A stretch of 30,117 bases of DNA. It comes from a virus. Positions 1 through 30,117 of the stretch are shown piece after piece (position 1 is the first letter of the stretch; each line of letters begins with the position of its first letter). The stretch lies in IMG/VR virus record IMGVR_UViG_3300046007_006364, positions 1-30,117 of that record; one strand, given 5' to 3'. The notes under the pieces are model-generated. The model was not told where the DNA came from. It saw nothing but the letters and a program-made list of their open reading frames with translations, and did no database searches. The position numbers were made by a program, and so were the translations under genes.

Positions 1-64
1 CAATTTCGATTGAAAGTTTTCTATCTCCGGAACCTTTTGGATATTTGTTGATTTTAATTTTCAT
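1..64 (-). CDS. Conserved phage protein, N-terminal fragment (cut by window edge)
   Basis: The ATG is at 64 and 21 codons are visible before the window ends, reading MKIKINKYPKGSGDRKLSIE and on. The short lysine-rich start followed by a 'RKLSIEI' strand resembles a small protein family often seen in T4-like phages, but the match is from memory and the function of that family is unknown to me. The start overlaps the 3' end of the next upstream gene (54-410) by 11 bases, the usual packing here. It is too short to be certain it is real; the reading frame stays open to the edge. Confidence 0.6.
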   Translation of the reverse strand, partial: MKIKINKYPKGSGDRKLSIEI

Positions 65-410
65 TAGGATTAGATGACACTTTCCCGTTTATAAACCAAA
101 CGTTATCACTGCCATTTCTTACATTTGCAATATTTATGTTTTGAATCGTAGATAATTTTTCTGCTAATTCTTCTACAGTTTTACCTTGGCACATAAATGA
201 ATTAGAATATGTGTTAAACAAGTATAAAAAATCACCATGTTTTTCTACTGTAAGAAAGGGAATTTTTTGAATTTTGGGTTTCGATTCAATACCTTCGTCA
301 ATAGCAATGCCTTGCTCTTTCGCAATATTATAAATCTGTTTACGGATACGGTTAGCAGCAAATATCATTCCCAACCAAAAACCACAAACAAGTATGACTA
401 GATAATCCAT
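54..410 (-). CDS. Small membrane-anchored protein, unknown function
   Basis: 118 aa. Residues about 3-19 form one hydrophobic segment (YLVILVCGFWLGMIFAA) followed by Arg/Lys, so it is predicted to be N-terminally anchored with the bulk in the cytoplasm. The C-terminal half (about 50-100) looks like a small globular domain with alternating strands and one helix (KTVEELAEKLSTI). I do not recognise the family. There is no Shine-Dalgarno sequence. Instead AATAAATACCATT lies directly before the ATG, close to the T4 late promoter consensus, so a leaderless late transcript is plausible. It is followed by the gene cut by the window edge. Confidence 0.75.
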   Translation of the reverse strand: MDYLVILVCGFWLGMIFAANRIRKQIYNIAKEQGIAIDEGIESKPKIQKIPFLTVEKHGDFLYLFNTYSNSFMCQGKTVEELAEKLSTIQNINIANVRNGSDNVWFINGKVSSNPNEN

Positions 411-414
411 AATG

Positions 415-423
415 GTATTTATT
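415..423 (-). promoter_or_regulatory. Late-type promoter motif (AATAAATAC) abutting a start codon
   Basis: AATAAATAC ends four bases before the ATG at 410. T4 late promoters have TATAAATA at -10 and little else, so transcription would begin at or next to the ATG. The gene has no Shine-Dalgarno. Assignment as a promoter is inference from the motif and from five similar sites in this window. Confidence 0.45.
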
Positions 424-697
424 TAATTTTGATGTTAGAATAAGTCTTTAATTTTTCAAACTTCTTTGTTTTGGCAGCATTAATGCCATCCTGTGAAACA
501 CCTATTTTTTGTTTCACTAGCAATTGTATCATAGCTTGCAAATCTCCAATTTCTTTTTCAAGGCGTTGAATATTGGTCACATCAGTGCCACTCATCATTT
601 GATCGGGACCAAAACGAAAACATTTACTAACTTCTACAATGACTTCAGCAGCCTCTTCTTGTAGAATTGTTAAAATTTCTTTTGTTTGCTCATTCAT
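419..697 (-). CDS. MazG-like nucleotide pyrophosphohydrolase-type protein
   Basis: 92 aa from the chosen ATG. The helix with EEAAEVIVEVSK, followed about 25 residues later by EKEIGDLQAMI, matches the ExxE...ExxD metal-binding arrangement of all-alpha NTP pyrophosphohydrolases (MazG/dUTPase-2 superfamily). These enzymes hydrolyse NTPs or dNTPs to NMP and PPi; phage members are proposed to clean nucleotide pools or lower alarmones. I chose the ATG at 697, not 703 or 808, because GAGG lies nine bases upstream of it and the longer frame would run through the upstream gene. The start overlaps the TGA of the 690-1286 gene. The enzymatic activity and substrate are inferred. Confidence 0.7.
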   Translation of the reverse strand: MNEQTKEILTILQEEAAEVIVEVSKCFRFGPDQMMSGTDVTNIQRLEKEIGDLQAMIQLLVKQKIGVSQDGINAAKTKKFEKLKTYSNIKIK

Positions 698-1286
698 CGA
701 CATATTCCTCTTCGTCCCAATCGTAATGTTGTTCTTTGGCATGTGTTTCACAAAGTGTACGATGCCAACCTTGTGTAAGAAGTTTACCAGGACTACCACA
801 TTCTTCACAAGTCACCGCACTCATGCTGTCAGCCATCGATTCTACACCACGGCAATAACTATCACCGCCGTAATAATAAAAACGCAATGTGCCAAATTTT
901 TCTTTAACTTGGCTAGCAACAACTTGTGGACATGCTTCTGGCACTGACCTGAATTGAGGATTGTGTAACATTAGTTTTTCTACAGTGTCCTCTGCCCACT
1001 TACGACTATTTGGGCTATCCCCATAAGTGTGGTACTTAATCAGTGGTTCAGTATTTCCTGCCAATGCCCTTTTCATTGCCCGATTAAATCGCAAGACTCT
1101 TGCACGGTCTTTCCTACTATGATCAATGTGCCATTGCATATTGCGACACATTTGGTTGATGATGCTAAACCATCCATCACCAATTTCAAACCCCCAACAC
1201 ATAGCAGTGGTTCGCATATCAGCATGGCGATCACGAAAAATTTTTGGATACCGCTGACACAACAATTCATCAAGTTCTTTTTTCAT
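690..1286 (-). CDS. Conserved phage protein with C-terminal zinc-finger-like segment
   Basis: 198 aa. It opens with a pattern I recognise from many phage genomes (LLCQRYPKIFRDRH, then MCWGFEIGDGW), followed by VKEKFGTLRFYYYGGD and a Cys-rich end: CEECG at about 158-162 and a later C-x-x-H, which could bind zinc. No enzymatic function is known to me. It starts on the TAATG overlap with the stop of the gene at 1286-1507, so it is likely translationally coupled. It ends in an acidic tail (DWDEEEYVDE). Confidence 0.8.
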   Translation of the reverse strand: MKKELDELLCQRYPKIFRDRHADMRTTAMCWGFEIGDGWFSIINQMCRNMQWHIDHSRKDRARVLRFNRAMKRALAGNTEPLIKYHTYGDSPNSRKWAEDTVEKLMLHNPQFRSVPEACPQVVASQVKEKFGTLRFYYYGGDSYCRGVESMADSMSAVTCEECGSPGKLLTQGWHRTLCETHAKEQHYDWDEEEYVDE

Positions 1287-1507
1287 TATACAATCTTCTT
1301 TTCGTGAACCAGTTGTTCAAAATGACGAAACATTTTTTCAAATTTCATTTCATAAATTGTTTGTAATCCTAGTAAGGCATTAGCAATTTCATCATTGGTC
1401 AGTTCTGGTGATCGTTCTAGGACATTTTCATATAACAACTCAATGTCAGTAGTAACATTCCAGCAATTCAATATATCTTGTTCAAGGTCAAACCGATCAA
1501 CTTTCAT
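1286..1507 (-). CDS. Small hypothetical phage protein
   Basis: 73 aa, acidic and mostly helical by composition, with no recognised motif. A good ribosome-binding site (AAGGAG, six bases before the ATG at 1507) supports the start, and the stop overlaps the next ATG as TAATG. It is likely a member of the same transcript as the neighbours at 690-1286 and 419-697. Confidence 0.75.
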   Translation of the reverse strand: MKVDRFDLEQDILNCWNVTTDIELLYENVLERSPELTNDEIANALLGLQTIYEMKFEKMFRHFEQLVHEKKIV

Positions 1508-1517
1508 TATTTGCTCC

Positions 1518-2039
1518 TTAAGGTTTCTTTTTGCTCATAGCAATTTTAGGTTCGATAAATTTTTTGTGGTACTCTTTGTAATTGTTAAGATAAAGTTCCC
1601 ATTGAATCCATTGTTTTTTGTTTTTAGGTTTATTTACAAGAAAACCCCAATCTCTTTGTTGCGGACCCATAAAGAAAAGGGTAGTTGCTGACTTTCCTTC
1701 TTCTAATTCAAGCCAATGAAAGTCTTTTGCTTTACGCCAAATGATGCTTCCGGGACCACGCCATGTAGAAAATTCAGTAAAAATTTTACCTTCATTATTA
1801 TACACAGGAGTATGCTCCCAATACCCGCCCTTAAGCACAATTGTAAGATAAGGCCATGGATGATCATGAAGGATTGGATCATCACTTTTAACAATCTTAT
1901 GCAAAGTAAGATTAAAAGGAAATTTTTTACGGTCCTTAAACAACAAATAATACCTATGCATATAATCTTCACCGGTACGCCGATCGGGAATAAGTCGATA
2001 TCGACCTAGCTTATTCATAAGATTGTGTAAGAAACTCAT
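1518..2039 (-). CDS. Cupin-fold protein (cysteine-dioxygenase-like barrel)
   Basis: 173 aa. The HDHPW motif (His58, His60), GGYWEH (Glu75) and a later His108 in a 'GPGSIIWR...H..EL' stretch are the metal-ligand pattern of double-stranded beta-helix (cupin) proteins: H-x-H then E, then a C-terminal H. A close-looking family with 'HDHPW...GGYWE' and 'GPQQRDWGF' occurs in bacteria and phages, without a firm function. It could be an Fe/Mn-dependent enzyme acting on a small molecule or sugar; the substrate is unknown. A strong RBS (AGGAG) and its own sigma70 promoter at 2063-2091 precede it, so it heads a transcription unit. Confidence 0.8.
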   Translation of the reverse strand: MSFLHNLMNKLGRYRLIPDRRTGEDYMHRYYLLFKDRKKFPFNLTLHKIVKSDDPILHDHPWPYLTIVLKGGYWEHTPVYNNEGKIFTEFSTWRGPGSIIWRKAKDFHWLELEEGKSATTLFFMGPQQRDWGFLVNKPKNKKQWIQWELYLNNYKEYHKKFIEPKIAMSKKKP

Positions 2040-2062
2040 AATTGCTCCTGTGTTCTTCTGAT

Positions 2063-2091
2063 ATTATAGCATATTTTGTAATTTAACACAA
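2063..2091 (-). promoter_or_regulatory. Sigma70-type promoter (TTGTGT-17-TATAAT)
   Basis: On the minus strand TTGTGT and TATAAT are separated by exactly 17 bases, followed by a leader of about 17 bases with AGGAG ahead of the ATG at 2039. It lies just downstream of a terminator hairpin, so it starts a new unit. Confidence 0.75.
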
Positions 2092-2096
2092 GTAGG

Positions 2097-2118
2097 AAAA
2101 GGGCATTAATGCCCTTTT
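2097..2118 (-). terminator. Rho-independent terminator after the HTH gene
   Basis: Perfect hairpin AAAAGGGCAT / ATGCCCTTTT with a U-run in both directions. It sits 20 bases after the stop of the minus-strand gene at 2138 and just before the promoter at 2063-2091. The symmetry would also allow function on the plus strand, but no plus-strand gene is nearby. Confidence 0.8.
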
Positions 2119-2137
2119 TGCTCATCTCGTCCCGAGA

Positions 2138-2401
2138 TTAGACTGCTACACCTTGTTCGGCTAGAGCCCGATATCCTGCCGCAACAACTGCACGGGTAGG
2201 ACGACCAAGACGATACTTGGTAAAGGTTTCGCCACGGTTATTAGTACGCTTGTTAGCATAGATAGCATATCCTTGGAAACGAAGTGCGCTTACACTTGCT
2301 GTGGGATTTTGCATATCAAAACGGTGAGCGATTTGCTTTGCGGTGAGTTCCTCACCACGCTGAAGGGCCTCTAGAAGGCGAGATTGCTTAGTAACGATCA
2401 T
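2138..2401 (-). CDS. Small winged-helix/HTH DNA-binding protein
   Basis: 87 aa from the ATG at 2401, which has AGAGGA eight bases upstream; the longer open frame to 2599 lies inside the neighbouring phosphoesterase gene and is rejected. The N-terminal half reads LEALQRGEELTAKQIAHRF followed by TASVSALRFQGYAIY, a helix-turn-helix with recognition helix and wing, then basic residues. Similar small HTH proteins are common in T4-like phages and presumably act as transcription or replication modulators. It has a candidate promoter upstream (2445-2473) and a terminator downstream, so it may be expressed alone. Confidence 0.75.
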   Translation of the reverse strand: MIVTKQSRLLEALQRGEELTAKQIAHRFDMQNPTASVSALRFQGYAIYANKRTNNRGETFTKYRLGRPTRAVVAAGYRALAEQGVAV

Positions 2402-2444
2402 AATTTTCCTCTTTAAAAATTCGTTGCATTTACAACGTATATAG

Positions 2445-2473
2445 ATTCTAACAGAGTCTTTAGACATAAGCAA
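2445..2473 (-). promoter_or_regulatory. Weak sigma70-type promoter (TTGCTT-17-TAGAAT)
   Basis: TTGCTT and TAGAAT with 17-bp spacing lie in the only gap before the HTH gene. A five-base-pair hairpin (CGTTG/CAACG at about 2422-2437) would sit in the leader. The -35 match is poor, so this is tentative. Confidence 0.4.
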
Positions 2474-2507
2474 CACATAAGGGCATTTTATGTTACTTAA
2501 AATGGGC

Positions 2508-3338
2508 TTATAGTTCCAAATACTGCAATTTAAAATCTTCAGCTTGTTGTTCATATCCGATGTATCCTCGTGGATTGCAAACAATTCTGCAAGAACCAAT
2601 CATATAATCAAAATTATGATGAGTATGTCCATGAGTCCACAATTTAATTTGTGGGTGATCTAGTATGAATTCACTTAGATCACTAGCATATGCACCGTTC
2701 ATGATTTGGTCATCCTTGTAATTAGGATGAATACTCATCTTACTAGGTGCCATGTGGCCAACTACCACAAATTTTTCATCAAACTTACCTTCAGTAACAG
2801 TACGGATATATTCTACACTATGGCGGTGTCTAGCCGCAGTATGTGCAGGACGAAGTTTGGTATAACCCTTACTGTCCTCACGAATGATACGGTAATCATT
2901 CATCATATCTCCGACACTATGGAGTGTAAGTGGATCAAATTTGTTCATGTCAGTCCACAATGTACACCCAATAAAATTTACACCATCGATGACTTTTAAA
3001 TCATTTTCCATGAAGTAAATATTAGGAAACTTTGCACATTCATTGTATAGGTCATCAAGGCTACCATGAAACTTACCATGATAAAATTCATGATTACCTG
3101 CAATGTAAATAACATGCGGGAACTGAAAACTACAACGCTTCAAAAAATCACGGAAGCGTTGAGCACTTTCTTGTCGCCTGCCCAAGTTTACAACAGGATT
3201 GATTGGTTCGGGATGGTCATGTAAATCCTGAGCAATCATAATGTCGCCACTAAGGATTAAAACGTCTGCGCCCTCATCATTGGTGAGGTTAATGTCTCCG
3301 AATTCTAAATGTAAGTCTGACGCAAGTGCAATTTTCAT
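2508..3338 (-). CDS. Calcineurin-like metallophosphoesterase (active-site intact)
   Basis: 276 aa. All five motifs of the binuclear metallophosphoesterase fold are present: D8-L-H10, G31-D32, GNHE (81-84), G194-H195 and GHTH (237-240). The enzyme would hydrolyse a phosphomonoester or phosphodiester in the cytoplasm; the substrate cannot be read. The gene has no Shine-Dalgarno; a TATAAT box ends nine bases before its ATG, so the mRNA is probably almost leaderless. A degenerate relative lacking the metal ligands is encoded at 15769-16461, with several shared segments (GCT in strand, VCNP near the C-terminus). Confidence 0.92.
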   Translation of the reverse strand: MKIALASDLHLEFGDINLTNDEGADVLILSGDIMIAQDLHDHPEPINPVVNLGRRQESAQRFRDFLKRCSFQFPHVIYIAGNHEFYHGKFHGSLDDLYNECAKFPNIYFMENDLKVIDGVNFIGCTLWTDMNKFDPLTLHSVGDMMNDYRIIREDSKGYTKLRPAHTAARHRHSVEYIRTVTEGKFDEKFVVVGHMAPSKMSIHPNYKDDQIMNGAYASDLSEFILDHPQIKLWTHGHTHHNFDYMIGSCRIVCNPRGYIGYEQQAEDFKLQYLEL

Positions 3339-3347
3339 AATAACTCA

Positions 3348-3376
3348 ATTATAACATGGATTGTATTAAAGGGCAA
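3348..3376 (-). promoter_or_regulatory. Sigma70-type promoter giving a near-leaderless mRNA (TTGCCC-17-TATAAT)
   Basis: TATAAT at 3348-3353 with a 17-bp spacer to TTGCCC. Only nine bases separate the -10 box from the ATG at 3338, so the predicted leader is about 2-4 nucleotides. The -35 box overlaps the end of the upstream gene. Confidence 0.5.
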
Positions 3377-4511
3377 AGAAACAATTACCCAAATGTTTTC
3401 TTGACATTAAAATTTTAAGATTGTGTTCACAAATAGGACCACATTGATTTATAAAATTGTTTTTTTCTTTTTCGTTAAGATTACAAATTCTTTCTATTTC
3501 GTTTACTATCATCAATAGTCTTGTTGCATCATTGACCTCATTATCATATTCTTCATTTATAATATTTTCAAAAGTTTTATATCCTCTTTCCTTTAATGCT
3601 TTAAGTGAATGCGGAGCAGATAATAGAATAAATGGATGTAAGTGTGCGATTGCTTTATAAGTTTTTTCTGTAATAAAAATACTATTGCCTATATTTTCTT
3701 GTTCATAATAAAAAGTTTCAGCAATTACACTACATAAAGTTTTGTCATAAAATTTATTTTCTAAACTATACAAAGTTGGCAACTTATCATTGAGTTGTAA
3801 AGATGTGTCTAGTAATAAACTTTTTGTTTGACACATCTCAGTTTCATTCTTTTTCAGACAATCAAATACCTCATCATTGGTACTATTCAATTCTAAAACA
3901 CGACCATAATAATTTTGCCAATTTCTATCTTCAACATCATTTTCAAAACTTACATAACCATTGTCCAACAATTTTTTGATTTTAAGTAAAGCTATGAGAG
4001 ATGGCCTGTGTGGGCGCCATCTTCGATTTAAACTTAAATAAGTTTTGTCTAATTCTTTATTGTAAGGATAATCAATATTGTTTTTTATTTGTAGGGCAAC
4101 CGAATGTTCTACTGCGCTAAGGTAAAAACATTTTAATGGATTTTTACAATATGCTTGTGAATAAGTTTCAATGGCATTTTTTATATTGTAACTTTCAGAT
4201 ATAAAAATTATTTTGGTTTCAGGAATATTTTTTGCTAAAACAATGTCCTTATAAACGTTGTTTATTACCTCATGAAAACCTTCAAAACTATTATGGATAA
4301 TTAAATTAATGGTTCCATGCCTTAATGAATCTTGTATATGAAATGGTATTGCTAAATCAAAGGTATTAATGGCAAAAGAATTAGTATCTGCAATCTGCAC
4401 ATACCAATTCATGCCTTTAATTTTATTTAAAATAGGTAAAACAGGATCCGTTTTTTTATAAGTTAAAACCCCATCTCTAATATGAGGTATGTTACTATGA
4501 TTTAGTATCAT
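3366..4511 (-). CDS. Glycosyltransferase-like phage protein (paralogue 1)
   Basis: 381 aa. A central YLSLNRRWRPHR (about 158-169) and a C-terminal ITEKTYKAI...HPFIL...GYKTFE (280-315) are the conserved blocks of a family widespread in marine and freshwater phages. The C-terminal ITEK block recalls GT10 fucosyltransferase-type nucleotide-sugar binding. I infer sugar transfer to DNA, virion or host surface, but this is not proven. The same blocks occur in the protein at 21213-22307, so the window carries two divergent copies. It is acidic, lacks a signal peptide and starts inside the end of a small membrane-protein gene, with no Shine-Dalgarno. Confidence 0.6.
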   Translation of the reverse strand: MILNHSNIPHIRDGVLTYKKTDPVLPILNKIKGMNWYVQIADTNSFAINTFDLAIPFHIQDSLRHGTINLIIHNSFEGFHEVINNVYKDIVLAKNIPETKIIFISESYNIKNAIETYSQAYCKNPLKCFYLSAVEHSVALQIKNNIDYPYNKELDKTYLSLNRRWRPHRPSLIALLKIKKLLDNGYVSFENDVEDRNWQNYYGRVLELNSTNDEVFDCLKKNETEMCQTKSLLLDTSLQLNDKLPTLYSLENKFYDKTLCSVIAETFYYEQENIGNSIFITEKTYKAIAHLHPFILLSAPHSLKALKERGYKTFENIINEEYDNEVNDATRLLMIVNEIERICNLNEKEKNNFINQCGPICEHNLKILMSRKHLGNCFFAL

Positions 4512-4671
4512 TTATATTTGATACACATGGTTTCTTACTATCGACAACAACACATTCTTTTTTTGGCTTCGGTGAATAATAAAGTATAATTTTACTGACA
4601 AAAAAACCTGCAACAAGACACAAGCAAATAATTAGTAATTCTTGTTTTACCTCGTCACTTAATTTGGTCAT
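4495..4671 (-). CDS. Small single-span membrane protein (58 aa)
   Basis: Begins MTKLSDEVKQELLIICLC; residues about 12-32 form one transmembrane helix, followed by a basic stretch (KPKKE) and a short tail with two cysteines. ATG at 4671 overlaps the TGA of the PsiE-family gene (ATGA), and its stop overlaps the start of the downstream gene by 17 bases, so it sits in a tight translationally coupled chain. No family recognised. It lies beside two other membrane-protein genes (4668-5084 and 5467-5658). Confidence 0.7.
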   Translation of the reverse strand: MTKLSDEVKQELLIICLCLVAGFFVSKIILYYSPKPKKECVVVDSKKPCVSNINDTKS

Positions 4672-5084
4672 GATACATCCTCAGTTTTTCCACTGGGATA
4701 TTTATTGCTTGCATACCTTACAATTAGGACACTTGCACCTAAAACAAAAATTGCCCCACTCATAGCAAGAATCTCGTATAGTTTATCATGTGCCGCTACT
4801 AAATCAATAATGTATCTGGTGATTGCAGTAATGGCTATATAAATTAGAAATCTTACAGGCATGTGATTGGTTTTAAAATAAATTCCAACCATTGCTCCAA
4901 TCTCAAGGTATATAAACATTAACAATAAATCTTGAATGTTGGCGTGATGTTTTTCAAACATACGCAAAAATTCAAATCCAGCGGCATAAACAGTGGCGGC
5001 ACCAATTGCAAAAAGTGCAATTCTGTGAAATATACCTACTAGGAAGTTACCTACATTATCTAAATCATCTAATTGTTTTTTCAT
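4668..5084 (-). CDS. psiE: PsiE-family (phosphate-starvation-inducible) inner-membrane protein
   Basis: 138 aa, the usual PsiE length (E. coli about 136). Four hydrophobic helices lie at about 21-40, 50-70, 77-95 and 108-125. The signature block 'FIYLEIGAMVGIYF' plus 'PVRFLIYIAITAITRYII' matches the PsiE core (FLYFEF...FPLRYFVYIGITAIVRLII) as I know it. In E. coli psiE is under PhoB and cAMP-CRP control, with no settled molecular function. No Pho box is visible here. The gene overlaps its neighbours by four bases on each side. A phage copy suggests manipulation of phosphate-stress physiology, which is inference. Confidence 0.8.
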   Translation of the reverse strand: MKKQLDDLDNVGNFLVGIFHRIALFAIGAATVYAAGFEFLRMFEKHHANIQDLLLMFIYLEIGAMVGIYFKTNHMPVRFLIYIAITAITRYIIDLVAAHDKLYEILAMSGAIFVLGASVLIVRYASNKYPSGKTEDVS

Positions 5085-5470
5085 ACATAAAATCCTGCAC
5101 TACGCAATTCACTAAGTGCTACATTACGATTTTTTGGATTTACATTTAATTTAATTGGCTCGCCCTTATCCAAAGAGTCACTTAATTCTTTTGCTTCTTT
5201 TAAGCCTAAATTTGGCGTAGTTACTGATCGTAATGCTTTAATACGCCAAACTCTATTGGAATTTGGATTGAAACTGGATATGTTTATAATACCATTAAAC
5301 TCACCAGTCAACATAGCAAAAAAGATTTCACCCTTTATCGAAGGATCAAGAATATTTACAATACCTTCCCACAGTTTCATGCCCTCATCCGTGCCATAGG
5401 CTTCTGTGATACTACGCATAAAGTTAATACCACTTTGGATAACATCTTGCTTAAATTCAGCAGGTATCAT
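5081..5470 (-). CDS. Protein with bL12 (L7/L12) C-terminal-domain-like fold
   Basis: 129 aa in two parts. Residues about 1-65 are an unknown helical domain ending in GEIFFAMLTGEFNGII, a pattern also found in the protein at 7143-7547. Residues 74-129 read like the ribosomal stalk protein bL12 C-terminal domain: a strand (VWRIKALRSV), the diagnostic helix GLKEAKELSDSL (89-100), then a second helix and a final strand. In bL12 this domain recruits translation GTPases. There is no bL12 N-terminal dimerisation domain, so it is not a stalk replacement; it may bind elongation factors or only share the fold. It overlaps both neighbours by four bases. Confidence 0.65.
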   Translation of the reverse strand: MIPAEFKQDVIQSGINFMRSITEAYGTDEGMKLWEGIVNILDPSIKGEIFFAMLTGEFNGIINISSFNPNSNRVWRIKALRSVTTPNLGLKEAKELSDSLDKGEPIKLNVNPKNRNVALSELRSAGFYV

Positions 5471-5658
5471 TTTACAGGTTTTCTAAGTTTGTTTAACTGC
5501 GGTTGATATACAGGTTCTTCTTGTATGATATTTTTTTGGTTGTGGCTTAATAAATCAATAATGTCATCATAAAAAATATAAATCAATAATCCTATCCAAT
5601 AAATGATAGCAATTACAAATAGGATTATTGTAAAATACAGAAATGCTTCATCACTCAA
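5467..5658 (-). CDS. Small single-span membrane protein
   Basis: 63 aa. One long hydrophobic segment (about 6-30, FLYFTIILFVIAIIYWIGLLIYIFY), then an acidic and polar tail with Pro and Lys at the end. Four-base overlaps with the genes on both sides indicate translational coupling within the 6029-to-3366 chain. No family recognised; could be a holin-like or regulatory membrane peptide, but nothing specific supports that. Confidence 0.7.
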   Translation of the reverse strand: MSDEAFLYFTIILFVIAIIYWIGLLIYIFYDDIIDLLSHNQKNIIQEEPVYQPQLNKLRKPVK

Positions 5659-6029
5659 CTTACTTCCTTAATATGTTTACAAGTGTGCCTGAATGTAAAT
5701 CCAGGACAAGTGCAACTATATTTACCAGAATTATTTTTTGTAAGTAGATAGACTTTTCCATTGCTACCCTGAACCTCGATAGCATCCTTAGGCTTAGCTT
5801 CAACTACAGGCTTACCAAAATAAACCTCGTCACTCTCAGCCTTTTTATCCTTCAATTCAACAAACTTGCGGCCGCGAACATCGATAGACATAGGCTTACT
5901 AAATTTAAACAATGCCTTAGTACCTGCCTTGATATAGCCGACCATTTTTGACTTACTATCATTAAGGTAATAGATATGATTAGGAATATTGTGATCGCCC
6001 CAATCAGTAACCTCTTGATAGTATTTCAT
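5655..6029 (-). CDS. SWIM-type zinc-finger protein
   Basis: 124 aa. The C-terminus carries C106-x-C108-x8-C117-x-H119, the CxCx(n)CxH signature of SWIM zinc fingers, which bind DNA or proteins. The N-terminal 80 residues are beta-rich and basic without a recognised domain. RBS AAGGAA precedes the ATG. It is the second gene after the promoter at 6287-6315 and leads the overlapping chain toward the bL12-like and PsiE genes. A role in DNA binding is inferred from the finger only. Confidence 0.75.
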   Translation of the reverse strand: MKYYQEVTDWGDHNIPNHIYYLNDSKSKMVGYIKAGTKALFKFSKPMSIDVRGRKFVELKDKKAESDEVYFGKPVVEAKPKDAIEVQGSNGKVYLLTKNNSGKYSCTCPGFTFRHTCKHIKEVS

Positions 6030-6038
6030 TGCTATTCC

Positions 6039-6266
6039 TTATTCAACAGCCGAAATTGTTAAAATTGATTCACGCAAAACTGCCTCACCAAAAACGGTAG
6101 CAGTATCGTTGTCACCCTCAAGCGACAATGTTTTAATTGTATTAATACCATTAATAAGATTAAGAACAACCTTATCAGCATCAGCCTTTGTACCATTTGC
6201 GGCTAGTGTAATCTTGCCCTCAAATGTACCGAACTTGTTTACTACTTTAACTTGCACATGTGCCAT
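6039..6266 (-). CDS. Small conserved-looking phage protein, unknown
   Basis: 75 aa, alternating strands around a helix (KADADKVVLNLINGI); no cysteines, no membrane segment. Strong RBS (AAGGAG) and an almost perfect sigma70 promoter (6287-6315) lie directly upstream, so this is the first gene of an early-type unit. I do not recognise the family. Confidence 0.75.
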   Translation of the reverse strand: MAHVQVKVVNKFGTFEGKITLAANGTKADADKVVLNLINGINTIKTLSLEGDNDTATVFGEAVLRESILTISAVE

Positions 6267-6286
6267 ATAATTCTCCTTGTTGAACT

Positions 6287-6315
6287 ATTATATAGCACAT
6301 TGATTATCTTGTCAA
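6287..6315 (-). promoter_or_regulatory. Consensus sigma70 early promoter (TTGACA-17-TATAAT)
   Basis: Perfect -35 and -10 hexamers with a 17-bp spacer, followed by AAGGAG and the ATG at 6266. Its strength suggests immediate-early transcription by unmodified host RNA polymerase. Confidence 0.9.
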
Positions 6316-6318
6316 TAA

Positions 6319-6753
6319 TTAAGCAACAACCTCGTTGACCATTACCTGCTCACGCACAAAAGCCTCGGCAAGAGTGATGTAGCCATCAGTATCATAAGAA
6401 GAAACATACCAGCGACCATCCTTACGGAGAATGTACTCAAACTCCTCGGTCTGATGATTTGCCGCATAGTCCTCGAAATTATCAAAGTAGCGAGCCTCGA
6501 TACCAGTCTCACCACGGTCACGACCATAGAAGGTGCAATCTTGGCAGACCTCGTCAAACTCATGCTTGACACCCATTTCGGGACCGAGACTAGACAAGTC
6601 ACCTAGGTCAATCAGTTCACGAACCTTGAACGGATCCTGATATGATTCAAACAGAATCTTGCCGTTGTTTGACAGGTAACCGTCCCAGTGACAATAGATT
6701 TGACCAACAGTACCGTCAGCAAATTCAAGAGCGATAGTAGAGCGAGTTGCCAT
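6319..6753 (-). CDS. Conserved phage protein (MATRSTIALEF family)
   Basis: 144 aa. The opening ATRSTIALEFADGTV...YCHWDGYLSNNG followed by DLGDLSSLG is a block I recognise from many unrelated phage genomes. No function has been shown to my knowledge. The second half is acidic, with a conserved-looking ending FEYILRKDGRWY. It has its own near-perfect early promoter and RBS (AAAGGA), so it is probably made early and in quantity. Confidence 0.82.
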   Translation of the reverse strand: MATRSTIALEFADGTVGQIYCHWDGYLSNNGKILFESYQDPFKVRELIDLGDLSSLGPEMGVKHEFDEVCQDCTFYGRDRGETGIEARYFDNFEDYAANHQTEEFEYILRKDGRWYVSSYDTDGYITLAEAFVREQVMVNEVVA

Positions 6754-6768
6754 TTGTAAGTCCTTTAA

Positions 6769-6815
6769 TTAACTGTCTATGTATGTATTATATACCCAAA
6801 TCCATTTATTGTCAA
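6769..6815. repeat. 47-bp perfect direct repeat carrying an early promoter, copy 1
   Basis: The same 47 bases occur at 7094-7140. The block spans the -35 box, spacer, -10 box and start region of a promoter, so two adjacent genes are driven by duplicated control regions. Confidence 0.9.
6787..6815 (-). promoter_or_regulatory. Consensus sigma70 early promoter (TTGACA-17-TATAAT)
   Basis: Perfect hexamers, 17-bp spacer, TG-less, driving the gene at 6319-6753. The -35 region begins four bases after the stop of the upstream gene. Confidence 0.92.
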
Positions 6816-6818
6816 GTA

Positions 6819-7079
6819 TTAAAATTCGTATTCGTAGAATTTTACAGCAGGATCCAACTTGACCAAATCCTTGGCCGCGGCTGTCAGTTCCTTGTAACGA
6901 CGGTTTACTTCTGCTCGTGGCAATTCACCGTCACAGGTCAAATTCTCGGGACTAAGTGAGGCATCAATCATATCCGCAACACGCTGGCGTCCAGCGGCAG
7001 TCTTGATTTCGTATTGCTCACCCTTGAAAAAACTGTTCCAGTGGTTCTTTTGTTCAATGAATTTGACAAGTGCTTTCAT
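6819..7079 (-). CDS. Small hypothetical protein under an early promoter
   Basis: 86 aa, helical and basic at the start (KALVKFIEQKNHW) with a hydrophilic middle; no known motif. The RBS is GGAG five to six bases before the ATG, and the promoter at 7112-7140 is identical to that of the next gene. It ends YEYEF. Probably an early host-takeover or accessory protein; this is inferred only from promoter strength and position. Confidence 0.75.
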   Translation of the reverse strand: MKALVKFIEQKNHWNSFFKGEQYEIKTAAGRQRVADMIDASLSPENLTCDGELPRAEVNRRYKELTAAAKDLVKLDPAVKFYEYEF

Positions 7080-7093
7080 ATGGTCTCCGTTAG

Positions 7094-7140
7094 TTAACTG
7101 TCTATGTATGTATTATATACCCAAATCCATTTATTGTCAA
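7094..7140. repeat. 47-bp perfect direct repeat carrying an early promoter, copy 2
   Basis: Identical to 6769-6815, 325 bases away. The duplication includes the bases downstream of the -10 box but not the Shine-Dalgarno region. Confidence 0.9.
7112..7140 (-). promoter_or_regulatory. Consensus sigma70 early promoter (TTGACA-17-TATAAT)
   Basis: Same sequence as the promoter at 6787-6815, driving the 86-aa gene at 6819-7079. Confidence 0.92.
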
Positions 7141-7142
7141 CC

Positions 7143-7547
7143 TTAGAATAGCACTACTGGATTGTCTTTTTCACCCTTGATGGTCATCCAAATCTCTTGT
7201 TCTTCACTATAAATTAGTCCGATACTTTCAAGCACGGCTCGTTTATAACCTTCGTCGGCTCGCATCCATCGTTCTAATGTAGGATAATCACCCCAAATAA
7301 GATGTTTGGATCTAGAATTTTCAAGCCAAGTTACTAGCAATTTCAATGCTTGAACAGTATTGGCAGGATGACTACGGCTAATTGCACCCATAAAATCATT
7401 TGCTAGCATTGCCGTAAAGAATCCACCGGGTTGAAACCCATAGACAAAATAATTGTAAATAGGTTCCGCAAATTCTGCAGGAACATCATATTCCTGAAAA
7501 CTTTTATAGAACCTATTCTTGCTATATTCAGTAAGTTTCACAATCAA
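7143..7547 (-). CDS. Phage protein with FFxAML motif domain, unknown
   Basis: 134 aa. The segment GGFFTAMLANDFMGAISRSHPAN (shortened: FFTAML...DFMGAI) resembles GEIFFAMLTGEFNGII in the bL12-like protein at 5081-5470, and similar 'FFxAVLxND' segments occur in other phage proteins I recall. It probably is a small helical domain of about 60 residues shared by early phage proteins. No catalytic residues are evident. Starts four bases inside the end of the zinc-ribbon gene, so the pair is translationally coupled. Confidence 0.75.
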   Translation of the reverse strand: MIVKLTEYSKNRFYKSFQEYDVPAEFAEPIYNYFVYGFQPGGFFTAMLANDFMGAISRSHPANTVQALKLLVTWLENSRSKHLIWGDYPTLERWMRADEGYKRAVLESIGLIYSEEQEIWMTIKGEKDNPVVLF

Positions 7548-7825
7548 TCACCACTGTCAATTTCGTGGCTACTACCACAATGCTTACAAGTATAACGGGT
7601 CAGGCAACGACCTACCGTAGCACTAGTGTACTCATGCTTGCAAGGAGTACCATCAGGGCGCAGAGGGACTTCACCTGTAGCACGGCCAAACATGTGTTGA
7701 CCACCGCAGTTGGTACAAACCCTATGTGTCTTGTCCTTGTTCCAACTATAACGCAATTCATCGGCAGTCAGTGGCACTTCCTTAGTACCATTACATACAG
7801 GACAGATTCCATATTCACGACTCAT
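7544..7825 (-). CDS. Small zinc-ribbon protein
   Basis: 93 aa with C-x-x-C pairs at CPVC (8-11), CTNC (about 37-40) and CKHC (about 81-84) plus further Cys/His, indicating one or two zinc-binding modules. The CPVCNGTKEVP start recalls DnaJ-type zinc knuckles, but no J-domain is present. Overlaps neighbours by four bases on both sides. Nucleic-acid or protein binding is the likely role; the target cannot be told. Confidence 0.78.
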   Translation of the reverse strand: MSREYGICPVCNGTKEVPLTADELRYSWNKDKTHRVCTNCGGQHMFGRATGEVPLRPDGTPCKHEYTSATVGRCLTRYTCKHCGSSHEIDSGD

Positions 7826-8271
7826 TTTACTAACCTCGCTTGTATTTCCAAATAAAACATTTGATATTTTGCCATCCTAGCAATGTCTTTTTCAGTAACA
7901 CCTTTAAGACGGCGTATATCAGTATTATGACGCAAATCTGCCATTTTTACTCTCATGGCATCCTCATTTGCAAAAACACCTTCTTTGTATTCTTCGTATG
8001 TTTGACCCGGGACCTTAGTTAAAGCCCGGATTCCTTCAATAACCCGTTCACTGATACCTGCTTCACGCAAATCCTTGTAAGTTACACTAGTATCCTCAAT
8101 AACATCGTGGCCAAGTGCCATGCACATAAGTTCCTCGTCATCGGTCTTGAGATAATGCATGACCTTGAGAGGATGAAGAATGTAGGGATTTCCGCCCCTG
8201 TCAAATTGACCATGATGAGCCTTGGTTGCTATCATTAGCATCTTATCTAACATTTCACCTTTTCTCATCAT
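7822..8271 (-). CDS. HD-domain (p)ppGpp hydrolase-like protein (SpoT/MESH1 type)
   Basis: 149 aa from the ATG at 8271, chosen for AAGGA four to seven bases upstream; the longer frame runs into the promoter. The SpoT hydrolase ligand pattern is complete: AHHGQFDR (18-25), HP (33-34), GHDVIED (54-60), LTK (about 84-86) and KMADLRHN (109-116). It lacks the synthetase, TGS and ACT domains, like animal and bacterial small alarmone hydrolases. It would remove the 3'-pyrophosphate of (p)ppGpp and relieve the stringent response in the infected cell. It is driven by a strong early promoter. Activity on other pyrophosphorylated nucleotides is possible. Confidence 0.85.
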   Translation of the reverse strand: MMRKGEMLDKMLMIATKAHHGQFDRGGNPYILHPLKVMHYLKTDDEELMCMALGHDVIEDTSVTYKDLREAGISERVIEGIRALTKVPGQTYEEYKEGVFANEDAMRVKMADLRHNTDIRRLKGVTEKDIARMAKYQMFYLEIQARLVK

Positions 8272-8297
8272 TTTATCCTTCTTTCTACTGTATCTAT

Positions 8298-8326
8298 AGT
8301 ATACTACTAAATCCATTTATTGTCAA
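8298..8326 (-). promoter_or_regulatory. Sigma70 early promoter (TTGACA-17-TATACT)
   Basis: The first 14-15 spacer bases (ATAAATGGATTTxG) match the promoters at 6787 and 7112, so it belongs to the same promoter family. Drives the alarmone-hydrolase gene. Confidence 0.9.
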
Positions 8327-8330
8327 CCAA

Positions 8331-8353
8331 TAAAAAAGCCCCTTGCGGGGCTT
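8331..8353 (-). terminator. Rho-independent terminator of the rII unit
   Basis: AAGCCCC-GCAA-GGGGCTT followed by a run of Ts on the minus strand, starting two bases after the rIIB stop. It separates rIIA-rIIB from the next promoter at 8298-8326. Confidence 0.93.
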
Positions 8354-8355
8354 GT

Positions 8356-9330
8356 TTAAGTTCGTTTTGTTGGGAAGGGCCATGTACCTGAATGTTGTTG
8401 TGTCACATATTTATAGCGTTGAGGGATCCCTTCACCATTGTGAATTTGGCCCTTATCAAAACCTTCTTCGTAATCACGCTGATCCTTTAGGCTAGTGTAT
8501 CCACCAGGATTATAATCGTAACCTACATATCCATCAGTATATCCACGATAGAAAGGAGTACTACCAGTCTTAGGTTCTGTACGGACAGAATTAGCATTAC
8601 CTTGTACTGGCTTTGTAAACTCCACATGGTCCTGTACATCACGTGCAACCTCACCGATAACCTCATAACGGCAAGTGCGACCCTTAGCGTTGTTGTAATC
8701 ACTAGGAATGGACACTACATCACAAGGGTTGATTTTAACGATAACGGTGCGATCTCCGCTAAAACTAGCCAAATAGCTATGACTACAGAAATGTAGACCG
8801 CTACTACAGGTGTTGTCACGGTTATCATCAACCATATTGCGCTCCATTTCAACAATACGACCCACACTATTATCCATAGTGCCACTATGACAATCTGTAT
8901 AGTCACTACGCACACGCTTGTATGCCAAGAAGCATCCATCGGGAGTAATGGGCAGACTATTCTTTTCCAAGAAGCCATAGAGTTCATCTACTGCCCTCTT
9001 ACTAGGATTGAGCATGAGGTTGTTCATAAAGTTGACCATTGGATCAATATCAAATCCATCAGTCAACATTTGAACCATGCGAGTAGCCAACGCATTGTGA
9101 AAGGGCTGACCCTTCCAGAACAGTTCTCCATCGGTAATTTCAATATTACCCTTACTGTAGTTGACCACAACCTTAACAGGATTAATCAATTCCTTGACAA
9201 GGTCCCATTCTTTAGCCTTGATAGCATCAACTACCTTTTGATAGGTGATATGTGTCTTGTTGATGGTATGCGGTTCACCATCAATAACAATAGCAACATT
9301 ATCGCCCTGGAGAATAAACGGATAACTCAT
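8356..9330 (-). CDS. rIIB: RIIB-like protein
   Basis: 324 aa (T4 RIIB is 312). The block ITPDGCFLAYKRVRSDYTDCHSG and the later CSSGLHFCSHSYL...VIVKINPCDVVSIP are the hallmark of RIIB proteins. RIIB acts with RIIA to protect T4 from exclusion by lambda Rex; the general biochemical role is unresolved. The ATG at 9330 is preferred to the in-frame TTG at 9336 because AAGGA is eight bases from the ATG and only two from TTG. It overlaps the rIIA stop in the TGA-AAATG junction area. A charged C-terminal tail (about 260-324) is rich in Gly, Tyr and Asp. Confidence 0.92.
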   Translation of the reverse strand: MSYPFILQGDNVAIVIDGEPHTINKTHITYQKVVDAIKAKEWDLVKELINPVKVVVNYSKGNIEITDGELFWKGQPFHNALATRMVQMLTDGFDIDPMVNFMNNLMLNPSKRAVDELYGFLEKNSLPITPDGCFLAYKRVRSDYTDCHSGTMDNSVGRIVEMERNMVDDNRDNTCSSGLHFCSHSYLASFSGDRTVIVKINPCDVVSIPSDYNNAKGRTCRYEVIGEVARDVQDHVEFTKPVQGNANSVRTEPKTGSTPFYRGYTDGYVGYDYNPGGYTSLKDQRDYEEGFDKGQIHNGEGIPQRYKYVTQQHSGTWPFPTKRT

Positions 9331-9332
9331 TT

Positions 9333-11459
9333 TCAAATTCCTTTTGTCTTATCGGTCATGTTAATATAATCTACCACATCCTTCTTGTCAGCATAATATG
9401 ACAGACATTTCAATAGTGGGTAACGCTTGTAAAGTTCCTCAACCTGCTTTTTGTAATTATCAATTACAGCACTAGGATCAACCTTATTGGCAATCACAAT
9501 GTTGTAAGCCTTAAGCAATCTTTCAGTATAATACTGATTATTGGTATCAACAGCCTCTACCTTTTCAAATTGAATACACAACTTGCGATATGGACTGTTG
9601 CTATCAATATTGTCACTATTATACTTCTCCAGACTTCTAAAGTCAATAGCCTGTTTGACCAAACCCATAACATTTGTCATGTCCAAACTTTCAAGTTTAG
9701 ATTTAACAAACTGGGTAAGTTCAACCCAATTACTTTGTGTCTTAACAGCCTCAATATCATTCTTACGCACACCATGAATTGTGCCAACAAAAATATTGCT
9801 ACGGTTCAAGCATTCCTGATAATCCTTGATATTCATATTGGGCAGTCCAACTGGAGTCCAATGATTCATCTCCACATAGTAATGTGTTTTAGCCTTATCA
9901 TAGTCGCTAGCAGTACCAGCATTAGCCCAAACCATTGTGCGGCTATGACGGCTACGCTCACGCAATTCAAGTTTAAGAATACTTGCCTTACCCCAATTAC
10001 CACCTGCACCCTCACGATCCTTCTCAAGGAGTGTACTAGCATAATGAACACGGGGAGGATTGTAAATGTCCTTGAAGAACAGATTGACAAGCATAGGTTC
10101 ATTCTTGTCAGCCTTCTCAATAACAAATACACTTTCGGTGTATTCGGCTTGATTACTATTACGCCAGTGATACTTTGCTCGTTCCAGTGCACCACGCTTG
10201 GTATCAGTCACTACAAAGTGAACACTCTTTGACGGATGAATACGCCAATTAATTTCGTGTTTCTTTGTAGTATCATCATAGATACTTTCAGTTTTTAGAT
10301 TGGTGCATTTGTCACTACTACGATCCTTATTAAAAGCACGGATATTGATGTTATACTTTTTAGCAAGATCCTCAACTTTGAAAACCATTGAGGTCACAAA
10401 GTTATAGTTTTGACCTGCACACAATGGAAACTTAGTATCCTGAGCATACTTGACACAGGCTGCTTTCCAAAGGGTGTCACGATGCCTGCTTTCAAGATAT
10501 GCGGCACGATCCCAGTAGTTTGCCAACTTATTTGCTTCAATTTCAATGTGAATTGCCAATTGATTGTTCAATGCCTCAAGTTTATTTTTGATAGCATTGA
10601 TAGTGCTAGGAATATAACTCAGACCTTCGCGGCTTGCTTGGAAGTCAAGTTCACCGATATTAAATTCAATGACTAAACCGCAAGTAAGCATACTACGCAG
10701 TTCGCCTAGTGTAGTATCAGTGCTTGGTACTTCAATTGGATAAGCAATATTACCCATGATAGCAAGACTACGATGGCTATCAATGGTGCTTACACCCTTG
10801 ATGATATCACGATCCTTGTATGCAGGTTCAACTACAGTAAAATTTTTACAACCGTGAACTACAGGACGCAATTTAAAGTAAGTGTATACTTGGCTTGCTT
10901 CCTTGATAAACTTGTCATAATCATAACGGTCGTTGACACTAAACTTGACCTCAACACCTGCAGGCTCAGTGGTATCTTCCTCGTGCATGAGTGCGATACT
11001 GGGCACGCCTTGCTCATTGATGAAGGCAGTGTATACACCTCTACGACCATCGCGGATAGCTGTTACAGTGAAGTTATCCGTATAACTAAATGGAGACTTA
11101 CTACCAAGACCAAGGGCGCCAATATAATCGTTAGAATCTGTTTTAGTGGACTCGAAATAGGTAGTGTAGATGTTGGTAACTTGTTCATGGTTCAATCCTG
11201 TACCATAGTCACGAATACTAAACCATGGTTCTAGCGTATTCGGTAGATGAACATCAAAGGGTGTGTCTGATTTGCCTGCGGCAGTATGGCTATCAACCGC
11301 ATTACAACTTAGTTCACGGATGATAGCACGGATCTTGTTTGCATACAAGCCCGACGATAGAATGTTAAATGCCTTAGCACTATTGCGAATACGGAACTCA
11401 CCAACCTGACCAACGTTGGAAAGTACCGCTTGATTTTGTGGACTGTTATTGATAATCAT
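9333..11459 (-). CDS. rIIA: RIIA-like GHKL-ATPase-fold protein
   Basis: 708 aa (T4 RIIA is 725). The N-terminus has a GHKL/Bergerat ATP-binding fold: N-box IRELSCNAVDSH (47-58, Asn53), SIRDYGTGL (81-89, Asp84) and GALGLGSKSPFS (114-125). The rest shows no known catalytic motif. RIIA and RIIB are membrane-associated in T4 and influence lysis timing and superinfection or Rex exclusion. A TTGTCA-17-TACAAT promoter ends six bases before the ATG, so the mRNA should begin at the ATG itself, with no Shine-Dalgarno. Confidence 0.92.
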   Translation of the reverse strand: MIINNSPQNQAVLSNVGQVGEFRIRNSAKAFNILSSGLYANKIRAIIRELSCNAVDSHTAAGKSDTPFDVHLPNTLEPWFSIRDYGTGLNHEQVTNIYTTYFESTKTDSNDYIGALGLGSKSPFSYTDNFTVTAIRDGRRGVYTAFINEQGVPSIALMHEEDTTEPAGVEVKFSVNDRYDYDKFIKEASQVYTYFKLRPVVHGCKNFTVVEPAYKDRDIIKGVSTIDSHRSLAIMGNIAYPIEVPSTDTTLGELRSMLTCGLVIEFNIGELDFQASREGLSYIPSTINAIKNKLEALNNQLAIHIEIEANKLANYWDRAAYLESRHRDTLWKAACVKYAQDTKFPLCAGQNYNFVTSMVFKVEDLAKKYNINIRAFNKDRSSDKCTNLKTESIYDDTTKKHEINWRIHPSKSVHFVVTDTKRGALERAKYHWRNSNQAEYTESVFVIEKADKNEPMLVNLFFKDIYNPPRVHYASTLLEKDREGAGGNWGKASILKLELRERSRHSRTMVWANAGTASDYDKAKTHYYVEMNHWTPVGLPNMNIKDYQECLNRSNIFVGTIHGVRKNDIEAVKTQSNWVELTQFVKSKLESLDMTNVMGLVKQAIDFRSLEKYNSDNIDSNSPYRKLCIQFEKVEAVDTNNQYYTERLLKAYNIVIANKVDPSAVIDNYKKQVEELYKRYPLLKCLSYYADKKDVVDYINMTDKTKGI

Positions 11460-11465
11460 ATGTGT

Positions 11466-11494
11466 ATTGTATAGCCAAAGTTATTAATTGACAA
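11466..11494 (-). promoter_or_regulatory. Sigma70-type promoter predicting a leaderless rIIA mRNA (TTGTCA-17-TACAAT)
   Basis: Five-of-six matches at both boxes and a 17-bp spacer. The -10 box ends six bases before the rIIA ATG, so transcription is expected to start at the ATG. A 15-bp-spaced TATACA alternative would give at most a very short leader. Confidence 0.7.
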
Positions 11495-11875
11495 TTAGTA
11501 TTGATGGTAGATAACCATATGATCCACGCCAGGAACATTGCCAAGCGGGCGATAGATTTGTTGCTCACCGTCCCACTGGTCATAATCAAACAGTTTGTCG
11601 GCAGGAGTAACAGGAACGAAACGGACTACCTTACCAGTATAATGGCTTTCAACAAAGAAGGTCAGTGGCATACCAAAGTATTCACTTGCCAACTTTAGAA
11701 CCTTACGGTCCTTGTCGTATTCACAACACTTGAGGGGAACGGTAGGAATGTTACGCTCCTTGTCGGCTTGTGCGCGGACGATGCTAGGAATATTAGTTCT
11801 AAGGGCACCGGCCATTTCTTCTGTCATTTGACGATGACGGGCTGCCTCATACTTGCGGTCTGTAGCACTACGCAT
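11495..11875 (-). CDS. Hypothetical early phage protein
   Basis: 126 aa with a basic, helical N-terminus (RSATDRKYEAARHRQ) and a strand-rich C-terminal half (VVRFVPVTPADKLFDYDQW). I do not recognise a family. RBS GGAG and a perfect TTGACA-17-TATACT promoter precede it, and that promoter is embedded in an inverted repeat (11884-11921), so its expression may be controlled by a bound protein. Confidence 0.75.
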   Translation of the reverse strand: MRSATDRKYEAARHRQMTEEMAGALRTNIPSIVRAQADKERNIPTVPLKCCEYDKDRKVLKLASEYFGMPLTFFVESHYTGKVVRFVPVTPADKLFDYDQWDGEQQIYRPLGNVPGVDHMVIYHQY

Positions 11876-11883
11876 TTAAAACT

Positions 11884-11921
11884 CCGTTTTCTTACTATAC
11901 CCATAGTATAACAGAAAACGG
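11884..11921. promoter_or_regulatory. Inverted repeat overlapping a promoter (candidate operator)
   Basis: CCGTTTTCT (11884-11892) and AGAAAACGG (11913-11921) are perfect 9-bp inverted arms 20 bases apart, with inner arms ACTAT/ATAGT. The arms bracket the -10 box of the promoter at 11905-11933, the geometry of a repressor site; alternatively it is a cruciform or leader hairpin. Confidence 0.55.
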
Positions 11922-11933
11922 AATTATTGTCAA
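11905..11933 (-). promoter_or_regulatory. Consensus sigma70 early promoter (TTGACA-17-TATACT)
   Basis: Perfect -35, 17-bp spacer, TATACT -10, driving the gene at 11495-11875. It lies only three bases past the stop of the oxygenase gene. Confidence 0.9.
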
Positions 11934-11936
11934 ACT

Positions 11937-12578
11937 TTAAAAAACCAATGAACCCAATGATTCATGCCTTACTCCTGTAAGACCTTTCCAAAATGTATTG
12001 AAGCTAAGACTTCTTCTAGCCGGCGCATCTGTCGTTGTTTGCTCTACAAAATGGGCACAGTTAGACAAAAATAAAACCATGTGATTTTTTAGATTGTTTA
12101 CGCTATTTGGATCAATATTATTATCAAACAATAATTGCTTTAATGCAACATATGATTTATTTTTTGTGATGAAATAGGGAATGTCAGGCATGAATGCTTC
12201 TACATATAGATTTGCATTTGTTGGATTATCATCAAGATAAATTACACCGCTTACTACACTAAAAGGATGTACATGGTCGTGATGTGAATGTCCGGGCTCT
12301 GTAATGTTACCCCAACTATAAGTCATACGCAAATCTTCATAGTATGGTTGTAAATTTAGTGATCGGTCAATATAGTTTTTGCAAACCTCATTTATTAGTG
12401 TTTTAGATTTATCAAACTCTGGTTTGTCAAAAAAATTCATTTCATTACTAATTTTGTTAGCAATGTTATCCTTCCATGTTAATTTTGAAAATTCATTATT
12501 GATAAGATCAAAGTCAAGAACACTTGTCATGTCCTTAATCAAAATAAATTTTTGAGAAGTATTGAATAGTGTATCCAT
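11937..12578 (-). CDS. 2OG-Fe(II) oxygenase-like protein
   Basis: 213 aa. H97-x-H99-H100-D101-H102-x-H104-PFS and VVSGVIYLDD form the N-terminal iron-ligand region of a double-stranded beta-helix oxygenase; LFLSNCAH (His176) gives the distal histidine and RRSLSFNTFWKG the 2-oxoglutarate arginine. Close-looking phage proteins are annotated as putative 2OG-Fe(II) oxygenases with unknown substrate; hydroxylation of a protein or small molecule is the general reaction. The start is coupled to the clpP stop (TAATG). The other oxygenase-like gene is at 28076-28696. Confidence 0.82.
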   Translation of the reverse strand: MDTLFNTSQKFILIKDMTSVLDFDLINNEFSKLTWKDNIANKISNEMNFFDKPEFDKSKTLINEVCKNYIDRSLNLQPYYEDLRMTYSWGNITEPGHSHHDHVHPFSVVSGVIYLDDNPTNANLYVEAFMPDIPYFITKNKSYVALKQLLFDNNIDPNSVNNLKNHMVLFLSNCAHFVEQTTTDAPARRSLSFNTFWKGLTGVRHESLGSLVF

Positions 12579-13165
12579 TATCTGCGTTCAATAATTTTAT
12601 CGGCTAATCCATAATCAACAGCTTCTTGGGCTGACATGAAAAAATCTCGTTCCATATCATGTTGCAATTGATTAAAAGATTTTTTCTTTGAATTGTGCCG
12701 CACATAAATTTCAGTTAAAGATTTCTTTAGTGCTAAAATTTCTTTGACCTGAATTTCCATATCTGTTGCTTGACCCCTTGCACCACCGCTAGGTTGATGA
12801 ATCATGTGTCGTGCATTAGGTAGAATCATTCGTTTACCTGCTGCTCCTGCTTGGGCAAGCAAACTACCCATACTACATGCTTGACCCATAACGATTGTAC
12901 TTACATCAGGTTTAATAAATTGCATTGTATCGTAAATTGCCATGCCAGCAGTCACACTACCACCAGGACTATTAATATAAAGGCTGATGTCTTTATCTGC
13001 ATTTTCGCTTTCCAGGAACAATAGTTGGGCAACAATCAAGTTTGCCATTTGGTCATGTACTTCACCCTCAAGCAAAATTACACGGTCACGCAATAGGCGA
13101 CTATAGATATCATAACTGCGCTCACCGCGACTTGTTTGTTCCAAAACAATAGGTACTAGACTCAT
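12578..13165 (-). CDS. clpP: ClpP serine protease subunit
   Basis: 195 aa, the size of a mature ClpP without a long propeptide. The catalytic triad is intact: Ser98 in GQACSMGS, His123 in MIHQPSGG and Asp174 in MERDFF. The [11 protein letters not shown] oxyanion/handle block is also normal. ClpP forms a tetradecamer that degrades substrates delivered by ClpX or ClpA in the cytoplasm. It has its own TTGACT-16-TATAAT promoter and RBS AAGGA. ClpX, ClpS and a small heat-shock protein are encoded 3-6 kb upstream on the same strand. Phage ClpP alone is known; the full set is less usual. Confidence 0.96.
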
Positions 13166-13187
13166 AAAATTCCTTGTAAATGATTTT

Positions 13188-13215
13188 ATTATACAAGAAA
13201 ATAATTGAAAGTCAA
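13188..13215 (-). promoter_or_regulatory. Sigma70-type promoter (TTGACT-16-TATAAT) for clpP
   Basis: TTGACT and TATAAT spaced by 16 bases, then a leader of about 20 bases with AAGGA. AAATAAATA at about 13215-13224 upstream could in addition act as a late promoter motif. Confidence 0.75.
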
Positions 13216-13218
13216 TAT

Positions 13219-14787
13219 TTATTTACGCTTTTGACGCCCAACATCGCCTACTGCTTTGGCAGGCTTATCACTGGGCATACTAGATTGCCCTGTTAGTCTT
13301 GCGGCTGTTTTTGCAATTGGCTCGTCGGGAGTCGATCTTTCATCACCTACCCCTGCATCAACTCCGTTATACGCAAAATTCATTCTGCCGCCTGCTGCGG
13401 TAGCTGAATAGTTTTTGCTTGGATCAAGAGCCACTGTTCCTCTAAAGTTAGGAGGGTACTTACTTTCAAACCCTACAACAGCAACATCACCATCTTTTTG
13501 TTTTGTTGCCTTCATATGTAATTGAATAATTGGACTACTGTTTAAGAATTTTAAACAAGCCTCACCAAATTTTGGATCGTTATTAACTTGACCTGCTACA
13601 ATATCGGCTAATGCGCTAAGACAGTGGTATCCTACATTATAATTTGGAAGTTCTGTTTTTGCCCCTTTGTATCCAATTAAATTAGTCAATTCCACGGCTG
13701 TCTTTTCATCCATGTCTACTTGATCAAGAGATTTAGCACCTACTTTAATTAGTTCTCTAATTTTTTCGGCTGCTATAGGGGTAAGCATTTCTTTTTCAAT
13801 TGCATAATTTAATGGAAAATCTATTGTGCTATCTTTTCCTATACGCTCAATTAATTTTACTTCTTTAGCATATTTTTTAAGCAATTGTTTTTGTTCATCT
13901 GAACCTTTGAGGCGTACATAATCAATACCGTCAGCAACATTTTTAATACTTGCAGTTGCACCCTTTTCACCTTTACTACTGATACCTATTTCAACCCCAG
14001 TAGGAGTAACGATGTAACTATCTACTAATCCATTTGTTTTTCCACTTGGAAAACTAATACTACTGCCGCTATAGTTCCCGCCGTCTAACAAATCTCTTGC
14101 TGCTGCCTTAGCACCAGTACCGCAATCTAAACCTTGAATTAAAGCAACTGGACCTATAGTTTCACCTAAGTCATCACGAATAGCGGTAAAGAATTCTCCA
14201 GCGCCCTCGAATACAGGAAACTGTGGTTTTTTCGCATATAGCATTTCAAAGCCAGGAACAAATGGTTGTGTGGCTTCTGCTTGTTTAAAGGTATCCAGTA
14301 AATCATATATGTTTTTAAATCTTGCTGGAGGAGGAAATATGTCACTGGGTTTTAAACCATAACTTGCTTTTAAACTTGTTTCTTTTTCTAATTGATACCC
14401 GAATGCATTCATATCACTATTTGCCCATGTGCCTGCCATGTCAGGTTTAATATTAGCAAAAAACCTTGAAAAATACACAGGTCTGCGAGTTTTTTCATCA
14501 GTAAGTACAATTACTGCAAACGCTTTGCTTGCCTTAGTTGGTTTATTAACAGCTTGCATACCTTGATACTGTGTTTCTAATTCCGAGTATGCATCCATCA
14601 TTTCTTCATGTGTATCATATGCTCCGGGCTGATCTGGATAGTATTCTGCTCTATCAAAAAGTAATGCGGATTCTGGATTATCTCTTTTACCCTTAAAAAA
14701 ACGGTCATTTTTTGCCCTAAATAATAATCCACGACTTTTTTCAGTAAGTATGGAAAAACTCTCAATTATATTAATTAAATCACGCAT
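13219..14787 (-). CDS. 522-aa unknown protein, possible virion or nuclease-related
   Basis: The frame is open to 14877, but the ATG at 14787 ([11 protein letters not shown]) avoids running into the SprT gene and has a late-type motif (CATAAATA) six bases upstream region. The first 30 residues are helical; the middle is compact and Gly-rich with a strand pair [22 protein letters not shown] (about 255-276). That segment could be an E-x-x-x-S-K active-site-like strand as in PD-(D/E)xK folds, though this is weak. The C-terminal 60 residues are low-complexity, basic and proline-rich. The size and late motif would fit a structural or ejected protein. Confidence 0.75.
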
Positions 14788-14794
14788 AATAGTA

Positions 14795-14802
14795 TATTTA
14801 TG
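14795..14802 (-). promoter_or_regulatory. Late-type promoter motif (CATAAATA) upstream of the 522-aa gene
   Basis: CATAAATATACTATT abuts the ATG at 14787, nearly the T4 late consensus TATAAATACTATT. No Shine-Dalgarno is present. Confidence 0.45.
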
Positions 14803-14806
14803 TATA

Positions 14807-15298
14807 TTAACATTTAAACAAGTTTTGATATTTAAACCATTTGCTAATGCTGTGAGCCCGGCGTAGAGGGATGCCATGTTTTGCTAACTTGTCTCTAAAC
14901 ATGAAAAATGAAGGACCATGACTCATTAATGGTGGTTTATTTTGTTTTAATCTTTTAATGCTCACAATATCCCATTGATATTGGTGACACATTTCATGAG
15001 CTAGTGTCAAAATTAACCACTGTTTACAATACCATTTGTTAGATAATGTAATAGTACAATTGCTTCTTTTGTTTGTTATTGGTATATAGTGATTAGCAGA
15101 ACAAAGGCCCCAATAATCTTTCGATCTTGTTAGTATTTCAAAAGTAGGCATGGGTAATTTATTACCGAATATCTCTTTGTTAAGTAGCTTAAAAAGTCCA
15201 ATAATTTCTCTCCGTGAAGTCCTATAACTTTCACGTTTTTGGGAGCTGAGGCTAGGAACACCCTCAGCCATCATCTGGTATAGGACGCTTTTGGACAT
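14807..15298 (-). CDS. SprT-like zinc metalloprotease
   Basis: 163 aa. H101-E-M-C-H105 is the HExxH zinc-binding/catalytic motif, followed by H127 in SHGPSFF as the likely third ligand, the order seen in SprT/Spartan-type peptidases. The basic N-terminus and a 'TLAHEMCHQYQ' helix fit too. SprT-like enzymes degrade proteins crosslinked to DNA; the phage role is unknown, perhaps clearing protein-DNA adducts. The gene has a late-type motif just before its ATG and no Shine-Dalgarno. No C-terminal zinc ribbon is seen. Confidence 0.82.
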   Translation of the reverse strand: MSKSVLYQMMAEGVPSLSSQKRESYRTSRREIIGLFKLLNKEIFGNKLPMPTFEILTRSKDYWGLCSANHYIPITNKRSNCTITLSNKWYCKQWLILTLAHEMCHQYQWDIVSIKRLKQNKPPLMSHGPSFFMFRDKLAKHGIPLRRAHSISKWFKYQNLFKC

Positions 15299-15301
15299 AT
15301 T

Positions 15302-15310
15302 GTATTTATT
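15302..15310 (-). promoter_or_regulatory. Late-type promoter motif (AATAAATAC) abutting a start codon
   Basis: AATAAATAC ends three bases before the SprT-like ATG at 15298. It diverges from a similar motif on the plus strand at 15373-15385. Confidence 0.5.
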
Positions 15311-15372
15311 CTAAAAGGTAATCTCAAAAATGCAAAATGTATCGGAAAAAATACTATTTGGAGGTTACCCTG

Positions 15373-15385
15373 TTAAATACTATAT
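15373..15385 (+). promoter_or_regulatory. Late-type promoter motif on the plus strand (TTAAATACTATAT)
   Basis: TTAAATACTAT agrees with the T4 late consensus TATAAATACTATT. Unlike the minus-strand examples it is followed by a leader of about 20 bases with AGGAG and the ATG at 15407. Confidence 0.5.
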
Positions 15386-15406
15386 TAATTTAATTAGGAG
15401 ATTATA

Positions 15407-15763
15407 ATGGAATTAATTATCGGATTAGCTGTTGTTGCAGTACTTGTTTACTTTTTCTTTTTTAAGGATAAAACTGTTACTAAAAAAGAAGAACCTGAGG
15501 CACCTTATAAGGTTGAAACTCCACCCGTCGTAGAAGTACAACCTCCTTTAGTGGAGCCAACACCCGCACCCGCGCCTGAAGTTGCGACAGTTCAGCCTGT
15601 TGCTGTAATTAATGCAGCCGACAAACCAAAAGCTACCAAAACAGTATCAAAAACCAAAACTGCTAAAGCTCCAGCTACAAAAACCGCAGCTACAAAAACC
15701 GCAGCTACCAAAGCTAAAGCTCCTGCAAAAGCTAAAAAACCTAAAATGACTGTGGCTAAGTAA
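15407..15763 (+). CDS. Membrane-anchored, lysine/alanine-rich histone-like protein
   Basis: 118 aa. Residues 1-20 are a transmembrane anchor (ELIIGLAVVAVLVYFFFF); 28-65 are acidic then Pro/Val-rich like a spacer; 72-118 are Lys/Ala/Thr/Pro repeats (TKTAA units) resembling histone H1 or AlgP C-termini, strongly basic. It should tether DNA or acidic partners to the inner face of the membrane if the N-terminus is outside or a signal anchor. The RBS is AGGAG. It begins one of only two plus-strand genes. Lysine-rich tails are composition-driven, so homology is not implied. Confidence 0.78.
   Translation: MELIIGLAVVAVLVYFFFFKDKTVTKKEEPEAPYKVETPPVVEVQPPLVEPTPAPAPEVATVQPVAVINAADKPKATKTVSKTKTAKAPATKTAATKTAATKAKAPAKAKKPKMTVAK
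15674..15703 (+). repeat. Two 15-bp tandem repeats in the lysine-rich tail
   Basis: GCTACAAAAACCGCA is repeated exactly twice, followed by a diverged third copy. Each unit encodes ATKTA, so the repeat can grow or shrink without frameshift. Confidence 0.85.
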
Positions 15764-15768
15764 GGCTA

Positions 15769-16461
15769 ATGGAAATAGGCTTCGATTTAATTAGTGATTT
15801 AAATTTATTGCCTGAAAACAATTTCAACTGGGAAAACAAAGCTACCAGTTTGTATTGTCTTGTGGCAGGAAATGTCAGTTCTGACGTCAAAACAGTCGGG
15901 GTAACATTAAATCACTTGTCTAAGTTTTATCAGGGTGTCTTTTATGTTCCTGGATCTTTAGAATTTGAGGATACGGACAGGTTTCAACATAGATTAGTTG
16001 AAATTACTAAAATCTGTAAAAAAATTCGTAATGTCGCATTACTTCATCAGCATGTAGTCATCATTGATGGCATAGCTATTTTAGGCTGTACAGGGTATTA
16101 TGGTAAAGAAGATGCATACAATTTTGAAGAATTGTATGGACAAAACAGGTTTGAAGATGTTGTATATTTAAAAAACTCTTTAGAAAAACTGCAAAAACAC
16201 TTAGATGTTAAAAAAATTGTTTTAATGACAAATTCTGTGCCAAACAATCAATTATATTTTGGTGAACTTCCCCCTGACACAGAAACTTTACCTGAATTGT
16301 CTTTGACACTATTTGCCGATAGTGAAACTAAAGTTTCACATTGGGCATATGGAAGCTATAAAAAAATAGTTGATACTACATTAAATAATATCAACTATGT
16401 GTGTAATCCTAGTCTAGGATCAAATTTTTATTACGCAAAAAGAATCAATGTATCTCTTTAA
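15769..16461 (+). CDS. Degenerate metallophosphoesterase-fold protein (predicted inactive)
   Basis: 230 aa. It follows the whole metallophosphoesterase layout but the metal ligands are changed: ISD10-L-N12 (H to N), AGN35 for GD, GSLE (62-65) for GNHE, TNS (154-156) for the GH histidine, and GSYK (195-198) for GHTH. The fold landmarks ILGCTGY (104-110) and YVCNPSLG (210-217) align with GCTLWT and IVCNPRGY in the active enzyme at 2508-3338. It probably is a non-catalytic, structural or binding relative. It directly follows the lysine-rich gene and its stop overlaps the clpS stop. Confidence 0.75.
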   Translation: MEIGFDLISDLNLLPENNFNWENKATSLYCLVAGNVSSDVKTVGVTLNHLSKFYQGVFYVPGSLEFEDTDRFQHRLVEITKICKKIRNVALLHQHVVIIDGIAILGCTGYYGKEDAYNFEELYGQNRFEDVVYLKNSLEKLQKHLDVKKIVLMTNSVPNNQLYFGELPPDTETLPELSLTLFADSETKVSHWAYGSYKKIVDTTLNNINYVCNPSLGSNFYYAKRINVSL

Positions 16462-16763
16462 GCCTCTGCTTCTACTTTAATTTGTAACGGGAAACCTTGC
16501 GCCCTTGCATCTAAAGTAACTTCAATACCTTTTTGTTCAGCGATTTCATAGGGTAGAATTGCAACAACAGCACTACCTTCGTCATGAATATTTTTTGTTA
16601 TGTTTAACGCTGTATCTGTGGTGTAATTAAAATAATCTACTAGTGAACCAATTACAAAATCCATAGTTGTAACATCATCATTCATGTAAATGATTTTAAA
16701 CAACGGAGGTTCTTGTAGTGCAACGTTTGGCTTGATTTTTACTTTAGTATCTGTTTTAGACAT
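16458..16763 (-). CDS. clpS: ClpS adaptor of the Clp protease (N-degron recognition)
   Basis: 101 aa. The ClpS core is complete: PPLFKIIYMNDDVTTMDFVI, with N28, D29, D30, T33, M34 and V37 matching the N-end amino-acid pocket, and H60 in NIHDEGSAVV. In bacteria ClpS delivers proteins with Leu/Phe/Tyr/Trp N-termini to ClpA, not ClpX. The phage has clpX and clpP but I see no clpA in this window, so it may act with host ClpA or block it. ATG at 16763 is chosen because the longer frame begins within a hairpin; AGAG lies eight bases upstream. The C-terminus overlaps the convergent plus-strand gene. Confidence 0.9.
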   Translation of the reverse strand: MSKTDTKVKIKPNVALQEPPLFKIIYMNDDVTTMDFVIGSLVDYFNYTTDTALNITKNIHDEGSAVVAILPYEIAEQKGIEVTLDARAQGFPLQIKVEAEA

Positions 16764-16776
16764 GATAATTCTCTTT

Positions 16777-16807
16777 GAAAAAGTGTGCGGCATTATTACC
16801 GCACACT
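16777..16807 (-). terminator. Terminator-like hairpin between hsp20 and clpS
   Basis: AGTGTGCGG and CCGCACACT form a perfect 9-bp stem with an 8-base loop and a following U-run on the minus strand. It ends 14 bases before the clpS ATG. It may end hsp20 mRNA, act as an attenuator, or protect a 5' end. Confidence 0.8.
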
Positions 16808-16815
16808 GTACTATA

Positions 16816-17259
16816 TTATTTAGTATAGGTTATTGCAATCTTCTTGGGTTTTTGTTCTTCAGGAATTTGACGCTCAAGATTAACAGTCAAAATACCATCT
16901 TCAACATTTGCACCTGTAACCTCAACATGGTCTGCAAGAGTCCATGAACGGTGAAAATTGCGAGCACTAATACCACGATGTAGATACTCAATGTTATCAT
17001 TTAGTTCTACAGCCTTTTCGCCCTTGACACTTAATTGATTTTGTTCAACAGTAATGTCAATGTCGCCCTCTTTAAAACCAGCTACTGCTAGTTCAATACT
17101 AAACTTATCCTCACTATGTTTCACAACATTGTATGGTGGATAGTTTGTACTTTGAGTATTTGCTGTATGACGCAATAGATCGTCAAACATTTGGTCAAAG
17201 CCAACTGCAAATTTATGAATTGAGGGGATATCTAACGAACGTAGGGATAGGTTTGTCAT
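16816..17259 (-). CDS. hsp20: Small heat-shock protein (Hsp20/alpha-crystallin)
   Basis: 147 aa from the ATG at 17259, preceded by GGAG seven bases upstream; the longer frame has no RBS. The alpha-crystallin domain spans about 40-135: KHSEDKFSIELAVAGFKEGDIDITVEQNQLSVKGEK, then YLHRGISARNFHRSWTLADHVEVTGANVEDGILTVNLER, as in IbpA/B. Hsp20s hold unfolding proteins for refolding. T4-like cyanophages also carry them and they may help virion or replication protein folding. CTAAATAATA motifs lie at 17320 and 17355 upstream, candidates for late promoters. It is 100 bases after bS21. Confidence 0.93.
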   Translation of the reverse strand: MTNLSLRSLDIPSIHKFAVGFDQMFDDLLRHTANTQSTNYPPYNVVKHSEDKFSIELAVAGFKEGDIDITVEQNQLSVKGEKAVELNDNIEYLHRGISARNFHRSWTLADHVEVTGANVEDGILTVNLERQIPEEQKPKKIAITYTK

Positions 17260-17319
17260 TTCATTTCTCCTTTCTTTAAGCAAGAATGACACTGTAGACC
17301 CGACCATCGGCATCTACAA

Positions 17320-17329
17320 TATTATTTAG
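17320..17329 (-). promoter_or_regulatory. Late-type promoter motif (CTAAATAATA) upstream of hsp20
   Basis: One of three copies of CTAAATAATA in this area (others at 17355-17364 and 16814-16823). This copy lies about 60 bases before the hsp20 ATG, with a leader that contains GGAG. Confidence 0.45.
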
Positions 17330-17354
17330 TATATACAAATTGTGCAAAAAAATC

Positions 17355-17364
17355 TATTATTTAG
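17355..17364 (-). promoter_or_regulatory. Second late-type motif (CTAAATAATA) between bS21 and hsp20
   Basis: A second copy, one base past the bS21 stop. Two in tandem suggest two late starts or a spaced regulatory site. Confidence 0.4.
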
Positions 17365-17365
17365 G

Positions 17366-17584
17366 TTAAAATAATTTTTTAGGAAGTTCTTGACCTTTAA
17401 GAAATCTTTCCCATCTTTTTTTAGCCTGTGCTTTGGCTATTTTTTTCTTGACCGTAGGCTTAGTATAGAACTGTCTGTTCTGTAATTCAAGTAGTAGCCC
17501 ATCTTCGCTTATTTTTTTCTTAAATTTGCGTAGAGCTTTGTCTACATTGCCGTCCTGTACTAATACCTTACGCCCTTTTATCAT
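17366..17584 (-). CDS. rpsU: Ribosomal protein bS21
   Basis: 72 aa, the usual bS21 length (71 in E. coli). Core DKALRKFKKKISEDGLL then RQFYTKPTVKKKIAKAQAKKR is diagnostic. bS21 sits in the 30S platform near the anti-Shine-Dalgarno helix and can be exchanged on ribosomes. Phage-encoded bS21 has been reported in pelagiphages and huge phages, where it is thought to steer ribosomes toward phage mRNA. It overlaps the clpX stop (ATGA) and precedes hsp20. The leaderless mRNAs predicted here make a ribosome-altering protein of special interest. Confidence 0.93.
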   Translation of the reverse strand: MIKGRKVLVQDGNVDKALRKFKKKISEDGLLLELQNRQFYTKPTVKKKIAKAQAKKRWERFLKGQELPKKLF

Positions 17585-18780
17585 AACATAGATTTTGGTT
17601 GGATTACCAACTCCTGATTAATATTTATCTCGTTTATATCATTTTTGGCATATTTTTTAAGGTTGTACATATGCGGCATTAGTACCTTTTCAATTTCTGT
17701 ATGTAAACCCCGTGCGCCTGTTTTTAATTTTAAACAATTATCAACAATTTGATGTAATGCTGAATCTTCGAAATTTAGATTAATTTTATCAATTGAAAAC
17801 AAATATTGATATTGTGTTATATAGTTATTTTTAATGCCTGTAAGTACTTCTAGTAATTGTTCTCTGTTCAGGTCTGTCAAAGTTACGCTGGTTGTAAATC
17901 TACCAATAAACTCAGGTATCATACCAAATTTAGTTAGATCATCGGGCGACACATCAGACAATGGCACTTCGTCACTTTTACTTCTCACATCAGCACCGAA
18001 TCCCATTGTTGTCCCTTTTACTCTGGACTTAATGATGTCTTTTAAACCTACAAAAGCACCACCTGCAATAAACAATATGTTTTTAGTGTTGATTTCAAGC
18101 ATTTCTCCGCCTGGATGTTTTCTTCCACCACTAGCTGGAATTCTACATACTGTACCCTCAACAAGTTTAAGCAATGCTTGTTGAACACCTTCACCACTTA
18201 CATCACGGGTGATACTTGTGCTTTCACCCTTTCGTGCAATTTTATCAATTTCATCAATAAAAACTATTCCGCGCTCTGCTAATTTTACATCACCGCCGGC
18301 TGCATTTACTAACATGCTAATCATTGATTCTACATCATCGCCCACATATCCAGCTTCGGTCAATGATGTTGCATCAGCAACAACAAAAGGAACATTCAAA
18401 AATTTTGCAACAGTCCTAGCCAGTAATGTTTTACCAGATCCAGTAGGACCGATCAACAAAATGTTACCTTTAGAAATTTCTAAATCTTTTGGTGGATTAT
18501 CTAATCTTTTGAAATGGTTTGCGATTGCTACGCTTAATACCATTTTTGCACTATCTTGACCGATTACATATTTGTCAAGGTAGTTTTTAATTTCTACTGG
18601 ATCATAATCAACTTGTTCTGTTTTTTCTATCTCAACTGTTGTATCATCGTTGATGAGTTTATTACACAAGTCAATACAATCACTACATATAGCCACTGAC
18701 TCACTTACTATAAGTTTTTTGACTACATCTTTATGGTTTCCACAAAAGGAACAATGATTTATTTTGTTTTCTTGGCTCAT
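17581..18780 (-). CDS. clpX: ClpX AAA+ unfoldase
   Basis: 399 aa (E. coli 424). An N-terminal C4 zinc-binding domain (C10, C13, C32, C35) precedes the AAA+ module: Walker A GPTGSGKT (111-118), pore loop GYVG (144-147), Walker B IVFIDEID (172-179), RKH loop (220-222), MGF (259-261) in place of the IGF ClpP-docking loop, IPEFIGR, and sensor 2 GARGL (355-359). So it can bind ClpP, unfold substrates and take adaptors. The start has no Shine-Dalgarno. A TATAAT box at 18813-18818 precedes it, but without a good -35 box. bS21 is coupled downstream. Confidence 0.96.
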   Translation of the reverse strand: MSQENKINHCSFCGNHKDVVKKLIVSESVAICSDCIDLCNKLINDDTTVEIEKTEQVDYDPVEIKNYLDKYVIGQDSAKMVLSVAIANHFKRLDNPPKDLEISKGNILLIGPTGSGKTLLARTVAKFLNVPFVVADATSLTEAGYVGDDVESMISMLVNAAGGDVKLAERGIVFIDEIDKIARKGESTSITRDVSGEGVQQALLKLVEGTVCRIPASGGRKHPGGEMLEINTKNILFIAGGAFVGLKDIIKSRVKGTTMGFGADVRSKSDEVPLSDVSPDDLTKFGMIPEFIGRFTTSVTLTDLNREQLLEVLTGIKNNYITQYQYLFSIDKINLNFEDSALHQIVDNCLKLKTGARGLHTEIEKVLMPHMYNLKKYAKNDINEININQELVIQPKSML

Positions 18781-18831
18781 ATGTTATATATTCGAAAAAA
18801 GTATCAGTTGATATTATATACGCCAAATATG

Positions 18832-20430
18832 TTATTTGCTAGCTTTAAGGAAGGATTCAATTTGTTCTTTTTCCTTTTCGTTGAGCATTTCAATATCATA
18901 TTCACCTGTATCAATCTTGCTAACTAAAAATCGAATATATTCATCATTATGTAAATATGTTTGTGTTAATTCTTTATTAATTTCGATCCATCTTTTACCA
19001 TCAAATTTAAAAACACGATTTGGTAAAACATCTACTCTCACAAATGTATCGCCCTTATTTGCATATCTAGGAAATGTGGTACCAAAATTTGATATAGAGG
19101 AATTAGCAGGATCTGCGGAAATTTTAAGCAATTCGGGACGAAGTGCCTCTGCAGCCTCTCTACGCATTTGTTTGCCTTCTAAAAGAACATAGTCACTATC
19201 AGGCATAGACTTCATTGGATTTTCTTTAGTTACATTATCTGTTTTAATTTCTTCACTAGGACTTGCTATTTCAATTAAAGTTTCTGTGGTTTTTACTACC
19301 TCAGTATCTACTGTTGGCTCTGATTTAATTTCAACGACAGGCTCAGTTGGTTCAGTTTTTTCTTCTAAATTGTTAATTGGTTCTGGTTTATATACTAAAG
19401 GAGGTTCAAATTTCCAACCATCAGGATACTTAAAACCCTTTTTAAGATAAGGATGTTTGTCTAGTATATCTTGTTCTTCTTCTTTTTCTATATCTTTTAA
19501 AGTTTCTTCTGCCAATTTATCAACATCGCTATCAGACCATTCCTTCCATTCTTTTGGCCATGGCGCCTCTATCGGAGTTTCTTTATCACTATCTATAGGT
19601 TGAGGTTTAATCTCATCTTCTGTAACTGGCACTAAGGGTGTTGTAATAATATCACTAGCAATTTTTTTGTCCCATTCTTTACTTGCATTTGCTGCCAGTA
19701 CAAGAGCAATTGCCAATGGATCGAACACAATGACAAGTAATATAATTACCCAACGAACTGCTCTTTCTAATAAATTTGTATCCGGATCATCCCCATAAAT
19801 CAAGGCTGCTACATATTTGATAGGGCCAACTTCTGCTTCAACTTTGCGATTTTCTGCGGCAATAGGAGCTCGTTCTTCATTAAGTTGTGCAATTATTTTT
19901 TGGGCATCACCTATTTCTTTTTGTAATTTTGATCTTTCACCGGCTTGTTGCCTGCGAATCTGTACTGCTCTTTCTGCACTTTGTTCGCTATCGCCCCTAT
20001 TCAATCTAGCATCAACTTGTGCATCCATTTGTGTTAGTGCTTTTCGGGCAATTTCGATGTTATCTCGCTGAGTTTTAATTTTCTCATCTATTAATGATAG
20101 TTTGGCTTGTACATCACCTGAAACCAAACCTGAATCAGTATGAGCCTTTGACAGAAAGCCAAAAATACCCATGCTTGTTAAAACAGCCAGTGCCACAACA
20201 GCAGGCACTAGATAAAGTTTCAACATTATACCACACTGATGCCAATATTTTCTCAGCCATACGGTTGTGGTAATTTTGCCTACCTCTAAGATAGACCCCA
20301 TGATAATAACGGGAATAACAGCACCTGCAAATATCGCTGTGAGACCTATTATACTATAGTAAGCAGCTACTGTGCTAAGAGTTAGTGCTACTATTAAAGT
20401 TAAATTTGATAGGTTAAATATTTTTTGCAT
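18832..20430 (-). CDS. Conserved phage membrane protein with coiled coil
   Basis: 532 aa. Hydrophobic segments lie near 8-26, 29-47, 72-92 and 218-243; the stretch 105-210 is a highly charged helical coiled coil (DEKIKTQRDNIEIARKAL). Blocks such as AGAVIPVIIMG and AEVGPIKYVAALIYGDDPDTN...RWVIILLVIVFDPLA match a protein family I recognise from many T4-like and other myoviruses, of unknown function. The remaining 280 residues are acidic, Pro/Glu-rich and poorly ordered. It starts with no Shine-Dalgarno and has ATAAATAC five bases before the ATG. Confidence 0.85.
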   Translation of the reverse strand: MQKIFNLSNLTLIVALTLSTVAAYYSIIGLTAIFAGAVIPVIIMGSILEVGKITTTVWLRKYWHQCGIMLKLYLVPAVVALAVLTSMGIFGFLSKAHTDSGLVSGDVQAKLSLIDEKIKTQRDNIEIARKALTQMDAQVDARLNRGDSEQSAERAVQIRRQQAGERSKLQKEIGDAQKIIAQLNEERAPIAAENRKVEAEVGPIKYVAALIYGDDPDTNLLERAVRWVIILLVIVFDPLAIALVLAANASKEWDKKIASDIITTPLVPVTEDEIKPQPIDSDKETPIEAPWPKEWKEWSDSDVDKLAEETLKDIEKEEEQDILDKHPYLKKGFKYPDGWKFEPPLVYKPEPINNLEEKTEPTEPVVEIKSEPTVDTEVVKTTETLIEIASPSEEIKTDNVTKENPMKSMPDSDYVLLEGKQMRREAAEALRPELLKISADPANSSISNFGTTFPRYANKGDTFVRVDVLPNRVFKFDGKRWIEINKELTQTYLHNDEYIRFLVSKIDTGEYDIEMLNEKEKEQIESFLKASK

Positions 20431-20435
20431 AAGAA

Positions 20436-20444
20436 GTATTTATG
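20436..20444 (-). promoter_or_regulatory. Late-type promoter motif (CATAAATAC) abutting a start codon
   Basis: ATAAATAC ends five bases before the ATG at 20430. It lies inside the stop region of the upstream gene, and no Shine-Dalgarno is present. Confidence 0.5.
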
Positions 20445-20667
20445 ATACTTCAGGGTCGGAACTATCTTCAGTTATTAATCCAAACAAATGTCCATACAAT
20501 TGAACAAATTCTTCATATTTCATAACTAATTTTCTAGGAATTCCAGGACCCTGTTGTACATGATAGGTAACCCATGGTTCGTTTTCATCACGAATTTTGA
20601 TTTGAATGACTGTTATACTGTCGCCATCTTCAAATTTATGCGTTTTGCCTATAATATCAGGACTCAT
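20440..20667 (-). CDS. Small hypothetical protein
   Basis: 75 aa from the ATG at 20667 (or 77 aa from an in-frame TTG at 20673, which has AAGGA five bases upstream, so the start is ambiguous). Beta-rich: HKFEDGDSITVIQIKI then WVTYHVQQGPG and a helix EFVQLYGHLFGL. A motif-like 'TVIQIKIRDENEPWVTYH' suggests a small barrel. No function known. It starts inside the end of the 20657-21202 gene. Confidence 0.68.
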   Translation of the reverse strand: MSPDIIGKTHKFEDGDSITVIQIKIRDENEPWVTYHVQQGPGIPRKLVMKYEEFVQLYGHLFGLITEDSSDPEVS

Positions 20668-21202
20668 CGTCAAAAATTTCCTTGTCTAAGTCATCCATTA
20701 ACTTTTTAAGTTTAACTTCTTTTTGTTTTCCTTCTTCTGTAAGTTCCAAATCACTATCACACATGGGACATACATCTTTCGTAGAATGAAATTCTAAATC
20801 GTCATCTTTATGAATAGAACCATCTTCATTTAGATATAAAGTATGTGATTCATATTTTTGTCCCTTCCAACGGCATTTGGTACACTTATGTGTAGGCTCA
20901 GGGGGAGGAGGTTCACTATGCCAGCTATTCTCATCACCTAGTTCATATGTAATATCATAACCGCCTTTACGGTCAGTCCACCAATCATCATATTGTCGTT
21001 CCCAAAAAATTTCAACATCGTTTTCCCATGCATCATTTACGATATCTTCAACCTCGTAAGTGCCATCAGTAACGCCATCAAGTATTGCTTGCAGTTCTTC
21101 TTCGTCTTTATCAGGATATATTTCTCCTAGTAAATCTAAATCAAGTTCTACTGCAAACTGACTATCTACGCTATGCCATTCATGTTTTACTATTGTAACC
21201 AT
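20657..21202 (-). CDS. Acidic protein with zinc-ribbon-like cysteine pairs
   Basis: 181 aa and strongly acidic. CTKC (about 111-114) and CPMC (about 145-148) are 34 residues apart and could hold one zinc. Segments ELDLDLLGEIYPDKDEEELQ and WENDVEIFWERQYDDWW are negatively charged. RBS AAGGAAAT is close to the ATG. No function is known; DNA mimicry is possible only as speculation from the net negative charge. Confidence 0.75.
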   Translation of the reverse strand: MVTIVKHEWHSVDSQFAVELDLDLLGEIYPDKDEEELQAILDGVTDGTYEVEDIVNDAWENDVEIFWERQYDDWWTDRKGGYDITYELGDENSWHSEPPPPEPTHKCTKCRWKGQKYESHTLYLNEDGSIHKDDDLEFHSTKDVCPMCDSDLELTEEGKQKEVKLKKLMDDLDKEIFDDES

Positions 21203-21212
21203 TATATTTCCT

Positions 21213-22307
21213 TTAATAAAATGTTGTAGCTAATAACTGTGAAGTGTTTGTGCTTAAATTATATTTCCGTATAAAATTTTTAATACGGGTATTATCTTGT
21301 TCGCATAGTTCAATTAGTCGAACAAAATTTTGTTCAACATCATTGCGAATTTCTTTTTCATACCTTACCATATTTTCTAAAAAATACTTTGTATTTTCAA
21401 CAATCGCATCCATTCTGCGATTATCAGGTAAGTTGTCATATGGTATAGGCATATATTTTTCAAATGTTTTAAAACCTAATCGTTCAAGTTTTTTAAGTGA
21501 TTGCCTTTCCCCCGCTAAGATAAAAGGATGTCTGTTAAAAATAGTGATCCAAGTTTTTTCGGTTAGCCATGGATCATTATCAACACCATCTTCCCAACAT
21601 GTTTCTGTGATCAAACGAAAACTTGTTTTTGCATATAAAGAATGATCATATGGAATTGCAGAAATATGATGAGTCCAGTATGCTTCTTTTTCTCCGTGTT
21701 GCAATGTGCGTGTATTGTCAGGATTATTATTGTACCCAACATACTTAATCAAATCATTATGCGATACATCAAATGGACTAATACTTTTACAATAATCGCT
21801 AGGAGGAGGCATGAACAATGAGTATATGGAAGATTGTAATAAATTATTATCGTCTAATTTTTTCAACAATGGGAAACGATTAGCCTTCCACCATTTACCT
21901 GTTAAGAATAAAAACTTGCCCGTGTCATGATTCCATTGCTTATTAGTTTCAGATTTTTTTTGTTTGTAAATTTCTAAGTATGCAGTCAACATTATTCCGT
22001 TAACAAATTCAATTTCAGTATTATTAAGTTGGTAAAATTTTTGTATTTCTTTTTTATCTTTTAACCAATCTGTAAATAAAATCAGAATTTTAACATTTTT
22101 ATGTGTAGAAAATTTGTTAAGGATGTCAAATATAGTTGTCCAGCCATCCTCTGGAATATGAACAACATCCCAAACCATTGTAAAAACAAAAAGTACAGGT
22201 TCTTTTGCAGCATGGGCAGTGAAATATAATTCGTCAATTGTTTGTTGACAAATTGTTTTTGTTGACAATGTATAAAATGCCAAAAGCTGTTGAGTGTGAA
22301 AATTCAT
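21213..22307 (-). CDS. Glycosyltransferase-like phage protein (paralogue 2)
   Basis: 364 aa. FLFLTGKWWKANRFPLLKKL (132-151) and the C-terminal blocks LTEKTWITIFNRHPFIL (248-264) and GFKTFE (278-283) are those of the protein at 3366-4511, though the two are otherwise diverged. The family is common in marine phages and looks like a GT10-type nucleotide-sugar fold; a donor and acceptor cannot be read. GTAAATAC five bases before the ATG and the absence of a Shine-Dalgarno predict a leaderless late transcript. It overlaps the stop of the small gene at 22304. Confidence 0.62.
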   Translation of the reverse strand: MNFHTQQLLAFYTLSTKTICQQTIDELYFTAHAAKEPVLFVFTMVWDVVHIPEDGWTTIFDILNKFSTHKNVKILILFTDWLKDKKEIQKFYQLNNTEIEFVNGIMLTAYLEIYKQKKSETNKQWNHDTGKFLFLTGKWWKANRFPLLKKLDDNNLLQSSIYSLFMPPPSDYCKSISPFDVSHNDLIKYVGYNNNPDNTRTLQHGEKEAYWTHHISAIPYDHSLYAKTSFRLITETCWEDGVDNDPWLTEKTWITIFNRHPFILAGERQSLKKLERLGFKTFEKYMPIPYDNLPDNRRMDAIVENTKYFLENMVRYEKEIRNDVEQNFVRLIELCEQDNTRIKNFIRKYNLSTNTSQLLATTFY

Positions 22308-22543
22308 TTAAAGTATTTACACTCTGATGGTTTTAATTTTATAATATTATGCCAAGTGTTTTTAAACTTTATGGGTAAATCTAAGTAAATCTTAACATTA
22401 GGTCCATCATCTTCGTTAAGTCTATGTTCGACCAATACTGTACCCACAAATGGAATTTTGTTCCATTTACCTGTTACTCTGTCGCCAATTAAAAATTTGG
22501 CTTTATATGAATTGTTTTGAAAATAGTCATTTAGTGATGGCAT
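22304..22543 (-). CDS. Small conserved phage protein, SH3-like barrel
   Basis: 79 aa. KAKFLIGDRVTGKWNKIPFVGTV and GPNVKIYLDLPI form a beta-barrel-like pattern I recognise in other T4-like phages, where it is a hypothetical protein. AAAGGA lies seven bases before the ATG at 22543. It ends where the glycosyltransferase-like gene begins. Confidence 0.78.
   Translation of the reverse strand: MPSLNDYFQNNSYKAKFLIGDRVTGKWNKIPFVGTVLVEHRLNEDDGPNVKIYLDLPIKFKNTWHNIIKLKPSECKYFK
22313..22320 (-). promoter_or_regulatory. Late-type promoter motif (GTAAATAC) abutting a start codon
   Basis: GTAAATAC ends five bases before the ATG at 22307, inside the last codons of the preceding gene. Confidence 0.4.
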
Positions 22544-22545
22544 GA

Positions 22546-23796
22546 TTAATCCTTTTTGTAAAGATATAAATCTTCAAAGTTACCGTCTCTTGTTTTCTTG
22601 GCTTGCCTAGTGCTTGCGATTGCACTCCACTGTACACGATATTGTTTCACAAGTTTAAGATGTTTCATGACCATATTATGCATGTCTTGGCTTATTGTGG
22701 TCATTTGTTTATCTTTGTTGACATAGTTACTTATGACAAAACCAAATCTTGCTCCGGGCTTCATTACTTTTTTGCACAACATTACTGTTTGTTCCCAGTA
22801 ATTTACTAACCAAGTTTGATAATCAGGATAACTAGTGAAACTTTGATTGTCACTAGGATATATTTCTAAATCAAAATAAGGTGGACTAAACAACACAGCA
22901 TCAACACAATTGGCATAGTTAGTGCTGAAATAATGCTTTTTATCTAATTCTTCACTAGGGCACAAGAATAGGTCTACATTTTTTGTATCAACTTCAAATA
23001 GACTTTGATTTTGATATGTAGTGAATCTTTCATGTAATAATTTACCATTTTCAACTACATCAGGTATTACATCAGTAGCAATAAAGTTTTTGAATTTACT
23101 GTTATAGAATGCAAGTTGATAGCTGTTCCAGCCCATAACAGGTGCAAACAATGTATCACCCGTAAACAATTCATCAAGTATGCCTTTGTATGTTGCAGGA
23201 TTAAAGATGCTGGCACGGTTAGCGCCAATCATAAAGTCAAGCCAAAATTGACTGCTATCTCCGTTGTACTTACAGATATGGTCAAAGAATGCAGGACCTA
23301 CCAAACTATTGCGTAGTTTGAAATCTTCAAACATAACACGCATTAGTCCAAATGTATATTCACTATCAGTTGTCCATAATTTCTTTGTATTATAAAAATT
23401 AACAAAGTTTATGTTTTTGCAAATCTTGCCATACTTGCTATTTGTTCTGCCTGCAAAGGTGTCGTTATGCAATATCTTTGCATTTGGAATATCAAAGTAA
23501 AATTCTACAGGATCGTTTAACTTACCATAACGATTAAACCAACTTAGTAATGTTTGTTTAGCATCAGTTACCAGTATTTTATACAAGTTTTGTTTGTACA
23601 AATTTAACCGTTGTTTGCGGTCATCTTTTTTACTAACACGGTCAACAAATGTATCAAGGTTGCTACGGACTACAAACGCACCACTGCGATCCATTACATC
23701 AAGTACACAGACCTTATCGCAAAATTCATTAAAGGTAACGGAAGGCAAAGTGAATTGCCGTAAGAAATCATTTTCATCAAATACAAGTTTTTTCAT
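22546..23796 (-). CDS. DNA methyltransferase-like protein (SPPY motif)
   Basis: 416 aa. SPPY at 304-307 in VLFSPPYFDLEIY is the catalytic motif IV of amino-methyltransferases (N4-cytosine or N6-adenine; DPPY/SPPY). A motif-I-like region is APVMGWNSYQLAFY (218-231), followed by IATDV with an acidic loop typical of SAM binding. The first 210 residues are unique, and may carry target recognition. The ATG is preceded by a full TATAAATAC and no Shine-Dalgarno. It is 17 bases downstream of a PD-(D/E)xK nuclease candidate, so a restriction-modification pair is likely; the target site is unknown. Confidence 0.82.
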   Translation of the reverse strand: MKKLVFDENDFLRQFTLPSVTFNEFCDKVCVLDVMDRSGAFVVRSNLDTFVDRVSKKDDRKQRLNLYKQNLYKILVTDAKQTLLSWFNRYGKLNDPVEFYFDIPNAKILHNDTFAGRTNSKYGKICKNINFVNFYNTKKLWTTDSEYTFGLMRVMFEDFKLRNSLVGPAFFDHICKYNGDSSQFWLDFMIGANRASIFNPATYKGILDELFTGDTLFAPVMGWNSYQLAFYNSKFKNFIATDVIPDVVENGKLLHERFTTYQNQSLFEVDTKNVDLFLCPSEELDKKHYFSTNYANCVDAVLFSPPYFDLEIYPSDNQSFTSYPDYQTWLVNYWEQTVMLCKKVMKPGARFGFVISNYVNKDKQMTTISQDMHNMVMKHLKLVKQYRVQWSAIASTRQAKKTRDGNFEDLYLYKKD

Positions 23797-23802
23797 GGTA
23801 AC

Positions 23803-23811
23803 GTATTTATA
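23803..23811 (-). promoter_or_regulatory. Late-type promoter motif TATAAATAC abutting a start codon
   Basis: The exact T4 late core TATAAATA, ending six bases before the ATG at 23796. It is the best of the late-type sites in the window. Confidence 0.55.
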
Positions 23812-23813
23812 CC

Positions 23814-24404
23814 TTAGTCTTTAAGTATAACACAACCATCTATCAAAAGTTTATTAGTTAGGGTAAGTTTTTCTAAAATAAAAGTTTCGGGTAATGTAAT
23901 AATGTCACGCTTCATAAGTCGTTTATCTATTTTACACCTATCAAGCCATGCATCTCTTTCAGATAACAAATGATTTAAAACCTTTTCTTTATTTTCTTTA
24001 TCCGATATGTCGTAAATTCTACGGATGGATAAATCTTCCTTATCTCTTGCTACGAAGATATATCTTGGGTAATCTAAATCACCCATAGCATGAAACTGGA
24101 AGCAGGCATCTAAGCCTGCTCCTTTTCTTGGTTTGCCTGTTTTTGTTAATGGACCGTTTACTCTTGTTGCTTTTTGTTCGATAAGGATATCATTACTTTT
24201 TGCATCTTCGCCATTGCGGGCAAAGTTTATATTATAATCATTATCGTATTGGCTTACAATTTCATAGATGAATAAAGAACTAATAGCATCGGTATCAAGT
24301 ATATCAACTGAAGTTTCTTTCGCAATACGGTTTCGTATTGCTACAATCTCTTTACTTGCATCCTTGAGTATTGACAAAGTGCTTTTGTCAAAATACTTTG
24401 CCAT
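23814..24404 (-). CDS. Putative restriction endonuclease (PD-(D/E)xK type)
   Basis: 196 aa. NGEDAKSNDILIEQKATR (64-81) has the D-x(n)-ExK arrangement (D67 or D72, E76, K78) of the PD-(D/E)xK nuclease core, preceded by helices and followed by strands such as YPRYIFVARDK. Its position directly upstream of a DNA methyltransferase and the length suit a type II enzyme, but the catalytic core is seen only by pattern. It starts on the TAATG overlap with the DNA ligase stop. The alternative is an unrelated nuclease or a DNA-end processing protein. Confidence 0.62.
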   Translation of the reverse strand: MAKYFDKSTLSILKDASKEIVAIRNRIAKETSVDILDTDAISSLFIYEIVSQYDNDYNINFARNGEDAKSNDILIEQKATRVNGPLTKTGKPRKGAGLDACFQFHAMGDLDYPRYIFVARDKEDLSIRRIYDISDKENKEKVLNHLLSERDAWLDRCKIDKRLMKRDIITLPETFILEKLTLTNKLLIDGCVILKD

Positions 24405-25741
24405 TACTTATCGTCCCTAAACCTCACAAAGCGAGGAAAACGCAAACTATAACTGCCGTCTTGATTCTGTGTGATTACATCACATAGAATTTCAGCAGTC
24501 CGACCAATGATAGCGTTACTGTTTTCCCAGTAGCTATCACGATCCTCATCGCTATAACCACTGCCAACATTTACTTGGATAAACTTACCATCATCTTCAC
24601 CCTCGCAAACAAGAGCACCAAGACGACCTTCATTGCGACCCGTGCCTTCTTCAAGGCCAACTACAGTCAAGTCAACAGTAATAGTAGGCTTCCATTTCAT
24701 CCAGAATGTATTACGCTTACATTCATATGGTGCACCAACATCCTTAATCATAATGCCTTCGAATCCCGCGTTAACTTGATCCTTAGCATAACGATTGAGT
24801 TGATCCTTACCTGCCGCAGTATCAAGGTCGACCATGATATGCGGTAACAGTTCAACATTGGGCATGTTTATAATAATCGGACGCATATCTTCAAGAATTT
24901 GAATGCGTTTGCTCAATTGAGCATTCCAGTGCCCACGGCGAAAATCTTCTAGAGGAATAATATCAAAGATATTAAACACACTATCAGTAGCCTGTACATT
25001 TTCTTTACGGCGAGCCTGACGCATCAGTTCTTGGAATGTGTTACCAATCACCTCACCGTCAAGCACAAAGCCCATGCTCAAATTACTTGTTGCAGCCTTA
25101 CGGACTAGTTTTACAAAATTATTACGGATTTGATCTTCAATGTGACCAAAGTTCTCAAACAATTTCCCATTGCGGCTAAGTGAAATAACAGTAACATCAC
25201 CGTCATCACTAGGGATGACAGTCATCAATACACGCACACCGTCAAGTTTAGGCTCAAGGCGTTTGATGCCCTTCATTTCAGGGCGCCCTTCGCTATTAGT
25301 TGCAAGTTGACAACCAAAGATCGGAACCTCGTATTCTGTTTTCTTACAGATTTTATTGATAGTTTTATCACTGATGCCAGCCCGCATATCACGGCGAATG
25401 ACTGGTGCACAAAAATTATTCCATTCATCCGAGTCAAACCTATATGCCATTTCTTCAATAGCATCTCGGGCGGCGTTGCCTGTAAGTTGGCGTCTGCTTA
25501 ACTTGAGTAGTAGCTCATTAAAATCAGTCCATGGATTTTCGGCATTGACGATGCCTACAGTATCAGGTACTTGACGCACATTGAATGTAACAAAGGGATT
25601 ATAGCAGGCTTTGAGCAAACCCAAAAATATTTGAGCATTAGTGCTACCTAGGACACTTGCCTCAAGCGCCTGTCGGATAACATCTTCCTTGTGTAGGCGA
25701 CTGTCGCTCTCGTTTAGTTTATGAATCCAACTTGCGCTCAT
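24404..25741 (-). CDS. ATP-dependent DNA ligase
   Basis: 445 aa from the ATG at 25741 (GAGG five bases upstream); the longer frame to 25768 has no RBS. Motif I K165-L-D167-G-V-R170 includes the nucleotidyl lysine; later SLSRNGKLFENF (motif III), LDGEVIG (motif IV), EGIMIKD (motif V) and WMKWKP (Va/VI) are in order. It seals nicks in phage DNA during replication and repair. It appears nearer to the T7-type length than T4 gp30 (487 aa). The C-terminal OB-fold segment EDDGKFIQVNVGSGYSD is present. The gene is first in a cluster with the nuclease and methylase. Confidence 0.93.
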   Translation of the reverse strand: MSASWIHKLNESDSRLHKEDVIRQALEASVLGSTNAQIFLGLLKACYNPFVTFNVRQVPDTVGIVNAENPWTDFNELLLKLSRRQLTGNAARDAIEEMAYRFDSDEWNNFCAPVIRRDMRAGISDKTINKICKKTEYEVPIFGCQLATNSEGRPEMKGIKRLEPKLDGVRVLMTVIPSDDGDVTVISLSRNGKLFENFGHIEDQIRNNFVKLVRKAATSNLSMGFVLDGEVIGNTFQELMRQARRKENVQATDSVFNIFDIIPLEDFRRGHWNAQLSKRIQILEDMRPIIINMPNVELLPHIMVDLDTAAGKDQLNRYAKDQVNAGFEGIMIKDVGAPYECKRNTFWMKWKPTITVDLTVVGLEEGTGRNEGRLGALVCEGEDDGKFIQVNVGSGYSDEDRDSYWENSNAIIGRTAEILCDVITQNQDGSYSLRFPRFVRFRDDK

Positions 25742-25748
25742 ATATTCC

Positions 25749-26255
25749 TCATTTAAAGGGCCATGCACTATTTGGGTCTAGTTTGGGCCGGGGTTGTAGT
25801 TCAATATTTTCTTCAATAGTTACATTATACTGGTCTTCGTCAATAATGTCAACCTTGAACGGACCCAAAATTTCTATGTAATCTTCTTCCACTAACCAAT
25901 CGCTATAGTCGTACAGCCAAGCCGCACCACATCGCCCATCGGAATCTTCTGGATCACCGTTGCACCAATGTTCTTCAATTTCGGCTTTTTCCTCGTCAGT
26001 AAAACTATCGTCAAATTCAAAATCGATACTTATGCCATCATCAAGTTCTGCACCCCAACCCAAATTACTATTACAGATTACCCACTTATCTTCGGCATAA
26101 ATGGGTTCGTCAAGTTCACGAAAGCCTTGCCCCCAACGATAAAGTTCACGCACAACAAATCCTCGTGCGTTATTATTTTCGTCAATCTTGTAAACATCAT
26201 AAACGGCGGTGATGGACTTCTTGTCTACTGGTGTAATACGGTAAAGTTTTGTCAT
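25749..26255 (-). CDS. Acidic conserved phage protein, unknown
   Basis: 168 aa. The blocks ARGFVVRELYRWGQGFREL, GWGAELDDGISIDFEFDDSFTDEEK and GAAWLYDYSDWLVEEDYIEILGPF match a hypothetical family I recognise in T4-like phages. Negative charge and many aromatic residues may mimic nucleic acid. It overlaps the upstream gene by four bases (ATGA). No catalytic motif is visible. Confidence 0.75.
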   Translation of the reverse strand: MTKLYRITPVDKKSITAVYDVYKIDENNNARGFVVRELYRWGQGFRELDEPIYAEDKWVICNSNLGWGAELDDGISIDFEFDDSFTDEEKAEIEEHWCNGDPEDSDGRCGAAWLYDYSDWLVEEDYIEILGPFKVDIIDEDQYNVTIEENIELQPRPKLDPNSAWPFK

Positions 26256-26776
26256 TTACACAATTCCTTAAAATTTTTAACCTCAAAAGACCACATTTCC
26301 TGTGCTGTAGTGCTACGCAATTTAAAGTTGGGCTTCCCACCATCTCTGCTAAAAAGAATTCTAAGCCCAAGTTCACGACGTTTCTGTTCCTGACCTAGAT
26401 AAAACTCAGGAGGAATTCTAAAGTAAAAAACTTTCTCAACAAGTGGATCAACAACAACTACACGGAGTACACCTTTTTTGTTTTTACTACTGAATCCTGC
26501 GCCACGGATTGGAGATTTTTTTGTACCTTGATTGACAACTGTCACCTTTTTAGCATCGCTACCGTCAGTAAAATCCATGCCTGTTTGATCAGTTCGTTCA
26601 AGTTTACCTACACGGGAAATTGCATTTTCAACCATTGATTCCATTGCTAGATCACCTTGCTTAACTGCTTTAATCAAAGCAGGCAAATGTTCTTTTTTGT
26701 AGCCAGCAAACTTATAAATTTTTTCGAGCAAAATTTTGTCTGCAACGAATTGCTCTTGTGAATATTTGCTAGCCAT
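26252..26776 (-). CDS. Hypothetical protein with DFTDGSDAK motif
   Basis: 174 aa from the ATG at 26776, which is embedded in the stop of the 54-aa gene (TAATGG); the longer frame to 26845 overlaps it and is rejected. DFTDGSDAKKVTVVN (about 77-91) and the FYFRIPPEFY strand pair resemble a family I know from phages and bacteria, perhaps a nuclease-like core; evidence for catalysis is weak. C-terminal basic. Function unknown. Confidence 0.7.
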   Translation of the reverse strand: MASKYSQEQFVADKILLEKIYKFAGYKKEHLPALIKAVKQGDLAMESMVENAISRVGKLERTDQTGMDFTDGSDAKKVTVVNQGTKKSPIRGAGFSSKNKKGVLRVVVVDPLVEKVFYFRIPPEFYLGQEQKRRELGLRILFSRDGGKPNFKLRSTTAQEMWSFEVKNFKELCK

Positions 26777-26940
26777 TATAGATGCTTTCCAAAAATACAA
26801 TAAATTGCAAACCACTTCCAAGTAGTAGGTTCTTTTTCGCGCCAATCAACTTGCGCAGGATTTTGCCGCCATGACATACCATCAGGACCCCATTGCCAAT
26901 GATATGTTCCAAAACGAATGTTGAACCAAAGATTACTCAT
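26776..26940 (-). CDS. Short Trp-rich hypothetical protein (54 aa)
   Basis: Begins MSNLWFNIRFGTYHWQWG and has seven tryptophans in 54 residues, which is unusual. The ATG at 26940 lies inside the end of the gene at 26933-27202, and the stop is in the start of the next gene (TAATG), so it fits the coupled chain. It fills a gap that would otherwise be empty. No family recognised. Confidence 0.7.
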   Translation of the reverse strand: MSNLWFNIRFGTYHWQWGPDGMSWRQNPAQVDWREKEPTTWKWFAIYCIFGKHL

Positions 26941-27202
26941 CGCTTACCCAACCTTTACTTGCAAACTGAACCATGTAACGGGGATCCATTCCCCCGTCGC
27001 TAACAATGTCAGTATAGCATGGATTGGATTTTTGTTGCAAGTATTTTATTGCTTCTTCCCAACCTTCTTGGAAAGTTTGCCAGTGGTCTTCTAAACTATC
27101 ACTTACATATTCGCCGTTGGACTTACGCCTTAGGCTGTGACCAGATGTTACACCAAAATTAGGGTAGCATACTTCTTCAAATGCCTTGCGAATTGGATCC
27201 AT
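26933..27202 (-). CDS. Small hypothetical protein
   Basis: 89 aa; DHWQTFQEGWEEAIKYLQQ is a pattern often found in small phage proteins. Overlaps the upstream gene by 26 bases and the downstream one by eight. No function known. Confidence 0.72.
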   Translation of the reverse strand: MDPIRKAFEEVCYPNFGVTSGHSLRRKSNGEYVSDSLEDHWQTFQEGWEEAIKYLQQKSNPCYTDIVSDGGMDPRYMVQFASKGWVSDE

Positions 27203-27527
27203 TATCTTCTTCCTTAAGTTTCTTTTTCAATCTACGAATCTCAGCCTTCAAATTACGATTCTCATAGTCTGCCCAGCCTGCTCGTTCCTGCATCTCTTTC
27301 ATTTGCTTTGCAAAGTCACGGTCGCTAGGTGTAAGGTCTTCTTCAGTTTGAAAAATAAACTTACCGTGATCCCAATCAAATCCCATTTGAGCATTCTTGA
27401 TTTTTACAACAGGTGTACCACCCACAGTACTGTATGGTAGTTTGATTCGAACGACCACTTCGGGATCGTCATAATCTCCATCACGGTGGTACAAATCCAC
27501 CAATCGTTTGAGTTCGCTGAATTTCAT
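27177..27527 (-). CDS. Hypothetical phage protein with C-terminal coiled coil
   Basis: 116 aa. SELKRLVDLYHRDGDYDDPEVVVRI resembles a phage family with unknown function; residues about 75-108 form a charged coiled coil (MKEMQERAGWADYENRNL). The start overlaps the stop of a small membrane-protein gene as ATGA. Presumably a member of a complex. Confidence 0.75.
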   Translation of the reverse strand: MKFSELKRLVDLYHRDGDYDDPEVVVRIKLPYSTVGGTPVVKIKNAQMGFDWDHGKFIFQTEEDLTPSDRDFAKQMKEMQERAGWADYENRNLKAEIRRLKKKLKEEDNGSNSQGI

Positions 27528-27697
27528 TTAAACTCGTATGCGTCAAACACTAGGAACAGTCCAATGACAGTCCAAACAACAGCCATGCCTGTTTGACCCT
27601 GAAAATAATAATTAACTGCGGCAAGCAAGTTTAGGCCACCAATCGTATAACCAATCTGTTTACGATTACGATTCATCCACTCAAGAAATTTAGTCAT
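27524..27697 (-). CDS. Small membrane protein (57 aa)
   Basis: Starts MTKFLEWMNRNRKQIGYTIGG. Two hydrophobic helices (about 15-32 and 38-52) flank a short FQGQTG loop; no cysteines. RBS AAAGGA precedes the ATG at 27697, and the TGA overlaps the next start as ATGA. Below the 60-codon limit. Could be a holin-like or accessory peptide. Confidence 0.75.
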   Translation of the reverse strand: MTKFLEWMNRNRKQIGYTIGGLNLLAAVNYYFQGQTGMAVVWTVIGLFLVFDAYEFK

Positions 27698-27707
27698 AAT
27701 ATATCCT

Positions 27708-28073
27708 TTACCAACTAGAATTATAAAACACTTTGCGTCCTAGAAACAATTCTGCCTTTGCGTTAACGCAAAATTCTAGATCATGCTCATAGTAACAAGC
27801 ATCGCTAGGTTCACCGAAAAAGAATCCTCTAGTGCCTAGTTTGGGCACTTCACCTGACTTGATATCCTTTTCAAGTTTATCAATATCGTCCCATGTCAGT
27901 TCTACTTCGACACCATTAAATGTGTCACACTCTCCGCCCTTTTCAAAAAAGAGTTTTTCCATCCAACCTTGTAAGTTAGGATGCTTTCGCCAGTAAGCAA
28001 GGTCCTGCTTGCTAGCATCATTCCATTCTGAATTAGCCTTACTGGCAATATATGCATACTGATCAAGTCCCAT
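27708..28073 (-). CDS. Conserved phage protein (MGLDQYAY family)
   Basis: 121 aa. MGLDQYAY...DLAYWRKHPNLQGWMEKL is a pattern found in many T4-like phages and some bacteria; function unknown. RBS AAGGA. Strand-loop rich middle with GFFFGEPSDACYYEHDL. It ends ten bases before the small membrane-protein gene. Confidence 0.82.
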   Translation of the reverse strand: MGLDQYAYIASKANSEWNDASKQDLAYWRKHPNLQGWMEKLFFEKGGECDTFNGVEVELTWDDIDKLEKDIKSGEVPKLGTRGFFFGEPSDACYYEHDLEFCVNAKAELFLGRKVFYNSSW

Positions 28074-28075
28074 GA

Positions 28076-28696
28076 TTATCCTTTTGAGCCATTAACATAT
28101 AAATTACCCGAATAAACTAATCTTAGTTTATCGTCTGTTGATTTTGGTACAGAGTGTATGAGATGTGAATTAAAAATTAACAAAGTATTTTTTTCTATCG
28201 GTATTACCAAATCATTTCCATCTAAATTACTAAAAATTATCGGTGATGATTTTTTTGAACATAACGTATAAAAAGCAAATGATAGAGGATAAATTAAAAA
28301 CTGTTTAGAACCATTATAAAAAGGTAATAAGTGATAATGATTGTGAGGTAAAACTTCTGTGTCCCTATCATAAAATACTAGCCATGAATCTGTAATTTTA
28401 TAATTTTGATTAAAGACCAATTTACTTTTATTTTCAATAATTGTATTAATTTCTTGAACACAATCTACCATACCGGTTGATTGAAAAGTTTTAGTTTGAT
28501 AGCCATCAACTACAACTTCAGGTTTATGGTTTTTATCTTTGCTTTCCTTTAAAGGCAGAAGTTTTTCTGTAAAAGCATTTACATCAAATTCGCCACTTAA
28601 ATCAAATGAGTAAATAGGAAAAATAACTTTTTGATTAACCAAATATTTAGGCTTAGTTTCTACTGCATTTTTTAGCTTTTGAAATTTATCTTTCAT
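28076..28696 (-). CDS. 2OG-Fe(II) oxygenase-like protein
   Basis: 206 aa. The pattern WLVFYDRDTEVLPHNHYH (105-122; His118, His120, His122), LLIFNSHLIHSV (distal His181) and the later KLRLVYSGNLYV (R192) fits the ligands of a double-stranded beta-helix oxygenase: HxH and the last His plus a 2-oxoglutarate arginine. The aspartate/glutamate between the histidines is not obvious, so it may be inactive or bind another ligand. The other such gene is at 11937-12578. Start overlaps the 28686-28898 gene by 11 bases. Confidence 0.65.
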   Translation of the reverse strand: MKDKFQKLKNAVETKPKYLVNQKVIFPIYSFDLSGEFDVNAFTEKLLPLKESKDKNHKPEVVVDGYQTKTFQSTGMVDCVQEINTIIENKSKLVFNQNYKITDSWLVFYDRDTEVLPHNHYHLLPFYNGSKQFLIYPLSFAFYTLCSKKSSPIIFSNLDGNDLVIPIEKNTLLIFNSHLIHSVPKSTDDKLRLVYSGNLYVNGSKG

Positions 28697-28898
28697 TTTT
28701 AAAAATAATTTTTAAGACGTCACTAGCAATATCAGTGTCCATATGTGTATCAAAGTGAGCAGCCATCATCATATGGAATACAACATGAGCATCCTTACCA
28801 TAAATGCTGATGATCTTTTTGACCTCAACAGTATCCTTTGCTTCCCAAAGAAGGTCAGCAATATGATGTTGAAGTGCGTTTTGAAGTTGTAGTTCCAT
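28686..28898 (-). CDS. Small helical hypothetical protein
   Basis: 70 aa; His/Met-rich helices (HVVFHMMMAAHFDTHMDTD). RBS GGAAG. Overlaps both neighbours by a few bases. No family known. Confidence 0.68.
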   Translation of the reverse strand: MELQLQNALQHHIADLLWEAKDTVEVKKIISIYGKDAHVVFHMMMAAHFDTHMDTDIASDVLKIIFKNER

Positions 28899-29098
28899 TA
28901 TACTTCCAATCTTTCAAATATGATATGTTTACCATTGACTGTATTATAATGTAACTCAGCCTGCACTTGCAACCTCTGAGGTGTATCCATCAATACATAA
29001 TGGACAATTACATCCCCATTTACACCATACTTTTCTTTAATGGCATGAGCAATAGCTAGATGCTGGCTGCGATTTGGTTGATAACCTTGTGCATACAT
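28898..29098 (-). CDS. Small hypothetical protein
   Basis: 66 aa; AIAHAIKEKYGVNGDVIVHYVLMDTPQRLQVQ, probably alpha/beta. Start and stop overlap the neighbours by one base (TGATG type). No function recognised. Confidence 0.7.
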   Translation of the reverse strand: MYAQGYQPNRSQHLAIAHAIKEKYGVNGDVIVHYVLMDTPQRLQVQAELHYNTVNGKHIIFERLEV

Positions 29099-29733
29099 CA
29101 GATAACCTTTACACGGTTAAGCTGGGTGATGTTCTCACCATGCCGCTTAACAGTGCCTTCGGCAATAATCAACTTGCCTGCATCAATTCCATTCTTGTGA
29201 CTAAAGAACACAGCCTGATCGTCGGTAGTCAAACCGCTTACAAAGTAAACACCATATTGTTGACTGTAGTTACTACGCACAACCTCGACATTAACCTTGA
29301 CCTTCTCACCTATGCGTCCGATCAGACCACCACTAGCAGTTTCAAGTTTACGATTGATTGTATCACGCTTAACAGCGCGGTCATAGCATGAAGGGAGACT
29401 TGCGATTACCGCAACATCGTAGGTGCTTTCGATAACATCACGATTGGCAATCACCATTGCGGTGTTGTCAAAATCGTTTAGCTTCTTGCCTTGCAGGATC
29501 TTGAAAGTCAGACCCTTGTAGTAAGTTCGGACCAACTCGCCTTGCTCACGATCTGCCTCGGTGATGAGGTCAGTGTTGGCGATGAAGTTATCCATGATCT
29601 GCCGATTAGTCTCGGTGTTCTTACCTTCCTCAATAGTCTTGAGGTAAGCACCATTGATACGCTGAGCCGCACATGCCGCGGCCCATACATCGGTTGCTTG
29701 AAGATTGATTACGGGGCGTTGATAGCGAGCCAT
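29098..29733 (-). CDS. Conserved phage protein, unknown (early)
   Basis: 211 aa. A helical N-terminus (WAAACAAQRINGAYLK) is followed by strand-rich segments: VKVNVEVVRSNYSQQYGVYFVSGLTTDDQAVFF looks like an OB-like or beta-barrel domain. A strong RBS (CGGAG) and TTGACA-17-TATAAT promoter precede the ATG, so it is made early. I recall relatives in other T4-like phages but no function. Single-stranded DNA binding could be tested because of the OB-like pattern. Confidence 0.75.
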   Translation of the reverse strand: MARYQRPVINLQATDVWAAACAAQRINGAYLKTIEEGKNTETNRQIMDNFIANTDLITEADREQGELVRTYYKGLTFKILQGKKLNDFDNTAMVIANRDVIESTYDVAVIASLPSCYDRAVKRDTINRKLETASGGLIGRIGEKVKVNVEVVRSNYSQQYGVYFVSGLTTDDQAVFFSHKNGIDAGKLIIAEGTVKRHGENITQLNRVKVI

Positions 29734-29764
29734 TGATATCTCCGTTGTTTCAGACTATGCTAGT

Positions 29765-29793
29765 ATTATATGACAATTTGGATTTATTGTCAA
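29765..29793 (-). promoter_or_regulatory. Consensus sigma70 early promoter (TTGACA-17-TATAAT)
   Basis: Perfect hexamers and 17-bp spacer. The TGA inside TTGACA is also the stop codon of the upstream gene (29790-30056). Drives the 29098-29733 gene. Confidence 0.92.
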
Positions 29794-30056
29794 CCTTGAG
29801 AATTTTTAACAAGCATAACATTTCGGCGCTTACCTCGCTTGGTTGTAGACCAAACAAGAGTATAACCGTTGCGCTTACCCCATGCTTCCATGTCATCGGA
29901 CATCCAATAACCCGGAACAGTCGGACGATTAGAACCTGCTGAGTTCCAAACAGAGCAAAGTTTTACTCGGGGAATTACAGGAGGGTTGCATTCTACCTTA
30001 ACAATAAAATTAAGGCCTGTTTCTACTACATCACGATATTCAATACGATTTACCAT
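29790..30056 (-). CDS. Small basic hypothetical protein
   Basis: 88 aa with net positive charge (STTKRGKRRNVMLVKN). ECNPPVIPRVKLCSVWN contains two Cys. RBS AAGGAG is eight bases before the ATG at 30056. Its stop codon is the TGA inside the next promoter. No family known. Confidence 0.7.
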   Translation of the reverse strand: MVNRIEYRDVVETGLNFIVKVECNPPVIPRVKLCSVWNSAGSNRPTVPGYWMSDDMEAWGKRNGYTLVWSTTKRGKRRNVMLVKNSQG

Positions 30057-30090
30057 TTTAAATCTCCTTGTTGACCTCTACATTAATGTC

Positions 30091-30107
30091 ATAACTAACT
30101 TAGTTAT
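30091..30107. repeat. 17-bp palindrome at the right edge (ATAACTAA-C-TTAGTTAT)
   Basis: Perfect 8-bp inverted repeat with one central base, in the 61-base region ahead of the 29790-30056 gene. It contains a TATAAC-like -10 on the minus strand, so it could be an operator of a promoter that is partly outside the window. Confidence 0.5.
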
Positions 30108-30117
30108 AATCATCTAC

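Follow-up and report, generated by a model that had tools for sequence, protein, structure and literature searches.

The 230-aa protein encoded at positions 15,769–16,461 on the plus strand of the window (the whole 30,117-nt stretch of viral DNA analyzed) is, judging from its sequence, a phosphoesterase-fold pseudoenzyme of huge freshwater phages that lost its metal site long ago and has been strictly preserved. A sequence-only reading of this DNA had proposed that the frame follows that of phosphoesterases, and the profile, alignment and fold matches agree on this point. The protein matches the PHROG1649 profile (E 4.4e-5), as do 16 of 21 orthologues (best E 4.3e-9), it is recovered by a profile of intact phosphoesterases (E 5e-8), and profile-profile comparison with the intact homologue P0002 using hhalign aligned 202 columns (E 2.3e-6). 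Its homology to phosphoesterases exceeds chance. Pfam searches with the protein and its orthologues gave no phosphoesterase match, and a sequence search of the PDB with the protein gave no meaningful one.

Fold prediction had been proposed as a check in the original reading. The AlphaFold model, computed with 21 orthologues in the input (pLDDT 87.8, pTM 0.88), has the two-sheet alpha/beta sandwich of the calcineurin-like metallophosphoesterases and matches phosphoesterases in the PDB with E 1e-8. The best Foldseek matches in that database were PptH, Mre11, MPPED2, Dbr1 and purple acid phosphatases, and the top matches among BFVD structures were viral metallophosphoesterases. The first of these, PptH of Mycobacterium tuberculosis (6unc; E 1.3e-8, TM ∼0.68), was solved as a phosphopantetheinyl hydrolase and is 14% identical to the pseudoenzyme. 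As modeled, the product is a calcineurin-like phosphoesterase fold in which the two-metal site is ruined. The closest sequence family is that of the PHROG1649 phage metallophosphoesterases (P0002 and those of Synechococcus phage B23, Salmonella phage Munch and Caulobacter phage CcrColossus), which have the same fold and the GCT and NP strands in common with it. These enzymes keep all metal ligands, whereas the pseudoenzyme keeps only D10, is shorter, and has signatures of its own. PHROG annotation would call the protein an enzyme, a label that is contradicted by its residues.

At the eight former site positions the protein carries D10, N12, N35, S63, L64, N155, S196 and K198. The substitutions originally quoted are all present (H12N, D35N, GNHE to GSLE at 62–65, GH to TN at 154–155, and GHTH to GSYK at 195–198), and the strands GCTG and VCNP are retained. 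The broader statement that all ligands had been lost needs correction: each metal motif is altered, but D10, the Asp with which D-x-H begins, is retained in all 86 orthologues listed. Orthologues were gathered by three scans of viral contigs, taking the best 80 loci per large scan and covering the most distant members incompletely. The patterns of scans 1 and 2 contained none of residues 10, 35 and 62–65, while one scan 3 pattern (LYCxxAGN) included Asn35. The search for orthologues with the same ligand loss found at least 86 distinct proteins, all from uncultivated phages and all with the reading frame conserved. The bridging Asp, D35, is Asn in 86/86 of those listed and restored in none. Besides D10, the residues kept in this set were H12 in 10 orthologues, H155 in 16, and N63, H64, H196 and H198 in one each; one of the eight site residues is kept in 58, two in 26 and three in 2. 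The catalytic motif set (D-x-H, GD, GNH[ED], GH, GHTH) is therefore reduced to at most three of eight site residues in any orthologue listed. In intact homologues, whether they came from these phages or from cultured ones, every ligand is present wherever the sequence covers the position. Searches of cultured phages yielded no orthologue of the pseudoenzyme, only weak matches to annotated phosphoesterases or unnamed proteins, and searches of bacterial and archaeal genomes yielded none either. It might be argued that the protein is still an enzyme with a site rebuilt from other residues, given the invariant D10 and the complete or almost complete invariance of D6, H144, D146, D184, K188 and D202. 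We regard this as very improbable, as H144 and D146 precede their strand in the predicted topology, at the opposite end from the old site, and the loops of that site contain no new conserved His or Cys.

The intact relative of the pseudoenzyme, P0002, is encoded at 2508–3338 on the minus strand, has all eight site residues, and matches Pfam Metallophos (E 1.6e-8). It had been described as lying beside the pseudoenzyme gene; the relative is indeed there, but this wording was loose, since the two are 12.4 kb apart and on opposite strands. The AlphaFold model of P0002 is weaker than that of the pseudoenzyme (pLDDT 77, pTM 0.83). An intact homologue turned up in all but one of 13 long contigs, and the record without one (121 kb) is possibly a fragment. 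In Salmonella phage Munch (L194) the intact phosphoesterase gene adjoins a Clp protease gene, and in Acinetobacter phage AB1I1M-1 (L199) it sits between rIIA and rIIB, so that Clp/rII surroundings form a recurring neighborhood of the intact gene.

In a tree with intact homologues, 30 orthologues of the pseudoenzyme form one clade with support of 100/100. This clade sits on a long branch, and its precise placement among the intact homologues is not resolved by the tree. Recent duplication of the intact neighbor was rejected, because the long branch in the tree points to an ancient split. Nei-Gojobori dN/dS ratios for 27 non-overlapping close pairs ranged from 0.015 to 0.334 (median 0.11). Given the single, fully supported clade and the low dN/dS, the loss appears to be old, most simply a single event, and held by selection; the catalytic loss is thus conserved under purifying selection. 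Loss of site residues would, taken alone, also fit a decaying pseudogene. This explanation has a negligible probability and was rejected: the frame is intact in at least 86 distinct orthologues, and dN/dS is well under 1.

Conservation has moved away from the former ligands. Entropy at positions 12, 63, 155, 196 and 198 is 1.2, 2.4, 1.5, 1.7 and 2.6 bits, respectively, and is near zero at W21-E22-x-K24, T26-S27-L28-Y29, Y54-Q55-G56, L141-Q142-x-H144-x-D146 and Y221-x-x-K224-R225. The clade has fixed the new signatures WExKATSLY, KFYQGVFY, LQxHxD and YWAKR. When the site loops were compared as a set with other loops, conservation was not significantly different (p 0.14). D10 and N35 are invariant across the clade, which counts against the scaffold reading in that the old site seems to retain some ligand-related or structural task. 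Because the ligand positions drift while other motifs are fixed, the pattern is more easily reconciled with a protein-binding scaffold than with a pocket for a common ligand. The suggestion that the protein was selected for a non-catalytic role is thus well supported by the single old loss, the purifying selection, the co-retention of an intact homologue, and this shift of conservation. Of the two roles offered as examples, a structural part or a decoy, a small-molecule decoy is disfavored, as the former pocket positions vary freely. The specific form of this idea would be a sponge in which the old pocket binds a nucleotide or cyclic dinucleotide uncut and so acts against host defense. The invariance of D10, N35, E65, P158 and N213 near the old site would suit such a protein, as would the co-retention of the intact phosphoesterase in the same phages. 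We nevertheless consider it quite unlikely, since the former phosphate/metal positions 63, 196 and 198 are free to vary (1.7–2.6 bits), unlike those of a one-ligand pocket.

Directly upstream of the pseudoenzyme gene, at 15,407–15,763 on the same strand, is a gene for a 118-aa protein with a hydrophobic N-terminal segment, the sequence APYKVE, and an Ala/Lys/Pro-rich tail with the C-terminus KPKMTVAK. Five nucleotides separate its end from the start of the pseudoenzyme gene. A small ORF (64–147 aa) occupies this position in 62 of 64 orthologous loci, with a gap of −1 to 37 nt (median 3). In the 62 loci with a partner, about 36 of these proteins have a hydrophobic N-terminus and about 25 one of the MIKFLKxLFG type; YK[VIL] occurs in 44, and KPKMTVAK or KPKISIAK forms the C-terminus of many. 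The N-terminus looks membrane-binding. A cytoplasmic location of the tail is most likely, because the hydrophobic segment is followed by charged residues and some orthologues have an amphipathic helix only. A spanin role was rejected for the partner, since in many orthologues the helix is merely amphipathic and there is no transmembrane segment. Some partners (L098, L104, L110, L028 and L080) also contain EF-hand or dockerin-like repeats (DLNKDGVVSSEE), with Pfam matches to EF-hand_1 (E 2.7e-6, L110) and Dockerin_1 (8e-5, L028). The variants L016, L025 and L100 contain CGCGRSxxGxCxGLH, which resembles the CxCx2Sx4CxGxH of CDGSH iron-sulphur proteins and has no Pfam match.

The two genes appear to form a unit with a late-type promoter. 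Published late promoter cores are TATAAATA for T4 and CTAAATA for Aeh1 (PMC1524935), and a TAAATA core precedes the unit at 15,374–15,379 (plus strand). TAAATA was found at a set distance upstream of the unit, as expected of a T4-type late gene, in 51 of 62 loci (8.6 expected); in most of the remaining 11 it lies just 5′ of the called start, which is probably too early. The full T4 string with one mismatch allowed was hardly enriched (28/62 versus 23.9 expected), so that only the core at the set distance is enriched. The motif also precedes clpS (56/76 versus 6.1 expected; at 16,817–16,822 on the minus strand in the window), hsp20 (13/15 versus 2.2), and rpsU (51/51 versus 8.4), and is rare or absent upstream of clpP (3/73), clpX (2/78), rIIA (0/12) and the intact phosphoesterase gene (1/30), which as a rule does not lie behind it. 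In a 349-kb relative, TAAATA peaks 20–35 nt before starts and precedes fiber-like genes, a head gene and a gene whose product resembles a tail tube protein such as T4 gp19. From the likeness to the T4 and Aeh1 cores, late expression of the two-gene unit is likely, although this timing rests on a six-base AT-rich motif.

The promoter evidence bears on three alternatives. Counter-defense genes are usually early, so a late-type motif counts further against the nucleotide sponge. It also separates the pseudoenzyme from P0002, of which it might be a regulatory subunit, with live and dead copies forming a heteromer. The intact homologue is present in 12 of 13 long records and the two proteins fall in the same PHROG, but their genes are kilobases apart on opposite strands, differ in the motif (51/62 versus 1/30), and are separated in the tree by the old split, and the 121-kb record, possibly a fragment, has the dead copy only. 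We therefore find a subunit role doubtful. Somewhat less doubtful, though still unlikely, is a role in virion structure or head assembly, in which the fold would serve as a building block and the partner as an assembly or membrane factor. The pseudoenzyme gene has TAAATA in common with head and fiber-like genes, and the pseudoenzyme is highly conserved and constant in length. On the other hand, it matches no structural PHROG and its neighbors are proteostasis genes. Late does not mean structural in these phages, because clpS, hsp20 and rpsU carry the same motif.

These neighbors are themselves conserved. Nearly all loci with sufficient flanking sequence have one gene order: clpP, a variable gene and usually a SprT-like gene, followed on the other strand by the small gene and the pseudoenzyme gene, and beyond these by clpS, hsp20, often rpsU, and clpX. 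The ClpS adaptor (16,458–16,793, minus strand; Pfam ClpS E 1.1e-22) is convergent with the pseudoenzyme gene and overlaps its end by 4 nt. In the window, the minus strand at 16,458–18,780 and 12,578–13,165 encodes ClpS, an HSP20-like protein, a probable S21, ClpX and ClpP. A T4-type Gp23 head protein was found in the five longest (231–364 kb) of 13 records searched.

Taken together, we narrowly favor the view that this pseudoenzyme of ancient loss is a late, membrane-docked, non-catalytic scaffold acting with its small partner; the late-type promoter and the membrane-tethered co-gene argue for such a late-infection scaffold or adaptor. The protein, a relative of PHROG1649-type phage phosphoesterases, would have lost its metal site in a single ancient event and would then have been kept as a metal-independent protein-binding scaffold. 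The pseudoenzyme and the 118-aa protein would be made late and bind each other, with APYKVE and KPKMTVAK in the partner tail as candidate docking peptides. From its predicted membrane attachment and topology, the partner would anchor the scaffold to the host membrane on its cytoplasmic side, and there the scaffold would recruit other late factors. We infer both the complex and the exact job of the pseudoenzyme. Given the conserved ClpS/HSP20/S21/ClpX/ClpP neighborhood, the scaffold would most likely act in late protein quality control or membrane-associated assembly, although clp synteny need not imply a function in common with the pseudoenzyme.

The phosphoesterase fold of VPS29 has been described as a metal-independent rigid scaffold (PMC3101248), and the inactivated calcineurin-like phosphoesterase domain of Dpb2, the B subunit of DNA polymerase epsilon, has a structural role (PMC7308368). 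These proteins show that eukaryotes have put the fold to non-catalytic use. Dpb2 resembles the pseudoenzyme in its inactivated domain but differs in domain layout and partner. VPS29 of retromer is likewise a phosphoesterase-fold scaffold, but its Foldseek match is weak, it is not specially close in sequence or fold, and it keeps residues able to coordinate metal weakly. In a more speculative and unlikely reading, the protein would be the viral equivalent of VPS29: short linear motifs in a membrane-tethered partner would hold the dead phosphoesterase, which would organize a late membrane platform with the phage ClpS/HSP20 proteostasis set during particle assembly. A search of open-licence papers found no metallophosphoesterase pseudoenzyme of a phage. 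Because the clade combines an ancient loss with an intact homologue to compare it with, a partner gene that is almost fixed, and a promoter class common to several genes, its function is directly testable.

Other genes also drew attention. The listed start of the minus-strand ORF at 13,219–14,877 overlaps the SprT-like gene, and a TAAATA at 14,795–14,800 with an in-frame ATG after it suggests that the true start is at about 14,787. An HD-domain protein is encoded at 7822–8316 on the minus strand (Pfam HD_4, E 6e-5, a match that does not reach the curated cut-off), and in the 349-kb relative the minus-strand ORF at L215:1918–3813 looks, by eye, like a phage DnaK.
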